Shown here piece by piece: positions 1-64,000 of a stretch of DNA of 64,000 nucleotides. A program made the translations under genes and the position numbers. Within the stretch, counting starts at the first letter, position 1. Each line of letters opens with the position of its first letter. The DNA comes from an uncultured Acidobacteriia bacterium (lineage in GTDB: Bacteria; Acidobacteriota; Terriglobia; Bryobacterales; Bryobacteraceae), in NCBI GenBank assembly GCA_903851195.1, contig CAINNJ010000060.1, positions 1 to 64,000 of the forward strand. Direction: 5' to 3'. Under the pieces are notes generated by a model. It ran no database searches and was not told the DNA's origin. It saw only the letters and a list, made by a program, of their open reading frames with translations.

Positions 1-2
1 AC

Positions 3-116
3 CTGATGGCACGAAATCAGGAGCCACGACGATACGTTTGGAAAGCCAAAGGCGAAGAAATCCTCGCGAAAATCCAGCGTGCCCGCGAAGCGCTCTCCTC
101 GGCACACGTTAAATGA
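3..116 (+). CDS. 3' end of a gene, possibly an IS630-type transposase tail (partial)
   Basis: The open frame enters from the left edge and ends with TGA at 114-116, giving 37 residues that include YVWKAKGEEILAKIQRAR. The 'FVW...ILxKIxRAR' ending resembles the C-terminus of IS630-family transposases, but this is from memory of the family and rests on few residues. An internal ATG lies at 6-8, so a free-standing 36-residue peptide cannot be excluded, although no ribosome binding site can be seen because the window begins here. Catalytic residues of a transposase would lie outside the window. Confidence 0.4.
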   Translation: MMARNQEPRRYVWKAKGEEILAKIQRAREALSSAHVK

Positions 117-206
117 AGCTATTTGTCGGACATGACACTAGTCTGTTGTGTGACTTGGTTAGAAACCAGGGTTCACTCGTGCTATTGTGCGGCTGCGTAC
201 ACTCCT

Positions 207-266
207 TACGCATCGGCAGGCCTACCCAATTCGGGATGGGTAGTCTTATGTATTCCGTGATGCGTA
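207..266. repeat. Nested inverted repeats in an intergenic gap
   Basis: In the gap between the partial gene and the TOPRIM-like gene, TACGCATC (207-214) pairs with GATGCGTA (259-266). Inside that, CTACCCA (222-228) pairs with TGGGTAG (237-243) around an 8-nt loop. The arms are perfect, but the loops between them are long. This could be a structured RNA, a terminator-like element or the end of a mobile element next to the possible transposase tail. No T-run follows, so a standard terminator is not supported. Confidence 0.35.
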
Positions 267-331
267 CGGGCGCGTAGAAGTCGGCTTGGGACGGCGGGGC
301 CGAGCCTCTTTACCCACCAGGCGCGCCGGGG

Positions 332-874
332 TCAGCCCACGATGGCTTTGTATACCTCGGAAATCCTGATCATTTCCCGAATATCCTGCTGCAGTGCCTG
401 AAATGACGGCAACACATCAAGGCAGGAATAGTCGTCGATGTAGTTCGGGATCAGATGTATCCTTTTCTCAACGGGAAACCTCGATCTGCGCCGCGCGCTC
501 AACCCACATGCGATAACCAGCGCGTCGTGAAGCACTTTCTTGGGATCCGGAATCTCCTCCACCCGCCGAATGTCCGGCAAGCGCAGTTCTTCCGTCCCAT
601 TCGGATTTCCGGCAGCCGACCGAATCGCCTTTTCCTGTGGCAGTAGCCAGGCTTCCGTCATTCGGACCGGCACAACCGGTATGTGACGAACCCCGGCCCG
701 GACCACAAGTCCGGCAATCTGCTCCCGCCTGAGTTCCGGAGTCTGCTTCTCGGCGTCGCGGTGCACAAAAAGAACATCGCACGGGTATAACTCAGCGGCA
801 ATCCATTTCTTCTTCGGGACTCTTCTGCGCGGGAATTCGTCCGAAGTCGGCCCATTGAGAAACCACCGTCTCAC
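332..874 (-). CDS. TOPRIM-like (DUF4276-type) protein paired with an ATPase
   Basis: This is a 180-residue protein starting at GTG; a TGA five codons upstream makes it the only start. The N-terminus WFLNGPTSDEF aligns by eye with the TOPRIM opening 'VLVEGxTDxxF', followed by a strand ending in VHRDAE and the motif VPVRMTEAWLL seen in DUF4276-type proteins. The position usually holding the catalytic glutamate reads asparagine (LNGPT), so catalysis may be altered. It lies 78 bases downstream of a RecF/OLD-like ATPase on the same strand. ATPase plus TOPRIM gene pairs are a recurring anti-phage architecture (OLD, PARIS and relatives); a defence role is inferred. Confidence 0.6.
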   Translation of the reverse strand: MRRWFLNGPTSDEFPRRRVPKKKWIAAELYPCDVLFVHRDAEKQTPELRREQIAGLVVRAGVRHIPVVPVRMTEAWLLPQEKAIRSAAGNPNGTEELRLPDIRRVEEIPDPKKVLHDALVIACGLSARRRSRFPVEKRIHLIPNYIDDYSCLDVLPSFQALQQDIREMIRISEVYKAIVG

Positions 875-952
875 AACACCACCGCTTCAGAGACCATGTG
901 AGGAGCGCAAGAAGGACTCTGTCCGACGAGCCCTCCGCGGCAAGCGTGTAAA

Positions 953-2428
953 TCACCTGGCGATCTCGGCAAAGTCGAATCTGTATTGCTGAATGTCGGG
1001 ACGATCGATAACACGACGACTGCTTTGGGGGCTGTCTTGACCATCCCGCGCTACCGGATTCAGATACGCCAGCAGCCGCCCTTTCGAGATAGTGCTCATA
1101 CAGCCGGTCTTCTCACGCCAGGTGCCAGTGAGACTGCGTAACTGGAGCGCCTTGAACGTATGATTTCCCCTGGTGATTTCAACGGGTTCAGCCATTACCA
1201 GGCTGTCCTCCGGAACCTGCATGACCACGGACGGCGAGTGAGTGTTGATGATGACCTGGCGAAGACCGTTTTCCTGATGTGGCTGCTCCATTTCACCGAC
1301 CTCGGTAGTCAGGTCACGAAGCAACTGAATCATCGCCGGTATGCTCTCAGGATGAATTCCGTTTTCCGGTTCTTCCATGCAAATGACCCCTCTCGAATCG
1401 GGCTCGATGGACAACACAGCCAGTGCGAGGAACCTCAGGGTGCCGTCTGACAGGGAGCGGGCAGGATAGGTCGTTCCGTCCCGGCCCCCGACATAAACGG
1501 TGAGAAGCTGGCGCCGTTCATCACGATCGACATGCACGGATCGGACATCGTCCAGAAGTTGGGACACGCGGTTGGCCAATTCGGTGTAGACTGCGGCGGA
1601 GTCAACGTTCCCGCCGTTGGGAAAATTGGCAAGGTGATACATGGCTGCGGGAAGATGCGCGCCATCGCTCGCCATCTCCACCGGAGCTGTGAAATGATCG
1701 GGCTCTCGAAGTGCGGATGGCTCCAGTTGCAACAGGCGCCACGACTGCATCTCCCGCTTGACAAGTGTCGCCGTCGGAGATTCCGCCGAATTGGATGCGG
1801 ACAGAACCGTACGCGGCAAATTTGCGGCTCGCAACTTTTGGGGTTTCCCGCTGCTGCCGCCATCTTGGTGGACATTAATTACCCGATCTTCGCCGGAACC
1901 CTCGGTCGAGATGTACTTTGGCGTTCGGCGTTGATTCTTGATAAACCTGTTACGCCATGCGCGCGAAGGTGCAAAGGGAAGGTGTTGGGTCGCTTCCCCG
2001 AGCGTGATGTGCTTCAGTTCCTCTTTCACAAGTTCCAGAGAACCCATCGCGCGGGAACCCTCGTCTCGTCTGTATCGCAGACTCACTGCGTATTGCACGA
2101 ACGTGCTGCTTGCCGTGGCCTGTTGACCCAGATCGTCCGTTCCGGTTTCCGGAATAATCATCTCCGCTTCAAACGTCATCTCCTCGACGTACTCCTCACC
2201 GACGTGGTGAAAAAGGCCCCGAATATCGCCGGTCCGCGCTCCCTGATCTCTCACCGAAAGAGCGGCCTCGTTGAGAGATCCGTCAGACAGTTTGCTGAGA
2301 AAGACGATTGCATCCAGCAGGTTGGACTTACCGACTCCGTTGGCCCCGGCAATACACGTGAATGGGCCAAAGCTGATATCGATGTCGACCAGATTCTTAA
2401 AACCGGACACGCGAAGACGAGTCAGCAT
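953..2428 (-). CDS. AAA family ATPase (AAA_21/RecF-OLD-like)
   Basis: A 491-residue ABC-type ATPase starting at MLTRLRVSGFKNL, the standard opening of RecF/OLD-like proteins. A 29-residue upstream extension is open but unlike the family and was left out. Walker A GANGVGKS is at residues 28-35. The signature region SDGTLRFLAL, Walker B GVICMEEPENGIHP and the H-loop INTHSPSV follow in the C-terminal half. The short span between Walker A and the signature region leaves no room for a long SMC-type coiled coil, so this is a compact AAA_21 ATPase. With the downstream TOPRIM-like gene it forms a probable two-gene operon in which the ATPase would gate the effector. Confidence 0.8.
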   Translation of the reverse strand: MLTRLRVSGFKNLVDIDISFGPFTCIAGANGVGKSNLLDAIVFLSKLSDGSLNEAALSVRDQGARTGDIRGLFHHVGEEYVEEMTFEAEMIIPETGTDDLGQQATASSTFVQYAVSLRYRRDEGSRAMGSLELVKEELKHITLGEATQHLPFAPSRAWRNRFIKNQRRTPKYISTEGSGEDRVINVHQDGGSSGKPQKLRAANLPRTVLSASNSAESPTATLVKREMQSWRLLQLEPSALREPDHFTAPVEMASDGAHLPAAMYHLANFPNGGNVDSAAVYTELANRVSQLLDDVRSVHVDRDERRQLLTVYVGGRDGTTYPARSLSDGTLRFLALAVLSIEPDSRGVICMEEPENGIHPESIPAMIQLLRDLTTEVGEMEQPHQENGLRQVIINTHSPSVVMQVPEDSLVMAEPVEITRGNHTFKALQLRSLTGTWREKTGCMSTISKGRLLAYLNPVARDGQDSPQSSRRVIDRPDIQQYRFDFAEIAR

Positions 2429-2560
2429 GGTTCTTAAGATATCGCCACACAGACCGGCGATCAGACCTGAAACGATCACAACAAATCTCCTCAATCCTTT
2501 CAACAACTTACCCACCCACCCCGCGAACCCCGTGCTAAAACCTCAACCGAGGAGCAACCC

Positions 2561-3256
2561 ATGTCAGCACCCGCCGCCATCACCGAAGCCCGGCTCGCCG
2601 CCAACCGCCAAAACGCCCAGGCCTCCACCGGCCCCCGCACCCCCGAAGGCAAACAGCGCACCCGCCTCAACGGCATCCGCCACGGCCTCACCGGCCAGAC
2701 CGTCCTCATGCCCCACGAAGACCAAAAGGCCTTCGAACGCCACACCCGCCTCATCGTCGATTCCTACCACCCCGCCACCGATACCGAACGCAACCTCGCC
2801 AAAGCAATCGCCAACGACCAGTGGCGCCTCAACCGTGCCCGCGCCATTGAGGAGAACATCTTCGCCCTCGGCCAGCTCAACAATCCCGTCGAACTCGAAG
2901 ACGCCGACGAACGCACCAACAACGCCCTCACCCAGGCGCAGACGTTCCTGAACGACGCCAAAGAGATCGGTCTCCTTTCCCTCTACGAAGGCCGCATCCA
3001 CCGCAATCTCCAGCGCAACATCGCCGAACTCAACCGCCTCCAGGCCGAACGCCGCGCCTCCCGCGCCGAAGCCCTTGAACAGGCCGCGCTCCTCGCCCGA
3101 CTCGCTGCATCCAAAGGAAAGACCTACGATCCCCAACCCGATGGCTTCGCTTTTTCAGCTCCCGAAATCACCCGCCACCTCGACCGCCAAACCCGCCTCG
3201 CCGAAGCCCGGCGCCTCGCCTCGAAGCCCCAGCCGCCACTCAAAAAGACCGCCTGA
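2561..3256 (+). CDS. Uncharacterised 'NRQNAQxSTGPRTPEGK' family protein
   Basis: A 231-residue protein whose N-terminus carries ANRQNAQASTGPRTPEGK followed by RLNGIRHGLTG. I recognise this signature from a family that is abundant and multi-copy in Acidobacteriota and Planctomycetes and has no established function. The remainder is helical and charged, with a likely coiled coil around residues 85-180, rich in Glu, Arg and Ala. No signal peptide or membrane segment is seen. The start is ATG with a GAGGAG-like site just upstream (around 2550). Codon use is strongly C-ending, unlike the flanking genes. It diverges from the ATPase gene. Confidence 0.75.
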   Translation: MSAPAAITEARLAANRQNAQASTGPRTPEGKQRTRLNGIRHGLTGQTVLMPHEDQKAFERHTRLIVDSYHPATDTERNLAKAIANDQWRLNRARAIEENIFALGQLNNPVELEDADERTNNALTQAQTFLNDAKEIGLLSLYEGRIHRNLQRNIAELNRLQAERRASRAEALEQAALLARLAASKGKTYDPQPDGFAFSAPEITRHLDRQTRLAEARRLASKPQPPLKKTA

Positions 3257-3734
3257 CTCTCCGTCCGCTCTCATAAGAAGAAAGACCCTCCCTTTCCTCG
3301 TATGGCATCTCAACAATCCGGTATTAATAGGCAGGCAAATATAAGAAGTCTGTTCATCGGATCTCGCTGGCCATCGCACACGCGAGGACAAGTCGGCATC
3401 GTTCGTCCGGCCGCTGCCCTCTCAGAGCCCACCAGCAGGCTGAGCCGCTCACCCGCCTGGGCTCGCTACCCAGGGGTCCGCCGGCTCCGTGCAACCCCGG
3501 CGCGCCTGACGCCCCGCGCCTTTCTGGCAGGATCAGATGGTCGGTCACGTCCTCGCTGTTGCCGCCCGGAACGCTCCAGGTGCGGACCAACCCGAGGGAT
3601 TCGTCGTTACAGGACGGATCTGTTGTGATGATGTTGGGAGCCTTGCGTTCCCTTCGGCGGCGTGATTCAATAACCTTCGGCCACCCCTTCTCCGCTTTTT
3701 TTCAAGGCCGCAAGATTGTCCGTGATCTCCTTCG
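3257..3734. other. 478-bp intergenic region without a confident gene
   Basis: Open frames exist on both strands (for example 3354-3590 minus), but they are Arg/Gly/Ser-rich, lack a family signature and lack a ribosome binding site. I see no strong terminator or repeat. It separates the NRQNAQ-family gene from the membrane TIR gene. Confidence 0.5.
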
Positions 3735-5597
3735 ATGATTCTTAAACTTCTCGACCCTCGCCGCCGACTGGACTATTCTGTCGCCGCAGCGGCCGGCGCT
3801 TTGCCCATTGTCGCCGCGCTGGCCACCGGAGTCGTGGGGAACTACACGAAAGGCGATGTGGTCGTCTACGGGTTTCTGTCCAAAATCAACTGGATCCTGC
3901 TCTCGCTGTTCCCCGCAATTCTGCTGTTCGCCCTGCGGCGACTGGCGTACCGGATCGCACCGGTAATAGACGAAAAGCCGGCTGCGGATTTGCCGAAAAT
4001 CGTCACGCTGGTGGACACGGCAAAGGGACGGGAGGCCGCCTATGCCCTCCTGCGCCGGGCCATCCTGTCGCCCCGCCTGGCCCTGACGGCGGCCGGAATC
4101 TCGGCGGCCATCGATCTTGCCGACGTAGCGCCCGTTCTGTATCTGTACTGGAAGCGATTGTCAGGCGCTGACCTGTCCGCGGATCTGCCGCTCGCCTACG
4201 GTTCGGACTGGACCACCATGTTTCTCGACGGAGTAACCGGGCCCTGGCAGAACCTGCTGGTGGTGGTCCTTGCCTACAGCCTGCAATTCTGGGCGGTCTT
4301 CGCGGGCGTTTACTTCGCGCTGCTCTGCCTGCGCCACAACATCGTGTTCCTTGACCTGATCTACCAGCGACGAGTGCACACGGGGAAGCGGGCCGAACGG
4401 ATTGTCATCGACCTCGACGACCCGGAACGCTGCTTCGGCTTCCGGCGCGCGAATCAGCCGCTCAACACGCAGATCTCCTGCGTCGCAATCGGGGCACTTT
4501 TCATGATCGCCAGCCGCTTCGTGAATGTCTGGTTTCCGGCTGGCTCACACCCCGATCCACTGGTGTCGTCGTGGAAACAGTTGTTCAGTCTCGGCGGACA
4601 GATTGCCATGCCGGCCGGCCTGGCCGCGGGGATGCTCATCCTCTCGCTGCCGGCCGCCATCAAACTCCTGCCCCGTATTCCCCGAAAGCACGCGTTGACT
4701 CCGGAGGCGACCGTCACGGCCTACCTGCGCGAATTCCTGCCGGACTCGCTTTGGCCATACGGCGAACAGCCCTCCGCTCAGGAAATCGACTATGTGGCCG
4801 CGAAGTTCGCATCCAATGCCTTCTGGCCCACCGGCGACAATCGCGCGACATGGCTGTTCTTCTGGGCCTTCTTCTTCCTTATGGTCGTCGCCTTCCCCGT
4901 AGTCAATCCCGCGCACGGCCTGTACTTCGCGGGCTATCTCGCGGCGATGGGAATGCTTGCCTGGCTGCTGACCGCTGTTTCCCTGCGCCTCTTCCGGATG
5001 CTCCTGGCGACGGTCGACGAACGGCTGGTTCGTCCGCCCTCCGTGCCGGTGGACCCGCCGGAGAAAGCCGCTCTGACACGCCGCGGTGGACGGATCCGCT
5101 GCGGTGTTTTCATCAGCTATCGCCGCGCGGATTCGTCCGCCTATGCGGGCCGGCTGGAAGAGGATCTTTCCGCCCACCTCCATGCTTCCGGCGACATCTT
5201 CATGGACATCACCGATATCGCCGCGGGCACGAACTTCGTGACGGCGATTCACGAAGCCCTGTCAAGGTCGAAGATCGCTCTGATCCTGATTGGGCGCCAC
5301 TGGATCTCCGCGGAAAATGACGCCGGCGTCCCCCGACTACACGATCCGGACGATCTGGTTCGCACGGAAGTTCGCCTCGCCCTGGAGAAAGGCCTGAAGG
5401 TGATTCCCGTGCTCCTCGGCGGCACCCCGATGCCGTCCGCGAAGGATTTGCCCGAAGATCTGAAGCCCCTCGCATTTCTCAACGCACTGGAAATATCCGA
5501 CACCCGCTGGAGTTATGACGTCGAACGGCTGACGGACGCAGTTTCGCTGGAAATAAAAACTCCCGGGGCGACCAAAGTTGCAGGTTCGGGGAAATGA
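3735..5597 (+). CDS. Polytopic membrane protein with a C-terminal TIR domain
   Basis: This 620-residue protein has about eight hydrophobic segments in its first 430 residues (for example around 18-36, 48-68, 170-200, 245-265, 290-312 and 370-420). A cytoplasmic TIR domain follows at about 455-600. TIR hallmarks are GVFISYRRADS at the start, MDITDIAAGTNF and RTEVRLALEKGLKVIPVLLGG; the glutamate in RTEV sits where the catalytic glutamate of NADase TIRs lies. Membrane-anchored TIR proteins occur in bacterial defence and stress signalling. No partner gene is obvious, and the neighbours are an intergenic gap and a convergent secreted protein. NADase activity is inferred. Confidence 0.75.
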   Translation: MILKLLDPRRRLDYSVAAAAGALPIVAALATGVVGNYTKGDVVVYGFLSKINWILLSLFPAILLFALRRLAYRIAPVIDEKPAADLPKIVTLVDTAKGREAAYALLRRAILSPRLALTAAGISAAIDLADVAPVLYLYWKRLSGADLSADLPLAYGSDWTTMFLDGVTGPWQNLLVVVLAYSLQFWAVFAGVYFALLCLRHNIVFLDLIYQRRVHTGKRAERIVIDLDDPERCFGFRRANQPLNTQISCVAIGALFMIASRFVNVWFPAGSHPDPLVSSWKQLFSLGGQIAMPAGLAAGMLILSLPAAIKLLPRIPRKHALTPEATVTAYLREFLPDSLWPYGEQPSAQEIDYVAAKFASNAFWPTGDNRATWLFFWAFFFLMVVAFPVVNPAHGLYFAGYLAAMGMLAWLLTAVSLRLFRMLLATVDERLVRPPSVPVDPPEKAALTRRGGRIRCGVFISYRRADSSAYAGRLEEDLSAHLHASGDIFMDITDIAAGTNFVTAIHEALSRSKIALILIGRHWISAENDAGVPRLHDPDDLVRTEVRLALEKGLKVIPVLLGGTPMPSAKDLPEDLKPLAFLNALEISDTRWSYDVERLTDAVSLEIKTPGATKVAGSGK

Positions 5598-5602
5598 CCG
5601 GA

Positions 5603-6547
5603 TTAATTGCCGCTGAGGCAGCCCTTTTGGCCCGACCTGTTGGGGTAGCCGGTACCCGCCGTGTAAGCCGCATTGGACCATTCGCCCTGAATTTTCCACT
5701 GCGAACTGTTCGAAAATGTGACGAGCGGAGCGCCGAACGACCAGGCGCACTTATCGCCGTTTTCGTTGCCCGACGCGTCATACCAGCCCGGCTTTCCGGT
5801 GGATGAGGTCGTGCTGGGGTCGGAGCGGGCTTCGGAGAGTTCGTGGCCGCTGACGTTCGCTATGGCCGCAAGTCCCTGGGAATGGAGTCCCGACGTATCG
5901 CCGGGGTCGCACCCCGCATCGCCATCCAGCTTAAAGAAGTAGGCAAACTGCAGAACCGTGCTGCTGCCGGGGCAGGTGCCGGAAGCGTGCCAGGCGCAGT
6001 AACCAGCGCTTCCGCGGGGAGTATCGGTATAGACCGGATAATAGCCGTTGCCATGTGGTTCCGGCGAGTTCTTAATGACTTTGCACACCTCGGCCAGAAT
6101 GGTTGCCGTGTTGCCGCCGCCGGCGCTCGCGCTGGTGTCGATGACATGGCCCGTGTAAGATGTGGTCGCGCCGACTGTCCCGTTGGCCCCGGTATATTCG
6201 TCGACAGTTTTTGCGTAGTTGGAGTTAGAAAAACCGGTGTACCAGGCGTCCATGCCGGTGATCTTGTCGCCGCTGTAGCTGCCCCAGGAAGTACCCCAGA
6301 AGATGCTCTGAATGACGGCAGTGGGCATGATGTTGCCGTTGTGGTACAGCATGTTCGCCGACCTCGTACCGGCGTTGCCGGGGCCGGCGGCATTGTCGGG
6401 GCCGGCGGCGCCTGGGTTGGCGCCCTTCGCCCAGTTAATCCCCGCATTCTGGGGCACCCTCGAATTTTCGGAGCCCCGATCGTCTCCCTGGCAGAAAGCA
6501 AGCAGGGGCAGGAACAGCGCGCCCGATAAGACACTTGTATATTTCAT
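5603..6547 (-). CDS. Secreted EXORDIUM/phosphate-induced-protein-like protein
   Basis: A 314-residue secreted protein with signal peptide (MKYTSVLSGALFLPLLAFCQ) and a Gly/Asn/Ala-rich linker at about 30-60. Its C-terminal half carries SGHELSEARSDP, then WYDASGNENGDKCAW. This pair of motifs marks a bacterial family related to plant EXORDIUM (phosphate-induced protein 1). The His-Glu-x-x-Glu followed by Asp looks like a possible metal site, but it is not HExxH, so protease activity is not claimed. ATG 6547 is preferred over TTG 6550 because GAGGA lies six bases upstream. It is convergent with the TIR gene, with only five bases between stops. Confidence 0.7.
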   Translation of the reverse strand: MKYTSVLSGALFLPLLAFCQGDDRGSENSRVPQNAGINWAKGANPGAAGPDNAAGPGNAGTRSANMLYHNGNIMPTAVIQSIFWGTSWGSYSGDKITGMDAWYTGFSNSNYAKTVDEYTGANGTVGATTSYTGHVIDTSASAGGGNTATILAEVCKVIKNSPEPHGNGYYPVYTDTPRGSAGYCAWHASGTCPGSSTVLQFAYFFKLDGDAGCDPGDTSGLHSQGLAAIANVSGHELSEARSDPSTTSSTGKPGWYDASGNENGDKCAWSFGAPLVTFSNSSQWKIQGEWSNAAYTAGTGYPNRSGQKGCLSGN

Positions 6548-6663
6548 CAATTTTCCTCGGTTTCAGGTGGAGTCAGCATCTCACACTTTCGACCATCCTG
6601 CCTTTGACCGGGCAGTTAATAGGTATCGGGCAGCACAGTAACAAACTTCGATTGATGCCCCAC

Positions 6664-8658
6664 TTACTTGCGAGCCGGTTGGGTGGCCCAGTCGTAGAGT
6701 GCCGCGGCCTGACCGACTACGTCCGGCAGATCCTGGGGAAGCAGCAACCGGTCGCCGATCATTTGCCGGGCTAAGGAGGAGACTTTGGCCAGGTATTCTT
6801 CGCGGCTGGTGTAGCGTTCCTCGATGGAGAGGCGCGAATCGCCGCTTGCGAGGCGCCCGGCTTTTGTGCGCGCCAAGGGGTGAAAAGAGCCGATCTCGCC
6901 GAAAAGCTGGTCGGCGGAACCAATCGACGGGCTGCGGAAGTTCCAGCCGCCGTAGGTGCCGACGGGCAGTTCGATGGCGGGGAGGCGGATTCCGGCGCGG
7001 CTGTTCCCGTCCCGATCGACTGCGGGCACCAGGCCGACGAAAGGCTTGCCGGTCTTCGGCGGCTCGTTTCCGACGATGCCCTTCTCCCAGTCCGGGCCGA
7101 AATCGAGGCGATAGGTCTTCAGATAAGGAACCGGGAATTTCACGCCGGGGATCACCGGCCAGCCGGCCTTTTCGGTGGGCACCAGGGTTCCGTCGGCGAT
7201 GTGCGGTATGCGGCTCGGAGGCGCGGGGGTTCCGTCGATTACCCAGGCATCGAGGTCTTGCAGTAACGCCCTGACGACGGGACTGCGGTCGACCGGATTG
7301 TTCAGTGCGGCCGCGCCGGCGGGCTGTGTGGGCGGGAACGGACCGGCTCCGTGAGGTCCGGAAGAGATGAAATAGATACGCGAATCGGCCGGGGGCTCGA
7401 GGTCGCGCGTGCCTGCCGGGTCGGTATGAATCAGCGAACCGGCGCGGTTGAAATACTCGGAATTGCTGAAAATATGAATGATTTTTGGCGCGACGTGGCG
7501 CGCGACGGCGCGGCCCAGCAGGGAATCCGTCCGGCCGGTTTCGGGATCGGTCTCCGGTCCGTCGGTGAAAGGAAACATGTCGGCGGGGTAGAAGACGTTG
7601 AAGAACTGCTCGGCATCGCGAGAGGCCTGCGCGAAGCGGTGATTGAACGAGCCCCGGCCCGCGCCGCCCACTTCGTCGATGACGCCGTCGAACACCTTGC
7701 GGTGTTGCTCGTCCTCGTTGAAGCCTTCGTAGAGAAGATGCCGCAGCAACCGGCCGCTCTGCGACACGCCCCAGCCGTAGGCGACATGAATATTGGGCAG
7801 AGGATTCGCGTCGGTCTGGTCGTATTTGAAGAAGCTGACGATGTCGCGCGTACCGGCGAGACCCGTGCCCACCACGCGCGGATCGCGGGCGCGGTAGACG
7901 ACATCGTAGATGCGGCCTAGTTCGAAGCCGCCATCGGCCGCGACGCCGGAATCGCCGACGAAGTGCCACTTCGAGCGAGCGATGGTGCGCGGGGCGTCGG
8001 CCGGCCGGTCGCGCACGGTCATGAAATTGTCGGGACTGGCGGGGTCGTCAATCGGGTAGGCGCGATGATTGCGGTCCGCGAGGGGCTGCACGGGCGCGTT
8101 CGCGTTGGGAATGAAATTGCCGCGGACCAGGCCGGTGATCGGTTTGCCGTTGTCCGTGGCGATGGGCATGTCCATGCGCATCTGGCCATCGGGCACGTCC
8201 CACTGCCAGCCCATCCAGAGCAACGCGTAGCCCTGGTTCATCAGGGCGCCGTCGCCGAAGTCGGCTTCCGTTTCCGGATCGGGGCTGTTTTTGGCCTTCT
8301 GAAAGGTTCGCAGCATGCTCTTGCCGCCGCGGTTGCCCACCTCATAGAACAGGCGGTTATTGCCGCGGGCGGGGTCCACCGGCTTGAGCAGGTAAAAATC
8401 GGCGGTGAATTCGACTTCGCCGCGCGCGTTGCGCGGGGCGAGGCTGAGATCGACAATGTTTTTGTTCAGAGGCAGAGACGGGTCGAGGGCGAACTCCGCT
8501 TTGCCGGCGAGTTTTTCGTAGGGGCCCGCGGAGCCGAACGGTCTTCCGTTCAGGACTTTCGCGCGACGCTCAACGCGAAGTCTGACGAGGCGCGCTTCGG
8601 CCCCGGGGGAAAGGAATAAGACGAGGAGCGCGCCTGTTCCGATGAATCTCAGTCTCAG
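6664..8658 (-). CDS. Secreted alpha/beta hydrolase domain protein
   Basis: The catalytic body matches the large alpha/beta-hydrolase family found in actinobacteria and acidobacteria. The nucleophile elbow YGWGVSQSGR is present, as are the downstream blocks GVIDEVGGAGRGSFNHRF and YFISSGPHG. The conventional start (GTG 8379) would cut the protein in mid-domain. The frame stays open upstream and encodes a signal peptide (FIGTGALLVLLFLSPGAEA) and a normal N-terminal domain. The best start is CTG at 8658, six bases after GGAGG, giving 664 residues. A rare CTG start is an inference; another non-ATG codon nearby is possible. Substrate is unknown. Confidence 0.75.
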   Translation of the reverse strand: MRLRFIGTGALLVLFLSPGAEARLVRLRVERRAKVLNGRPFGSAGPYEKLAGKAEFALDPSLPLNKNIVDLSLAPRNARGEVEFTADFYLLKPVDPARGNNRLFYEVGNRGGKSMLRTFQKAKNSPDPETEADFGDGALMNQGYALLWMGWQWDVPDGQMRMDMPIATDNGKPITGLVRGNFIPNANAPVQPLADRNHRAYPIDDPASPDNFMTVRDRPADAPRTIARSKWHFVGDSGVAADGGFELGRIYDVVYRARDPRVVGTGLAGTRDIVSFFKYDQTDANPLPNIHVAYGWGVSQSGRLLRHLLYEGFNEDEQHRKVFDGVIDEVGGAGRGSFNHRFAQASRDAEQFFNVFYPADMFPFTDGPETDPETGRTDSLLGRAVARHVAPKIIHIFSNSEYFNRAGSLIHTDPAGTRDLEPPADSRIYFISSGPHGAGPFPPTQPAGAAALNNPVDRSPVVRALLQDLDAWVIDGTPAPPSRIPHIADGTLVPTEKAGWPVIPGVKFPVPYLKTYRLDFGPDWEKGIVGNEPPKTGKPFVGLVPAVDRDGNSRAGIRLPAIELPVGTYGGWNFRSPSIGSADQLFGEIGSFHPLARTKAGRLASGDSRLSIEERYTSREEYLAKVSSLARQMIGDRLLLPQDLPDVVGQAAALYDWATQPARK

Positions 8659-8722
8659 AAAGCACCTCCGCTTCCGTTTGAAAAATAGTCCGAGTATAGC
8701 AGCGGCGAAAGATAAAACCTGT

Positions 8723-9412
8723 CTACGAATTGAGGCAATCAGACGAACCCGGGCGGTTGCGAATCGACAGCCAGGTGCCGGTCGCGATGTAAAGGGTCAT
8801 CATCAGGGTGAGGATTTCCCAGGCGGAGACGGGCGCCACCAGGCCCAAATGCTCCGCGGCTGCCCGCAGGAAGAGAAGCGCCTGACCGATGCCGAAAGTG
8901 ACGGCGCAGGTGAGCAACAGGAGCCGGCGAAGGAACTCATCGGCGCCGCGCCAAAGCATGACGTTCGCGCTGGTCTGCAGCGCGAACAGGATCGCGATTC
9001 CAAGGAAAATGAGTTCCCGCATATTCGGGATCGCGGACAGCGACCCCATGGCGAAAACAGGCAAGAGCATCATGATTCCGGCCAGCACTAACGTGACGGA
9101 CTGGAGCCGCGAGGTCCGGACCTCGGACGGCGTGGCGGGCAGCCGCGCCTCCATGCCTTCCAGATTCCGTGCGAGTTCCTTTCGATTGAACGAAATGGCG
9201 TACGTGGCCAGTCCGATTCCCAGATAGGTGATCCCGATCCAAACGGCCAGGAAATCCGCCCAGGTCATGCTTTTGGGAGAGACGTGCAGGCTCGTGGCGG
9301 ACTTCATCACGGCGAATCCGAGAGCCGCTCCGGCGACGCCGCCCGCCATAAATCGGGTCGCGAGTTTGAGGCTCATCGGCCTCGGCGAATTCACATTCTG
9401 AAGAACTGACAT
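8723..9412 (-). CDS. Multi-pass membrane protein partner of an XRE regulator
   Basis: A 229-residue protein with about six hydrophobic segments (roughly 17-37, 50-72, 105-125, 132-150, 163-182 and 190-212). It follows the XRE gene after 19 bases on the same strand. A short XRE regulator followed by a polytopic membrane protein is a common two-gene arrangement in bacteria. I cannot assign a Pfam family with confidence, and the function is unknown. A ribosome site (GGAG-like, around 9420) precedes the ATG. Confidence 0.6.
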   Translation of the reverse strand: MSVLQNVNSPRPMSLKLATRFMAGGVAGAALGFAVMKSATSLHVSPKSMTWADFLAVWIGITYLGIGLATYAISFNRKELARNLEGMEARLPATPSEVRTSRLQSVTLVLAGIMMLLPVFAMGSLSAIPNMRELIFLGIAILFALQTSANVMLWRGADEFLRRLLLLTCAVTFGIGQALLFLRAAAEHLGLVAPVSAWEILTLMMTLYIATGTWLSIRNRPGSSDCLNS

Positions 9413-9431
9413 ATTTTTCTCCTTTTCTGAT

Positions 9432-9644
9432 TTATTCCGTTTCGGGTGTAAAGATCTTTTCTATGGGCAGTTTGAACAGCTTCGCCATCCGGAACGCGAG
9501 TTCAAGACTGGGATCGTGTTTTTCGGTTTCGATGGCATTGATGGCCTGCCGGGAGACGCCGAGTTTTTGAGACAGTTCACCCTGACTCCACTCCCGTTCC
9601 GCCCGCAATACGCGCAATCTATTTTTCAACAGGGCCTCTTGCAT
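9432..9644 (-). CDS. Short XRE-family HTH regulator
   Basis: A 70-residue protein that is essentially one helix-turn-helix domain. The recognition region WSQGELSQKLGVSRQAINAIE is followed by DPSLELAFRMAKLFKLPIEKIF. This is the YozG-like minimal XRE type, usually a repressor or activator of the adjacent membrane gene. The gap upstream (9645-9735) is AT-rich, with the run tcttattgtaatgtttaccttac in shortened form, and probably holds the promoter. Confidence 0.85.
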   Translation of the reverse strand: MQEALLKNRLRVLRAEREWSQGELSQKLGVSRQAINAIETEKHDPSLELAFRMAKLFKLPIEKIFTPETE

Positions 9645-9735
9645 GGTGTCGCATCTTTTTGACTTATTGTAATGTTTACCTTACCTCAGCAGAGCCCAAC
9701 TGTCAAGTCAACCTGACAGAAAATTGAGCGGTGGG

Positions 9736-10890
9736 TCAGAGACCGGGATGGCCGGGCGTGGCCGGTGGTGCGAGGCGATGTCCGGCGCGGATGAGCCGCT
9801 TTTCCAGAAGATAGTAACTGGCGATGGCGCAACCGAATGGAGCCAGATAGTTCAGGGGAAAGACCTGCAGGTGGGCCAGGCCGGCGCCGATGGGGCCGCC
9901 GGTTCGAATCACGAAGATCTGTTGCCACAGGTACAGACTGTACGACAGCCGGCCCACAAACCGGAGCGGGGTGAATTCCAGAGCGCGTCCGAGAAGGGAT
10001 TGCGGGTGGAGCATGGTGCTCGCGACGATGAGGGGAAAACAGATCGGGATGACGATTTGCCGGATGCTTTGATCAGGTCCGAAGCGGTGAAACAGGAAGT
10101 AGAATCCGGCGAACAGAGCGAGGGCGACAGCCGGGTGCAGCCATCGCCGGAAGAGGTCGCGGGCGGCGGGTTGAAAGAGAATGACAGCGAGCAGCGCCGG
10201 AAACAGAAGAGAGTGCAGACGCATGTCGGTGCGCCAGATGAGAACGCCGTCGTTTTTCCATCCCGGAATGAGCCACATGGACCACAAGCACCCGGTCACG
10301 GCTAAGACCGCCAGCAAGAGTGCCCTGTGGCGGCGAACCAGAACGAGCAGGCCCGGAAGAAGCAGATAGAAGTGTTCTTCCACGGAGAGCGACCAGAAAT
10401 GGTCGGTGTAGATCTTCGGGGGCGGAATAAACCCGAAGAAGTTGCGCACCATCAGGATCGCGGCGGCCCAGCCCGTGAAATCGAAGACAAGCTGCCCTGT
10501 GAGGCAAAGCAGCAGATAACCGAACAGAAAGGCGTACGCGGCGGGGAGAATGCGGAAGGCGCGGCGGACGTAGAAGCCGCGCAGCGAGATGGCGCCGCGG
10601 CTTCGCTCTTCTTCGAGCAGCCGGGAACAGATGAGAATGCCGCTGATGGCGAAGAAGAGATCGACGCCCGCCCAGCCAAACACGTGGAGCGGCCGTGTGG
10701 AGAGAGGTCCGAGCCGGTGAATTTCCGGGTCGTGAACAAACATGACAGCGAGGATCGCGATGGCCCGCCATCCGTCGAGAGCAGGCAGATAGCCGGACTT
10801 TGCGTTCGCCGCAGGGACGCGGGTTTCGCGGTTGAGAACAGCACCGCGCGGCGACGCTTCCGGAAGACCCGATCCTGCCACGAAACTCAT
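9736..10890 (-). CDS. Acyltransferase 3 family membrane protein (OafA-like)
   Basis: A 384-residue integral membrane O-acyltransferase. The family opening YLPALDGWRAIAILAVMFVHD carries the conserved His. Next come GVDLFFAISGILICSRL and the family motif FYVRRAFRILPAAY, then about nine further hydrophobic segments. These enzymes acetylate or acylate sugars of surface polysaccharides or glycolipids at the inner membrane. It is the last gene of a minus-strand group with two methyltransferases, which suggests modification of a surface glycan. Confidence 0.85.
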   Translation of the reverse strand: MSFVAGSGLPEASPRGAVLNRETRVPAANAKSGYLPALDGWRAIAILAVMFVHDPEIHRLGPLSTRPLHVFGWAGVDLFFAISGILICSRLLEEERSRGAISLRGFYVRRAFRILPAAYAFLFGYLLLCLTGQLVFDFTGWAAAILMVRNFFGFIPPPKIYTDHFWSLSVEEHFYLLLPGLLVLVRRHRALLLAVLAVTGCLWSMWLIPGWKNDGVLIWRTDMRLHSLLFPALLAVILFQPAARDLFRRWLHPAVALALFAGFYFLFHRFGPDQSIRQIVIPICFPLIVASTMLHPQSLLGRALEFTPLRFVGRLSYSLYLWQQIFVIRTGGPIGAGLAHLQVFPLNYLAPFGCAIASYYLLEKRLIRAGHRLAPPATPGHPGL

Positions 10891-11001
10891 CGCCTCCCCT
10901 GGATTATGGCTGAGGAAGGCAGGACAGCGCAGCTTTTGGGGAGGCGATTCGGTTAGCGGGCTTACATGTGCCGCCGGGCGCGGCGGCGGACCGGTTCGAC
11001 G

Positions 11002-11892
11002 TCAGGCGGCTCTGCGGGCGACATACAGAGTGGAACCCGAGCGCCCGAACCGGTTGGAGAGCCAGGCGAGCGGCGAGAGCAGAACCCGGAGCACGAGAGA
11101 TTCATGCAGGCGCGACGGGTGTCCAAACGCCTTCAGCAGAAAGCCGATATCGAAACACCAGTCGACTCCACCCGATTCCGGCACCACGGCGTGAAGGCGA
11201 AACCCGGCCCGCTCCAGCATGGACGAGATAGCGGCACGGGAGTAGGTGGCAATATGGCGCGGGACATCCCAGCCACACCAAAATCTGCCGAACAGGCGGG
11301 CGTCGAAGCTGTGCGGATTCGGAATGGAGATGAACAAATAACCCTCCGGACGGAGGATCGCGGCGGCATTGCGCAGGGCCTGGAGCGGGTGATAAAGATG
11401 TTCAAACACATGCCACATGGTGATGGCGTGCACGGCTTCCATGGGGACGGGTTCGCGGTCGAAGTATCCGGTGTGGAACTCGCCGGCGCAGGGAATGTCG
11501 ACAGGCAGCGTCACGTCCATTCCGAACTTGCGCCATGCGGCGTCGTCCAGCGCGGCGAGAAACGCGCCGGTCCCGCAACCGACATCGAGGATGCGGCCGC
11601 CTGCAATGAAACGCTGGATGCGACGGCGTCTTTTTTGGGGAATGGCGAGGGCACCGGCCAGGCGGTAAATCAGTGAACTGTAGCGGACCGGGCGCCAAGG
11701 GGTGTAGGTAGCCGGATAGTAGCGGTGAATTTCAGTTTCCGGCACACGCGAGGAGAGAAAGAACAAGTCGCACGCGGCGCAACGGCTCTGCTCAAACTCG
11801 CCCTCGCAGCCGCAATAGAGATCGCGCTGTTTGAAGACCGGCGTGCCGGGGGAGCCGCACAGGGGACAGGTGGCGGTCTCGGGAACCGGCAT
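11002..11892 (-). CDS. Class I SAM-dependent methyltransferase with N-terminal zinc ribbon
   Basis: A 296-residue protein starting at MPVPETATCPLCG. The N-terminal CPLCG...CAAC pairs form a zinc-ribbon-like module. A Rossmann methyltransferase follows, with motif I LDVGCGTGAFLAAL and AITMWHVFEHLYHPLQALRN. This zinc-ribbon plus methyltransferase architecture is typical of enzymes acting on sugars in O-antigen or lipid clusters. Its ATG overlaps the stop of the TylF gene by one base (TGATG), so the two are translationally coupled. Confidence 0.8.
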   Translation of the reverse strand: MPVPETATCPLCGSPGTPVFKQRDLYCGCEGEFEQSRCAACDLFFLSSRVPETEIHRYYPATYTPWRPVRYSSLIYRLAGALAIPQKRRRRIQRFIAGGRILDVGCGTGAFLAALDDAAWRKFGMDVTLPVDIPCAGEFHTGYFDREPVPMEAVHAITMWHVFEHLYHPLQALRNAAAILRPEGYLFISIPNPHSFDARLFGRFWCGWDVPRHIATYSRAAISSMLERAGFRLHAVVPESGGVDWCFDIGFLLKAFGHPSRLHESLVLRVLLSPLAWLSNRFGRSGSTLYVARRAA

Positions 11893-12782
11893 CAGAGCTT
11901 TTTCCAGTAAGCGCCGGACCAGTCGATTTGGAGAACGGGTTCGCGAATCCCGTGACTGGCCCGATAATCCTCCACGGCCTGGCGGCACGCGGGAACCGAG
12001 AAGAAGTCATCGATCACGGCATAGCCGCCGGACGAGAGTTTGGGATAGAGGGTCCGGAGGCTGTCCATGGTGGAGGAATACATGTCGCCATCGAGACGAA
12101 TCAGCGCGAAGCGATCGAAGGGCGCGGAGGGCAACGTGTCTTTGAACCAGCCTTTGAGGAATCGGACCTGATCGTCGAGGAGGCCATAACGGCGGAAGTT
12201 CGTCTGAACCTGATCGAGGGAAACAGCGAGAACATCGCTGTAGGTCCAGAACTGATCGCCCGCATCCTGGGCGTAGCGTCCGTCCGGCCGCGGGAGTCCT
12301 TCAAACGAATCGGCGACCCAAACCGTTCTGGACCGGTCTCCGAGCGCTTTCAAAACGGCGCGCATGAAGATGGAAGCGCCGCCGCGCCAAACGCCGGTTT
12401 CAATAACGTCGCCGGGAACACCCCGGACGAGCACGTCGGTCAGGCAATCCTGCAGGTTCTGCAGCCTTGCGAGGCCAACCATGGTCTCCGCTTCGGCGGG
12501 CCAGTCTTTGCCCTGCGCGCGGCGGTCTTCGCTATAAGCACGCGCGAGTTCAAGACCGAAAACCGCCAGCAGGGGCTGCAGTACGGCGCACAGAGCGCGG
12601 TGGAGGGGCTGGGTTCGCGCCGCCGGGTCTCTGGCGACGGACTGCAGTTTTTCGGGAGCCACGGAGCGCGTCAGGACGTGTTTCAGTAAATCCAGATAAA
12701 GAGTCGCGGCGGAGTCCTGCCGGAAGTGAATCTCGTCGGCGCCTGCCAGTTCGCGATTCCCCGCAGGAGCTTTTTCACCCAT
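11892..12782 (-). CDS. TylF/MycF-family O-methyltransferase
   Basis: This encodes 296 residues from the chosen ATG (MGEKAPAGNRELAG). Family landmarks are VIETGVWRGGASIFMRA (SAM site), VWVADSFEGLPRPDG, WFKDTLPSAPFDRFALIRLDGDMYSST in pieces, and a C-terminal AVIDDFFSVPACRQAVEDYR. The aspartates in LDGD and IDD match the Mg-binding residues of MycF/TylF sugar O-methyltransferases. Upstream in-frame codons are open to 12911, but the sequence is unlike the family; no strong ribosome site fixes the start. It is coupled to the next methyltransferase gene. Confidence 0.8.
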   Translation of the reverse strand: MGEKAPAGNRELAGADEIHFRQDSAATLYLDLLKHVLTRSVAPEKLQSVARDPAARTQPLHRALCAVLQPLLAVFGLELARAYSEDRRAQGKDWPAEAETMVGLARLQNLQDCLTDVLVRGVPGDVIETGVWRGGASIFMRAVLKALGDRSRTVWVADSFEGLPRPDGRYAQDAGDQFWTYSDVLAVSLDQVQTNFRRYGLLDDQVRFLKGWFKDTLPSAPFDRFALIRLDGDMYSSTMDSLRTLYPKLSSGGYAVIDDFFSVPACRQAVEDYRASHGIREPVLQIDWSGAYWKKL

Positions 12783-12907
12783 TTCATTCAAATTTATCAG
12801 GCAGTTCAGATTCAGCGGCAAAAACGGGACAGACGAAGACTTCCCGTGACCGCTCATGCCGCGAGCCGGGAAACATCCGGGCAGCCGTCCGCTTCGTATC
12901 CTCATTA

Positions 12908-14569
12908 TCACGTGAGATTCAGACTTTGAATCTCCGGTTCGTTGCCATCAAAACGAACCGCTGACGCGCGGGGCCGGCGGCGGTGGAAGATGACCAGCGC
13001 CACTGCCGCCGCCGCGAAGAACGGGAAGCCATATACCGGATGGTTTTCGATCAATCTCTCCAGATCGGCCATCCGGAACCCGTATTCGGTGAAGCCGTAC
13101 AGATAGACACCCGCCAGCAGCGCGAGGCTGACTTTACCCGGGAACCACGAGCAGGTAAAAGGCACCTTGTCGAAACTCCAGAACAGAATTTCCACCAGCA
13201 CCGCGCCGGTGGCCAACTGGAAAGCGGCATGGTAAGCGCCGGCGACCAGGCCCCAATGCGCCATTTCGAACGGAAGGAACAGCACCAGAGCCGGAATCAG
13301 GCCGCTGGCAAGTACACGGATTCTGGTGGCGCGGCGAGAGGTTTCCGCCCAGCGGTCCTCGGTGATGCGGAATAACCAGTTCGAGGACAACTCCGCCGGG
13401 AACTGGAAGGCGGCGCGGAAGCCGGACACGACGAAGAATGCGATCAGCAACGGCAGGGACCGGAGTCCGTCTTCGGACAGGCCCACGTGTCCGCCGCTCA
13501 CCACCACGGCGGTGAGCAAACCGATGGCAAGGCCGACGCTCCAGTAACAGGCCAGAAACAGCCGGTGCGTGGCGCTGCGGGCGAGCATCCGGCCCGTGAA
13601 CCGGAAGATAGCGGACTGTTCCGGGGAACCGGAGAGCCGGTCGAAGAGACTGGCGCGGGGTGTGCGGATTTCGGTATCTTCGGCCTCCAGCGTGCGCCGG
13701 TAATGGCGCCGGAATCCCAGTGCCCAGGAAGCGCAAAACAGCGCGACGACGGCGCCAAGCGCCTTTAGGGCAAACCATCCCAGAGGCAAGAAGAAGGCGT
13801 TCCCGGGCGGCAGCAGCAGATCGTACCAGCCGGTAAACCAAACCGGCGGGACGAGCCAGACCCAGCGCGCTCCGGTCATCATGGCGGCGGGCAGGAGCAT
13901 GGCGCACACCGGGTAAAGCAACAGTGCCAGGATCATCAGGCACATGCCGGCCATCTGGATCCACGGCGAGATTTTGCGGAACACGTAAGGCGTGGTCACA
14001 TTAATCAGCACGCCCTGCAGGGCCGCGACCGAGAAGAACGCGAACAGCGAGGCTCCGGCGGTGGATCCCACCTGCGAACCGACCACTCGCAGATACCCGG
14101 CCTCATGAACCGCCGGGATGGCCAGCATCAGCAGCGGACCGAAGACGTTGGGGAAGAAGTTGATCGCGCCGATGAGCATCAGGAGGAAGACCGCCAGCGT
14201 GTAAATTTTCGCCGCAAACATCGTCCGGAGGCGGATGGGAAAGGGACCGAGGATGAGGAAATCGCGGCGGTCCGGAAAGAGTTTGTCCCATTCGAAAAAC
14301 GTCGCGAAGCCCACCACGGCGAACGAGAAGGCCGGAAAGAAGAGCCGGAAGATCCGCAGCGCGCTCTGGGTGCCGGGGCTCTGGTGTTTGGTGGCCATCT
14401 CCAGAAGTGCGGGCATGAACAGGTAGGTAATGAAGAAGCCGGGCGCGGCCAGGAAACCCATTACCTGATAGACATTGGTCTCAAAGCCGCCGTCGGGCGA
14501 GACGTCGTCATTTTCGAAGAACCGCGCCTGAAACAGGTTCACCAGTCTGCGGAAGGGTGTCATTTCCAT
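12908..14569 (-). CDS. ABC transporter permease-like membrane protein
   Basis: A 553-residue protein with about 12 hydrophobic segments and soluble stretches near 265-300 and 380-400. It lies 19 bases after an ABC ATPase gene and has a comparable layout to ABC-2-type exporters seen beside PadR genes in Acidobacteriota. No sequence motif names the substrate. It is the last gene of the PadR operon. The product would act in the inner membrane as the channel for the ATPase encoded upstream. Confidence 0.7.
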   Translation of the reverse strand: MEMTPFRRLVNLFQARFFENDDVSPDGGFETNVYQVMGFLAAPGFFITYLFMPALLEMATKHQSPGTQSALRIFRLFFPAFSFAVVGFATFFEWDKLFPDRRDFLILGPFPIRLRTMFAAKIYTLAVFLLMLIGAINFFPNVFGPLLMLAIPAVHEAGYLRVVGSQVGSTAGASLFAFFSVAALQGVLINVTTPYVFRKISPWIQMAGMCLMILALLLYPVCAMLLPAAMMTGARWVWLVPPVWFTGWYDLLLPPGNAFFLPLGWFALKALGAVVALFCASWALGFRRHYRRTLEAEDTEIRTPRASLFDRLSGSPEQSAIFRFTGRMLARSATHRLFLACYWSVGLAIGLLTAVVVSGGHVGLSEDGLRSLPLLIAFFVVSGFRAAFQFPAELSSNWLFRITEDRWAETSRRATRIRVLASGLIPALVLFLPFEMAHWGLVAGAYHAAFQLATGAVLVEILFWSFDKVPFTCSWFPGKVSLALLAGVYLYGFTEYGFRMADLERLIENHPVYGFPFFAAAAVALVIFHRRRPRASAVRFDGNEPEIQSLNLT

Positions 14570-14588
14570 CTCAACATCAGCTCCGCTG

Positions 14589-15353
14589 TTACCTCGAAAT
14601 GAGCTCCGCGATATCGCGGGCCCGCGATTCCATGTCTTCCTGCTGCACCAGCTGCGCGAAAATCTGTTCCAGGCTGGGTAACTGCATCAGTTCGCGCAGA
14701 CGGGCGACCGAATCATCCGCCACGATGCGGCCCTTGAAAATCACGATGATGTGGTCGCAGATTTTCTCCACCAGTTCGAGCACGTGCGAGATATAGAGCA
14801 CCGCTTTTCCGCGCGCGGCGAGCGCCCGCAGAAGATGCCGGAAGAGCAGCGCATTGGCGATATCGAGACCCGACTGCGCCTCGTCGAAGATCAGCAGATC
14901 CGGATCGTGCAGCAGCGCCGCGGCGATCAGCACACGCTGCTTCATCCCCTTGGAGTAGGACGAGATCGGCGCCCAGCGCGCGTCGCGCAGGGACAGCAGT
15001 TCGAGAAGCTGATTGGCGCGGTCGTCCACCTGTTTTTCGGGCAGGCCGCGCAGGCCGCCGGCGAGCTGCAGGTATTCGAGGCCGGTCAGGTAGCCATACA
15101 GATGCGGCTCCTCCGGCACATACCCGAGCCGCTGTTTAAAGACCGTGGAATCCTGCCGCAGATTCTTGCCCAGAAACAGGATTTGGCCTTCGGTGGGATG
15201 CAGCAGGCCGGTCATCATTTTGACCGTGGTGGATTTGCCCGAGCCATTCGGGCCGAGGTAGCCCGCAATCTCTCCGGCGCGCACCGTAAAGCTCACATCG
15301 TTCACCACCGTGGTGGCGCGAAAGCGCTTCGTCAGATGAACCACTTCAAGCAT
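14589..15353 (-). CDS. ABC transporter ATP-binding protein
   Basis: A 254-residue ATPase of the drug/Na+ exporter type. Walker A is GPNGSGKST (about residues 34-42), the Q-loop region is RLGYVPEEPHLY, Walker B is LLIFDEAQSGLD, and the H-loop is LYISH. The signature reads SSYSKGMKQR instead of LSGGQ, and the switch is DEA not DEP; such variants are common in this subfamily. It overlaps the preceding small membrane gene by eight bases and is followed by the permease gene, so the three are probably co-expressed under PadR control. Confidence 0.85.
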   Translation of the reverse strand: MLEVVHLTKRFRATTVVNDVSFTVRAGEIAGYLGPNGSGKSTTVKMMTGLLHPTEGQILFLGKNLRQDSTVFKQRLGYVPEEPHLYGYLTGLEYLQLAGGLRGLPEKQVDDRANQLLELLSLRDARWAPISSYSKGMKQRVLIAAALLHDPDLLIFDEAQSGLDIANALLFRHLLRALAARGKAVLYISHVLELVEKICDHIIVIFKGRIVADDSVARLRELMQLPSLEQIFAQLVQQEDMESRARDIAELISR

Positions 15354-15789
15354 GATGGCCTCCGAGGCGCAGGGGCGAAGGCAGACTGCGCCCGCCCGCG
15401 TAGACGACCGCCATGGAGGTCAGGGCACTGGCCAGACTGGGCACTCCCACCACGAAGGGCACCAGATGCAGCGGGAAGATTCCGGGCTTCGCGTGGGTTG
15501 CCAACAGCATTTGCAGGCTCCACATGGTTTCGCTCACCGCGAAGATCACCAGCGGCACGGCCACCATGGGCTTGCCGAACTGAGCCGGCAGGGCGATGTG
15601 CACCAGTTCCCGCGCGGCGCGCCACCAGACGCGAACCACGGCCGCGATACCTCTTCGAAGCGCGGCGTCCTCCAGATCTTCGGCGAAGGCAGCTGTCATG
15701 TCCGCGCCGAAAGCCTGTCGCAGTTCCGCCGGATACAAGGGCAGCAGCGCCGCGTAAATCCATATGCTCCACCGCATTAAACCGATCAT
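15346..15789 (-). CDS. Small membrane protein coupled to PadR
   Basis: A 147-residue protein starting MIGLMRWSIWIYAALLPLYPAELRQAFGADM. The 'LYPAExRxxFGxDM...AFAEDL' opening is a module I recognise from proteins encoded next to PadR regulators in Acidobacteriota, often fused to MacB/FtsX-type permeases. About three hydrophobic segments follow. Its ATG overlaps the stop of padR (ATGA), and its end overlaps the ABC ATPase gene. It may be an accessory subunit of the transporter. The function is inferred from position only. Confidence 0.65.
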   Translation of the reverse strand: MIGLMRWSIWIYAALLPLYPAELRQAFGADMTAAFAEDLEDAALRRGIAAVVRVWWRAARELVHIALPAQFGKPMVAVPLVIFAVSETMWSLQMLLATHAKPGIFPLHLVPFVVGVPSLASALTSMAVVYAGGRSLPSPLRLGGHHA

Positions 15790-16127
15790 TGCGCCGGCTC
15801 CGCGCGCTCCAGTCGCAGCGCTTTCGATTTCCGCACCATCGCCTCCATACGTTTCAGCTCCATGTCGAAAATATCGCGGCCCTGCTTCGTCAAGTCGTAA
15901 TAGCGGCGGCGGCTGTCGCCGCTTTCCGGGCCGGTCACCTCGACGATCCACTTCGAATCCAGCAGCCGCTGAATCGTCGTGTAGAGCGTGGCGGGCCCGA
16001 GCTCGAAATCGCCTTCCGACAGTTCACGCGTTTCGCGCATGATGGCGTACCCGTGCTTCTCTCCGCCCGCCAGCGCGAAGAGGATGAAAAACGCCGCCGG
16101 GGGCAGAGGAAGTCCGGTTCGATCCAT
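15786..16127 (-). CDS. PadR family transcriptional regulator
   Basis: A 113-residue winged-helix protein with the PadR pattern: PPAAFFILFALAGGEKHGYAIM, then GPATLYTTIQRLLDSKWI, the wing with SGDSRRRYYDLTKQG, and a C-terminal dimerisation helix of about 25 residues. PadR proteins repress adjacent transporter genes and are relieved by ligand or envelope stress. It is the first gene of a minus-strand operon with the small membrane protein, ABC ATPase and permease. The promoter should lie just upstream, at 16128-16200. Confidence 0.9.
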   Translation of the reverse strand: MDRTGLPLPPAAFFILFALAGGEKHGYAIMRETRELSEGDFELGPATLYTTIQRLLDSKWIVEVTGPESGDSRRRYYDLTKQGRDIFDMELKRMEAMVRKSKALRLERAEPAQ

Positions 16128-16537
16128 ACTCAGGAACGGTTATATCACAAACCGATAGAGTTGCGAAAAATATCAGGATCCGGAAGTCTGCTATGATTTT
16201 GGACAATCGCGGTGTTTCAGCCGCCGGAGACGGCCGAATGGGAGGCCACGCTTTGCGGTGCCGCGCCCGACGGCTCCTGAACTTCTTTGGAACTGCGGAT
16301 TCGCCGGACACCGCGACGGAAGCCGTTCCGTCCCGTTCAGCCGAGTCCGACGGCTGCAACCCGAGCGGTTCCTCAAGAAACGGCATTTTACATTTAGCAA
16401 ATTTGAAACAAAGTGCCGATTTTACAGTTTCCCCGAGGTCCGGGAGGGCGGATCGCGAGTGAATCGCCGACCGGTTGTGTTTTCTCGCGCCGCAATCACG
16501 ACGGTATTGCTCATCACGGGCTCACACGTAGAATAAG
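16128..16537. other. 410-bp divergent intergenic region
   Basis: This separates padR (minus) from the membrane protein gene (plus). Short open frames on both strands have no ribosome site or family signature. An AT-rich stretch at about 16380-16435 is the likeliest promoter area for the plus-strand gene. No clear operator palindrome was found near padR. Confidence 0.5.
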
Positions 16538-16564
16538 GTGAACGGCACCGAAAGGCGGACGAGA

Positions 16565-18319
16565 ATGCCAGGGGCGAACCCAGACGAGGAATCCACCGGG
16601 AGCACACCCGAAAACACGATGAATTCGAACAAACTCAGGGAGTGTTTTCTGGTCGCGCTGGCATTCTCCCTGCTGCTGGCGGTAACCCGGCCGGTTACCC
16701 TCTCGGACACTCCCTATTACGCCTTCAACATCGCCGAACACCTTGGCAAATCCCCGTTTGGCCGAGGCAACACATTATGGGAATTCGGGCACTTGCTCTG
16801 GAGGCCACTGGGGTGGTCGCTGGCCACGCTCGGCGGTTCGGCGTTTTCCGCGTTGACGGACTGGACACCCTATATGCAGGCGTCGGCCTCTCTGATGCTC
16901 GTGTCGCTTCTGAGCAGCGTGGTGAACGTGGTGGTCTGGTACCTCATGCTGACCGACTGGACGACATCGCGCACGGCGGCTCTCGTGACGCTTGCCATGG
17001 CATGTACACACCCGGTCTGGCTGTTATCACAAACCGGGACCGCCTATATTCCGGGTCTGGCGTGCCTGTCCCTGAGTCTTTATTTTCTCCGAAAGAATGC
17101 TTCCATCAAAGCGGCGGTTTTCTATGCCTTGTCCGCGCTGGTCTGGTTTCCTTATGTGCTGGCGGGGCTCGGGCTCGCCTTCGTTGCCGCGTTTCCGGGT
17201 GACCTCCGCCGGAACGATCGCGAAACCTTTTCCAAACCCGACTTCCGGCAGTTCATCCGTTTCGCCGTGATTTCAGCTACCGTGCTCATTGGCGCTTATT
17301 GCCTCGGAGGCGCGGCGAGACACCTGAAATCCGCGGCCGAGGTAAAGGCCTGGTACGACGATTCGGGTCACCAGTGGGCTCAGAGCAATCGCCTGTTGCG
17401 GGCTGCCACGGGGGTGCCCCGCTCGTTTTATTTTCTTGGAAAAGAAGGAATTCTCTTTAAGCGTTTTCTGCGGCACGATCCGTACGCCCCCGTCACGATT
17501 CCGGATCTGGCGCCGACAGGCCTGAAACTGGCCGCTTTTTACGTGTTTGTACTCTGCCTGCTGCATGAACTGTGGAGGCGATCCGCCACTCGCTGGCCAC
17601 TGGTCGCGCTGCTGGCGGGTCTGGGCCCGGTTCTGTATTTTGCGATTTTCATGTTCGAACCGGGATCGCCGGAGCGTTATCTTCCGGCCCTGCCATTTCT
17701 TGTGCTGAGTGTCGGGTGGATGTTTCGGGATTTTCCGGCGAATCGCCGGGTGGCACAGATGGTTGCGGCCGGAGTGCTGCTGAGCGTCGCGCTCAACAAC
17801 GGCTATGCTTTCATTGCTCCGCGGGTAAATGCCGAAAACGCTGTCATGTGGCGGCGGGTAGCCGGGTTGCGCCAGCGGATAGGCCCGTCCGTCGTGGCCT
17901 TCTTAGTTTCGAACCAGGACGATCTGGAGGCCTATGCCGGGCGTAATGTGTTCGAGGCGATTAACCGGCCCGGACCTTTGAAGCTTTATGACATTGTTGA
18001 GCCCGGAACCCTGCGAATGCTGCAGTGGAGGGAGGAGTTCGCCTTCATGACGCTGAAAACGTGGGAAAAAGGAGGCGAAGTCTGGATAACGAAACGGGTC
18101 CGAAGCGCCAGGCCAAAGCCGGAGTGGAACTGGGTGGAGGCCGACCACCCCTATGAGATCTGGGCCGATATTTCAAAGTTCGTTTCTTCGCTGCCGACTG
18201 ACCAGGAAGAGGGCGACGAGGATGGATTCGCGCGGCTGGTGAGGAACGACGCAACCGTCGGTTACCTGAAGACGCTGAGCATGGCCTACAAAGCTCCGGC
18301 CGTCGCAAAGCAGGAGTAA
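16565..18319 (+). CDS. Polytopic membrane protein (glycosyltransferase-39-like topology)
   Basis: Roughly 584 residues with about ten hydrophobic segments from residue 25 to 430, then a soluble C-terminal domain of about 150 residues. The N-terminal 'SDTPYYA' loop after the first helix and 'SPERYLPALPFLVLSVGW' late in the membrane part resemble integral membrane GT-C sugar transferases or their O-antigen relatives. No decisive catalytic Asp pair can be named. Three in-frame starts (GTG 16538, ATG 16565, ATG 16619) are possible and none has a good ribosome site. It is monocistronic in appearance. Confidence 0.55.
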   Translation: MPGANPDEESTGSTPENTMNSNKLRECFLVALAFSLLLAVTRPVTLSDTPYYAFNIAEHLGKSPFGRGNTLWEFGHLLWRPLGWSLATLGGSAFSALTDWTPYMQASASLMLVSLLSSVVNVVVWYLMLTDWTTSRTAALVTLAMACTHPVWLLSQTGTAYIPGLACLSLSLYFLRKNASIKAAVFYALSALVWFPYVLAGLGLAFVAAFPGDLRRNDRETFSKPDFRQFIRFAVISATVLIGAYCLGGAARHLKSAAEVKAWYDDSGHQWAQSNRLLRAATGVPRSFYFLGKEGILFKRFLRHDPYAPVTIPDLAPTGLKLAAFYVFVLCLLHELWRRSATRWPLVALLAGLGPVLYFAIFMFEPGSPERYLPALPFLVLSVGWMFRDFPANRRVAQMVAAGVLLSVALNNGYAFIAPRVNAENAVMWRRVAGLRQRIGPSVVAFLVSNQDDLEAYAGRNVFEAINRPGPLKLYDIVEPGTLRMLQWREEFAFMTLKTWEKGGEVWITKRVRSARPKPEWNWVEADHPYEIWADISKFVSSLPTDQEEGDEDGFARLVRNDATVGYLKTLSMAYKAPAVAKQE

Positions 18320-18434
18320 TCCGGCCGGTCGCTGTTCACCGGTGTCAGAGAGCCGGTCGCGAAACCCCTTGCACGGTTGTTTGCCGAAATTTCCCGAAAC
18401 CATTTCCCCGGCATGAGGTTTTTTCCCGAAATGC

Positions 18435-20178
18435 GTGCTTGTGCGGCACTGTATAATCGCGCCATTTTACCGACGCGGAACTTCGGGAGCTTTTCGCAAA
18501 ATACGATTCGGTGGTGACGCGCAGACCGCGCATGAAGAGATCCTGGCGGGCAATGAGGAACTGGAGAGCCTGAACGAGGAACTGGAGAGCGCGAAAGAAG
18601 AACTGGAAGCCACGAACGAGGAACTCGTGACGATTAACCAGGAACTGCATATCCGCAACGACGATCTCGAACAGGCCGGGCATTTCGCGCAGTCCGTCGT
18701 GGACACCGTTCGCACCGCAATCGTCGTGCTGTCGCCAAGTCTTCGGGTGCTCAAAGCAAATCTTTTCTTTTACCGGGAATTTCACCTTTCCGCCGCGGAT
18801 GTGCAGGACCGGTATATCTACGAACTGGACGGCGGGCACTGGGCGGACTCCCGGCTGCGGCAGTTGCTGGAAGAGGTTTTGAAGGCAAACCGGTCGGTGC
18901 GTGATTTTGAAGTGCAGTACAGCGTCCCGTCGAGGGGTTTGCGCACGCTGGTCGTGAATGCATACCGGTTCGAGGCGGAGGAACGAATCCTGCTCTCGAT
19001 CGAGGACGTGACCGACGTCCGGCGCGCCGAGGAGCAGTTGCGGCAATCCCAAAAAATGGAAGCCATGGGATATCTGGCCGCGGGCATCGCTCACGATTTC
19101 AATAATCTGCTGACGGGCATTATGGGAAGCGCCAGTCTTTTGCTGGAGGACATGCCGGCGGAGGGGACAGCCCGGTCGGACGTCCAGGTGATTGTCAGCG
19201 GCGCGGAGCGGGCGGCGGAACTGACGCGTCAACTGCTGGCTTACGCGGGCAAGAGCAGGTACTACCTGGAACGGCTAAGTCTCACCGAGATGGCGATTCA
19301 GACCAGCCGACTGGTCAACCGTTCCATTCCCGACCGCGTGCAGCTTCGGCTCGACCTCGATAAGCACCTGCCCTTGCTGCTGGCCGACCCGAGTCAGATT
19401 CAGCAGGTGGTGATGAACCTGATCATCAACGCGGCGGAAGCGATCGGCGACGCGGGCGGCGCAATCCGCCTGCGGACGGGCGTCAGAACGCTTACCAGCG
19501 AGCCCCTGCCGGATTCCTATCTGACGGACGCGGTCGCGCCGGGCGATTACGTTTCTGGAGGTTCAGGACAACGGCTGCGGAATGGACGCGCAGACGATTC
19601 GGAGAATCTTCGATCCGTTCTTCACGACCAAGTTTACGGGCCGGGGTCTTGGTCTGTCGGCTCTTCCGGGGATTGTCAGGCAGCATAAGGGAGCCATTCA
19701 GCTTCACAGTATTCCGGGAAAAGGGACGTCATTTACGGTGTATTTTCCGTCCGCCGGGCCGGAACAACAGGCGGCGCGGGATGTTGGCGCCAAAGATCCG
19801 CGGGGCACGGGTACGATTCTGGTGGTCGACGACGAGGAAATCGTCAGGAGCCTTACGCGCGCCACGCTGGAGCGTTATGGGTACCAGGTGCTGACCGCGG
19901 TGGACGGTCCGGAAGGGATTCGTGTATTTCGGGAGCGATCCGGAGACATTGCGCTGGTGATTCTGGACGTGGCGATGCCTGGCATGGACGGGGCGAAAAC
20001 GCTGGAACGAATGCTGGAAATCCGGGGGGACGTCCGCGTTCTTATCTGCAGCGGATTCGGCAATGTGGATCTGGAAATGCGTTTCGCGGGGAGGAAAGGG
20101 GTTGCGTTTTTCCCGAAGCCCTACACCGCAGTACAACTGGCCGGCAAGGTCAGGGAGTGTCTGGAGGCGGGCGCCTGA
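18435..20178 (+). pseudogene. 5'-truncated, frameshifted hybrid histidine kinase (CheB/CheR-PAS-kinase remnant)
   Basis: The first recognisable residues (from about 18526) are repeats such as NEELESLNEELESAKEEL, the coiled linker that normally follows the CheB-CheR module of chemotaxis fusion kinases; everything before it is missing. A PAS region, HisKA (LAAGIAHDFNNLLTGIM) and the HATPase N-box (VVMNLIINAAEAIGD) follow. At about 19551-19555 the frame shifts at GTTTCTG. The second frame continues with LEVQDNGCGM, DPFFTTKFTGRGLGLS and a full receiver domain (ILVVDDEE, ILDVAMPGMDG, PKPY) to 20178. The loss of the 5' end plus the frameshift argue for a pseudogene; a sequencing error could explain the shift but not the truncation. 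Confidence 0.75.
18464..18517 (+). repeat. Relic of the 3' end of the gene at 20448-21509
   Basis: Bases 18464-18517 are near-identical to 21448-21509, the last codons and stop of the secreted protein gene downstream (FTDAELRELFAK...stop). The copies share ATTTTACCGACGC, GAACTTCG, GAGCTTTTCGC and GATTCGGTGGTGA; a gap of about 8-12 bases separates the last two blocks in this copy. The truncated kinase begins immediately after it. It marks a duplication or recombination junction. Confidence 0.75.
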
Positions 20179-20206
20179 TTTATCGGGGCTTCTTTATCGG
20201 GGCTTC
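20179..20206. repeat. Perfect tandem duplication of 14 bp
   Basis: TTTATCGGGGCTTC occurs twice head to tail, immediately after the TGA of the kinase remnant (20176-20178). It is most simply a slippage duplication. It overlaps no gene except possibly the tail region of the small minus-strand open frame ending at 20211. Confidence 0.8.
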
Positions 20207-20210
20207 TTCT

Positions 20211-20324
20211 TTATTTGGGCTTTCCGGGATAGAGCCAGGACGGGCGACAGAACGAGAGAGTGATGGCGGTTCCGGTAATCGCGCCCAGAACGAAGAAGGT
20301 CAATAGTACGGCTGTAACAGGCAT
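20211..20324 (-). CDS. Possible 37-residue single-pass membrane peptide
   Basis: On the minus strand, ATG 20324 opens a 37-residue frame: MPVTAVLLTFFVLGAITGTA, then ITLSFCRPSWLYPGKPK. The first 25 residues form one clear transmembrane helix followed by a short polar tail. The ribosome site is weak. It lies alone in the 269-bp gap between the kinase remnant and the next gene. It may be a real small membrane protein; no family is recognised. Confidence 0.3.
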   Translation of the reverse strand: MPVTAVLLTFFVLGAITGTAITLSFCRPSWLYPGKPK

Positions 20325-20447
20325 GGCGTTCCAGCTATCATTGTATGCCTCTCAGGACGGGATTTGGCGAATTGAGGAACCGGAGCAGGCGATGCGGCAT
20401 GACCAGGGACGCCGGCGGTACACTACGCGGCATGAGGTCTTCCTGAA

Positions 20448-21509
20448 ATGCGGGCGTGTCCGGCAGGCTACGCCCGTATCGTGAGATTCTCCCTCGCGCT
20501 GTCGGGGATGCTGTCTTACGCATCCGCGTTCGCACAGCCGAATTCCGGGCAGAAGTACGTGATTTCCGTTGGAAATTCATCGGAGAAGGTCGCTTCCGGC
20601 AAGATTTGGCTGTACAGTTATTCGTGGTACGGCCTGCAAAGAGCGCAACTGGCGGCAATCGAAAACGGTGTGGCTTCGCTGCCACCGGATACAGCGAAAC
20701 TGAAGCGCGAACTGAACCCGCATCCAAACACGGAAGGCTACGTGGTGGCGCTGCAGTTGGGGGAGCATTCGTGGTGTCGGACGCCGGATATCTCACCGGA
20801 AGTTTTGTGGAATGACTTAGCAGCCGCTGTGAACTCCCTCGGGCGGGCAACTAGGGTATCGGCAGGCGAGACGGAGTTGATACTTCCTCCTCTCACGAAT
20901 CGTCACATCACGCTTCTTTATCCCGACGGACGTCCGGCAGCCAGCGCGAATTTCGAGACCTCGATCTACCTGTGGGACAGGAATCATTGCGGATTTCACG
21001 AAGGTTTGCCGCTTGGAACTCTTCGCACGGATAAGACCGGCACGATGGAAGTGTTGGCGCCACTGGTTCCGCTTTACTTCGACGGTGTCTCTTATTTCGA
21101 AGAGAACGGTGAAGGCCCCGCGGGCGTTGCCTACTCCGCCAACACCGGACTGAAAGCCGGCGCCGAAGCGAACCTGGTTCTCAGGAAAAAGTGGAACCTG
21201 ACCGAGGAGGACGAGCTTTTCGATGACGTCGACGTGCGGGTACTGAACGGCAATGGGCGTCCTCGCAAAGACGTCGATGTATTTGGAAATTGGGCGACCA
21301 ATACGTGCGGCGGCTTTGGCACGATTGGCCGGACAGACGCGAAAGGCGTTGCGCGAATCCGTATCGACCCGAGTTTCACGAAGCTGAAGTTAACGATCGG
21401 TGGCCCGTATGGCGCCGACGATCCCGCGGCCGAGGGCAAATCGCGCGATTTTACCGACGCCGAACTTCGCGAGCTTTTCGCGAAACATAAAATCACGATT
21501 CGGTGGTGA
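20448..21509 (+). CDS. Secreted protein of unknown function
   Basis: A 353-residue protein with a signal peptide (FSLALSGMLSYASAFA, cleavage probably before Q). The start is either ATG 20448 or GTG 20481; neither has a good ribosome site. Two beta-rich segments, about 150-235 (LLYPDGRPAASANFETSIYLWD) and 255-335 (VRVLNGNGRPRKDVDVFGNWATN), look like carboxypeptidase-regulatory-like or Ig-like folds that begin with 'xGRP...'. The C-terminus DFTDAELRELFAKHKITIRW is duplicated as a relic at 18464. No family name can be given. Confidence 0.6.
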   Translation: MRACPAGYARIVRFSLALSGMLSYASAFAQPNSGQKYVISVGNSSEKVASGKIWLYSYSWYGLQRAQLAAIENGVASLPPDTAKLKRELNPHPNTEGYVVALQLGEHSWCRTPDISPEVLWNDLAAAVNSLGRATRVSAGETELILPPLTNRHITLLYPDGRPAASANFETSIYLWDRNHCGFHEGLPLGTLRTDKTGTMEVLAPLVPLYFDGVSYFEENGEGPAGVAYSANTGLKAGAEANLVLRKKWNLTEEDELFDDVDVRVLNGNGRPRKDVDVFGNWATNTCGGFGTIGRTDAKGVARIRIDPSFTKLKLTIGGPYGADDPAAEGKSRDFTDAELRELFAKHKITIRW

Positions 21510-21549
21510 GGCGGGACTGAGAGCGAGATGGCCTGTGTCAGGCTCTGGA

Positions 21550-22146
21550 TTATGAGGCGAGGATGCGTTCGCGAAGTTCTTCCAGTTCGGCGGCGGATTT
21601 CCTCGCGGCACCGGTGAAGGCGAGCCAGACGAACAGGAGCAGGCAGCACGTCGCGACCATCGGCCAGACACTGGTCAGGTAGCGATACCAGAGCGACGCG
21701 GGGTCGAGTCCCATGGCGCGCGCTTTCAGGGCGGGGCCGCCGCCCCACCAACTCGCCAGCATGGCCGGGATGGTCAGCAGAACGACGCGGCGAACGGCAA
21801 GGAACCCGTCGCGCTTCGTTTTGAGAGAGCGCAGCAGGAACGCGGCGCATGTTTCGTCCGGGGCCTTGCGGTTCGTGCGATTTCGAATGACGCTCCCAAG
21901 GTATAGGGTCATGACGATCAGCATCCAGCCCTGGCCCGCGCGGACCCAGGGCTGATCGACTTCCCATGTGTTGTGGGCGAATGCCACCGCCAGACCGGCC
22001 AGAGCCAGCAGGGCAAGTCGCCTTTGCCAGATGTTTTCTCGCTCGCGACGGCGGGCCAGGGCGCAGATTCCGGTCGCGGAGGGTTGGGGCGGCAGAGCCG
22101 TGTTGTGGTTGTTCCAGAGTTCGTGGGGATGATTATCGGCGTCCAT
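21550..22146 (-). CDS. Membrane protein downstream of an ECF sigma factor
   Basis: A 198-residue protein with a cytoplasmic N-terminal segment of about 40 residues and three or four hydrophobic segments (about 42-60, 70-86, 118-138 and 158-180). GGAG lies six bases before its ATG. It overlaps the end of the sigma factor gene by 14 bases, so it is co-translated. The position and topology suggest a regulator of that sigma factor, but there is no zinc anti-sigma HxxxCxxC motif, so this is inference. Confidence 0.65.
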   Translation of the reverse strand: MDADNHPHELWNNHNTALPPQPSATGICALARRRERENIWQRRLALLALAGLAVAFAHNTWEVDQPWVRAGQGWMLIVMTLYLGSVIRNRTNRKAPDETCAAFLLRSLKTKRDGFLAVRRVVLLTIPAMLASWWGGGPALKARAMGLDPASLWYRYLTSVWPMVATCCLLLFVWLAFTGAARKSAAELEELRERILAS

Positions 22147-22666
22147 GGGAGGCTCCTGAGAAATCGCGACTGAGTATTTTTTTAATGCGGTGTATTTTGG
22201 TGGCCGTGTTGCCGGGGGTCAAACCGGTGACATCGGCGATCTCGGCGCCGGTCGCGCCTTCGAGGTAAAGCAGGATGACCTGGCGGTCCAGGGGAGTGAG
22301 CTGGTGAATCAGGGCCTGGAGTTCGGCTATCTCTTCGCGATGCCGCTCAAGGGCTTCGCCGGCGTGGGCGGTGGGGTCGGCGGCAAGGGCGTCGAGTTCG
22401 ACGAGGCGTTCCGATCGCTTTCGGCGTTTGGTGAGGTGATCGGCGCCGACGTTGTGGCACACCCGGTAGACCCAGGTGCGAAGGCTGCAACGCCGATCGA
22501 ACCGCTGCAGGCTGCGCCAGAGTTCGATGTGCATTTCCTGGAGAAGGTCGCACTGCCGGTCGGCGTCGGATTCATAACCGCGGACCAGACGGCGCATGGA
22601 CTCGCCGTGTTCCGCCTGGGCTTCCAGGTAGAGCCGATCCTGATCGCCCGGTGTTGAGGCTGGCAT
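22133..22666 (-). CDS. ECF-type RNA polymerase sigma factor
   Basis: A 177-residue sigma-70 family protein. Region 2 includes LLQEMHIELWRSLQRFDRRCSLRTWVYRVCHN in pieces, and region 4 includes LTPLDRQVILLYLEGATGAEIADVTGLTPGNTATKIHRIK in pieces. The size and the absence of region 3 are normal for ECF sigmas. It directs transcription to a small regulon, probably including its own operon with the downstream membrane gene. Divergent to it lies the frameshifted secreted protein gene. Confidence 0.9.
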   Translation of the reverse strand: MPASTPGDQDRLYLEAQAEHGESMRRLVRGYESDADRQCDLLQEMHIELWRSLQRFDRRCSLRTWVYRVCHNVGADHLTKRRKRSERLVELDALAADPTAHAGEALERHREEIAELQALIHQLTPLDRQVILLYLEGATGAEIADVTGLTPGNTATKIHRIKKILSRDFSGASHGRR

Positions 22667-22755
22667 CTAACCCCATAGTCTTTCGCGGCGGGCGGTTTCT
22701 TACAGCGGTCGCGGGTTGCCGGGGGCTGTTTCGTTAAGTAAACTGTCGGAAACGT

Positions 22756-23787
22756 ATGGTTTTCTTCGCCGCGATTTTTGCCGCAGCCGCCCTCCCGGGA
22801 CAGGCTTTGAAAACCGAACACTTTGCGGTGAACGTGCCGGCGACGTCAAACCCGTATCTGGCGCGAATGCCCGCGAGGACTGCGGCGCGCGCATGGGAGA
22901 CAGCGCGCCGAAGCAATCGCCATTCCTTATTAAGCTCACGCTGGCGCATGCGGTTGCGGTTATATTCACGGTCACGGGCGGAATGGAGCATGCGCCGGAG
23001 TGCCCGCCGGTCTGCATCGGTCCGAAAGGCGGGACGCCGGTTGGACATCTCGACGGGGCGGAACACGGAATCTCCGATATGTTCGCCCCGTTAGACGCGT
23101 TAGTGGGCGTGTTTCCGAGCGACAAATCGCCCGAGGCTGGCAAGACTCCGCGAGCCCTCAATTTTCTGTGGAAACCGACGCAATTTCGCCAGCCTGTCAC
23201 CGCGGTTGAGGGAGGTGTTTTTAATCGGCGACGGGAAGACGCCGCGCGGCGCCGTGCGGCGTTATCTCATACCGCCGGGAGCTACCAGCCTGTACCTTGG
23301 CGTGATGGATGGCTATGAGTGGAATACCAACTCCGGCTCCTTCACCGTTCAGGTGGCAATAGAGCGGGATCAGGTTGACAGCGCTCCGTTCAGCGTCGAC
23401 TCGAGCGTCACCTTTGCACGGTGGGCCTGTCTTCCGGACCGGGCCCGCTGCACACCGGACAGGCCAGTCGCTAAGGAGAAAGCACCGGGGGAGTTCCACG
23501 TGATCCTGCCGGCTTCTTCGGAGTGGAGTATCAGCGTGCCGGACGCCGCGGGCAAAGCCGTCATTCAGGGCTCGGAAGGAACGGTGTGTCTGCGTTCCGA
23601 TGCATGCGCGGGACCGCAGCGAACGGGCGGCGCGGCGGGTGCGGGATTTCTGGCGGAAGACCGGCCGGCAGGAGCGCTGATTCCCAGGGTTGTTGAGGGA
23701 CGCCCTTACTTTTCCGTCAACCAGAGGAAGGGAGCGCCGTTTCGCCATCACGAAGGATTTTTTGATTTCGACGTGAGAACCCGATAA
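22756..23787 (+). pseudogene. Secreted PEP-CTERM-style protein gene with two frameshifts
   Basis: Three consecutive segments match one acidobacterial secreted-protein family. The first is a signal peptide and 'VPATSNPYLARMP' (22756-22890). The second, in another frame, reads MGDSAPKQSPFLIKLTL and GHLDGAEHGISDMFAPLDALVGVF (about 22893-23165). The third, back in the first frame, reads LSPRLREVFLIGDG, PPGATSLYLGVMDGYEWNTN and GSFTVQVAI (to 23787). The shifts fall in GCGCGCGC (22885-22892) and TTTT (23162-23165). Either the gene is decaying or the assembly has indels. No PEP-CTERM anchor is visible. Start ATG 22756. Confidence 0.65.
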
Positions 23788-23795
23788 CGGTTGTT

Positions 23796-24623
23796 TTACT
23801 TCAGGAAAGTGGTCATGCGGTCGGACAGATGTTGCAGGATGCAGCTGAACCGCAGCTCATCGGAGAGAGGCGCATTGCAAGCACGCCTGTAATCGGCGAA
23901 CCATTCTGCCTGCTGCCGCCGAAGGATTTGTTTACGCTCATCGGACGCGCCGTTGATCGCGTTCCGATACGAGTCGGCCATGGTGCTGTCCATATAAGAC
24001 AGATCGGCATCCCGGCAGATGAGACGCTCGACCGGAGTAGCGGCTTTCGCGCAATCGAAGCTCGGAGGATCGATCTGGTGAAGTGGTTGGCCGACTACGG
24101 AGAAAGACGACCCATTCCATCGATACCGCGTGGTTATGCTTCCGGAGGAACAGCAATCGCCCTGGGCGTGATCGGGATCGTTGACCACGAGGATGAGTTC
24201 GCCGCCGGCAATGGACACAGCGCGGAGCCCGTAAGTGGACCTGGATCCTGTTTCCAGCCAGGCCAGGAGCCTGGGCCCGGAAGACTCCAGAGCGAAGACA
24301 TAGACGTACTGCCAGTTCTGCGTACCGCCGGTGTGCCAGGTCAAAGCGACCGCGGCAACCGCAGGCTTCACTCCGGTCAGCGTGCCGTGGCTGACAGAAG
24401 TCCAGGTGATCAGCGGACATTGGTGTATGTCATCGGCGCAGTCGTCCGGTACGACATATCTGCCGTCGATCAGAGCCACGGTTTGCTTCGCACGCGTCGT
24501 CATCCAGCGAACCTCGCGAGCGACAGCGGAATCCACCATCGGATAAGTGAAGTTTTTCCAGTCGACATCCGGCGGCGCTCCGGAAACGACCGCGCAGAAC
24601 AGAAAGATCAGCAGTTGGCGCAC
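23796..24623 (-). CDS. Secreted protein with C-terminal LprI-like domain
   Basis: A 275-residue protein with signal peptide (LLIFLFCAVVSGAPP). The C-terminal 85 residues fit the LprI/DUF1311 fold: FDCAKAATPVERLICRDADLSYMDSTMADSY, split here over two motifs, then RRQQAEWFADYRRACN and CILQHLSDR, with the conserved cysteines. LprI-type domains inhibit lysozyme in mycobacteria, but most members are uncharacterised. The middle part is a beta-rich region with no name. The start is GTG 24623; the ribosome site is weak. It diverges from the arsR operon. Confidence 0.7.
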   Translation of the reverse strand: MRQLLIFLFCAVVSGAPPDVDWKNFTYPMVDSAVAREVRWMTTRAKQTVALIDGRYVVPDDCADDIHQCPLITWTSVSHGTLTGVKPAVAAVALTWHTGGTQNWQYVYVFALESSGPRLLAWLETGSRSTYGLRAVSIAGGELILVVNDPDHAQGDCCSSGSITTRYRWNGSSFSVVGQPLHQIDPPSFDCAKAATPVERLICRDADLSYMDSTMADSYRNAINGASDERKQILRRQQAEWFADYRRACNAPLSDELRFSCILQHLSDRMTTFLK

Positions 24624-24661
24624 TTGCCGTTTCAGTGTAAATGATCGTTGGTCTCCGGTCG

Positions 24662-24701
24662 CGTATATACGTTGACATGCATATACGATTCAGAGTATAT
24701 A
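24662..24701. promoter_or_regulatory. Probable ArsR operator/promoter
   Basis: Two copies of the palindrome GTATATAC (24662-24669 and 24694-24701) bracket a related CATATACG (24679-24686). They lie just before the arsR start and between divergent genes. Repeated short palindromes immediately upstream of arsR-type genes are usual autorepressor sites. The region is much more AT-rich than its surroundings. Confidence 0.5.
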
Positions 24702-24707
24702 CAGAGA

Positions 24708-25127
24708 GTGGAATCCGTTTTCGAGATCATCGCGGAGCCGAACCGGCGCGCGATATTGAGCCTGCTGGTCTCCTCCGAGCAGTCGGTGGGAGAGATCGAG
24801 CGGCAGCTGAAAATGCCGCAGCCGGCGGTGTCCAGACACCTGCGGGTGCTGCGCGACGCCGGTTTCGTGGAAGCCACGGTGGACGCACAGCGCCGGCTCT
24901 ATCGATTGCGGCCGGAACCGCTGCGGGAGGTGGAGGCATGGCTGGCTCCGTTCCGCCGGTTCTGGTCCGCTCATGTGGATGCGCTGGAACGTCATCTCGA
25001 CCGCATGGAAAAGGCGACGGCAGCGAAAGCGAAAGACGAAGAAAGCAAAGGAGACAAGAATGCCCGATCACAGTCCGTACACCCCGGGAACCGCAAGCGG
25101 AGCGCAGGTACAAAAAGACGGCGATAA
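24708..25127 (+). CDS. ArsR/SmtB family HTH regulator (SRPBCC-associated)
   Basis: From GTG 24708 the protein reads VFEIIAEPNRRAILSLL, then EIERQLKMPQPAVSRHLRVL, a winged helix with recognition helix PAVSRHL, and YRLRPEPLREVEAWL. This is the metal-independent ArsR subgroup that controls a downstream SRPBCC gene. No cysteine metal site is present. Its charged C-terminal tail overlaps the SRPBCC gene by 68 bases. A longer frame from 24648 would run through the operator and is unlikely. It heads a four-gene operon. Confidence 0.85.
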   Translation: MESVFEIIAEPNRRAILSLLVSSEQSVGEIERQLKMPQPAVSRHLRVLRDAGFVEATVDAQRRLYRLRPEPLREVEAWLAPFRRFWSAHVDALERHLDRMEKATAAKAKDEESKGDKNARSQSVHPGNRKRSAGTKRRR

Positions 25128-25608
25128 GTGGACGCTGATTCTGGTGAGAGAGATGCGGCACTCGCCGGAGAAGGTCTGGGAGGCGCTTACGAATCCCGCG
25201 GAATTGCGCGAGTGGGCGCCGTTTGAAGTAGACGGGAACCTGGGCGCTGCCGGGAGCACGGTGAACTTCCAGTGGGTGGGAGCGCCAGTGGCCATGGCGA
25301 CCACGGTGACGCGGGCCGAGGCTCCGCGGGTGCTCGAGTTTGGCGAAATCCGGTGGGAACTGGAGTCTTTGGGCGGCGGCACGCGACTGACGCTGTGGCA
25401 AAGTATCGACCGGCGGTACATCTCGATGGGCGCGGCCACGTGGCACATCGGTTTCGACGTGCTGGATCACCTTCTCAGCGGAAGTCCGATTCCACGCACG
25501 GTGGGGCCCGACGCCATGAAGTTCGAGGGCTGGCAGCGGCTGAATGGCGAGTACGCGAAGCTGTTCGGCGTCGAGTTGCCATCGTGGTCCCCCGCCCCGA
25601 AGGCGTAA
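25060..25608 (+). CDS. SRPBCC (AHSA1-like) domain protein
   Basis: A 182-residue START/Bet v1-like protein starting MPDHSPYTPG after a good ribosome site (AAGGAG, five bases). Family blocks are REMRHSPEKVWEALTNPAELREWAPF near the N-terminus (read as two motifs), VLEFGEIRWELE, and TRLTLWQSID. AHSA1-like proteins bind hydrophobic ligands and are classically encoded after an ArsR regulator, as here. The ligand is unknown. It lies three bases before the DoxX-like gene. Confidence 0.85.
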   Translation: MPDHSPYTPGTASGAQVQKDGDKWTLILVREMRHSPEKVWEALTNPAELREWAPFEVDGNLGAAGSTVNFQWVGAPVAMATTVTRAEAPRVLEFGEIRWELESLGGGTRLTLWQSIDRRYISMGAATWHIGFDVLDHLLSGSPIPRTVGPDAMKFEGWQRLNGEYAKLFGVELPSWSPAPKA

Positions 25609-25611
25609 ATT

Positions 25612-26013
25612 ATGGAAACGACTTTGCAAAAGCCGGCGGTTGCCGCCGGAAGGATGTTCACAAGCCGAACGACGGCGTATTGGGTGGTGACCGGGCTGTT
25701 CTGTCTGCAGATGGGCTTTACGGCATGGGCACAACTGAACCTGCCGCAGGTGGCGGATAGCTTCCGCCACCTCGGCTTTCCCGATTACTTTCGGGTGGAA
25801 CTCTCCTGGGCTAAGTTTCTGGGGATCGCGATGTTGGTGGCGCCGGTGCCGTCGCGCCTGAAGGAGTGGGCTTATGCGGGCTTCGCTATCAATCTGATCT
25901 CCGCGCTGATCGCTCATCTCGCGGTGGGCGATGGCCCGGCGGCCTGGGGATGGGCGGCGGGGACAGGAGTGCTCTGGGCGCTGTCGTATGTTTTGTGGCG
26001 TGTCCGGTCTTAG
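25612..26013 (+). CDS. DoxX-like membrane protein
   Basis: A 133-residue protein with four hydrophobic segments. The family signature LGFPDYFRVELSWAKFLGI is at about 60-78, followed by KEWAYAGFAINLISALIAHL. DoxX_2-type proteins are small quinol-oxidase-subunit relatives of unclear function and frequently accompany ArsR-SRPBCC operons. Start ATG 25612 lies three bases after the SRPBCC stop. Confidence 0.85.
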   Translation: METTLQKPAVAAGRMFTSRTTAYWVVTGLFCLQMGFTAWAQLNLPQVADSFRHLGFPDYFRVELSWAKFLGIAMLVAPVPSRLKEWAYAGFAINLISALIAHLAVGDGPAAWGWAAGTGVLWALSYVLWRVRS

Positions 26014-26037
26014 AGCGCGATCAGATTGGAGCTGAAC

Positions 26038-26454
26038 ATGAAGGAACCGATACCGGCGGAATCCGCCACGGCGCTGATCGACGAGAAGATCCGGACACTG
26101 GGGGACTGGCGCGGTGAGACGCTCGCGAAAATGCGCCGGTTGATTCATGAGGCCGACCCGGACATTATCGAAGAGTGGAAATGGATGGGAACACCTGTCT
26201 TTTCTCACAGCGGCATTGTCTGCACGGGCGAGACTTATAAAAGCGTCGTCAAGCTGACCTTTGCCAAAGGCGCTTCGTTGCCGGATCCCGCGGGGCTGTT
26301 TAATTCGAGTCTTGAGGGGAATGTCCGGCGCGCCCTCGATATTGCAGAAGGCGGGAAGGTCAATGAGAAGGCTTTTAAGGACCTGATTCGGGCCGCGGTG
26401 GCGCTCAACGTGGAGGCGAAGAGCAAGCCTAAGCCGCGGAAACGTAGCGGCTGA
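26038..26454 (+). CDS. DUF1801 domain protein
   Basis: A 138-residue protein with the DUF1801/YdhG blocks WRGETLAKMRRLIHEADPDI, EEWKWMGTPVFSHSGIVC and KSVVKLTFAKGASL. The start is ATG 26038, six bases after GGAG, rather than TTG 26026. It is the last gene of the ArsR operon. Its 3' end overlaps the convergent ankyrin gene by 26 bases. The fold resembles frataxin-like iron chaperones, but function is not established. Confidence 0.85.
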   Translation: MKEPIPAESATALIDEKIRTLGDWRGETLAKMRRLIHEADPDIIEEWKWMGTPVFSHSGIVCTGETYKSVVKLTFAKGASLPDPAGLFNSSLEGNVRRALDIAEGGKVNEKAFKDLIRAAVALNVEAKSKPKPRKRSG

Positions 26455-27616
26455 TGATTTCGTCGAGCCGCGGATCACCCGTGGGATACGCGGAGGGGCT
26501 GAGGGGACTGCCGGCGCGGAGGAGCGATTCCACAACCGCCGGGAAGTCGCCTTCCGGGTGGCGCTTTTCGACCAGGCAATCGTGCAGTGCGTAGCCGAGC
26601 GGGGTCGCGTTGTAACCGGGGTCTACCAGGTCGACGGGATGACCACGTGAGATCAGGAGATCGACCAGGGCGGCATGGCCGGCCCAGGCGGCGTTGTGCA
26701 GGGGCGAGTAGCCGTGACTCCGTTCGGTGTGCGCCACGGGAAAACCAAGGTCGAGCATGAGGCGAACCGCCTCGTAGTTCAGGTTGGTTTCCCAGCAGTA
26801 GCGGGGCAGAAGTTCGAGGTCGGCGGCGGGCAGGCCCGCAACCATCTCGGGAAACACACCGGCGATAACTTCGGCTTCTTCACGGCGAGCCAGAACACAG
26901 CAGACAAGCAGGCGCGTTCGCGCATCGCTCTTTTCGTACAGCAGATCGAAGAGGTTTTGGTGGCCCTTCAGAAGCGCGATTTGGTGGGGATACGAGTTGA
27001 AGGCGAGGGTCCACTGCAGGATGGTGCCGCCACGTCCCCGATGACCGATGGGCGGAAATTCCGGCAGACGACCGATGCGGTGGGCCGGGCAGTTTGGGTT
27101 TTCGTGAATCAGGCGTTCGGCGAGAGCGATGTCGCCGAGGGCCGCGGCGAGGAAAATATCCGGCGCCGCGCCGTAATCGAGAAGGCAGCGGCTTACCGCC
27201 GGTGATTTTCCGATGCGCCACTGCGCGGGAGTCGAGTCGTGGTCCTCATCGCGGGCATGGACGTCCGCGCCGTTATGGAGCAGGAGTTCGGCGGTGGCGA
27301 CGTCGCGGGCGAAGTGCAGCGGCGTGCAGCCGTCACCACCGGGCGCGTGGACCAGCGCCGGGTCGGCGCGCAGCATGTCGGCCAGGTAATCGGTGAAACC
27401 GAACGCCGCCGCGGCGTGGATGCTGAGCGGCGCGCCACGGTCCACAAGCAGGCGGGCTACGACAGGCGGGATGTGGTCCGTCGAGAAGCCGCCGGCCCAG
27501 GCCGTGCCGACTTGTTGCGGCAGGTCGGGGTAGTCGCGGATCAGCGTTTCGACATTGGCGACCGGAGAATCGGAAACGAGAGCTTGCCGAAGGAGATGGT
27601 CGGGCGCTTCCGGCAT
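26429..27616 (-). CDS. Ankyrin repeat protein
   Basis: A 395-residue soluble protein with several ankyrin repeats. Clear ones are GDGCTPLHFARDVATAELLL (about residues 94-113) with NGADVHARDEDHDSTPAQW, and YSPLHNAAWAGHAALVDLLI with GHPVDLVDPGYNATPLGYAL in the C-terminal third. Diverged repeats fill the rest. There is no signal peptide and no enzymatic domain. Such proteins are protein-interaction scaffolds; the partner is unknown. It is convergent with the ArsR operon. Confidence 0.8.
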   Translation of the reverse strand: MPEAPDHLLRQALVSDSPVANVETLIRDYPDLPQQVGTAWAGGFSTDHIPPVVARLLVDRGAPLSIHAAAAFGFTDYLADMLRADPALVHAPGGDGCTPLHFARDVATAELLLHNGADVHARDEDHDSTPAQWRIGKSPAVSRCLLDYGAAPDIFLAAALGDIALAERLIHENPNCPAHRIGRLPEFPPIGHRGRGGTILQWTLAFNSYPHQIALLKGHQNLFDLLYEKSDARTRLLVCCVLARREEAEVIAGVFPEMVAGLPAADLELLPRYCWETNLNYEAVRLMLDLGFPVAHTERSHGYSPLHNAAWAGHAALVDLLISRGHPVDLVDPGYNATPLGYALHDCLVEKRHPEGDFPAVVESLLRAGSPLSPSAYPTGDPRLDEIISRYVSAA

Positions 27617-27625
27617 GATGTTCTG

Positions 27626-28714
27626 CTATTCGGTGACCTGTTCGAAAATCGCGAAATCGCCCGGATTCCAGGCCTGCGCGATCACGTAAAGCTTATTGTT
27701 CATGCGCTTCATGACCGCGTTGTGCACGTGGGTGAAGTTCTGCAGACCCAGGTCCTCTTTGGGCATAAGCGTGGAAACCAGCTTGTCGTTATCCAGGATG
27801 TAGATGGGAGCGCCTTTGCTGCGGTCGGCGCCGTCGAGAGAGCCGACGACGGCGTAGTTGTCCAGGTAGTAGATATCGCAGGGCAGCGAGCCGAGCGGCA
27901 TTTTCAGGGTGGACAGGTACTGGCCGCCGCGATTGAAGCGGTCGATCTCGGAATTCAGACGATCGGCCACGTCGATGCGCGTGGTGCCCGGAGGAATCGT
28001 GATGCCGTGGCCGGTGCCGAACTGGCCTGCGCCGGTGCCGCGGCCGCCGAAAGCAAGGTCGTTCCAGACCGCTTTGAACGGCGAGGTGCTCACGATTTTC
28101 GCGGTGAGCACGAAGTCGAGCTGGGAGTAGCCCGTCGTGATGTACATCAGGCCGTCGAGCTGTTCCACGTCGGTGGGGATAAAGTTGCCGCGGCCCATGA
28201 AATAGTCATTGACCTGCGGATGGCCCATTTCCGTGCCGGCGGGCGGGGTCTTGAGTTCGTGCACCATCTTTCCGTCGAGCGTGGTGGTGAACACCTCATT
28301 CGCTTCATTTCCCGGAAAGAGCAGGAACGGCGTGCCGTCCTTCGCCAGCATGATGTTGGCGTTGTGGAGATTCGTGTTCTTCATCTCCGGCGAGGTGGGC
28401 AGCATGCGGGTGGTCTTGAAATCCGAACTGATCTGGACGATGCCCGCGCCTTTCAGGGCGAAGTAGATTTCGCCGCGGCCAGGACGGGTATCGACGGCGA
28501 AGCCGCCGTGCGCGCCCTTAATCACCGCCTGCGCTTCCTGCGGCAGGTGACTGGTGGTGTAGATGGCCTTGAACTTCAGCTTCCCGTTGCCGGTGACGCC
28601 GTGCGGTTCGCCGGAGTACGAGGACGTGGTCTGACCGCCTCCCCTGGTGTTATTTCCGAAAAACCAGGCCACGGCCAGCAGCCCGAGAAAAACACTGTTC
28701 ATGGAGAAGCGCAT
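27626..28714 (-). CDS. Secreted beta-propeller-like protein
   Basis: A 362-residue protein with signal peptide ([16 protein letters not shown]) and repeating beta-rich blocks such as [34 protein letters not shown] and [19 protein letters not shown]. Recurrent 'GxIYxxD/xLYVI' strands suggest a six- or seven-bladed propeller (NHL/SMP-30 type) without identifiable catalytic residues. It lies nine bases downstream of the ankyrin gene's start side on the same strand, so it may be transcribed first. It diverges from the cupin gene. Confidence 0.6.
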
Positions 28715-28787
28715 GCGCTACAAGATATCAGATGACGGTAAACGGGACGGAAAACAAGCGATATTAGGACGAGGAGAGAAGCCGTTT

Positions 28788-29183
28788 ATGGATATTAAAA
28801 GAGCGGGCACGGTAGCTTCCGTCAAAGGGCCGGCGGAGTGGTTCACGGGCACGGTGCGGATCGACCGGTTGTTTGAGGCTCCGGATCCCGCGTTTGTGCA
28901 GGGCGCCAGTGTGACTTTTGAACCGGGTGCGCGGACCGCATGGCATACGCATCCGCTGGGACAGACGCTGATTGTTACCGCGGGGTGCGGGTGGGCGCAG
29001 CGCGAAGGCGGACCGGTGGAAGAGATCCGGCCGGGCGACGTGGTCTGGTTCGCACCCAACGAGAAGCACTGGCACGGGGCGGCACCCACCACCGCCATGA
29101 CGCATTTCGCGATTCAGGAAAAGCTCGACGGCAAGGTGGTGGAGTGGATGGAGCACGTGACCGACGAACAATACAGTAAGTGA
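28788..29183 (+). CDS. Cupin, probable Mn-dependent (R)-hydroxynitrile lyase homologue
   Basis: A 131-residue single-domain cupin. From memory it is very close to the cupin hydroxynitrile lyases of Granulicella tundricola and Acidobacterium capsulatum. The metal ligands of that enzyme are all present at the same numbers: H53, H55, Q59 and H94, plus the catalytic H106 (context [14 protein letters not shown] and [19 protein letters not shown]). The start ATG 28788 gives exactly the family length; a GAGGAG site lies about 11 bases upstream. Such enzymes release or add cyanide to aldehydes in vitro; the natural substrate is unknown, and the metal and activity here are inferred. Confidence 0.85.
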
Positions 29184-29196
29184 GGCGGCTTTCGGG

Positions 29197-29541
29197 ATGA
29201 TGCTTTCCAACGAACAGAGAAAAGAAGCGGCCCGGAAGTTCCGGGAAAAGAAGTGCAGCATCGGGGTGTATGCGGTGAACTGCGCCGCGAGCGGGAGGGT
29301 GTGGGTGGGACCGTCGCGCAATCTGGAATCGGCGCGGAACAGCGTTTGGTTTAGCCTGCGGCTGGGAGCTCACCGGGAGCCATCGCTGCAGGAGGAGTGG
29401 AAGGCGCGGGGCGAGGAGGCGTTTACGTTCGAGGTGCTGGAAGCGGTGGAAGAGGATACACCGGCGCTGCTGGTTCCGGATCTGCTGCGGGAGATGAAGA
29501 AGCGGTGGATGGCGGAGAGGGACGCGGTGGGGCTCTTATAG
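29197..29541 (+). CDS. Small GIY-YIG-like nuclease family protein
   Basis: A 114-residue protein with the layout of the short GIY-YIG-like group. It has a charged N-terminal helix, GVYAVNCAASGRVWVGPSRNL in place of the GIY...YIG strands, then LRLGAHREPSLQEEW and FTFEVLEAVEEDT. The second motif is degenerate (VWVG), so nuclease activity is uncertain. It lies 13 bases after the cupin gene on the same strand. Either of two adjacent ATGs may be the start. Confidence 0.6.
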   Translation: MMLSNEQRKEAARKFREKKCSIGVYAVNCAASGRVWVGPSRNLESARNSVWFSLRLGAHREPSLQEEWKARGEEAFTFEVLEAVEEDTPALLVPDLLREMKKRWMAERDAVGLL

Positions 29542-29555
29542 CGATCGGGCTGTAA

Positions 29556-30005
29556 TCACAGACCTAGCCCCGGGTCCGGCTGGAGGGCCGCGGTTCGCGT
29601 TGCCGCGAAGCGAACCGCGAGGTACAGCAGCAGGCCGGCCGGTCCGAACAGGAAAGTCAGTAACAGGCACGGCACGGCGATCAGGTGCGGGATGCCGCGC
29701 TGGCGGGCGTCGCGGAGTTCCCAGCAGCCGATAAAGAGATCGAACGTGAGGTAGTGCACCCAGCCCGCGACAAGCAGCCACGGGTTCGAAAAAAGCGCGG
29801 TGACGCCGGCGAGGGTGCCGAAACTACCAGCCGTTTCGCCCCAGTGGGCGAGGATGAGCCAGGCATAGAGGGATGCGAGCAGCACCGGGACGATGAGGCC
29901 GCAGACGAGATTGGCGGTCCAGCGGGCGCGGCCGCCGAAGATCAGCAGGATCCAGCCGGCGAGGGCGACGGAGTTGGCGAGAGAGAAGACCTGTTCGGGG
30001 TGCAT
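29556..30005 (-). CDS. ABA4-like (DUF4281) membrane protein
   Basis: A 149-residue protein from MHPEQVFSLANSVALAGW with four hydrophobic segments. The family block WVHYLTFDLFIGCWELRDAR followed by GIPHLIAVPCLLLTFLFGPAGLLLY (in two parts) is diagnostic of the ABA4-like family, named after the plant neoxanthin synthase protein. Its bacterial role is unknown. A longer frame to 30323 would overlap the DUF1080 gene and is not supported. Confidence 0.8.
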   Translation of the reverse strand: MHPEQVFSLANSVALAGWILLIFGGRARWTANLVCGLIVPVLLASLYAWLILAHWGETAGSFGTLAGVTALFSNPWLLVAGWVHYLTFDLFIGCWELRDARQRGIPHLIAVPCLLLTFLFGPAGLLLYLAVRFAATRTAALQPDPGLGL

Positions 30006-30054
30006 GCGGCTGCAACCATTGTGGGGCATGGCGGGTGTATGCTCAGGGAAAGTC

Positions 30055-30843
30055 ATGACTATGCACACTTCGAAAATTGTCGCGTTCGCCCTGCTTGCGA
30101 TCGCCGCTCCGCTGGCCGCGCAGGCTCCTCCCGCGAAGGGAAATCCGAAAGACACGGAGGTCTGGACTCCGGAACCGAAGGTGGTGACGCCGGGCGCCAC
30201 GGACGCCGCGCCGCCATCCGATGCGGTGGTTTTGTTCGACGGCAAGAACCTGGACCAGTGGATCACCGTGAAAGACAAGTCGCCGGCGCAGTGGACAGTC
30301 GCGAACGGCGTGATGACGGTCAATAAGAACGGCGGCGGGAATATCGAGACGAAGCGGTCGTTTAAGAATTATCAGCTGCACATCGAGTGGAAGGTTCCGG
30401 AGAATATTACGGGCTCCGATCAGGCGCGCGGCAACAGCGGCGTCTTCCTGGCGTCCACCGGAGCGGGCGATGCCGGTTATGAGCTGCAGATTCTGGATTC
30501 CTATAACAACAAGACCTATGTAAACGGCCAGGCGGGCAGTATTTATAAGCAGGCAATCCCGCTGGCGAATCCGAACCGGAAGCCTGGCGAATGGCAGACT
30601 TACGACGTGATCTGGACGGCGCCGAAGTTCAATGACGATGGCTCGGTGAAGACTCCGGCGTATGTGACGGTGATTTTCAACGGCGTGCTGGTGCAGGATC
30701 ACTACGAACTGAAGGGCGAAACGCTGTATATCGGGAAGCCGGTTTATAAGAAATACGATTCGGCGCCGATCAAGCTGCAGGCGCACGGCGACAAGAGCGA
30801 ACCGATCAGTTTCCGCAATATCTGGGTTCGGGACCTGCCGTGA
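30055..30843 (+). CDS. Secreted DUF1080 (3-keto-disaccharide hydrolase-like) protein
   Basis: A 262-residue protein with signal peptide (SKIVAFALLAIAAPLAAQ) and a concanavalin-like DUF1080 domain. The domain opens with VVLFDGKNLDQWITVKD and continues with YQLHIEWKVPENI, GNSGVFLAS, YELQILDSYNNKTYVNGQ and ISFRNIWVRDLP. DUF1080 proteins are abundant in Acidobacteriota and Planctomycetes, and some cleave 3-keto-glycosides. It is the first gene of a three-gene operon. Its TGA overlaps the GTG start of the next gene. Confidence 0.85.
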   Translation: MTMHTSKIVAFALLAIAAPLAAQAPPAKGNPKDTEVWTPEPKVVTPGATDAAPPSDAVVLFDGKNLDQWITVKDKSPAQWTVANGVMTVNKNGGGNIETKRSFKNYQLHIEWKVPENITGSDQARGNSGVFLASTGAGDAGYELQILDSYNNKTYVNGQAGSIYKQAIPLANPNRKPGEWQTYDVIWTAPKFNDDGSVKTPAYVTVIFNGVLVQDHYELKGETLYIGKPVYKKYDSAPIKLQAHGDKSEPISFRNIWVRDLP

Positions 30844-31955
30844 AGTCCGGAGTTTCGCGCAGAGGTCTGATGCAGCTGGCCGGAGCCGCGGGGGCGGCTT
30901 CGGTGGCGGCGGTGGTGGATCCGGAGACAGCGCGGGCGGCAACGGCGTGGCCGGTCGATGTGATGGGTCCGGGCATACCGAAAATCTGCGCCTATGCGGG
31001 GCGGGATGCGGCGGCGAACCGGGCGCTGCAGCAGGTGGGCGTGTTCCATGTGATCGCGGCCGCGGGCGGCAGGGCACCGTGGACCGAGGAATCGCTGCGG
31101 CGCACTCTGACCACGCTGAAGGACCAGGGGATGACCGTGGTGAACGCGATGATCGGGGGGATGAACGACATCATCCGGGGCGGTCCGAATCGCGATCAGG
31201 AAATTGAGAATATTATTCAGTCCACGCGGGCGGCGGGGAAGGCGGGGCTGCCGTGCATCGAATACAACTTCTACGCGCACCGGATCACGGAAGGGTATGA
31301 GGAAGAACTCGGGCGGGGCGGATCGGGGCTGACGCGGTTCAATTACGCGCGCGTGAAGGATTTGCCGCCGACGCCGCAGGAAGGGGCGCATACGCTGGAG
31401 GAATTGTTCGGAAGGGCGGAGTATTTTCTGAAGGCCGTTATTCCGGAAGCCGAGAAGGCGAATGTGCGGTTCGCGCTGCATCCGAACGATCCGCCGGCGG
31501 CGGTGTCGCGGGGGTCGCAGCAGTTATTCGCGAGTCTGGAGAACTGGAAGCGGTATCTGGATCTTGTGAAAAGCCCCTATAACGGGATTACTTTCGACTG
31601 CGGGGTGACGCGGGAGATGGGCGAGGATCCGGTGGCGGTTTGCCGGTATCTGGGGCAGCGGGATGTGATTAATCACGTGCATTACCGGAATGTGACGGTG
31701 CGGCAGCCTTATGTGGATTACACGGAAGTGTGGCTGGACGAGGGGCAGGTCAACATGCTGGAAGTGATGAAGGAACTGGTGCGGCAGAAGTATCCGCGCA
31801 GTGTTCTGCCGGAGCATCCGAGGGCGATCGATATCGACCGGGAACGCGGGATTGCGGGGCAGTACGCGGGCGTGGGCGGCGGCGGGTTTGTGGGGGAAAT
31901 TTATAATTACGGCTTCGCGAAGGCGATGCTGCTGGCGGCTTTGTCACAGTCATGA
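30840..31955 (+). CDS. Mannonate dehydratase family protein with Tat signal
   Basis: A 371-residue protein of the UxuA-type TIM-barrel family. The N-terminus SRRGLMQLAGAAGAASVAA is a twin-arginine signal, so the product is periplasmic, unlike cytoplasmic UxuA. Family blocks are LPCIEYNFYAHRITEGYEEE (early barrel), VRFALHPNDPP, GITFDCGVTREMG and NHVHYRNVT, giving the His/Cys/Asp metal site. UxuA dehydrates D-mannonate to 2-keto-3-deoxygluconate; a periplasmic form may act on a related sugar acid. It is coupled to DUF1080 genes on both sides (GTGA and ATGA overlaps). Confidence 0.8.
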   Translation: MKSGVSRRGLMQLAGAAGAASVAAVVDPETARAATAWPVDVMGPGIPKICAYAGRDAAANRALQQVGVFHVIAAAGGRAPWTEESLRRTLTTLKDQGMTVVNAMIGGMNDIIRGGPNRDQEIENIIQSTRAAGKAGLPCIEYNFYAHRITEGYEEELGRGGSGLTRFNYARVKDLPPTPQEGAHTLEELFGRAEYFLKAVIPEAEKANVRFALHPNDPPAAVSRGSQQLFASLENWKRYLDLVKSPYNGITFDCGVTREMGEDPVAVCRYLGQRDVINHVHYRNVTVRQPYVDYTEVWLDEGQVNMLEVMKELVRQKYPRSVLPEHPRAIDIDRERGIAGQYAGVGGGGFVGEIYNYGFAKAMLLAALSQS

Positions 31956-32593
31956 AACTGTTAACGATTTTGATGGTGGCGGTGGCAGCGCCGGCTTCCG
32001 CGCAGGTAGCGCAGGATGGCTGGATCCAGCTGTTTAACGGAAAGGATCTGACGGGCTGGAAAATCGGCGGAAATCAGAGTTCTTTTCAGGTTCAGGATGG
32101 CGCGGTGGTGTCGCACGGGCCGACGGCTCACGCTTACTACGACGGGCCGGTGAACGGGCACGATTTCCGGAATTTCGAACTGATGGTGGATGTCTCGGCC
32201 GCGGCAAATTCAAACGGCGGGATTTACTTTCATACGGAGTTTCAAGAAAAGGGTTTTCCGGGTAAGGGTTTCGAGGTTCAGGTGAACAATACTTATGAGC
32301 GGGACAAGGTGAAGTCCGGCAGTTTGTATCACGTGAAGGATATCGGGGCCGAGGAGATTCAGGGGATCACGAAGGACGATGAGTGGTTCACGGAACGGAT
32401 TGTGGTGCGGGATCAGACGGTCACGATCTTTCTGAATGAGAAGGAAGTGGTGAAGTGGACGCAGCCGGCGGACTGGAATGGCGGGCGCGAGGGGCCGGGG
32501 CGGGTGCTGGGGCACGGGACGTTCGCGCTGCAGGGGCACGATCCGGGGAGCACGGTCCGGTATAAAAATATTCGGGTTCGGGTTTTGCCGTAG
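31952..32593 (+). CDS. Secreted DUF1080 protein, second copy
   Basis: A 213-residue protein with signal peptide (LLTILMVAVAAPASAQ) and a full DUF1080 domain: WIQLFNGKDLTGWKIGG, SNGGIYFHTEFQEKGFPGKG, FEVQVNNTY and VRYKNIRVRVLP. It is more compact than the first copy of the operon and diverged in sequence. Its ATG overlaps the stop of the mannonate dehydratase gene (ATGA). Together the three products look like a periplasmic glycoside or sugar-acid pathway. Confidence 0.85.
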   Translation: MKLLTILMVAVAAPASAQVAQDGWIQLFNGKDLTGWKIGGNQSSFQVQDGAVVSHGPTAHAYYDGPVNGHDFRNFELMVDVSAAANSNGGIYFHTEFQEKGFPGKGFEVQVNNTYERDKVKSGSLYHVKDIGAEEIQGITKDDEWFTERIVVRDQTVTIFLNEKEVVKWTQPADWNGGREGPGRVLGHGTFALQGHDPGSTVRYKNIRVRVLP

Positions 32594-32607
32594 AGGGGGG
32601 AGAGTTC

Positions 32608-32814
32608 GTGGCGGTGGAGAGTTCGAGGATCACGGTGGAGCCCGGGAAAATGGGCGGGAAGGCGTGTATCCGGGGCTTGCGTTTTACGGTTTACGATCTG
32701 GTTTCTTATCTGGCTTCCGGGATGACGGAGGAGGAAATTCTGCGGGAGTTTCCTTATCTGGAGAAAGAGGATTTTCTGGCGGTTTACGGATTTTTCGCCG
32801 AAAGGGCGATTTGA
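32608..32814 (+). CDS. DUF433 protein (antitoxin-like) coupled to TIR-SAVED
   Basis: A 68-residue protein of the DUF433 family: ITVEPGKMGGKACIRGLRFTVYDLVSYLASG (in two motifs), then MTEEEILREFPYLEKEDFLAVYGFFAERA. DUF433 proteins are HTH-containing and normally pair with PIN-like (DUF5615) toxins. Here the toxin slot is taken by a TIR-SAVED gene whose TTG start overlaps this gene's TGA (TTGA at 32811-32814). The GTG start has a strong GAGGGGGGAG site. It lies 14 bases after the DUF1080 gene on the same strand. A regulatory or antitoxin-like role toward the effector is inferred. Confidence 0.8.
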   Translation: MAVESSRITVEPGKMGGKACIRGLRFTVYDLVSYLASGMTEEEILREFPYLEKEDFLAVYGFFAERAI

Positions 32815-34001
32815 CAGACGCAACGGGAAGAAGTTTCTTTTGTTATCGGAGCAAGCGCAAAGACGATAACGCGCTGGTGATCGCCGCTCAGCGCGATCAC
32901 GGAATTCCGACATGGCACGATGAAGACCTGGACGAACTGCCGGTGGAAGAGGAAATCCGGCGAATTCTCAGGGACGAGAATCTGGTCGCCAACGCAATCA
33001 TCTGGGTTACGCCGGACGCGGCGGAATCCGGTTTTATCAAAAACATCGAGAGCCCTGAAATTCTCGGCCGCAGGGGAGAAGGCGATCCGTTTTTCGTGTT
33101 GCCCGTTTTTGCCGGAGGCAGCACTTTTTGTCCGGAAACCGACGAACGTTTCCGGGGCTGGAAGGTTCTTCAGCTTGAGAACAAGGCTATTGGCCCCGAT
33201 GAGGCGGCGGCGATTGCACGGCGGGTTCTCGACCGGCGAGTCCGAGCGGTGGAAGCTCAACTGGAGCCTGGATTTCCGCACCGGATCAGCCTGCATACCT
33301 ATGAGAGTGCCCCTTTTCGGCCGGGCACTACGCTGTCGCTCGATTGGTCGGGACGTTGTCCTAACCGGGAGATCAGCGGGGAGGTGTGGAGTGAGCGGCT
33401 GCTTCCCGCACTTCGGGCCGTCGCCAGTACCATGTATCAGTGGGGCGGAGGCAGGCCAATTGTTGCTGGTGGGTTGGCCTCACTTCCCGCGGTAACAGCC
33501 TTAGGCGCGGCATTTCCGGAGCAGCGCGGCCAAACGATTTGCTGGAATCAATATACGCCTGGAGTGCCCGACCAGCATTGGAGCCTGGCGGTGCCCGCGG
33601 AAGAAGCGGGATTCGAGGTAAAGATCACTCCGGGAGACAGTCGAGCGGTGGATCTGGCCGTATTGGTCTCCGTCAAAGAAATCGCACAGCAGGATTTTTC
33701 CGACTGCAAAGACAGCCTTCCCGCTTTTCGGGCCGAAGTTCATATTGCGCGCAAAGACCTGCGCCCATACGTGATTCCGTCGCCGGGACAGGCGACCTGC
33801 ATCGCGCGCCAGGTTGCCGCAGCCATGCGAGAGGCGAGGCGAGAATGCGGGGCAATCGGAAGAGTCCACCTGTTTATGGCGGTTCCGGCGGGACTGGCGA
33901 TGATGATCGGCCAGTTGCTCAACACCTTTGGCCCCGTTCAGACGTACGAGCGCTTCGCCACCGGAACGCCTTACCGGCCCGCCGCGCTGCTCGGACAATA
34001 A
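32811..34001 (+). CDS. TIR-SAVED effector of a type III CRISPR locus
   Basis: A 396-residue protein from TTG 32811, with an AAAGGG ribosome site. The N-terminal TIR domain (about 7-135) has FFCYRSKRKDDN, GIPTWHDEDL and IIWVTPDAAESGFIKNIESP; E80 is the likely NADase glutamate. The C-terminal SAVED domain (about 190-390) includes HWSLAVPAEEAGFEVKI, DSLPAFRAEVHIARK, GRVHLFMAVPAGLAMMIGQL and QTYERF. SAVED senses cyclic oligonucleotides; TIR-SAVED is known from CBASS, where cA3 polymerises it into an NADase. Here no CD-NTase is near, and the gene abuts the cmr operon, with one base between the convergent stops. A Cas10-made ligand is inferred. Confidence 0.85.
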   Translation: MTDATGRSFFCYRSKRKDDNALVIAAQRDHGIPTWHDEDLDELPVEEEIRRILRDENLVANAIIWVTPDAAESGFIKNIESPEILGRRGEGDPFFVLPVFAGGSTFCPETDERFRGWKVLQLENKAIGPDEAAAIARRVLDRRVRAVEAQLEPGFPHRISLHTYESAPFRPGTTLSLDWSGRCPNREISGEVWSERLLPALRAVASTMYQWGGGRPIVAGGLASLPAVTALGAAFPEQRGQTICWNQYTPGVPDQHWSLAVPAEEAGFEVKITPGDSRAVDLAVLVSVKEIAQQDFSDCKDSLPAFRAEVHIARKDLRPYVIPSPGQATCIARQVAAAMREARRECGAIGRVHLFMAVPAGLAMMIGQLLNTFGPVQTYERFATGTPYRPAALLGQ

Positions 34002-34002
34002 G

Positions 34003-34776
34003 TCAGCGCGATTTGGCGGAGGGCTTATCCGGTTTCAGGCGGCCGTAGCCCGAACTGGTCTTGCCGCCGACGCCGGAGGTCTTCAGCGCTTCTTCGAGAA
34101 GTTGCAGGGCGAATGCGGACCAGCGGGCGCCCTCCGGGCCGGGTACGTCGCACTCCACAACGACGCGGAACCGGCCTCTAACAGAGAGAAAGGCCACCGG
34201 ATTGGGATCTTCGCCGTCGTGCGGCGCGATGGAGTCGCCGGCATAATACTTCGGGTGGTGGCTGGTCATCACATCGCGCAACAGGCCTTCGCCGTTGGCC
34301 GTGAGGCTGTCCGGCATCATCCAGGCATCCTGAAACCGGATGTGACCCGCATTTCCTGCCGTCCCGAAGAGCGCCTGCCGCACTTCCGCGGCAGGAAAGT
34401 CCGGCGATTCGGGGTAGGCCTCGCGGCAGTAGTGAGCCACCGTGCCCTTCAGGCCGGAGCCCGGGATGAGCGGTATGCCGTAGGTGTGGTGCAGACGAAT
34501 TCCGGTTTCGAGAACGCCCTTCGCTCCAAGGCCCGTAATAAGGCGGGTCTGCACGCGGAAGAGCGCGCTGGTCAGGTCTCGGGTCTCTTCGAGCCAACGG
34601 TCCCAGGCCAGCCGGTAGATCCCCTGCGCGTTGCGGCAGGCGCGAAGCGTGTGGTCGAACAGGCGCTTCTTCCCGTCCTCGGTCTGCTCCTCGAGGTAGC
34701 GGCCGAAAATGAGGCCGGCGTGGGCGCCATTCCCCGCCCTTGCGACGCGGACAAGATTGTCGCGAACGGCTGTCAT
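34003..34776 (-). CDS. cmr6: Type III-B CRISPR RAMP protein Cmr6
   Basis: A 257-residue RAMP protein with Cmr6 blocks: FRVQTRLITGLGAKGVLETG, the IPLIPGSGLKGTVAHYCRE motif, GHIRFQDAWMMP and the terminal glycine-rich loop SGVGGKTSSGYGRL. It caps the Cmr backbone by binding the 3' region of crRNA. It is the last cmr gene, and its ATG overlaps the stop of cmr5 (ATGA). Its stop is one base from the stop of the convergent TIR-SAVED gene, leaving no room for a separate terminator. Confidence 0.9.
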   Translation of the reverse strand: MTAVRDNLVRVARAGNGAHAGLIFGRYLEEQTEDGKKRLFDHTLRACRNAQGIYRLAWDRWLEETRDLTSALFRVQTRLITGLGAKGVLETGIRLHHTYGIPLIPGSGLKGTVAHYCREAYPESPDFPAAEVRQALFGTAGNAGHIRFQDAWMMPDSLTANGEGLLRDVMTSHHPKYYAGDSIAPHDGEDPNPVAFLSVRGRFRVVVECDVPGPEGARWSAFALQLLEEALKTSGVGGKTSSGYGRLKPDKPSAKSR

Positions 34777-35177
34777 GGAGCGACGCTTTCCTTCTTTGAC
34801 TCAGCCGCCGCGTCGGCGGATTTCAGGAAGGCCTCGGCGTAGCGCTTCAGGTACTCGCAGTAGCGGATGGATTCCATGGCGAGGTGCTGGTAGCGGTTCA
34901 GGTCCGCCTCGCGAACGGCGGCGCCAAGGCGATCGTAGTCCGCGTTTTCCGGCTCCCCCAACAGGGCTTCGCAAAGGCCGGCGAGCACGCGGAGATGGTG
35001 GTCCTTTTTCTTCGCGCGAAGAAAGGCCACGGTTTGACAGAGGCCGCAATCGTGAATCAGGGCGGGAAGGCCGAGGACCAGCGAGCAGTAGTCGCTCTGC
35101 CGGTTTTCCGGCCATTCCAGCACCGTCTTAGTGGATTCGAAGGCTTTTTTTGCGCGTTCCTGATCTTTCGTGGCCAT
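34773..35177 (-). CDS. cmr5: Type III-B CRISPR small subunit Cmr5
   Basis: A 134-residue all-helical protein starting MATKDQERAKKAFES, with YCSLVLGLPALIHDCGLCQT (tentative core helix), LNRYQHLAMESIRYCEYLKR and a charged tail. The size, helical content and position between cmr4 and cmr6 identify it as Cmr5, the small subunit that lines the target RNA. A much longer frame upstream overlaps cmr4 and is spurious. Seven bases separate it from the cmr4 stop. Confidence 0.85.
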   Translation of the reverse strand: MATKDQERAKKAFESTKTVLEWPENRQSDYCSLVLGLPALIHDCGLCQTVAFLRAKKKDHHLRVLAGLCEALLGEPENADYDRLGAAVREADLNRYQHLAMESIRYCEYLKRYAEAFLKSADAAAESKKESVAP

Positions 35178-35184
35178 GTTCTTC

Positions 35185-36123
35185 TCAATTCGTGAACAGG
35201 CAGCGCATGCGGCCTCTGCCCACGGTCGCTTTACCGCCGATCTGGAGGGAGAGTGGTTCCCCGCAGATCGCGTCGAGGAGTTGCCGCTGCGTGAACGCGC
35301 CCGACTTTTTGGCGAAGACGCGGTCACACCACACGAGGCCGCAAAGAATGGATTCCGCCGGGAGGGCTTCTTCGTACCAGAGTTGACCGGCAGCGACGGT
35401 TTTGGTTTCGCTATCGATCCGCACCCGCGCCTGGACTTCGCAGGCGGTGCGGCTGAGGTAGTTGAACGTATTGTCCGGAACGACGACGAAGCGCTTCGGA
35501 AATTCTTTGCGCCATTCGCCGGGCGGGAAGACGGCTTCGGCGATGGCTGTGGCCCACTTCGCGGCAACGTCGGAAGGCTGGGTGTCCAGATCGAGGTCGG
35601 TCAGGTAGACGCGGTTTTCGCCGGAGGCGGCAAGAAGAACGGAACGGTCCGCTCCTGACACGCCCGGTACAAGGGAGATTTCTTTGGGCGGAGCGCCGCA
35701 GGAAGCTTCAGGAAGGTTTCCCAGGCCGACGCCCGCCAGATCGGCATCGCGGCGGGCGCGGCGAAGCGCCATGGGCGAAGTGACCCAGGCGAAGGTGCCG
35801 TAGTAACTGGCAACGGGAAGGCAGAGAAGGCGGGCGTCGGTGAAGACAACAGCGCCTGAGTTGGAACCAGGTTCTTCGCCGTTCTCCGCCTGCCCGAAGG
35901 CCAGCCGGAGAATCTCATTTTTGTCTTTGATGGGGGCGTGCTGCTCGAACTGGTCGCGGCGGACGCCTTTGATGGCGGAACCGGGGATCAGGGGCCAGTC
36001 GGTGGTCTTCTCTCGCATGATGGGGAGGTCGATGAAGCCGGCTCCGGCGCCGGTGCCGACATGCGCGGGAGTGATGGCGTGAAGCCAGTACATTTTCGTG
36101 TTCACGTTGTTGGTGTCCTTCAT
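35185..36123 (-). CDS. cmr4: Type III-B CRISPR backbone RNase Cmr4
   Basis: A 312-residue RAMP protein that forms the repeated Cmr backbone and cuts target RNA at 6-nt intervals. Blocks are YWLHAITPAHVGTGAGAGFI, DLPIMREKTT, PLIPGSAIKGVRRD, the beta-rich middle and the GKATVGRGRMRCLF glycine-rich loop near the C-terminus. The aspartate in FIDLPIMRE (residue 32 from this start) matches the catalytic Asp of Cmr4. The start ATG 36123 overlaps the cmr3 stop (ATGA); an in-frame start at 36144 is less likely. RNA cleavage therefore looks intact. Confidence 0.9.
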   Translation of the reverse strand: MKDTNNVNTKMYWLHAITPAHVGTGAGAGFIDLPIMREKTTDWPLIPGSAIKGVRRDQFEQHAPIKDKNEILRLAFGQAENGEEPGSNSGAVVFTDARLLCLPVASYYGTFAWVTSPMALRRARRDADLAGVGLGNLPEASCGAPPKEISLVPGVSGADRSVLLAASGENRVYLTDLDLDTQPSDVAAKWATAIAEAVFPPGEWRKEFPKRFVVVPDNTFNYLSRTACEVQARVRIDSETKTVAAGQLWYEEALPAESILCGLVWCDRVFAKKSGAFTQRQLLDAICGEPLSLQIGGKATVGRGRMRCLFTN

Positions 36124-37232
36124 GCGGTAGTCCATTTGCCCCAAAGAGCAAGGCCGAATCCATCGAACCGGGCCTGTTCGCCATCGGAAACGGGCTGAAG
36201 CCAGAGCTTGTCGGCGGCAAGTTCGCCCCCGAGGCGCTCGAAAAAGTAGACGGCGCCGGCCGGGACAAGGCGGCGCACGGGTTTCTCGCCAAAGTTACGG
36301 GTGTCGAGGCTCCAGCCGGAGACCGGCTTCCACGGTTCCAGGCAGGCCGAGACCAGGCGAACCCGGCAGGAAGAGCCGGGAATAGTGCCGCAAAAATGGC
36401 CATCGAGCCAGTCCGGCTTCCAGCCGTGTCGGAACAGCGCCGGGGTAGCGAGAATCAAACGAATCCTTTCGGCGGATTCGAGTTTTCCCGCCAGCCCCCG
36501 CGGGCAGTCCCACAGTGCAGAGGAGTCGCCTGACCATGCGGCCAGCCTGCGCTCTCCGCCAAAGGGATGGATGCCGGGGGTGGCGGCAAGGCTGCCGGTA
36601 ACGCGTACAGCCAGACGCATGTGCTCATGGAACTGAAAGCCGGCCGTCTGGAAGAGCATGCCATCGACATTGGCGCCGCTGTCATCGTTCAATTCGAGGT
36701 GCGTGCGGAGATCGGGTTCGGGTCCTGCGGCAAAGCCGTTTTTCAACCAATCTTCCCGAGCGCCGGGAGGGTGAGGAAGTTCGTCGAGCAGCCACTCCGT
36801 CATGCGTGGGGCGGTCCACCAGGGCGGAGCGGGACCGGGTTTGCAGTCGTCCACCGAGGGGTCGAGCCCCGCCGGGAGCAGACTGCCGGGAAAGTCCGCG
36901 CCCTCTCCTTCCGCGAGGATCTCGGGGCGAATCCGGACCCAGGTTGCACCACCTGCGTCTTCGCGCAGCACGAGATCGCGGGGCGCGGGGAAACAAAGAT
37001 GTTCCGCTACGACGGGGAGCGGTCCGGCGACGGCGGTACTTTTCAATTCTTCGATGAGATCCGGCGTGAAGCCGCCGTCTTGCTGTTTTCCAAGGAAAGT
37101 TCGGAAGCTGCCTGCGGCGACCGAGGGATAAAGCCACGGCGCGAGGCGCATGCGGACGCCGCTGTTATTTCCGAAGGGGCGGCCGTCGCGGGCGACCAGG
37201 GAACCCAGCGGTGTGACGAGGAAGGCGCTCAT
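36120..37232 (-). CDS. cmr3: Type III-B CRISPR protein Cmr3
   Basis: A 370-residue RAMP protein opening SAFLVTPLGSLVARDGRPFG, the classic Cmr3 start, then RLAPWLYPSVAAGSFRTFLG. The C-terminal part holds a second RRM and a Gly-rich region near RRLVPAGAVYFFERL. Cmr3 binds the 5' tag of crRNA and joins Cas10 to the backbone. It is coupled to cas10 upstream (ATGA overlap at 37229-37232) and to cmr4 downstream. Confidence 0.88.
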   Translation of the reverse strand: MSAFLVTPLGSLVARDGRPFGNNSGVRMRLAPWLYPSVAAGSFRTFLGKQQDGGFTPDLIEELKSTAVAGPLPVVAEHLCFPAPRDLVLREDAGGATWVRIRPEILAEGEGADFPGSLLPAGLDPSVDDCKPGPAPPWWTAPRMTEWLLDELPHPPGAREDWLKNGFAAGPEPDLRTHLELNDDSGANVDGMLFQTAGFQFHEHMRLAVRVTGSLAATPGIHPFGGERRLAAWSGDSSALWDCPRGLAGKLESAERIRLILATPALFRHGWKPDWLDGHFCGTIPGSSCRVRLVSACLEPWKPVSGWSLDTRNFGEKPVRRLVPAGAVYFFERLGGELAADKLWLQPVSDGEQARFDGFGLALWGKWTTA

Positions 37233-38911
37233 GCAAGGAGTCTCTTTCCGGCGGCTTCGCGGCGGGCACCGGCGAAGCGGCGCGCGACGATCAATTCACG
37301 CGCAGTTTTGTGGAGTTCGTGCGCGCTGGTGGCGTTTCGCAGCAGGTACTCAAGTTCGGGCAGCAGCGCGGCACCACGCTTTCGGCTCAGCACGAAGGCG
37401 GCTTCGCCGGGCAGAGCTTCCTGCAGCCAGGCTTCACCGGTGAGGCCGTCATAGCGGCGGGCGCAGGTTTCCAGGTCATAACCCGCCTTTTCCCCGAAGG
37501 ATCCGTCCGTGTAGAGAGCGATAAACATTTCGAGACGATCGGGAAATTCGGAATCCCAACGGCCGCGGATTCGGGAGGGTTCACCGCCGCGGGTGTGGAA
37601 GTGGATGGCAAGACCGTTGCGGTCGGGTAGTTTGGCGTCCTTTTCGGCCTCTGCGGCATAGCCCAGGAGGTCTTCAAGAGGTTCCATGAAATGGCCAATG
37701 CCAATGCCGACAGAGAGAGTAGGCTGAGGTCCGGTCGCCTGGATGCCGCGCAAACACTCCTTAAAGGACCGCTGGAGTGCGTCGGCGCAGGCAAGGGCCT
37801 GGTCCACGGGAAGGAGGGCGAGGACATCGTCGCCTCCGGCATAGACGAGGGCCCCGAAATGTTTTTCGACGAGGGTGCCTGCATTTACCGAGAAGCCGGC
37901 AAGCTTTCTGGAAAATTCCCGGTGCCGCGCGGCGGAGGAGAGGTCCGCGATGAGAGCGCCCATTTTGTCGCCATCGGCGCGGAGAACAGCCAGATAAGGC
38001 GAGGGTATACCGGCGGTTTTCTGGAGTTCTGGAATGTTCAGTCTTTCCAGTTTCCGTGCGGCCTCGGGGTCATCGGCCTCCTCGATCAGGTCCTCATGCC
38101 GGTCGGGGTAGAGCACGATGCCGTCAAAAGGAAAATGCTGGTATTGGCTGGCGGCGATGCGAGTCAGGAAACCGATGCCGGAGCATTGCGCGGTGAGGAG
38201 CTTGAGAATTTCGGGCCGACTTTCGAGAAGCCCGCGGAGCCAGCCATCGGCGGCGATCCTCGCGACTGACGGGTAAAGTTGAAGCCCGGCGCCAAGCCGC
38301 TTGGTGAGCCCGATCGCGTCGAGTTCTTCCCCCTGGTTGAGGCGAAGGGATTTGGGGCGAATCTCGCCCTTTCGAAGTTCCTTCAGGACCGTTTCGCGGG
38401 CGCCGTCGAGAGAGCTCTTGGGGATCCGCATCTGCGTTTCGATGGAAGGCTGGAAGAGGCGCATATGCTTACGGCCTTCCAGCAGGCGCATGACGCGGCG
38501 GCGCTGCGTTTTATAGCCCGCATCGTCGGGATAGAGCACCCAGGCGGCAAAGAATTCCAGAAAATCGTCGATCTGAGATTCCCAGCGGGTTTTTACGATG
38601 GAGGCAGAGACCCCGGGATTGGTCAGAACCCTTTCCGCAACGTTCCTCCAGCGCTTTCCGGCGGCTTCGCGGGCCGCTTTGGCGACAGCGGCGGGATCCG
38701 CCGTCTCAATCTCAAAGAGAATGATGTTGGCTATGTTTCCGGAAATTTCGTGAGGGAAAATCAGAATGCCGTGTTGTTCCTGAATGGCACTGGCGGCTGC
38801 CTGGCTGATATCGGAAAGTATTTTGGAACCGAACCACAGGTCGCGGGTGCGGCGCGCGGCCGCGATGAAGCTTTGAACCGGCCCCAGGGAGATTGCCATC
38901 AGGTGGCGCAT
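37229..38911 (-). CDS. cas10: Cas10/Cmr2, cyclase-competent and lacking the HD domain
   Basis: A 560-residue Cas10. It begins directly with the palm-like block LMAISLGPVQSFIAAARRTRD (residues 4-24) and LWFGSKILSDIS, typical of Cmr2, with no HD nuclease domain before it and no visible zinc-finger cysteine pairs. The second palm domain carries YLAVLRADGDKMGALI (307-321) and YAGGDDVLALLP, with GGDD at 359-362. The cyclase site therefore appears functional, making cyclic oligoadenylates on target RNA binding, while DNA cleavage is probably absent. It is short for Cmr2. Start ATG 38911 overlaps the cmr1 stop (TGATG). Confidence 0.9.
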   Translation of the reverse strand: MRHLMAISLGPVQSFIAAARRTRDLWFGSKILSDISQAAASAIQEQHGILIFPHEISGNIANIILFEIETADPAAVAKAAREAAGKRWRNVAERVLTNPGVSASIVKTRWESQIDDFLEFFAAWVLYPDDAGYKTQRRRVMRLLEGRKHMRLFQPSIETQMRIPKSSLDGARETVLKELRKGEIRPKSLRLNQGEELDAIGLTKRLGAGLQLYPSVARIAADGWLRGLLESRPEILKLLTAQCSGIGFLTRIAASQYQHFPFDGIVLYPDRHEDLIEEADDPEAARKLERLNIPELQKTAGIPSPYLAVLRADGDKMGALIADLSSAARHREFSRKLAGFSVNAGTLVEKHFGALVYAGGDDVLALLPVDQALACADALQRSFKECLRGIQATGPQPTLSVGIGIGHFMEPLEDLLGYAAEAEKDAKLPDRNGLAIHFHTRGGEPSRIRGRWDSEFPDRLEMFIALYTDGSFGEKAGYDLETCARRYDGLTGEAWLQEALPGEAAFVLSRKRGAALLPELEYLLRNATSAHELHKTARELIVARRFAGARREAAGKRLLA

Positions 38912-40182
38912 CAGGATCGGAAACCTCTCTTATCGGCGAAGGCCAGGAAGGCGTCCACGGCGGAACCGCTGGCAGAGCCCTGAAGGGGTGAACGTGGGTA
39001 TTTTGCCAAGTCGGGGCGAGCCACGGATGCGGGACCAAGAGATTTCTCTCCGAGTCGTTTTTCCTTAAACACGACGCGGACTCCGGCTAGAGTGGGCCGG
39101 GAGACCAGATGAATTGCGGACACGGCCTGTTTCCCGTCCCCGAACGCGAGAGGGCGCAGGATGAGAGGGCTGGCGAGGCGGTTCGATTCCTTGTCCTCAG
39201 GCAGCAGGGTGCAATTATTGATCTCATCCAGAGGGCTCTTCGCGCGCGAGCGAAACGTGATCTGAATCGGCAGACCGAACTCGGCGCGGGGAAAGGCATC
39301 GGTCGTGGTTTGCGGGGTCATGTGGCCGGGGATCCCTTGGCCGGTGATGGCGCGAAGGGAGTCGGCTTCAGGCCAGTACGAGCGCGAGTAGGTGGTGGCC
39401 TGACCTGCCGTTCCGCTCCGGCCGATGGGTGGCAACTGCCGAAACTCTTGCAGGAGGCGAAGGCCAGCGAGCCAGGCGGAAAGGGGATCATTGGGCTTGA
39501 CCGCTTTCACGAGGGGAGCGCGGAAAAGCGTGGCCCAGTCCGGCGGGTCATTACCACTCCTGATCAGGTAATCGGGCTGGTTGCGGAACCAGGCGGAGAT
39601 ATTGGCCGCGACGGGTGGAGCGAATTGCTGACAGTAAAGTGCGCCGCAGCCGCGGCGCGTGCGGGCGCCGATGCCGCCGAAATTCGACCAGGCCCACAGC
39701 GCGGCTTCAGCGTCCTTACTCAGATTTTCCGGGCAGGTGAGGCGGAGGCCGAAGGAGAGTGAGGACCAATAAGGAGCGGCGGACTCACGGCCCATCTCGT
39801 TAAACGGGAACAGAGCGTAGGTCAGATCGGAATTTTCTCCGATCAACACGTCTGCGGTCGATCTCTTCGTCTTAATGTCGAAGACTTCGACGGCAATGGG
39901 GCTGCGGGTTTTAGTGTCGCCCCAAATGGCGGATTCGGCGGCACGGAGTTGTTGCGCGTTATTGAACTGGCGGCCGCGGGTAGCGCGCCACCAGAAGCGG
40001 AGATGGCCGCGGACAGTTGTGCCGCGAACCGGGGTGTAGTCGTCCGGGATGCGGCCCTCAACTCCAGCCCCGAACGCGGGCGTGATGGTGCGGAAGTCGT
40101 ATTCGGTGGTGAGTTTTGCGGCGGCGGGGGACGGGAGGCTGGAGGGGAACGGGGGGAGAGTTCGAGTTTTGCGTGGCTGCAA
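38911..40182 (-). CDS. cmr1: Type III-B CRISPR RAMP protein Cmr1
   Basis: A 423-residue protein with Cmr1 blocks: YDFRTITPAFGAGVEGRI (residues about 29-46), the hallmark TTVRGHLRFWWRATRGRQF, SNFGGIGARTRRGCGAL and a late IHLVSRPTLAGVRVVFKEKR. Cmr1 binds the 3' end of the target or crRNA at the base of the complex. It is the first gene of the cmr operon; the promoter should lie in the 680-bp region shared with the divergent CRISPR array. Confidence 0.9.
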   Translation of the reverse strand: MQPRKTRTLPPFPSSLPSPAAAKLTTEYDFRTITPAFGAGVEGRIPDDYTPVRGTTVRGHLRFWWRATRGRQFNNAQQLRAAESAIWGDTKTRSPIAVEVFDIKTKRSTADVLIGENSDLTYALFPFNEMGRESAAPYWSSLSFGLRLTCPENLSKDAEAALWAWSNFGGIGARTRRGCGALYCQQFAPPVAANISAWFRNQPDYLIRSGNDPPDWATLFRAPLVKAVKPNDPLSAWLAGLRLLQEFRQLPPIGRSGTAGQATTYSRSYWPEADSLRAITGQGIPGHMTPQTTTDAFPRAEFGLPIQITFRSRAKSPLDEINNCTLLPEDKESNRLASPLILRPLAFGDGKQAVSAIHLVSRPTLAGVRVVFKEKRLGEKSLGPASVARPDLAKYPRSPLQGSASGSAVDAFLAFADKRGFRS

Positions 40183-40863
40183 GGTTCTTGTGTCCTGGTG
40201 GAGACTGATTCGAAAGTCGGTATATGACGGTGGCGATGCGGAAAAGACCGACGATTCAGGCGGGCGGCACAGGAAGACCGGCGAACGGGATGAGTGGCGA
40301 TCCGGGGAGAAAAGCGGCGCGATTATCCATCAATTTGTGGTCCATTGCATGCGAAAGGGCGGCTTCCCGGATGATTTTTGAATCAGCCTGAAGAGACATT
40401 AACAGCGATTTTTATGCGTGTCAAGAATAATATCCGACATGGCGGCGGAGTATTCTATTGAAGGTTTTGGGAGTGGAAAGAAATGGCGGAGATTTTTCGG
40501 GACGCGCCGCTCCGATGTTTTGGAGGCGGGGGCGTGCACGATATCCGGATGGGCCTGCCGGGGTGAGGTGGAATGACGGCGATTCCGGTTCCGGGGTGGT
40601 TCGGGTGTTTTTGGCAGTCAGCGCAAATTCGGGGGGGCGGACGAGAATAAACCTCTTAGAATCAATACTGTCGGGTAAATGAGAAAAGAGCGAGCGGGAG
40701 GTGGGGGTTGCGTCCTGGTGAAGAACTGCTTTGTTTTTATTCACTTGGCAAGAATTCTTGAGAGGAGGCGTCGCGACGGAACGTCCAAAATGCAGTTTGA
40801 CATAGGGGATGCGGAAAACTACAATCCTAAAGTATTGATTCTTCGAGGTTAAAAACCGGAAGG
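40183..40863. promoter_or_regulatory. Divergent region: cmr promoter and CRISPR leader
   Basis: A 681-bp region between the cmr operon (minus) and the array (plus). The last 100 bases before the first repeat are AT-rich (for example aaagtattgattcttcg and ggttaaaaacc), as expected of a leader. Short frames here have poor coding character and no ribosome sites. Leader polarity is supported by the degenerate repeat at the far end of the array and by the ATTGAGAC repeat end. Confidence 0.6.
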
Positions 40864-41273
40864 GTCGGAAACCATGCCCCCATGCGAAGGGGATTGAGAC
40901 GGATAGCTGCATAGTGCGGGGCCGGAGGTCTTCCAGTGCGTCGGAAACCATGCCCCCATGCGAAGGGGATTGAGACGCGAAGGGTGCCGACCCCACTGAC
41001 GCCGACCAGTTCCGTCGGAAACCATGCCCCCATGCGAAGGGGATTGAGACCTGAAACCCGACCGTCGCATTCGACGTGTTCGACATACGTCGGAAACCAT
41101 GCCCCCATGCGAAGGGGATTGAGACGGCGTCCAAGCGACTACTTCGTCTGCAATGTCGGGTCGGAAACCATGCCCCCATGCGAAGGGGATTGAGACGGAA
41201 TCGTCGGTTTGCCTGTGAGATCCGAATAATTGCCAGGTCGGAAACCATGCCCCCATTCGAAGGGGATTAAGAC
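40864..41273 (+). CRISPR. CRISPR array: six 37-bp repeats, five spacers
   Basis: Repeats lie at 40864-40900, 40940-40976, 41014-41050, 41089-41125, 41160-41196 and 41237-41273. They start GTCGGAAACC and end ATTGAGAC, which fits the 8-nt crRNA 5' tag of type III systems; the core CCCCCATGCGAAGGGG can form a hairpin for Cas6. The first five repeats are identical. The sixth has two changes (CATTCGAA and ATTAAGAC), marking the leader-distal end. Spacers are 39, 37, 38, 34 and 40 bp. Transcription is predicted on the plus strand. Confidence 0.97.
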
Positions 41274-41275
41274 GG

Positions 41276-41584
41276 GATCTGGATTGCGCTTTCAGGAAGG
41301 GGAAGATCGTCGGCCCCCCTTGCGAAGGGGTCAGCGCCTCCGGTAAGAGTGACGGCTGATTTGCTGGCACTTTAGAACAGGGGCCGGGTTCCGATTCGCT
41401 CTCCCCATTTCGCTCAGCCGGCGCTCAACGTCCTGCCAATCAGGCACACTACATTGCGTAGCGACTCCGCCCACTGCCCACTGCGAGGCCTCCACTTGTT
41501 TGTCGGGTACATGCGTGATTGAAAAGCCGCGGCCCAAAGAGATGAAACGTTCGGGGAAGAGTTTCTCCCGGACACCCTCAGCGA
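41276..41584. other. Region after the array with a vestigial repeat
   Basis: At 41309-41332, GTCGG is joined directly to CCCCCCTTGCGAAGGGG, a decayed half-repeat lacking the AAACCAT segment and the tag; it lies 35 bases after the last repeat. The rest (41335-41584) has an open minus-strand frame with ordinary-looking residues (for example SQWAVGGVATQC) but no start codon with a ribosome site. I do not call a gene. Confidence 0.5.
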
Positions 41585-41926
41585 CTATTGCTTCACCGCT
41601 TTGAACGTTCCGCTGGCCTGACCGCCTAAATCGCAGGTTCCGGTGATCGTCTTCCCTGCTTCGTCGAGCTTGCCGATGTAAACGATCGGCGCGCCGGCGT
41701 TGAATTCGATGGTGACGTCCTGGCCGGTGACCGTGCCGGTTACCTTCGCTTCGCCGAGGGCTCCGGAGTAGGTTCCGGTGAGTTTGCCGCCTTCCTGCTT
41801 CAGGACGAATTTCGGGGTGCCGTTGCCGGCGTCGGTCTGGACGTCGGCGAGCCAGGTGCCGGTTAGGTCGGCGCCGAGGGCGGACGAGGTGAGCAGGATC
41901 AGGGTGGCGAACGCGCGGCGGAACAT
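41585..41926 (-). CDS. Small secreted protein of unknown function
   Basis: A 113-residue protein with a signal peptide (MFRRAFATLILLTSSALGA) and a beta-rich mature part with GTWLADVQTDAGNG, FVLKQEGGKLTGTYSG and VTIEFNAGAPIVYIGKLD. The repeated 'KLTGTYSG/ITGTCDLGG' strands resemble small acidobacterial beta-barrel or lipocalin-like proteins seen beside DUF1080 families. A longer start at 41983 would precede the signal peptide and is unlikely. Confidence 0.7.
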   Translation of the reverse strand: MFRRAFATLILLTSSALGADLTGTWLADVQTDAGNGTPKFVLKQEGGKLTGTYSGALGEAKVTGTVTGQDVTIEFNAGAPIVYIGKLDEAGKTITGTCDLGGQASGTFKAVKQ

Positions 41927-42106
41927 GACTGAATTGTAGCCGGATTTTGGGGGCAGCGGAAAGCCGGTCACAGCGATTTTCATTTATTTTCTGAACCCGC
42001 CTGCGCGAGGTAAAGCTTTGTGCGTCCTCAACTTCCGGGCCGGAGGCGACGGGATCCGTATCCAGTGAAGGCGCGGTTTTTTCACGCGTCTGTGGTGTTT
42101 TTGGGT

Positions 42107-42706
42107 ATGAGGTTTGTCGCGGGCCTGGATCTGGGCCAAAGTTACGATCATTCCGCGCTGGCGGTGGTGGAGGCAAGCGACGGGCTGCTGAAGGTCCGGT
42201 ATCTGGAGCGGGCTCCGCTGGGAACTCCGTATACGGAAGTGCTGGAGTGGGTGCGGGCCGTGCTGACGAATCAGGAACTGCGGGGGCGGTGCGCACTGGT
42301 GGTGGACGGGACGGGCGTGGGCGCGCCGGTGGTGGATATGCTGCGGGCGGCGCGGTTGGGGTGCGAGATCACGGATGTCCGGATCACGAGCGGGGGCGTG
42401 GAGCGGGATGGCAGCGAGGAGTACAACGCGCCTCGCCGGCACGTGCCCAAGCGGGATCTGATGGCGGGGCTGCAGTTGGCGTTCGAGAGTGCGACGCTGC
42501 GGATCGCGAAGGACTGCATCGACACGCATGCGCTGGTGCACGAACTGGGGGACATGAAGATGACCTACGGCAGGCGGGGCGTGCGAATGGGGGCGGAGGG
42601 CTACGGGCAGCATGACGATCTGGTGATCGCGCTGGCTCTGGCGGTGTGGCGGCTGCGGCGCAAGGAAGCGCCGAAGATCAACCTGGGCGGGGGGCGTTTG
42701 TTTTGA
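42107..42706 (+). CDS. Orphan terminase-like nuclease domain protein
   Basis: A 199-residue protein with the RNase H-like nuclease fold of phage terminase large subunits: FVAGLDLGQSYDHSALAVVE (first Asp strand), LVVDGTGVGAPVVDML (second acidic strand) and YGQHDDLVIALALAVWR (third, with HDD). There is no ATPase domain and no other phage gene nearby. It is followed after 28 bases by a small gene of unknown function. Probably a domesticated or conserved stand-alone terminase-like protein; the role is unknown. Start ATG 42107. Confidence 0.65.
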   Translation: MRFVAGLDLGQSYDHSALAVVEASDGLLKVRYLERAPLGTPYTEVLEWVRAVLTNQELRGRCALVVDGTGVGAPVVDMLRAARLGCEITDVRITSGGVERDGSEEYNAPRRHVPKRDLMAGLQLAFESATLRIAKDCIDTHALVHELGDMKMTYGRRGVRMGAEGYGQHDDLVIALALAVWRLRRKEAPKINLGGGRLF

Positions 42707-42734
42707 GGCGGCGAAATGTACGGGAGAAAACGAG

Positions 42735-42950
42735 ATGAGTCTTGCAGGGTATCTGACCCAGCCGGGAGAGCGATTCTCGCGACGGCTGCGGGACGAGGAG
42801 TTCCGGGAATTGGTCGGGGGACGAGAAGATCCTCTGGCGCGGGTCCGGAGGCTGGTGGAACGGCGGATCGCGGAATACGGACCGGCGAATTACCGGCGGG
42901 TGGAGGATTACGATCCGGTGCTGCGGGCGCATTGCCGGATCGCTGAATAA
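42735..42950 (+). CDS. Small protein downstream of the terminase-like gene
   Basis: A 71-residue, highly charged protein (MSLAGYLTQPGERF, then RVRRLVERRIAEYGPANYRR). A GGGAG ribosome site lies eight bases before the ATG. No family is recognised. Position suggests co-expression with the terminase-like gene. It is convergent with the next minus-strand gene, with one base between stops. Confidence 0.6.
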   Translation: MSLAGYLTQPGERFSRRLRDEEFRELVGGREDPLARVRRLVERRIAEYGPANYRRVEDYDPVLRAHCRIAE

Positions 42951-42951
42951 A

Positions 42952-43563
42952 TCACGCTCCGGGCGCGGGCGGTTTGGGTTCGAGGGCAATCCGGGCGCTC
43001 GCCACGATGACGGGCCAGGTCGGGCTGCCCAGGGCGTCCTGAGCCGCTTTGTCGAGGAGTTTCCTGTAGGGCTCGTAAGCGGCGAGAATTTCCCGGGCGG
43101 GCAGGCTGGGGGGATTGAAGTCCGGCTGGAGGCTGAGCCAGTCGGCGACGCGCTTGATGACGCGGGCGGGAGTCTGGTCGTGATCGTAGGGGTCGTAACC
43201 GGCGAGGTCCGAGATGAATTTCTGGTGGACGAAATTCTCGGGCACCAGGGCGACCCAGTTGTGTTCGGCGGCGCGCAGGTGGCGGATGCCAAGAGCCATG
43301 CCGAGTTCGAGCGGCATGTTGAAGCGGGCAATATTATCCGCGCCTTCGCCCTGGTAGCGGGAGAGATCGTGAATCGAGTATTTGGATTCGGCCAGGCCGG
43401 TGGCGATGCGGACGATGCGCGGGCTGGCCTGGCCTTCGGATTCGCGGGCGCAGCGGGGTTCGAAGCCGCGCGCCACGATGGCAAGGACGATGGCGTGGAG
43501 GACAGGCTCAAAGGCCTGGTCGAAAGGGCAGTTGATAAAGACGGAGCGCGCGTAATCCGGCAC
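42952..43563 (-). CDS. 'FINCPFD' family protein (TIR-like/nucleotide-binding fold)
   Basis: A 203-residue protein opening YARSVFINCPFDQAFEPVLHA, followed by GFEPRCARESEGQASP, KYSIHDLSRYQG and RFNMPLELGMALG. I recognise this arrangement from a widespread uncharacterised family whose fold resembles TIR or nucleoside deoxyribosyltransferase proteins. The late PENFVHQKFISDLAGYDPYDH block is also typical. It starts three bases after the stop of a TIR gene on the same strand, so the two form an operon. A defence or nucleotide-processing role is inferred from fold and context. Confidence 0.65.
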   Translation of the reverse strand: MPDYARSVFINCPFDQAFEPVLHAIVLAIVARGFEPRCARESEGQASPRIVRIATGLAESKYSIHDLSRYQGEGADNIARFNMPLELGMALGIRHLRAAEHNWVALVPENFVHQKFISDLAGYDPYDHDQTPARVIKRVADWLSLQPDFNPPSLPAREILAAYEPYRKLLDKAAQDALGSPTWPVIVASARIALEPKPPAPGA

Positions 43564-43566
43564 GTT

Positions 43567-44100
43567 TTATTTGAGCGCTCGCAGGGCGGCAAGCTTTGCG
43601 TCGTCGATGCCCAGGTCGCGGACAAATTCGTCGAAGCTCTTCATCGCTTTGGCGCGGGCGTCGCGGCCACGCTGCAGTTTCTCTTCGTCGACATTGTCCT
43701 GCGGACTGGCAAGGGCGGCGGCGATGAAGTCGGCGGCTCCGGCGAAGTCCGGCGAGGCAGCGTCCAGCGGATAAGCTTTCCGCACGCTCAGGAAGCCGGG
43801 CAGTTCCGCGTCGCCGATCACCACCGGAATGAGAGGCCGGGTGGAATCGAGATAAAACTCCTCCTCCACCACCTGACGAAGTTCGAACTGCTGGCCCCGG
43901 TCGGTTTCATTGCCGGGTCCGAGGACAAATACGAGGGCGGTAGAGGCCCGGATGGCTTCGGCGACTTTCGCGGTCCACTCGACGCCCGATTCCAGATCGA
44001 GGACGTCGAGCCAGGTCGGGACATTGCGCTTGTTGAGTTCGTTACAGAGCTTCAGCGCCGCGCTGGCATTTTGCCGTGAGTGCGAGATGAAGACCGACAT
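43567..44100 (-). CDS. Stand-alone TIR domain protein
   Basis: A 177-residue protein consisting of a TIR domain: MSVFISHSRQNASAALKL, PTWLDVLDLESGVEW, STALVFVLGPGNETDRGQQF, and E73 at the position of the catalytic glutamate (QQFELR). About 40 helical residues follow. It lies nine bases after smc and three bases before the FINCPFD gene, all minus strand. TIR proteins of this size act as NADases in several defence systems or as signalling adaptors. Which applies here cannot be told from sequence. Confidence 0.75.
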   Translation of the reverse strand: MSVFISHSRQNASAALKLCNELNKRNVPTWLDVLDLESGVEWTAKVAEAIRASTALVFVLGPGNETDRGQQFELRQVVEEEFYLDSTRPLIPVVIGDAELPGFLSVRKAYPLDAASPDFAGAADFIAAALASPQDNVDEEKLQRGRDARAKAMKSFDEFVRDLGIDDAKLAALRALK

Positions 44101-44109
44101 ACGACCATC

Positions 44110-47100
44110 TTAAGCCGCGGCGTGCTCGTTGTGGTGGAAGCGGACGCTCACGAGTTTGGACACGCCGGCTTCCTGCATGGTGACGCCATACATGGCCTGG
44201 GCGGATTCCATCGTCTTCTTCGAGTGCGTGATGACGATGAACTGGGTGTCCACCGCCATCTCGGTGAGCAGGCGCGTCAGACGCCCGATGTTCGCTTCGT
44301 CGAGCGGGGCGTCCACTTCGTCCAGCACGCAGAAAGGGCTGGGCTGGTATTTGAAAATCGCCATCAGCAGGCTGAGCGCGGTGAGCGCTTTCTCACCACC
44401 CGAAAGCAGCAGCACGTTCTGCAGCTTTTTGCCGGGCGGAGAGGCGATGATGTCGATGCCGCTCTCATTGACGTTGGTTTCGTCGGTGAGGCGCATCTCG
44501 CCGGCGCCGCCTCCGAAGAGCGTCTGGAAGCACTGTTTGAAATTCTCGTTGATGACCTTGAAGGCTTCCGAGAAGCGGGTCTTCGAGAACTCGTCGATTT
44601 CGTGGATCGCCTTTTCGGTGTCGCGAATGGAATCGATCAGGTCCTGCCGTTGGGCGGTGAGGAAGTCGAAACGCTGCTGGGCTTCCACGAATTCCTCATA
44701 CGCGGTGGGGTTGACGGCGCCGAGGTTTTCGATTTTGGTCTTCGTTTCCTGATACGACTGTTCGGCCGCCTGGATGACGGCGGGATTGGTGTTTTCGGGG
44801 ACTTCGAGTTCGGCGACCGGAACGTTCAGTTCCTTGCGGCTGGTCTCATCCAGGAACTGGAGTTCGGACTGCCGCCGGGTCAGTTCGACTTCGATTTCGG
44901 ACCGGTTGTGATGGCCCGCTTCAATCCGGACGCGGAGTTCGCGCAGCACCTCATCGGAGGCGGCGAGCGATTCGCGATACTGCGCTTCCTGCTGCGCCAT
45001 TTCAAGGACGGCGCGGTCGGCGGTGACGATCTGTTCGGTGAGTTCGGTCAGCTTCTGGTCGAGCGCGATGTTCTCGTTGAGGATGCGCGCGCGGTTTTCG
45101 CCCCAGCGCTGCACTTCCGAAGCGATCTGCTGCCGGCGGTTGCCCATCTCGCGGAAGAGATTTTCGAGGCGCGCAAGGGCGGCGCGTTCACCCCGGCTGC
45201 GCTCTTCAAGACCGGCCAGTTTGGCGCGAAGCACGGCATGCTCCTCGCCCATTCCCTGCGCTTCGGATTGAGCGAGTTCCAGCTGTTCGCGCAGGGTTTC
45301 GAGGGCCTGTTCGCGATCGCCGCGCTCGGCATCCTTCTGTTCCACCAGTTGCTGGTTGCGGGCGCGGTTCTCGTGGGCGCGCTCTTCTTCCCGCTTCAGG
45401 CGTTCGAGTTCCTGGCGCGAGACGGCGATGCGGGAGTTGGCGCGATTCGTTTCTTCGGTGGCGCGGCGGCTTTCGTGATCGAGAGAGACGGCGTCTTTCT
45501 CGCGGGCCTGCTGCAACTGGCGGAGCCGTTCGAGGTTGGCTTCGAGCGCGGCGGTCTGGTGCTGCAGGGCTTCCTGTTCACCGGTCTTGAGGGCAAGCAG
45601 GCGTTCCTGCTCTTTAAGCTGGGTTTCGAAGTCGCGGAGTTCGCGCTTGAGGACGAGCGGCCCGGAGGACTTTTTGCGGCCGCCGGTGAGCATACGGCCG
45701 TGATAGCTGGCGCCATCGGGCAGCAGGAAGTAGCTGCCTGGGTGCGCTTCGGCCATGCTGCGGGCTTCGTCACGGTCGGTGGCGAGATAGCAGCCGGAGA
45801 GGCGCGGCAGATTGCTGGTCTGTCCGGTGAGACCGTTCGAGAAGGTCAGGAAGTCGGTGAGCCGCGGCAGGTCGATCGCGGGAGCAGCGGTTTCCTGCGC
45901 GGGTGATGTCGCAACTTCCACGTAGAACGTGGCGCGGCCTTCCAGTTCCGTGCGGAGCAGGTTCATGCTCTTTTCGGCCTGGTTCCATTCCTTCACGACG
46001 ACGTATTCCAGCTCTTCGGTGAGGAACTCTTCGACGGCGCGCTCCCATTTGGGATCGACTTCGACGAAATCGGCGAGGACGCCTTCGGGACGGAACTGGC
46101 CGGCGCGGCCGTTCTCCATCGCGGTGAGCAGCTTCTTGGTCGATTCGGTGGTGTAGCTGTGGTGCGAGAGGATGTTTTCGAGCGATTCGCGTTTGGCGCG
46201 GAGGCGGGAGCAGTCGGCGCGCAACTGGTCGATGCGCAGGCGGATTTCCTGGGCTTCCCGGCGCTTGTCGGCGAGGCCTTCTTCGGTCTCTTTCCGATCC
46301 GAAATGATGGTCTGGATTTCCTGCTGGCGCTCGGCGATCTTTTGCGTGAGCTGACCTTTGAGTTCGCTGAGGCGGGCGACCTCGGAAGAGGCAATTTCCT
46401 CGTCCTTCTGCACGCGGGCGCGTTCGCGCTCGATGCCGGCGAGGTACGTTTCGGCTTGGGCGAGCTGATTCTTGATGGTGGAGGCTTCGCCGAGCAGGCG
46501 CAGAATCACGGAGCGGGCAGCCTCGATGGTGCGCTCGGCTTCGCGAACGCGCAGCTGGATCTGGTCGCGCACGCGGTTCTTTTCCATCAGGCCGGCGCGA
46601 ACTTCCTGCATCTCCTGGTCAAGATCGGCGGCGCTTTCGGCGAGGGCGGCGCGCTCGGTCTGGTTCTGCGCGATGCGGTTTTCGAGGTCTCCCGACTCCT
46701 GGTCGGCGCGGGTCATGCGCTGTTCAATACCGGCGGATTCGCGCACCTGGGATTCGAGGCGGCCTTTGGTGCGCTCGGCATCCACCGTCATGGCGGAGAG
46801 CTGGCGGCGCGCTTCGGTGAGCTGGGCTTCGAGCGCGTAGAAGACTTCCTGCGTCTTCTGGCGGTCGGCGTCTTTGTCGGCGGCCTGGATGGTGGCGTCT
46901 TTGAGTTCGGCGGTGGCCTTTTCGAGCTGCGCGGCGGCTTTTTCCGCTTCCATTTTGAGCGTGATAAAACGGCCCGCGAGCACGGTGCGGAGCTGGCCTT
47001 CGAGTTCGCCCTTCAGTTCCTGATAGCGCTTCGCTTTGGCGGCCTGGCGCTTCAGGGAGTTCACCTGGCGGGTGACTTCCTCGAGGATGTCGAAGACTCG

Positions 47101-47916
47101 CGAAAGGTTCTGTTTGGAGCTTTCGAGCTTGGCTTCGGCGAGGCGGCGGCGGCTCTTGTATTTCGTGATACCGGCGGCTTCTTCGAGCACGGCGCGGCGG
47201 TCCTGCGGTTTGGAGGAGAGAATCTGCCCGATGCGGCCCTGTTCGATGATGGCGTAGCTTTCCGGGCCGAGGCCGGAGCCCATGAAGATATCCTGAATGT
47301 CCCGGAGGCGCGCCTGGCGGCCGTCGATCAGGTATTCGGATTCGCCGGAGCGGAAGAGGCGGCGCGTGATGGTGATCTCGCCGGGTTTCGTGCCGGCATG
47401 ATGGACAACGCCGTGTCCGGAGGCGTTGTGGATCTCGTGAACTTTGAGCGTGGCGGGGTCGGCGGTGCCTTCCGCGGCAGACTCTGCTGCCGGGGACTCG
47501 GCTGGCTGAGCTTCGGCGGATTGGGCCTGGCCTGACTGAGCCTGGCCTGCCTGAGCCTGGTCTGCCTGAGCCTGGTCTGCCTGAGCCTGGTCTGATTCGG
47601 CCTGGGCTGCCGCATGAGCCGCGGCGAGAAGCGGTGCCTGCTGTGCAAGCGGGTCGACGAGCACCATGGTGACGGACGCCATGCCCACGGGTTTGCGGGA
47701 CTTGGTGCCGGCGAAGATGACGTCTTCCATGCGAACGCCACGGAGACTCTTCGCGGATTGCTCGCCCAGCACCCAGCTGATGGCGTCACTGAGATTCGAC
47801 TTGCCACAGCCGTTCGGGCCCACCACGGCGGCAATGCCACCCCCGTTGAAACGGAGCTCGGTCCGATCACAGAAGGACTTAAAGCCCTGCAGCTCAACCT
47901 TTTTCAACTTCAGCAC
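44110..47916 (-). CDS. smc: Chromosome segregation protein SMC
   Basis: A 1268-residue SMC ATPase. Walker A GPNGCGKSN is at about 33-41, the signature LLSGGEKALTALSLLMAIF and Walker B PFCVLDEVDAPLDE are near the C-terminus, and two long coiled coils flank a hinge (about 530-680). Unusually, residues about 90-178 of the head hold an insertion rich in QAQAD/QAQSG repeats before the conserved RRLFRSGESEYLIDGR. SMC forms condensin with ScpA/ScpB and compacts the chromosome; those genes are not in the window. It is followed after nine bases by the TIR gene. Confidence 0.95.
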   Translation of the reverse strand: MLKLKKVELQGFKSFCDRTELRFNGGGIAAVVGPNGCGKSNLSDAISWVLGEQSAKSLRGVRMEDVIFAGTKSRKPVGMASVTMVLVDPLAQQAPLLAAAHAAAQAESDQAQADQAQADQAQAGQAQSGQAQSAEAQPAESPAAESAAEGTADPATLKVHEIHNASGHGVVHHAGTKPGEITITRRLFRSGESEYLIDGRQARLRDIQDIFMGSGLGPESYAIIEQGRIGQILSSKPQDRRAVLEEAAGITKYKSRRRLAEAKLESSKQNLSRVFDILEEVTRQVNSLKRQAAKAKRYQELKGELEGQLRTVLAGRFITLKMEAEKAAAQLEKATAELKDATIQAADKDADRQKTQEVFYALEAQLTEARRQLSAMTVDAERTKGRLESQVRESAGIEQRMTRADQESGDLENRIAQNQTERAALAESAADLDQEMQEVRAGLMEKNRVRDQIQLRVREAERTIEAARSVILRLLGEASTIKNQLAQAETYLAGIERERARVQKDEEIASSEVARLSELKGQLTQKIAERQQEIQTIISDRKETEEGLADKRREAQEIRLRIDQLRADCSRLRAKRESLENILSHHSYTTESTKKLLTAMENGRAGQFRPEGVLADFVEVDPKWERAVEEFLTEELEYVVVKEWNQAEKSMNLLRTELEGRATFYVEVATSPAQETAAPAIDLPRLTDFLTFSNGLTGQTSNLPRLSGCYLATDRDEARSMAEAHPGSYFLLPDGASYHGRMLTGGRKKSSGPLVLKRELRDFETQLKEQERLLALKTGEQEALQHQTAALEANLERLRQLQQAREKDAVSLDHESRRATEETNRANSRIAVSRQELERLKREEERAHENRARNQQLVEQKDAERGDREQALETLREQLELAQSEAQGMGEEHAVLRAKLAGLEERSRGERAALARLENLFREMGNRRQQIASEVQRWGENRARILNENIALDQKLTELTEQIVTADRAVLEMAQQEAQYRESLAASDEVLRELRVRIEAGHHNRSEIEVELTRRQSELQFLDETSRKELNVPVAELEVPENTNPAVIQAAEQSYQETKTKIENLGAVNPTAYEEFVEAQQRFDFLTAQRQDLIDSIRDTEKAIHEIDEFSKTRFSEAFKVINENFKQCFQTLFGGGAGEMRLTDETNVNESGIDIIASPPGKKLQNVLLLSGGEKALTALSLLMAIFKYQPSPFCVLDEVDAPLDEANIGRLTRLLTEMAVDTQFIVITHSKKTMESAQAMYGVTMQEAGVSKLVSVRFHHNEHAAA
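47515..47605 (-). repeat. 15-bp tandem repeats inside smc
   Basis: On the plus strand, CTGAGCCTGGTCTGC repeats three times, with variants CTGAGCCTGGCCTGC and CTGACTGAGCCTGGC alongside. They encode QADQA/QAGQA pentapeptides on the minus strand. Near-identity suggests recent slippage expansion. Confidence 0.8.
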
Positions 47917-48061
47917 AACAACACCTCGGACACAGAAGCTCGGGGGAGAGCTTCACCATCCTACCGGACCCCAAGAGAAATGTAAAGGGGGGCGGCCACT
48001 GCAGATTGTGGTCGAACGCGCGCGACCACCATATGTAGAGGGCGACACGAAGTTTTAGTTT

Positions 48062-48328
48062 GTGTACGTTTCCGCCGCGTCCGGCCGGAGGCGGAAAGAA
48101 TTCTTTGTGCCCGCCGGGAAAAGCCGCGCCGTCATAAATGTTGTGATGCAAAATTCTTCCTCCCTAATCCGGGCCGTGATCAATTTCGGAGACGGTTCGC
48201 GGCTGCATACAACCTGGTATGAAAAAGGCAACCCGAAGCTGATTGAAGCGATGATGCGGCTGGCGAGGCGGGCGCGGCGCGAAGTGTCCAGAGTGAAGTG
48301 GGAAACCAAACCGGTCAAAGAACAGTAA
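48062..48328 (+). CDS. Hypothetical 88-residue protein
   Basis: GTG 48062 opens a frame giving MYVSAASGRRRKEFFVPAGK, then RAVINVVMQNSSSLIRAVIN, FGDGSRLHTTWYEKGNPKL and a Lys/Arg-rich helix. No family is recognised and no clear ribosome site precedes it. Its end overlaps cas6 by 14 bases, convergently. The composition is plausible for a small basic protein, possibly nucleic acid binding, but it could be chance. Confidence 0.35.
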   Translation: MYVSAASGRRRKEFFVPAGKSRAVINVVMQNSSSLIRAVINFGDGSRLHTTWYEKGNPKLIEAMMRLARRARREVSRVKWETKPVKEQ

Positions 48329-49265
48329 GAGCGATTTCGCCCTTGCCCCAAACGGCCTGGCGGCCGACGCCGGTCCAGCGGGCGGCTTCCAGAAAAGGGA
48401 GAAATTCGCTCAATTCACCCTGGTATTCGACGGCACCGAGGAAACCACCGATGGGATGTGTCTGGCCGGTGCGGCTGCTGTGGCGAAGAACCTGTTCGTG
48501 GCGGAGGCTGCAGTGAACGACTTTAACGTCGGCGGAGCGGAGCCCGCTGCCCTGATAATCGATGTCGAGCGCGCCCGCGCCGTAGAGACGGCGCAGTGTG
48601 CTGATGCGGTCGCGAATCCGTCCGAAAAGGATGGGGAATTCGGGGCGGGTGGCGATGCGGTGGTCATGCTTGAGCTCGGTAGGGCTCAGAAACTCGATGC
48701 GAAGGCGGTCCGGCGCCGGGCCGGACGGCGCCAGACTCAGGGAAACCGGTTCGGGCGCCACGGCACTGAATCCGCCGTCGTAGCGGTAAAGCGCCGCTTC
48801 CGGGAAATCTCCCGCGGGAAGACGGACCACGCTCCGGAGTTCGGCCTTGCCGCGGCGCGGTCCCAGGCCTTCGTGGGCGAGAGCGGCGAAGGTTTGAACG
48901 AAGCAGGCGAGCGTTTCGGCGTCCTGCGTAAAGACGTGCAGGTCGAAGTGGAAAGTCTGGCCGGGCGCCATGGTTCGGCCGTCAAGGTGGCGGGCCCGGA
49001 AGACGAAAGGGCGGGGGGCATCGGCGAGACCGCTGGGTCCGACGCCGGCGTTTTCGGGCGCGAAGATACGGCCATAGGGGCAGGTGTGGCGCCGCGGGCA
49101 TACACGGGCGTCGTCGCAGGCGGGCGGGCAGGCGATCCCGCGGAAGAGCATGCCGAGCGCGCCGCGAAGCACGTTGGCGGCGTGACCGGCAGGCAGGAAG
49201 ATCGGCTCGCGGGCCATGAATTCAAAGCGGAGAGGATAAAAATCAAACCGCACGTGTCGGGTCAT
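48315..49265 (-). CDS. cas6: CRISPR pre-crRNA endoribonuclease Cas6 (RAMP type)
   Basis: A 316-residue protein starting MTRHVRFDFYPLRFEF. It has the layout of the Cas6 group with a cysteine cluster (GIACPPACDDARVC, RRHTCPYG, near residues 45-70). Later blocks are GFSAVAPEPVSLSLAPSG, HCSLRHEQVLRHSS and PIGGFLGAVEYQGELSEFLP, ending in the glycine-rich loop WTGVGRQAVWGKGEIAL. It cuts array transcripts within the repeat. It is the only crRNA-processing enzyme seen and lies 8 kb from the cmr genes, on the same strand, behind smc. The longer frame to 49442 overlaps the divergent SDR gene. Confidence 0.85.
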   Translation of the reverse strand: MTRHVRFDFYPLRFEFMAREPIFLPAGHAANVLRGALGMLFRGIACPPACDDARVCPRRHTCPYGRIFAPENAGVGPSGLADAPRPFVFRARHLDGRTMAPGQTFHFDLHVFTQDAETLACFVQTFAALAHEGLGPRRGKAELRSVVRLPAGDFPEAALYRYDGGFSAVAPEPVSLSLAPSGPAPDRLRIEFLSPTELKHDHRIATRPEFPILFGRIRDRISTLRRLYGAGALDIDYQGSGLRSADVKVVHCSLRHEQVLRHSSRTGQTHPIGGFLGAVEYQGELSEFLPFLEAARWTGVGRQAVWGKGEIALTVL

Positions 49266-49297
49266 TATACGATTCCGGGCCTGCCGGAACATTTCTA

Positions 49298-49309
49298 TAC
49301 CGATCGGTA
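49298..49309. promoter_or_regulatory. Perfect 12-bp palindrome, TetR-type operator candidate
   Basis: TACCGATCGGTA lies between cas6 and the divergent SDR gene, 57 bases before the SDR start. The ACCGATCGGT core is the usual operator of TetR-family regulators that control SDR genes. No tetR gene is in the window, so the regulator must be elsewhere. The same region would hold the cas6 promoter. Confidence 0.5.
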
Positions 49310-49365
49310 AAAAATCCGAAGCCGTCCGGATTTGAAGCTCATCTGTGTTCGTGTAAGGAGAGCAA

Positions 49366-50127
49366 ATGGCAAACGGAAACGGCAAATTGCAGGGAAAAAC
49401 AGCGGTGGTGACGGGCGCTTCCAAGGGAATTGGCGCGGGCATCGCGAAGGCTCTGGCGAGCGAAGGCGCGCGGGTGGTGGTGAACTACTCGTCCAGCAAA
49501 GAAGGCGCGGACCGCGTGGTCGCCGAGATTACGGGCAAAGGCGGCGAAGCGATTGCCGTGCAGGGAGACATGTCCCGCCAGGCCGATATCGCGAACCTGT
49601 TCGCGGAGACGGAAAAGGCCTACGGCAAGCTGGACATCCTGGTGAACAACGCCGGTATTTACGAATTCGCGCCGCTTGAAGGGATCACGGAAGAAAGCTT
49701 CCACAAGCAGTTCAATCTGAACGTTCTGGGTCTGCTGCTGGCCACCAAAGAAGCGGCCACGCGGTTTGGCGCGGAGGGCGGCAGCATCATCAACCTCAGT
49801 TCTCTGGTGAGCAAGACGACGCCGGCGAACACGTCCGTTTATTCCGCGACGAAAGCCGCCGCGGACGCGCTGACGGGCTCGTTCGCGAAGGAACTGGGGC
49901 CGCGCAATATCCGGGTGAATGCGATTAATCCGGGGATGATCGAAACCGAAGGATTGCAGTCCGCGGGTTTCGCGGAAGGCGACTTCCGGAAGTGGATCGA
50001 GGCGCACACGCCGATGGGCCGCATCGGACAGACGGACGACATCTACCCGACCGCCGTTTACCTGGCTTCCTCGGATTCGAAGTACATGACCGGCGAAACC
50101 CTGGTTCTGGCCGGGGGACTCCGCTGA
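49366..50127 (+). CDS. Short-chain dehydrogenase/reductase
   Basis: A 253-residue classical SDR. The NAD(P) site is TGASKGIGAG (residues 17-26), the NNAG motif is in DILVNNAGIY, the catalytic Ser is in INLSSLVS, and the YxxxK is in SVYSATKAAAD, followed by NAINPGMIETEG. It oxidises or reduces an alcohol or ketone; the substrate is not evident (FabG/glucose-dehydrogenase-like). A GGAG site precedes the ATG. Its stop overlaps the DinB gene start (TGATG). A TetR-type operator sits upstream. Confidence 0.9.
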   Translation: MANGNGKLQGKTAVVTGASKGIGAGIAKALASEGARVVVNYSSSKEGADRVVAEITGKGGEAIAVQGDMSRQADIANLFAETEKAYGKLDILVNNAGIYEFAPLEGITEESFHKQFNLNVLGLLLATKEAATRFGAEGGSIINLSSLVSKTTPANTSVYSATKAAADALTGSFAKELGPRNIRVNAINPGMIETEGLQSAGFAEGDFRKWIEAHTPMGRIGQTDDIYPTAVYLASSDSKYMTGETLVLAGGLR

Positions 50128-50609
50128 TGTCGGCGGAAGCGCGCGTGGTGAACGGCGCCGTCAACTCCTGGAAACAGGTGATCGCGCGTGCCGATAAGGC
50201 CTTTGCGGGTTTGAGCGCGGAGCAACTTCAGAAAGAAGTTGCTCCCGGCAAAAACCGGCTGATCTATCTGCTCGGGCATCTGACGGCGGTGCACGATTCG
50301 ATGTTCGCCGCGCTGGGGTTGGGCGAGCGGTTGCATCCGGAACTCGATGCGATTTTCCTCAGCCAGCCGGATCGGGCTGTCGAGACTTTGCCGTCCGTCA
50401 CGGAGCTACAGGCGTGGTGGTCGGCAGTCAACGCGCGCCTCACGGCGGCGTTCGCCGGACTCACCGCCGAAGACTGGGTGCAGAAGCATGCGCTGGTTTC
50501 CGAAGAGGATTTCGCGAAAGAGCCGGATCGCAACCGACTCGCGATTCTCCTCAGCCGCACCAACCATGTCTCGTTTCATCTGGGACAGACCGTGCTGGCA
50601 CGCACCTGA
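50127..50609 (+). CDS. DinB family protein
   Basis: A 160-residue four-helix protein with the DinB/DUF664 pattern: AVNSWKQVIARADKAFAGLS, NRLIYLLGHLTAVHDSMFAA with the first metal His, and RTNHVSFHLGQTVLA with the second His pair. DinB-like proteins are metal-binding, often thiol transferases or damage-inducible proteins. It is translationally coupled to the SDR gene by TGATG. Confidence 0.85.
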   Translation: MSAEARVVNGAVNSWKQVIARADKAFAGLSAEQLQKEVAPGKNRLIYLLGHLTAVHDSMFAALGLGERLHPELDAIFLSQPDRAVETLPSVTELQAWWSAVNARLTAAFAGLTAEDWVQKHALVSEEDFAKEPDRNRLAILLSRTNHVSFHLGQTVLART

Positions 50610-50650
50610 TGCATCACCGGTCCGGAAAATCTCTATAATGGAGACCCCGG

Positions 50651-53302
50651 ATGTCCGACGATACGCAGCGTGGCCCCGACCGGGGCGCGGCATTGCCCGA
50701 CTGGGGCGCAGCATTGCCCGACTGGGGCGCAGCCCTGGAAGCTTCCGACCTGGGGCTCTGGGAACGCAACCTGATCACCGGCGAAAGCACCTGGAACGCT
50801 CGCTGCGCTGCGATCCTCGGCTATGAAGCGGGCGAATTGCCCGGGCGGAGCGTGCATCCGGAAGACGAACCGGAGGTCGAACGTCTCTGGGAGGCTCATC
50901 TCCGCGGCCTGACCGCGTCCTACCGGGCGGAATTCCGGCTGCGGCACGCTTTTGGCCACTGGGTGTGGGTGCGGGAGCAGGGTCGTGTCTACCAGCGCAA
51001 TCCGGACGGCACGCCCGTCAGGGCGGGGGGAGTTCTGGAAGACATCAGCCGGCAGAAAGCAGTGGAAGAAGAACTGCTCCTGCTGCGGGAGCGGTGTACC
51101 AATACGGTCCGATTGACGACGCAAATTCCCTGGACCGCTTCGCCGGACGGCGCAATTCTGAGCTGTGAGCCGGTGTGGGAGACGTTTACGGGCTTGCCCA
51201 TTGGCGAAGCACTGAACGAGGCCTGGGTGGAATCCATTCATCCCGACGACCGGCGGCGCATGGTGGACCGCTGGATGCACTCGGTGCGCACCGGCGAGCC
51301 CTATCGGGTGGAACATCGGCTGCGGCGCTTCGACGGGGAGTTCCGCTACGCGGAGTCGCGGGCCTTGGCTCAGCGCGGCGCGGACGGTACGATTCGGCTC
51401 TGGTATGGGTCGACCGAAGATATCCACGATCGGGTGATGATCCAGCGTTCTCTTCAGGAGAGCGAAACCCGGCTGGAACTCGCGCTCGAAGGAGCGGGAC
51501 TTGCCACGTGGGATCTGAATCTCCGCACAGGCGAAGTTTTGCGGAGTCCCCGCTGGTTTCAATTGCTCGGCTATGAAGAGACATCCCGCCCGATCCCAGG
51601 CGAGTTCTGGTTTGAGCGGGTGCATCCCCAGGATCACCGGGCAGTGCGGGAAGCGTGGGCGGCGCATCTGGCCGGACGGGCGGAGAGCTACCGGGCGGAG
51701 TTTCGGATTCGCCACCGGTCGGGCATGTGGCGCTGGATGGTTTCTCATGGCCGCGTGGCGGAGCGCGACGAGAAGGGTCCGGTTCGCGCCTGCGGCATCA
51801 ACCAGGACATTACCGAACAGCGCCGCACGGCGGAGGCGCTCGAGAGAAGTGAGCGCTTCAGCCGGCTGCTGCTCGACGCGAGCCAGGATTGCCTGTGCCT
51901 GCTCAACCCGGCTGGGCGAGTGGAATACATCAATCCGGCGGGGCGGAAGCGGCTCGCATGGGCGCATTCCGCCCTGCTGTCCGGATTCTGGCTGGATCAC
52001 TGGCGGGCGGATGACCGCGCCGCTCTGTCCGATGCGATGGCGAAAGCCTTCCGCGGCGAGACCAGCGCGATTCAGGCCTACTCCGCTCCGGAGGAAGCCG
52101 CCCCGGGCTGGTGGGACGTCGTCTTCTCCCCTCTGTCTGACGGCAACGGACAAGGGCGCCGCATCCTTGCCAGCGCCCGGGAAATTACCGCCCTCCGCGA
52201 GCGCGAAGAAAAGCAGCGGGCTCTGGCGGAAAAGGAGCGTCTCCAGGCGATTGTCGAGAATCTGAATGAGGGGATCCTGATCGCCGAGCCGGGAGGCGCC
52301 GTGTTGCTGATGAACCGGGCGGCCCGGCACATGTACGGTTTCGACGCTGCCGGATTGCCCTGCGAAGAACTGTTCGCAATGCTCGATGCGAGCAACCGGT
52401 TCGGAAAGCCTTTTGCGCATGGTGAGCGGCCTCTTGCAAGAGCGCTGCGAGGCGAGCCCTTCGAGGGTCTGGAAGCCTTCTTTCGCAACCGCGCTTCCGG
52501 ACGCGAGTGGATCGGGAGTTGCGGAAGTTCGCCGGTGAGAACGGCTTCCGGGGCTCTGCTCCTGGCCGTGCTGAGCGTCCGCGAGATCACGGCGGAAAAA
52601 AAGGTGGCGGACGAGATTCTGCACAGCAACGAGATGCTGCACGCCTTGTCCGGCCAGTTATTGCGCCTGCAGGACGACGAACGGCGCCGTATCGCGCGGG
52701 AACTGCATGACGGCACGGTGCAGGTGCTTTCGGCGGAGCTGATGAACCTCAATCTGCTGGCCCGGTCTCCCGCCATACAGGAACTGAAGTCCGAACGGGA
52801 ACTGCTCGCCAAGACGCTCGGGCTGGCGCGGCAGTGCGTGACGGAGTTACGCACCATGTCGTATCTGCTGCACCCGCCGGCGCTGGAACAACTCGGGCTG
52901 ATCGCGGCCCTGCGCTCGTGGATCGACGGATTTTCAGAGCGCACGGGGATTCCCGTCGATGTCGAAGTGGCCGCACAGAATATCCGGCTCGGAGCGGACG
53001 CCGAAACCGCGCTGTTCCGCATTACCCAGGAGGCGCTGGCGAACGTGCACCGGCACTCCGGCGCAAGCACGGCCACCGTGCGGCTGACCCTGCAGCCCGG
53101 CCGGGTCGAACTGGAAATCCGGGACGACGGCAAAGGTTTCAACCCCGACTACAAGTCGCGCGAGGAAGCGCCGCGGCTGGGCGTAGGCCTGCCGGGGATG
53201 CGGGAACGGGCACGGCAACTCGGCGGCGAACTGCGCGTCCGCAGCGGCTCCGAAGGTACCGTCATCCACGTCCGCTTGCCCGGCCCTGAACCACATGTCT
53301 GA
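50651..53302 (+). CDS. Five-PAS sensor histidine kinase (NarL-type, HisKA_3)
   Basis: An 883-residue soluble sensor. Five PAS/PAC units are seen: about 20-130, 145-260, 275-395, 405-520 and 530-640, with repeated 'YRAEFRxRHxxGxWxWM' PAC strands. The HisKA_3 domain carries RRRIARELHDGTVQVLSAEL with H686. The HATPase shows NVHRHSGASTATVRL, IRDDGKGF and GVGLPGMRERARQLGG. No membrane segment is present, so it is cytoplasmic. The N-terminus has two and a half tandem GAALPDW repeats. No cognate NarL-type regulator is adjacent; the next genes are the phytochrome cluster. Confidence 0.9.
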   Translation: MSDDTQRGPDRGAALPDWGAALPDWGAALEASDLGLWERNLITGESTWNARCAAILGYEAGELPGRSVHPEDEPEVERLWEAHLRGLTASYRAEFRLRHAFGHWVWVREQGRVYQRNPDGTPVRAGGVLEDISRQKAVEEELLLLRERCTNTVRLTTQIPWTASPDGAILSCEPVWETFTGLPIGEALNEAWVESIHPDDRRRMVDRWMHSVRTGEPYRVEHRLRRFDGEFRYAESRALAQRGADGTIRLWYGSTEDIHDRVMIQRSLQESETRLELALEGAGLATWDLNLRTGEVLRSPRWFQLLGYEETSRPIPGEFWFERVHPQDHRAVREAWAAHLAGRAESYRAEFRIRHRSGMWRWMVSHGRVAERDEKGPVRACGINQDITEQRRTAEALERSERFSRLLLDASQDCLCLLNPAGRVEYINPAGRKRLAWAHSALLSGFWLDHWRADDRAALSDAMAKAFRGETSAIQAYSAPEEAAPGWWDVVFSPLSDGNGQGRRILASAREITALREREEKQRALAEKERLQAIVENLNEGILIAEPGGAVLLMNRAARHMYGFDAAGLPCEELFAMLDASNRFGKPFAHGERPLARALRGEPFEGLEAFFRNRASGREWIGSCGSSPVRTASGALLLAVLSVREITAEKKVADEILHSNEMLHALSGQLLRLQDDERRRIARELHDGTVQVLSAELMNLNLLARSPAIQELKSERELLAKTLGLARQCVTELRTMSYLLHPPALEQLGLIAALRSWIDGFSERTGIPVDVEVAAQNIRLGADAETALFRITQEALANVHRHSGASTATVRLTLQPGRVELEIRDDGKGFNPDYKSREEAPRLGVGLPGMRERARQLGGELRVRSGSEGTVIHVRLPGPEPHV
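50682..50734 (+). repeat. 21-bp tandem repeat in the histidine kinase 5' end
   Basis: The unit beginning GGGGCGCAGCATTGC occurs at 50682-50702, 50703-50723 and partly 50724-50734, differing by one base. It encodes GAALPDW repeats near residue 11. It is in frame, so it changes only the length of the N-terminal linker. Confidence 0.85.
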
Positions 53303-53464
53303 AAATTTCGCCCGCTTTCCGCATCGCGGAGAGGCGTGTTTCTTCATTCACACGGTTCGAATCCGGTCCGCATGGAGTTCCCCCGTTTCCGCCTCGCGTG
53401 GCGGTGTGTATTCTGAGGAGATGCCCGGCAGGAAACCTTACAGCGCCGGGAGGGGCCTTTTCCA

Positions 53465-54088
53465 ATGTGCGGAATTCTGCAGAGCATCCGGATCGGGACG
53501 GCGGCGCGGCACGCGCGCGTGGAAGCGCTGGTGCCTGTTTTCAGCGAAACGTTCGGGTTCGGCGATTATGTTCAGCTTCTGGAGCGCTTTTACGGTTTTT
53601 ACCGGCCTTTCGAAAAAAACCTGCGCCTGGTTTCCGGCCTGAACACGATTCTGCCCGACTGGAGCGAACGGCTGAAACTGCCCCTGCTCGAACGGGATCT
53701 GTTCTGGCTGGGACGCACGCGCGCCGAACTCGACAATCTTCCGGTTTGTTCCCGCCTGCCCCCGCTGGATTCCGACGATCTGCTGGCCGGAGCGTTGTAT
53801 GTCACCGAAGGGTCGACCCTCGGCGGGCAGATCATCACGCGGCAGCTGGCGAAGGCGCTATCGCTGCATCCCGGGCAGGGTTCGTCCTTCTTCGCGGGAC
53901 ACGGGCCGGAGACCGGTTCGAAGTGGCGGGAGTTCACGGCGGCACTTTGCCGAATCGCCGCGGCGGGTGACGAAAGCCGTATCGTCAGCTCCGCGGAGGA
54001 TACCTTCGAGGCCATTGAGAACTGGCTGGCCTCCGCCGTGGAGCAGGGCGGACCAACGGAGTCCGGGCTGGTGATGGAGCGTGCCTGA
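53465..54088 (+). CDS. bphO: Biliverdin-producing heme oxygenase (BphO-type)
   Basis: A 207-residue heme oxygenase-like protein. The N-terminal helix TAARHARVEALVP supplies H16, the likely proximal heme ligand. Further blocks are FGDYVQLLERFYGFYRPFEK, GALYVTEGSTLGGQII (the distal helix glycines) and KWREFTAAL. The enzyme opens heme to biliverdin, the chromophore of bacteriophytochromes, which are encoded directly downstream. The ribosome site GGGAGGGG lies nine bases before the ATG. Eight bases separate its stop from the next start. Confidence 0.88.
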   Translation: MCGILQSIRIGTAARHARVEALVPVFSETFGFGDYVQLLERFYGFYRPFEKNLRLVSGLNTILPDWSERLKLPLLERDLFWLGRTRAELDNLPVCSRLPPLDSDDLLAGALYVTEGSTLGGQIITRQLAKALSLHPGQGSSFFAGHGPETGSKWREFTAALCRIAAAGDESRIVSSAEDTFEAIENWLASAVEQGGPTESGLVMERA

Positions 54089-54095
54089 GGGAGCG

Positions 54096-56303
54096 ATGAC
54101 AGTCGATTTGAGTGCCTGCGACCGGGAGCCGGTTCAGTTCAGTGAAGCGATTCAGCCGCACGGAGTTTTGTTGGCTGTGGAGGAAGCGGGCTGGCGGATC
54201 CGGGCCGCGAGCGGAAACGCGCACCGTTTGACAGGCGGCGTCACGGAATTCCTGGGCAGGCCGCTCGCGGATGTCCTGCCGGAACAGGCGGTGTGGCTCG
54301 ATGGCAGGATCCGCGAACTGGACCCGGCGGCGGCGCCCGTGCATCTCGGCGCCATCGCATCTTCCGGCGGCGGTTACGAAGTCTTCGCGCACCGATGCGA
54401 TGACCTGCTTGTGCTGGAGTTCGAGACCATCCCGGAGGGCAACCCCTCCGGAGCGGCTCTTTACGCGCAGGTGCGGGCCTGTATCGCGAAACTGCGGAGC
54501 ACCCGGGATCTGGTCGGGGTGCTGGATGTCGCGGTGCGAGCCATCCGGGACATCACCGGCTACGACCGGGTGCTGGCTTATAAATTTCTGGCCGACGGCA
54601 CCGGGCACATTCTGGCCGAGGCCCGGCGCGACGATCTGAGCAGTTTCCTCGGCCTGCACTTTCCGCCCGGCGACGTGCCCGCTCCGGCAAGGCGCGTGCT
54701 TTCTCTGGTGTGGGTCCGGTATCAGCCCGATATCGCCTATGCGCCCGTGCCGCTGCTCTCGGACACCGGCCGGCCGCTCGATCTCAGCTATTCCGCGCTG
54801 CGCAGCACCTCGGCGATGTGCAACCGGTACTACCTCAATCTCGGCGTGCGTTCCAAGCTGGTGCTGGCGCTGCTCAGCGAGGGTGAGATGTGGGGCGCGG
54901 TGATCTGCCAGCACGAAACCGCGAAACACGTGCCGCAGGAAGTCCGGATGGCGTGCGAGACGGTGGGGCACACCGTTTCCATGGTGCTGATCGAGCGGGA
55001 GAAGGCGGATCTCGCGAGGGACGAGGCGGAGACGCACAAGAGCGTCGGCATGCTGCTGGGCAGTCTCTTCCGGCAGACCGGCGGGAGCGAATCGCCGGAA
55101 GGATTGCTGGCCTGCATTCCGGCGGGCGGCGCGGCTCTGGCGGGGCGCGGGACGATCGCTGCGGCGGGAGATACACCGCCCGTGGAGGAGATCCGGAGTC
55201 TGGTCGACTGGCTCGAAAACCGCGAGCCCGCCGCTGAGGAAGTCTACTCGACGAACTGTCTGCCGGCGCGCTTTCCGCGGGCGGCAACGTACGCGAACCA
55301 GGCGAGTGGTCTTCTGGCGATCCGGCTGGCGGCCGGCGACTATGCCCTGTGGTTCCGCCCGGAAACCGCGTACGAAGTCTCCTGGGCAGGCGATCCGCAA
55401 AAACCAGTCGAAGTAGATGAACGGAGCGGCCAGTTGCGTCTGGCGCCGCGCACCGATTTTGTGATGCGGCGCGCGCCCCTGCGCGGTCTGGCGGAACCGT
55501 GGAAACACAGCGAACGGGAAGCCGCCGCGGCCCTGCGGATGGCGATCATCACGTCGCGCCGCATCGGGGAACTGCAGTCCGGCCAGGAAACCATGATGGC
55601 GGCCAACAGCGAACTGGAAGCCTTCACTTATACGGCGGCGCACGATCTGCGCGAACCGCTGCGCGGCATTGCCACCGCGTCGCAACTGCTGGAGCGCAGT
55701 CTGGGCGAAATCGGCGAACCGGAAAAGAAGCGCCTCACGATGATCCGGCGCCTGGCGATTCGCATGGACAACCTGCTGCAATCCCTGCTGGAGTGCTCGC
55801 GTGTCGGCACAATGGCGCTGCAGCCCGCGGTAACCGATATGAACGCTCTGGCTGCCGAAGCGGCCGGTTCCATCGATGAGCGTCTGCTGGCGAACGGCGT
55901 TTCCATCCGGATCAGCCCGGGCCTGCCGGCGGTCGAGTGCGACGCCGGACAGATCCAGGAATTATTGACGAATCTGATCGTGAACGGAATCAAATACAAC
56001 GAAAGCCCCCGGAAAGTGATTGAGATCGGCTACCGGCACGGGCCGGAGGTGGCGTTCTATGTGCGGGATAACGGCATTGGCATCGCGCCTGAGCATCAGG
56101 CCGCCGTATTTGCCCTGTTCCGGCGCCTGCACGACCGCGACGCCTATGGCGGCGGCTCCGGGGCAGGTCTGGCGATCGTCCGGAAGATCGTCGAACGGCA
56201 TCGCGGAAAGATCTGGATCGAGAGCCGGGAAGGCGCGGGTTCCACGTTCTTTTTCACGCTCCCGACCACCGCGCCGCAGGCCGCCGAGGCAGCGGCGAAA
56301 TAA
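54096..56303 (+). CDS. bphP: Bacteriophytochrome histidine kinase 1
   Basis: A 735-residue phytochrome from ATG 54096, with a GAGG site; GTG 54081 is an alternative. Domains are PAS_2 (1-110), GAF (125-290), PHY (300-480), HisKA (AHDLREPLRG, H516) and HATPase (to about 725). C8 in SACDREPVQF is the biliverdin-binding cysteine, and EAIQPHGVLL follows. The GAF motif usually reading PASDIP is PPGDVPAPARR, and the PHY tongue reads PRTDF in place of PRxSF, so photochemistry may differ. It is light sensing through biliverdin supplied by the upstream heme oxygenase. Confidence 0.9.
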   Translation: MTVDLSACDREPVQFSEAIQPHGVLLAVEEAGWRIRAASGNAHRLTGGVTEFLGRPLADVLPEQAVWLDGRIRELDPAAAPVHLGAIASSGGGYEVFAHRCDDLLVLEFETIPEGNPSGAALYAQVRACIAKLRSTRDLVGVLDVAVRAIRDITGYDRVLAYKFLADGTGHILAEARRDDLSSFLGLHFPPGDVPAPARRVLSLVWVRYQPDIAYAPVPLLSDTGRPLDLSYSALRSTSAMCNRYYLNLGVRSKLVLALLSEGEMWGAVICQHETAKHVPQEVRMACETVGHTVSMVLIEREKADLARDEAETHKSVGMLLGSLFRQTGGSESPEGLLACIPAGGAALAGRGTIAAAGDTPPVEEIRSLVDWLENREPAAEEVYSTNCLPARFPRAATYANQASGLLAIRLAAGDYALWFRPETAYEVSWAGDPQKPVEVDERSGQLRLAPRTDFVMRRAPLRGLAEPWKHSEREAAAALRMAIITSRRIGELQSGQETMMAANSELEAFTYTAAHDLREPLRGIATASQLLERSLGEIGEPEKKRLTMIRRLAIRMDNLLQSLLECSRVGTMALQPAVTDMNALAAEAAGSIDERLLANGVSIRISPGLPAVECDAGQIQELLTNLIVNGIKYNESPRKVIEIGYRHGPEVAFYVRDNGIGIAPEHQAAVFALFRRLHDRDAYGGGSGAGLAIVRKIVERHRGKIWIESREGAGSTFFFTLPTTAPQAAEAAAK

Positions 56304-56333
56304 ACGTCCAGGTATGCGAAGAAGGCAAACCCT

Positions 56334-58643
56334 ATGGCACCAGACGCCGGAAGAAAGGCTGCGGACCCGGCCGTGGTGACCGCGGCGAATGTCGACCTGA
56401 CCAACTGCGACCGGGAGATGATCCAGTTGTCCGGCGCGGTGCAGCCTCACTGCGCCCTGCTGGTGATTGAGGAGCCTTCGCTGCGAATCCTGCAGGCCAG
56501 CGCCAGCACGGAACCGCTGTTTGGTCTCGCCGCCGAATCGCTGGCCGGGCAGCCCCTGTCGGTCCTGCTCGATGCGGGTGAAGAAGCCGAACTGCGCGCC
56601 GGAACGGCCGATCGCCCGCTCGAAGCTCCCGTTCATCTGATGCGTCTTGAGCGAAACGGCGAGCGCTTCCACCTGTTCGCCCACCGCATCGATGGCTTTC
56701 TGATGCTGGAACTGGAACGAAGTCCGGGCGAGGCGGATCGTCCGCTGCAGGACCTCTACGCGGAACTCCGCAACCACCTGGCAAAGCTGCAGCAGACGCC
56801 CACGCTGGAAGCGTCCCTGCAACTCGTGGTGCAGCAGGTCCGGCAGTTCACGGGCTTCGACAGGGTGCTGGCCTACCGGTTCCTGCCGGATCTGAGCGGC
56901 CAGGTCGTCGCGGAGGCGAAGACCGAAGAGGCCGAACCTTATCTGGGACTGCGCTATCCGGCCTCGGACATCCCGGCGCCCGCGCGAAGACTGTTTTCCA
57001 TGCTCTGGCTCCGCCATCTGCCGGATGTGAATTACACGCCGTCGCCGCTGGAGCCGCAACTGAACCCCGTCACGGGACAACCAGCCGATCTGAGCTGCGT
57101 GGCCGGCAGAAGCGTTTCCGTGATGTACTCCCGATACCTGCGGAACATGGGTGTGCGGGCCACCATGGTCATCACGCTCCTGAAGGAGGACAAGGTCTGG
57201 GGCCTGATCTCCTGCATGCACCACAGCGGGCGCCGCCACATTCCGTACGACGTTCGGGTCGCCTGTGAGTTTCTGGGTCATATGGTTTCGCTGCTGATGG
57301 CCGCGAAAGAGGAAAACGAAGAAAAGGCCCGCATGCTCGCCCTGCGCGAAAGGTTGGGGCGTCTGACGGACAGGCTGGGTAAGGGCGATCCGTTCTACCA
57401 GGGTTTGATCGGGGAAGAGTCCGAGCTTCTGTCCTTGCTGGATGCGGACGGCGCGGCGGTCACGATCGGCCCCTCCGTGCACCGCTTCGGAAACTGTCCG
57501 GACGACGAGCAGGTCCGGCGGATCGTCGCCTGGCTGGAGATGACGGCGGGTGAAGAAGGCGTGTATTGTACGTCCGGACTTTCCGTCGAAATGGAAGGCG
57601 CCAAGGCCTTCCGGGACACAGCCAGCGGTCTGCTGGCCGTCTGCCTCGCCAAAGCGGCAAAAATCTGGGTACTCTGGTTCCGGCCCGAAGTTTCCCAAAC
57701 GGTGGTCTGGGCCGGCAACCCCGCCAAGCCGGTGGAAACCGAATCGGTGGACGGCGAAGTTCGCCTCACGCCCCGCGGGTCGTTCGCGGCGTGGAAAGAG
57801 GAGGTAACCGGCAGGGCGCGGGAGTGGACCAGTTACGAGATCCGGACCATGGGACTCCTCAGGCAGTCGGTTTCCGAGGTCATCGCCAGACGCTCGGAAG
57901 AGATGCTTTGGCTGAACCGGGAGTTGCGGATCAGCAATATCGAACTCGATTCTTTCGCCTACGCGGCGAGCCACGATCTGAAGGAACCGCTGCGCGGCAT
58001 CCACAACTTCTCCACGCTGGTGCTCCGCCAGTCCGGCGAACTGATGGATCCGGACAGCCGGGCGCGCATGAAAGTCATCCGGAAGCTCGCGCAGCGCATG
58101 GACGAACTGATCGAAGCTCTGCTGCACTATTCCCGGATCGGGCGCACGCCCATGCAGTTTCGGAAAACGGATCTGAACCAGCTTCTCGAAGACACGCGGG
58201 AGATGCTGAGCGGGCGCTTCGAAGAAACGAAAACGGAACTGCGCGTGCCGCGTCCGCTGCCGGTGGCTTTCTGCGACCCGGTGCGGATACGCGAGGTCTT
58301 CGCCAATCTGTTATCGAATGCGCTGAAATTCAACGACAAAGGGGCCAGGTGGATCGAAGTGGGATGGCAGGACAGCGACCCGCTGCGGATCTGGGTGGAG
58401 GATAACGGAATCGGCATCGAGCCGGCACAGTACGAGAATATTTTCCGGATCTTCCGCCGGCTGCACGGAAGAGATGAGTGGGGGGGCGGATCCGGCGCCG
58501 GTCTGACGATCGTCCGCAGGATTGTGGAACGGCATGGTGGCGAGATCCGGGTGGAAAGCCGGCCCGGCGAGGGCACCCGTTTCCTGTTCACCCTCTCGCA
58601 ACAGGCTCACGAAACCGTACCGCCTCCGGAGGTCCCGTTTTGA
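56334..58643 (+). CDS. bphP: Bacteriophytochrome histidine kinase 2
   Basis: A 769-residue phytochrome, paralogous to the previous gene. C25 in DLTNCDREMIQL is the chromophore cysteine, and AVQPHCALL follows. The GAF carries the canonical YPASDIPAPARRLF and the PHY tongue has PRGSF. HisKA is ASHDLKEPLRG (H547); the HATPase ends with GGGSGAGLTIVRRIVERHGG. It therefore keeps the consensus residues that the first copy has lost. Its stop overlaps the TTG start of the response regulator gene (TTGA). Confidence 0.92.
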   Translation: MAPDAGRKAADPAVVTAANVDLTNCDREMIQLSGAVQPHCALLVIEEPSLRILQASASTEPLFGLAAESLAGQPLSVLLDAGEEAELRAGTADRPLEAPVHLMRLERNGERFHLFAHRIDGFLMLELERSPGEADRPLQDLYAELRNHLAKLQQTPTLEASLQLVVQQVRQFTGFDRVLAYRFLPDLSGQVVAEAKTEEAEPYLGLRYPASDIPAPARRLFSMLWLRHLPDVNYTPSPLEPQLNPVTGQPADLSCVAGRSVSVMYSRYLRNMGVRATMVITLLKEDKVWGLISCMHHSGRRHIPYDVRVACEFLGHMVSLLMAAKEENEEKARMLALRERLGRLTDRLGKGDPFYQGLIGEESELLSLLDADGAAVTIGPSVHRFGNCPDDEQVRRIVAWLEMTAGEEGVYCTSGLSVEMEGAKAFRDTASGLLAVCLAKAAKIWVLWFRPEVSQTVVWAGNPAKPVETESVDGEVRLTPRGSFAAWKEEVTGRAREWTSYEIRTMGLLRQSVSEVIARRSEEMLWLNRELRISNIELDSFAYAASHDLKEPLRGIHNFSTLVLRQSGELMDPDSRARMKVIRKLAQRMDELIEALLHYSRIGRTPMQFRKTDLNQLLEDTREMLSGRFEETKTELRVPRPLPVAFCDPVRIREVFANLLSNALKFNDKGARWIEVGWQDSDPLRIWVEDNGIGIEPAQYENIFRIFRRLHGRDEWGGGSGAGLTIVRRIVERHGGEIRVESRPGEGTRFLFTLSQQAHETVPPPEVPF

Positions 58644-59107
58644 ATACCGGTTTGCCGCCCGTGCTGTTGGTGGAAGACAGCGATGAGGATTTCGAGATCA
58701 CCGTCGGCGCGCTCCGCCTCGCGAATATGCGCCATCCGATTCTGCGCTGCGCGAACGGAAATGACGTCGAAAAGCTGCTGGGGCGCGAAGCGCCCTTCGA
58801 GCATGTCCTGTGTCCGGTTCTGATTCTGCTCGACCTGAATCTGGGCGGAACCAACGGCCGCGACCTGCTGGCGCGGTTCCGGGAAACCGAATGGCTCAGG
58901 ACGGTGCCCATCACCATTCTGACCACGTCTTCCAACCCCGCCGATATCCGGAAGTGTTACGCCTCGCACGCCAACACTTATCTCGTGAAGCCCGTCGACC
59001 TGGAACGTTTCGAGATCATGATTCAGAACTGGATCACCTTCTGGTTCGATACGGCGTCGCTGCCCGTTGGCGCACGCGGAGATCGGTCCGCCGCCTTCCG
59101 CTACTGA
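58640..59107 (+). CDS. Phytochrome-type response regulator (Rcp1-like)
   Basis: A 155-residue single receiver domain. TTG 58640 overlaps the kinase stop and has GGAGG seven bases upstream. Motifs are VLLVEDSDEDFEIT, phosphoacceptor D65 in LLDLNLGGTNGRDLL, ILTTSSNPADIRKCYA and YLVKPVD. The long C-terminal helix (IMIQNWITFWFDTASLP) is typical of Rcp1 and BphR proteins, which dimerise there. It is the probable phosphate acceptor for one or both phytochromes. It has no DNA-binding domain. Confidence 0.9.
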   Translation: MNTGLPPVLLVEDSDEDFEITVGALRLANMRHPILRCANGNDVEKLLGREAPFEHVLCPVLILLDLNLGGTNGRDLLARFRETEWLRTVPITILTTSSNPADIRKCYASHANTYLVKPVDLERFEIMIQNWITFWFDTASLPVGARGDRSAAFRY

Positions 59108-59138
59108 ACGGCTTCCCGCAAAGCGCGCCGGCTGACCC

Positions 59139-60728
59139 TTAACGGAGCCCGCAGGCTTTCAGGCGCGACGTGAGCGTGGCGGGGTTGAGGCCCAGCAGGT
59201 CGGCGGCGCCGCCCGGTCCGGAGATGCGGTTCCTGGCCTGTTCGAGCGCTGCCGCCAGATTGGCGCGTTCGAGTTCCCGCCACTCCCTTTCCGGTATCAC
59301 GTGCCCGGATTTCGCGGGAGCGGGAGCCAAGGGCGCCGGGCGCGATTCCTGCATGGGAAGCTGCAGTTCCATCGAGCCGCCACGGGCCAGAATGACGGCT
59401 CGTTCCACCACATTCTGCAGTTCCCGAACATTCCCCGGCCAGGGGTAACGGCGGGCCCGTTCGAGTTCCCGGAGCGAGAGTCGCGGTTCCGGCAGATGGA
59501 AACGCGCCGACGCCTGGCGAATAAAATGCGCCACCAGTTCCGGAATGTCCTCCAGCCGGTCGCGCAACGGCGGCACTTCCATGGGAAAGACGCCGAGGCG
59601 GTAGAAGAGATCCAGGCGGAATCGGCCTGCGGCGACTTCGGCCCGAAGATCGCGGTTGGTGGCGGCGATGACACGCACGTCGACGTGGCGGGTGCGGTCT
59701 TCGCCAACGCGCTCGAACTCGCCCTCCTGCAGGACACGGAGCAGTTTGGGCTGCAGTTCCAGCGGAATCTCGCCGACTTCGTCGAGGAACAGCGTGCCGC
59801 CGTCGGCTAACTGAAACCGGCCGATGCGGTCTTTCACCGCTCCGGTGAACGCGCCGCGCACGTGCCCGAAGAATTCGCTCTCGAAAAGTTCGCCCGGCAC
59901 CGAACCGCAGTTCACCTTCACTAGCGGCCGGGCCGCGCGCGGACTGCGCTGGTGGATGGCGCGGGCAATAAGTTCCTTGCCGGAGCCGCTTTCCCCCAGC
60001 ACCAGAACGGCTGCATCGGTGGCGGCGACCAGTTCCACCTGGCGCAGCGCCCGGTCCAGAGCCGGGCTGCGGCCCAGAATCTCGCCGAAGGCGCCGGCTT
60101 CGCGTACCTCTTCCCGAAGGTAGTCGCGCTCCCGCTCGAGTTCCAGCCGCAGGGCTTCGGCTGCCTCGAAGGCCCGGGCGTTAGCCACGGCCACCGCGGC
60201 AGCGTCGGCAAGAGTGGAAAGCCACCGCAGACAGACGTCGTCCGGCTCCACGCGCCGAAAAACCGCAAGCACCCCGAGCGTCTCGCCGCGAAACACCAGC
60301 GGGCGTCCCGCGAAGCCGACCAGACATTCCTCTTTCACCCAGACGGGGTCGCGAACCCACTGCCGGTCGGCGGCGAGATTCAGAATCCGGATCGACTGGC
60401 CGGTCCTGGCGATGTAACCGAGTTTCAGCGGACTCGCCGGGTCGACCCGGTGGAAAGATCCGGTGGTACGGGACCAGTCGGCCCCGGAAGCCAGGGGATA
60501 GCCGGCACTCGCGCGAAGATGCAGCGCGGGCGTGGTGGAAGTAGCCGATGCGGAACAATGCGGGCACGTCTTATCCGGTTCCAGAAGCCAGAGCCGGGCG
60601 AGAGCCACGGCCGGTTGCGATGCGACCGCCTCGATGATGGTGGTGAGCACGGCGTCGAGCGAACGCTGTTGCGCAAGGGCGACGAGTATACCGGGAAGGA
60701 GCGCGAGGTCCAAGGAGTCAGGATACAC
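59139..60728 (-). CDS. Sigma-54-dependent transcriptional activator with N-terminal GAF
   Basis: A 529-residue NtrC/NorR-like protein: GAF domain (about 15-195), AAA+ domain (about 215-450) with Walker A GESGSGKE, the sigma-54 contact loop GAFTGA, Walker [12 protein letters not shown] and [12 protein letters not shown], and a Fis-type HTH ([32 protein letters not shown]). It has no receiver, so it responds to a ligand through GAF, which has a CPHC pair (residues 55-58). It diverges from the carboxymuconolactone decarboxylase operon, which has a sigma-54 promoter and palindromes upstream. Confidence 0.93.
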
Positions 60729-60734
60729 GAGATT

Positions 60735-60770
60735 TCGTGATTCCGGATCGTTAATTTTCGCGAATCACGA
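60735..60770. promoter_or_regulatory. Inverted repeat, probable activator binding site
   Basis: TCGTGATTC (60735-60743) and GAATCACGA (60762-60770) are perfect 9-bp inverted copies. CACGAGATTTCGTG overlaps the first arm, and CACGAGATTTC recurs at the second. They lie next to the activator start and about 65-100 bases upstream of the sigma-54 promoter, the usual enhancer position. Confidence 0.65.
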
Positions 60771-60833
60771 GATTTCACGACGCGACACCGAAGCCATTCG
60801 CTTTTCTTTTGTTGGACTTACGGACTTTTCCCG

Positions 60834-60852
60834 GTTGGCCTGCCGAATGCTT
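60834..60852 (+). promoter_or_regulatory. Sigma-54 promoter (-24/-12) of the CMD operon
   Basis: TTGGC (60835-60839) and TGCT (60848-60851) place GG and GC with the required ten bases between them. The match to the consensus is good in both elements. It is 32 bases before the start of the CMD gene and lies downstream of the activator's likely enhancer. Confidence 0.7.
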
Positions 60853-60882
60853 TACTGTACGGCGAAACGGAGAACCAACAAC

Positions 60883-61446
60883 ATGTCACGAATTCACGCA
60901 ATCGATCCCGCCGAAGCTACCGGCAAAGCGAAACAGTTACTGACAGCCGTAAACACCAAACTGGGATTCACGCCCAACCTGATGAGAACGCTGGCCAACG
61001 CGCCGGCGGCGCTGGAGGGGTATCTGAACTTCAGCGGCGCTTTGGGCAGCCCGGCGAACGCGGTCCTCGACGCGAAATTCCGCGAGATGCTGGCCCTCGC
61101 GGTCGCGCAGGAGAACGCCTGCGAGTATTGCCTGTCGGCGCATACTGCGATCGGCGGTATGGTGGGTGTCACGCCGGAAGCGTTGGCCGACAGCCGGGAG
61201 TGCAGGTCGTCCGACCCGAAACAGGAAGCGGGTCTGCGGTTCGCGCAGCAACTGGTGGAGCGGCGCGGCATGGTTTCGGACGACGAACTGGCCGCGGTGC
61301 GGCAGGCCGGTTATAGCGAGGCCGAGATCGTGGAGATTGTCGCGCATACGGCGCTCAACATCTTCACGAACTACTTCAACCACGTCGCGCAGACGGACGT
61401 GGACTTTCCGCGGGTTGCCGTGCACGCCAGCGGAGCGCGGGCGTGA
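60883..61446 (+). CDS. Carboxymuconolactone decarboxylase/AhpD-like protein
   Basis: A 187-residue AhpD-like protein ([20 protein letters not shown]). The redox motif is [17 protein letters not shown], with CxxC followed by His three residues on. [18 protein letters not shown] near the end is typical of the 'peroxidase-related' group. Likely an alkylhydroperoxidase-type enzyme. GGAG precedes the ATG. It is the first gene of an operon whose next two genes overlap it with GTGA junctions. Confidence 0.85.
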
Positions 61447-61871
61447 GCGCCGGCCCCGGCTTACCGGCCTTGCTGAGGCCGCCCTTCCTTACCGAAGAGG
61501 CGGCCCGGGCCAAGGTGCAGGCGGCGGAGGACGCGTGGAACTCGCGGGATCCCGAGCGTGTGGCGCTGGCCTATACGCCCGACTCCGAATGGCGCAACCG
61601 GACCGAATTCCTGCATGGCCGGGAGGAGATCAAAGCCTTCCTCCGGCGCAAATGGGCGAAGGAACTGGACTACCGGCTGAAGAAGACTCTCTGGGGCTTT
61701 CGCGAGAACCGGATCGCGGTGAGCTTCGAATACGAATGGCACGATGCGGACGGACAGTGGTACCGTTCGTACGGGAATGAGCTGTGGGAGTTCGATGAAG
61801 CGGGGTTGATGCGGAAGCGTCTGGCCAGCATCAACGACGCGGCCATCGCGGAAAGTGAGCGACGTTTGTGA
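61443..61871 (+). CDS. NTF2-like protein (DUF1348 family)
   Basis: A 142-residue cone-shaped NTF2-fold protein. The family blocks are [59 protein letters not shown] and [23 protein letters not shown]1348 proteins are conserved but have no proven activity. GTG start overlaps the stop of the CMD gene. Expression is expected under the sigma-54 activator. Confidence 0.85.
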
Positions 61872-62512
61872 ACGAGATGTTTGTGAAAGAGTTGTGGCGT
61901 TACCCGGTGAAATCCATGGCCGGGGAACGCGTGAAAGAGACCGAGGTGGGGGAATTGGGATTCGCCGGCGACCGGCGAATCCTGGTGCGCGGAAAGAACG
62001 GGCGCGTGATCACTTCGCGCACGCACCCGAAGCTGCTGGGTCTGAAGGGATCGATCGACGGTGACGGGCACGTCCTGGTTTCCGGCCACCCGTGGGACTC
62101 GCCGGAAGCGCTGCAACTGGTGCGGCAGGCGGCGGGTCCGGATGCCGAACTGTTCGCCTGGGACGGACCGGAACGCTTCGACATCCTGCCGCTCCTGGTG
62201 GCGACGGACGGCTCCATCGGGCGCCTTGGTTTCGACGGGCGGCGGCTGCGGCCGAACATCGTGATCGGCGGCGTGGAAGGTCTGGCGGAACGGGAGTGGC
62301 CCGGCCACCGTTTGCGGATCGGCGAGGTGGTGGTGCGCCCGGCGCAACTCCGGGGGCGGTGCGTGATGACGACTTACGATCCGGACACGCTCGTGCAGGA
62401 TCCGGGCGTGCTGAAGAAGATCGTGCGCGAGTTCGGCGGGAAGATGGCGCTCGACACGGAAGTGTTAACGGGCGGGCGGTTGCGCGAGGGCGACAGCGCG
62501 GTTTTGATTTAA
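61868..62512 (+). CDS. MOSC domain protein
   Basis: A 214-residue protein with MOSC N-terminal beta-barrel ([17 protein letters not shown]) and MOSC domain, including [11 protein letters not shown] with the conserved Cys that takes sulfur, and [21 protein letters not shown] proteins handle molybdenum cofactor sulfur or act on N-hydroxylated compounds. It is the third gene of the sigma-54 operon, with a GTGA overlap. Its 3' end overlaps the convergent membrane gene by 48 bases. Confidence 0.88.
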
Positions 62513-63931
62513 CTTCCGGTGCTGCTCTGGCTTCCGGCGAAGCAGTTCGTCCGCCAACATCGCGCACGCGGCCAGGCTCAGAAACGAAAACGGGTGCAGA
62601 TAGCGATACGCGGACTCCGCCGCGCCCAGGCACACGGCCGCCAGCACCAGGACGCCCCAGCCAAACAGCAGCGCGGCTCCCTGCGGATTCGCCGAGCGCA
62701 GCAGACACGCCAGGCCGGCGAGGAACGGCGCGAGCAGCAGAAACACCTGCCATTTCGCGTTGGCCACGTGGTACCGGCGGCTTGGCGTATGCCACTGGTC
62801 CTGCGCCGAGACGTCCACGTGAAAACCCGCCCGGATAGCGCGGAGGTCGTACGGAAGTATCGTGTTCGGAGGCTGCATGCCGTTTTCCGATTCCAGCATC
62901 CAGCGCGATTTCGGCAAATGTCTCCAGTAATCCAGCCACGTGTTCGCGGCGAGTTTCAGATAGCCGAAGGGATTTCGCCGGATGGCGGCCACCGCCACCT
63001 CCCGCGCGGCTCTGTCCGTGACGCTTTCGTCGTTGCCGTAAACCGCGCGGATCCGGGCGATCAGACCGTCGGGATCCCAGAGCTGGCTGGCGCGGAAATC
63101 CATCGACAGACGAGCGCGGCTGCTCCTCTGTGCTTCGATGAGTTGGGCGACGCGCGGATCCCGGCTGTCGGCAGGCTCGATCAGGGGTGACACGCTGGCC
63201 AAAAGAAAAGCGCCCGTGGAGTAGTGATACGCGGGTTCCCGGTGGGCCAGCCGTCCTGTCAGGTGTTGATAACCGGATTGAAACAGCAGCGTCGCCAGGC
63301 AACTGACCGCCAGAGCCCGGACGAGATGCGGGAGCTTCTTCACGGGAGATGCCGAAAAGCCTGCCAGGGGAAGCAGGACGGCAGCCGCGAGGACAACGGG
63401 CAGGTATACGATCCGGAGACTGACGAGAAAAACTCCCTCCAGCGCCAGAGCCACCAGTTTTAGGTCGGTGGGTCTCTCCAGATACCAGAGCGCCGTCACC
63501 AGAAGAATCGCCATGGCCAGCAGCGTGGACGTTTCGGTCATGACCATGCGCTCATGGACAATCTGAACGGGGTCGATAGCAAAGACCAGCGCCGCCAGGA
63601 TCCCGATCCAGTGCCGCACCCCGAAAAAGCGGAGGAGCGCGAAAGCGAGCAGCCACGCCGTGATGGCGCCCATCGAGACCTGCATGGCCACAATGGCTGG
63701 CAGCGCATGGAAGGGAAGGGCGAAGATCCGAATCAGATCGCCGTATACGTAGGACCGGAGAGGAATGAAAGCCCATCGCACGGCGTTGATTACGTAAGCG
63801 CCGGAGTCGGGAAAGAACAACGCCTGGGAATCGGCGGCGAACTCCAGAGCCTTGACAAGCGCAATCAGCACGGCAGCCAACACCAGCGGCCGGCGCAGAG
63901 CGGCGGGCACAGGACGGGATGAACCAGGCAT
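62465..63931 (-). CDS. Polytopic membrane protein (GT-C/glycosyltransferase-39-like)
   Basis: About 488 residues from MPGSSRPVPAALRR, with 11-12 hydrophobic segments and a periplasmic-like loop of about 140 residues (around 260-400). Features reminiscent of GT-C sugar transferases are the first-loop FPDSGAYVINAVRW and IDPVQIVHERMVMTETST, where Asp and Glu flank helices. Lipid-linked sugar transfer is inferred only. Upstream frame remains open to the window edge, so a longer N-terminus is possible. It resembles in topology the protein at 16565. Confidence 0.6.
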   Translation of the reverse strand: MPGSSRPVPAALRRPLVLAAVLIALVKALEFAADSQALFFPDSGAYVINAVRWAFIPLRSYVYGDLIRIFALPFHALPAIVAMQVSMGAITAWLLAFALLRFFGVRHWIGILAALVFAIDPVQIVHERMVMTETSTLLAMAILLVTALWYLERPTDLKLVALALEGVFLVSLRIVYLPVVLAAAVLLPLAGFSASPVKKLPHLVRALAVSCLATLLFQSGYQHLTGRLAHREPAYHYSTGAFLLASVSPLIEPADSRDPRVAQLIEAQRSSRARLSMDFRASQLWDPDGLIARIRAVYGNDESVTDRAAREVAVAAIRRNPFGYLKLAANTWLDYWRHLPKSRWMLESENGMQPPNTILPYDLRAIRAGFHVDVSAQDQWHTPSRRYHVANAKWQVFLLLAPFLAGLACLLRSANPQGAALLFGWGVLVLAAVCLGAAESAYRYLHPFSFLSLAACAMLADELLRRKPEQHRKLNQNRAVALAQPPAR

Positions 63932-64000
63932 GATGCCGCACTCCCGGACGGCGCCATCTTTCCAGCAGTAATGCCCCGCCTGCCAGCGCCGGGAAAGCAA

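Follow-up and report, generated by a model that had tools for sequence, protein, structure and literature searches.

The window, by which we mean the whole 64,000-nucleotide stretch of DNA analysed here, carries a type III-B (Cmr) CRISPR-Cas locus in which an ordinary HD-less Cas10 of a characterised lineage, that of the Thermus thermophilus TtCmr complex, is combined with an uncommon effector, a TIR-SAVED protein encoded next to cmr6. Judging from the sequence, it is probable that this Cas10 signals through cyclic oligoadenylate to TIR-SAVED, which would cleave NAD+, and that Cmr4 cuts RNA. The features of the locus are collected in Table 1.

Table 1. Genes and CRISPR array of the type III-B locus and its neighbours, by position in the window
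Feature	Position	Strand	Details
DUF433 gene, small	32608..32814	+	PF04255 E 9e-21; end overlaps TIR-SAVED start
TIR-SAVED effector	32811..34001	+	396 aa, TTG start; PADLOC SAVED5--SAVED_TIR E 5e-57; PF18145 E 8e-25; 7qqk E 2e-10
cmr6	34003..34776	-	257 aa; TIGR01898 E 3e-37
cmr5	34773..35177	-	PF09701 E 2e-23; start at MATKDQ picked from profile boundary
cmr4	35185..36144	-	TIGR02580 E 4e-70; PDB alignments
cmr3	36120..37232	-	370 aa; PF09700 E 4e-59; under NCBIfam cut-off (79 of 100 bits)
cas10/cmr2	37229..38911	-	560 aa, HD-less; palm 1 from residue 4; PKSSLDGARE 164-173; DGD 313-315; GGDD 359-362
cmr1	38911..40182	-	423-aa ORF; last base = first base of cas10
CRISPR array	40864..41273	.	6 repeats of 37 nt, 5 spacers of 34-40 nt
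cas6	48315..49442	-	PADLOC PDLC01477 E 6e-72; PF10040 E 3e-13

Pfam, PADLOC and NCBIfam models identify cmr1-cas10-cmr3-cmr4-cmr5-cmr6 as a complete, tightly packed minus-strand operon (34003-40182). D39 of the Cmr4 ORF aligns with the aspartate of the VDLPI/IDLPI stretch in solved Cmr4 proteins (PDB chains) and, with six cmr genes, an array and this conserved residue, the locus is assigned by its predicted products to a complete type III-B system. Between the array and cas6, which lies 7 kb past it, are two paired TIR genes and one long gene named SMC-like by eye. The genome assembly, 99.7% complete, totals 7.72 Mb over 67 contigs, and its sole Cas1 match is on another contig. No match was obtained for the whole array against 50,697 phage records or for the exact cores of two of the five spacers against viral contigs, and a search of viral contigs with the Cas10 alignment returned no relative.

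The initial annotation had described a 560-residue Cas10 with an intact GGDD motif, and its coordinates, length and motif position are borne out by the ORF and a residue check. It had also held that the protein starts at the first palm domain with no HD nuclease, which agrees with what we find. The N-terminus lies 9 residues ahead of GPVQSFI, the start of palm 1, compared with 129-285 residues before GPVQ in 18 HD-type rows of the alignment; residues 4-54 match Pfam Cmr2_N from profile position 1, residues 306-434 match Cas10-Cmr2_palm2, and the PADLOC Cas10 model PDLC01422 (519 positions) spans residues 2-548. Alignments to PDB chains place residue 5 at residue 250 of a 1004-aa Cas10 (9l7c_B) and residue 4 at residue 22 of a 612-aa Cas10 (9arw_A). 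An in-frame stop is found 7 codons 5' of the cas10 ATG, with six sense codons in between, so that a longer in-frame Cas10 with an HD domain cannot be read, and the dipeptide HD, sought in the 560-aa sequence, is absent. A hidden HD domain, which the annotation had named among the findings that would overturn it, cannot be accommodated in the ORF. AlphaFold models of Cas10 alone (single sequence, mean pLDDT 37.7) and of TIR-SAVED (2 sequences, 44.4) were both unusable, and the domain content of Cas10 consequently rests on profiles and alignments.

The reported absence of zinc-finger cysteines likewise holds, there being four cysteines in the protein and no CxxC. Where Cas10 rows carry the zinc ribbon, its two knuckles have the approximate form (K/R)C(S/T)xCGxR and ExLC(A/G)xCxxKR. 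The columns of the first knuckle read PKSSLDG in 17/17 rows of the group to which the window Cas10 belongs (see below), and KS(S/T)LDG in 4/4 Cas10 rows taken from plasmids; those of the second read mostly ExLDxxG(L/V/I)xKR in the window group, with LCG(V/P)G kept in four rows (L075-L078). Since the ribbon columns carry other residues in the window group, the ribbon has been replaced in place and not deleted. The CxxC pair is also missing in nine tree rows outside the group, and zinc loss is thus not unique to it; KS(S/T)LDG in the position of the first zinc knuckle provides a simple sequence marker of the TtCmr-type HD-less Cas10 lineage.

Where the initial annotation overreached was in calling this Cas10 specialised for signalling. 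In a survey of type III loci, a recognisable HD domain is reported for 437 of 1113 Cas10s (39%; PMC11229360), and an HD-less Cas10 by itself is the ordinary, majority condition. Our tree holds 41 Cas10 rows, 33 from a phylum search (the window, 18 long ORFs and 14 picked from neighbourhoods for their short frames, five of these 14 lying outside the 30 phylum loci listed) and 8 from a 200-genome family search. L039 and L066, which internal stops split, were omitted, as were weaker matches and most of the second copies found in a genome; the long piece of L056 was retained despite a stop inside its match, and L104 was counted as HD-less, its N-terminal ORF extension being an artefact. Within the tree 23 rows lack the HD domain and the other 18 carry an N-terminal stretch of 129-285 residues, with at least four changes between the two, a proportion that is no frequency because the rows were partly picked for short frames. 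By frame length, 9 of 27 loci are HD-less (the 30 phylum loci listed, minus the window, L039 and L066), as found with a query model that is itself HD-less in size.

The phylogeny that the annotation had called for places the window Cas10 in a 17-row group (support 100/99), all 17 rows of which are HD-less and without a CxxC pair. DGD and GGDD are invariant across 11 aligned members, and GGDD is present in 16 of the 17 rows, the exception, L104, being a broken ORF. When the four plasmid Cas10 rows were added in a quick tree computed without bootstrap, the TtCmr Cas10 fell inside what is now a 21-row group (SH-aLRT 99). By sequence, the window Cas10 is thus assigned to the same lineage as the TtCmr Cas10.

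The TtCmr protein (Cas10/Cmr2 of 584 aa, T. thermophilus HB8, plasmid pTT27) is also the closest characterised relative found, 38% identical to the window Cas10 over 537 aligned positions. The two share an HD-less chain that starts at palm 1, KSSLDG at the first zinc knuckle, an intact GGDD and a full cmr1-6 set, but the gene order is cas10-cmr3-cmr1-cmr4-cmr5-cmr6 in TtCmr and cmr1-cas10-cmr3-cmr4-cmr5-cmr6 in the window. LC-MS is reported to show cA4 as the main product of TtCmr, and nanopore data agree (PMC11223493). Because this nearest characterised relative is reported to be without DNase activity and to make mainly cA4, the mechanism put forward in the annotation, in which immunity rests on RNA cutting by Cmr4 and on cyclic oligoadenylate (cOA) signalling with no DNase, is supported, and it would match the reported behaviour of TtCmr. 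The native cOA-activated proteins of TtCmr are described as CARF proteins, whereas the window has TIR-SAVED.

The initial annotation did not name TIR-SAVED, which is the more informative part of the locus. Its gene and cmr6 are convergent, tail to tail, with one base separating their stop codons; lying on the opposite strand and after the DUF433 gene, it does not form one operon with the cmr genes. Relatives whose sequences open with MTDP or MTN support the TTG start. TIR and SAVED are joined in one chain, as indicated by the matches to PDLC02012 (positions 8-390 of 404), to PF18145 and, over residues 27-380, to PDB 7qqk, while Pfam TIR models gave no match to the protein at E 0.01. The same TIR plus SAVED chain is found in the CBASS protein of 7qqk, presumably from Microbacterium, with E80 of the window protein aligned to its E84, which we take to be the catalytic residue of the TIR domain; E80 is invariant in 5 aligned TIR-SAVED proteins. 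Unlike the 7qqk protein, however, the window TIR-SAVED lies beside a type III-B Cas10 and not beside a CD-NTase. The genome has no other SAVED match. Queries with PF18144, PF18134 and the CD-NTase of a CBASS locus, L007, which together cover part of the CD-NTase clades, returned no CD-NTase, either adjoining the effector as in CBASS or elsewhere in the genome (the L007 query being run without a positive control). With no CD-NTase found by these queries, Cas10 is the evident source of a cyclic nucleotide.

In the proposed sequence of events, crRNA-guided binding of target RNA would lead Cas10 to synthesise cyclic oligoadenylate, which would be bound by the SAVED domain of TIR-SAVED with assembly of a filament. 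The TIR domains would then cleave NAD+ and growth would stop, and cutting of the target RNA by Cmr4 would switch the signal off.

The strongest argument for TIR-SAVED as the effector here is its position, as it occupies the slot that holds the effector in relatives. Inspection of the neighbourhoods of the 16 other members of the window Cas10 group revealed a CARF effector in 12: TM-CARF in L100, L102 and L105, CARF-HEPN of the Csx1 type in L073, L075, L078 and L080, CARF-PDDEXK in L071, L076 and L101, SIR2-CARF with Csx15 and TM-CARF in L103, and CARF7 with DUF2103 in L074, a match that replaced an assignment by eye of the L074 protein as Csm6-like. In 10 of the 12 (L071, L073, L075, L076, L078, L080, L100, L101, L103 and L105) the effector overlaps the far end of cmr6 or lies no more than 72 bases from it; the exceptions are L074, where it stands between cmr5 and cmr4, and L102, where it lies 891 bases on. 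Nine of these ten post-cmr6 effectors are on the cmr strand, and only the TM-CARF of L105 is convergent like the window TIR-SAVED. No effector was recognised in the neighbourhoods of L072, L077 and L104 (a contig of 4.9 kb). L099, a family relative on a 5-kb contig, encodes a TIR protein in which SAVED scored under the Pfam cut-off and of which hhalign aligned the TIR part only; it was therefore not accepted as a certain TIR-SAVED.

TIR-SAVED itself is seldom encountered in related genomes. Of 396 genomes in the phylum sample, 75 matched the TIR-SAVED model (up to four candidates being scored in each), 1 of them across both the TIR and SAVED parts and the others in part only; in the family sample the model was matched in 4 of 200 genomes, in 1 of them across both parts. 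The pairing of TIR-SAVED with Cas10 is therefore not conserved. A search of genome contigs gave a single match, L007, with ~34-35% identity to the window protein, in a locus judged by eye to be CBASS from CD-NTase-like, HORMA-like and AAA+ ORFs. Among plasmids 12 records matched, of which three were inspected: in two haloarchaeal records TIR-SAVED lies beside ThiF-type genes, as in CBASS, and in a Halocatena marina plasmid (L107) it adjoins a type III operon as in the window, although this operon is of type III-A, includes csx2 and encodes a Cas10 of 809 aa. Identities to the window protein did not bring out a separate CRISPR clade of TIR-SAVED, being 35% for the CBASS protein of L007, 33% for the CRISPR-linked Halocatena protein and 33% and 31% for the two haloarchaeal CBASS proteins. 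Seven type III TIR-SAVED loci have already been reported (PMC11229360), and the pairing is thus rare and patchy, but known. The probable coupling of Cas10 to an NAD-destroying neighbour is rarer than loss of the HD domain, which is common. A related arrangement is described for VmeCmr-NucC of Vibrio metoecus, likened here by description and outside our trees, in which an HD-less III-B Cas10 is likewise coupled to an effector shared with CBASS; its effector, however, is the nuclease NucC and its product mainly cA3 (PMC8682760).

An alternative is that TIR-SAVED landed recently beside Cas10 and does not work with it, the true effector being elsewhere, for instance a TM-CARF protein that is encoded on contig C38 and acts in trans, or the product of another TIR gene in the window (43567-44100). 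The opposite strand, the DUF433 partner of its own and the unconserved pairing in the family are in keeping with this, as are the one match to a TM-CARF model in the genome, on C38, and the presence of TM-CARF beside Cas10 in 4 of 7 same-family group members (L100, L102, L103 and L105). We nevertheless regard it as unlikely, since TIR-SAVED sits in the post-cmr6 slot used by most CARF-bearing relatives, the L105 effector shows the same convergent orientation, and a 99.7% complete genome offers no other SAVED protein and, with the three queries, no CD-NTase. A different product of Cas10, for example SAM-AMP, or no messenger at all, is very unlikely: the protein keeps GGDD and DGD, CARF effectors accompany Cas10 in 12 of the 16 relatives, cA4 is what the characterised member produces, and no CorA-type match was found among 19 window proteins scanned with PADLOC, whose CorA model is of unestablished quality. 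That the system still cuts DNA through a nuclease hidden in Cas10 or another subunit is, on sequence evidence, very improbable. Nothing was found in its favour, Cas10 has neither an HD dipeptide nor an N-terminal extension, the six cmr products match no DNA-nuclease family in Pfam, PADLOC or NCBIfam, and the homologous TtCmr is reported to lack both the HD domain and DNase activity (PMC8376896).

As to the size of the cyclic messenger, by analogy the relatives of this Cas10 would favour cA4 and CBASS TIR-SAVED would favour cA3. The activator of CBASS TIR-SAVED is given as cA3 in PMC11229360, in which Hoikkala et al. tentatively suggest cA4 for CRISPR TIR-SAVED because one such locus also has Csx1. 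A second line of evidence for cA4 is that the Cas10 group holds a cA4 producer and that the CARF kinds of the relatives are cA4-activated, Csx1 and Cam1 being listed as such (PMC11229360), as is Can2/Card1, with the equation of TM-CARF with Cam1 being putative. Against cA4, the main product of VmeCmr, which is also HD-less, is cA3, and the window TIR-SAVED resembles the Halocatena protein (33%) no more than it does the CBASS proteins (31-35%). We tentatively suggest, as one possibility, that the window TIR-SAVED answers cA4 and not cA3, having taken over the effector slot in a Cas10 lineage that makes cA4, as TtCmr does, and in other members drives CARF effectors. Were this so, SAVED-TIR modules would move between CBASS and type III systems by altered ring-size specificity. 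The locus makes it testable which messenger activates a TIR-SAVED that serves a type III system, and whether it was the effector or the cyclase that changed, because its Cas10 group includes a characterised cA4 producer and CARF effectors in 12 of 16 relatives, ten of them in the same slot.

A second Cas10-like gene is present in the genome, on contig C38, and could also supply the messenger, which counts against the reading that TIR-SAVED responds to the window Cas10. Its classification as cyclase-dead was dropped; its motif was read as AGED, and the related motifs AGDD and GGED are considered probably active in PMC11229360.

In the relative L099, whose Cas10 belongs to the same HD-less group as that of the window, the TIR protein adjoins the gene for this close Cas10 relative and may be a divergent TIR-SAVED. 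In another such relative, L103, the 498-residue SIR2-CARF fusion is a putative NADase-type effector that takes a different route from TIR; a figure legend in PMC10910872 names SIR2 among the CRISPR-linked CARF/SAVED proteins.

The TIR pair of the window, which has the array on one side and cas6 on the other, may be another defence pair. Its first protein (43567–44100) matched TIR_2 in a profile search (E 4e-17), and scans of Pfam, PADLOC, NCBIfam and PHROGs left the 203-residue protein that follows it unmatched within the thresholds applied. The gene beside the array matched a PHROGs family of unknown function (phrog_27743, E 5e-29) and also, over a portion of that profile, phrog_2, the family of terminase large subunits (E 1e-6).

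Features at the window and related loci
Feature	Position	Strand	Remark
DUF433 gene	window 32608–32814	+	overlaps TIR-SAVED start
TIR protein with sub-threshold SAVED match	L099:1–1135	−	end of 5-kb contig
620-aa protein	window 3735–5597	+	by eye only
TIR-domain protein and 203-aa protein	window 42952–44100	−	TIR_2 match for first
phrog_27743-matching gene	window 42020–42706	+	adjoins CRISPR array
SIR2-CARF fusion, with Csx15 and TM-CARF	L103:3469–6089	−	directly downstream of cmr6
Type III-like locus L069	G000:C38:184000–196635		second in the window's genome

The DUF433 gene precedes TIR-SAVED in the window, whereas in L107, the Halocatena marina plasmid, the gene annotated as DUF433 (21675–22303) is followed by a PIN-like DUF5615 gene. 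Read by eye, the 620-residue protein begins with hydrophobic segments, and its C-terminal part contains a stretch that resembles a TIR domain (GVFISYRR).

The second type III-like locus encodes a 552-residue Cas10 with a motif read as AGED at the GGDD position, together with a TM-CARF protein; several RAMP-like proteins, one of 808 residues, and a CRISPR array close to where the contig ends were recognized by eye.
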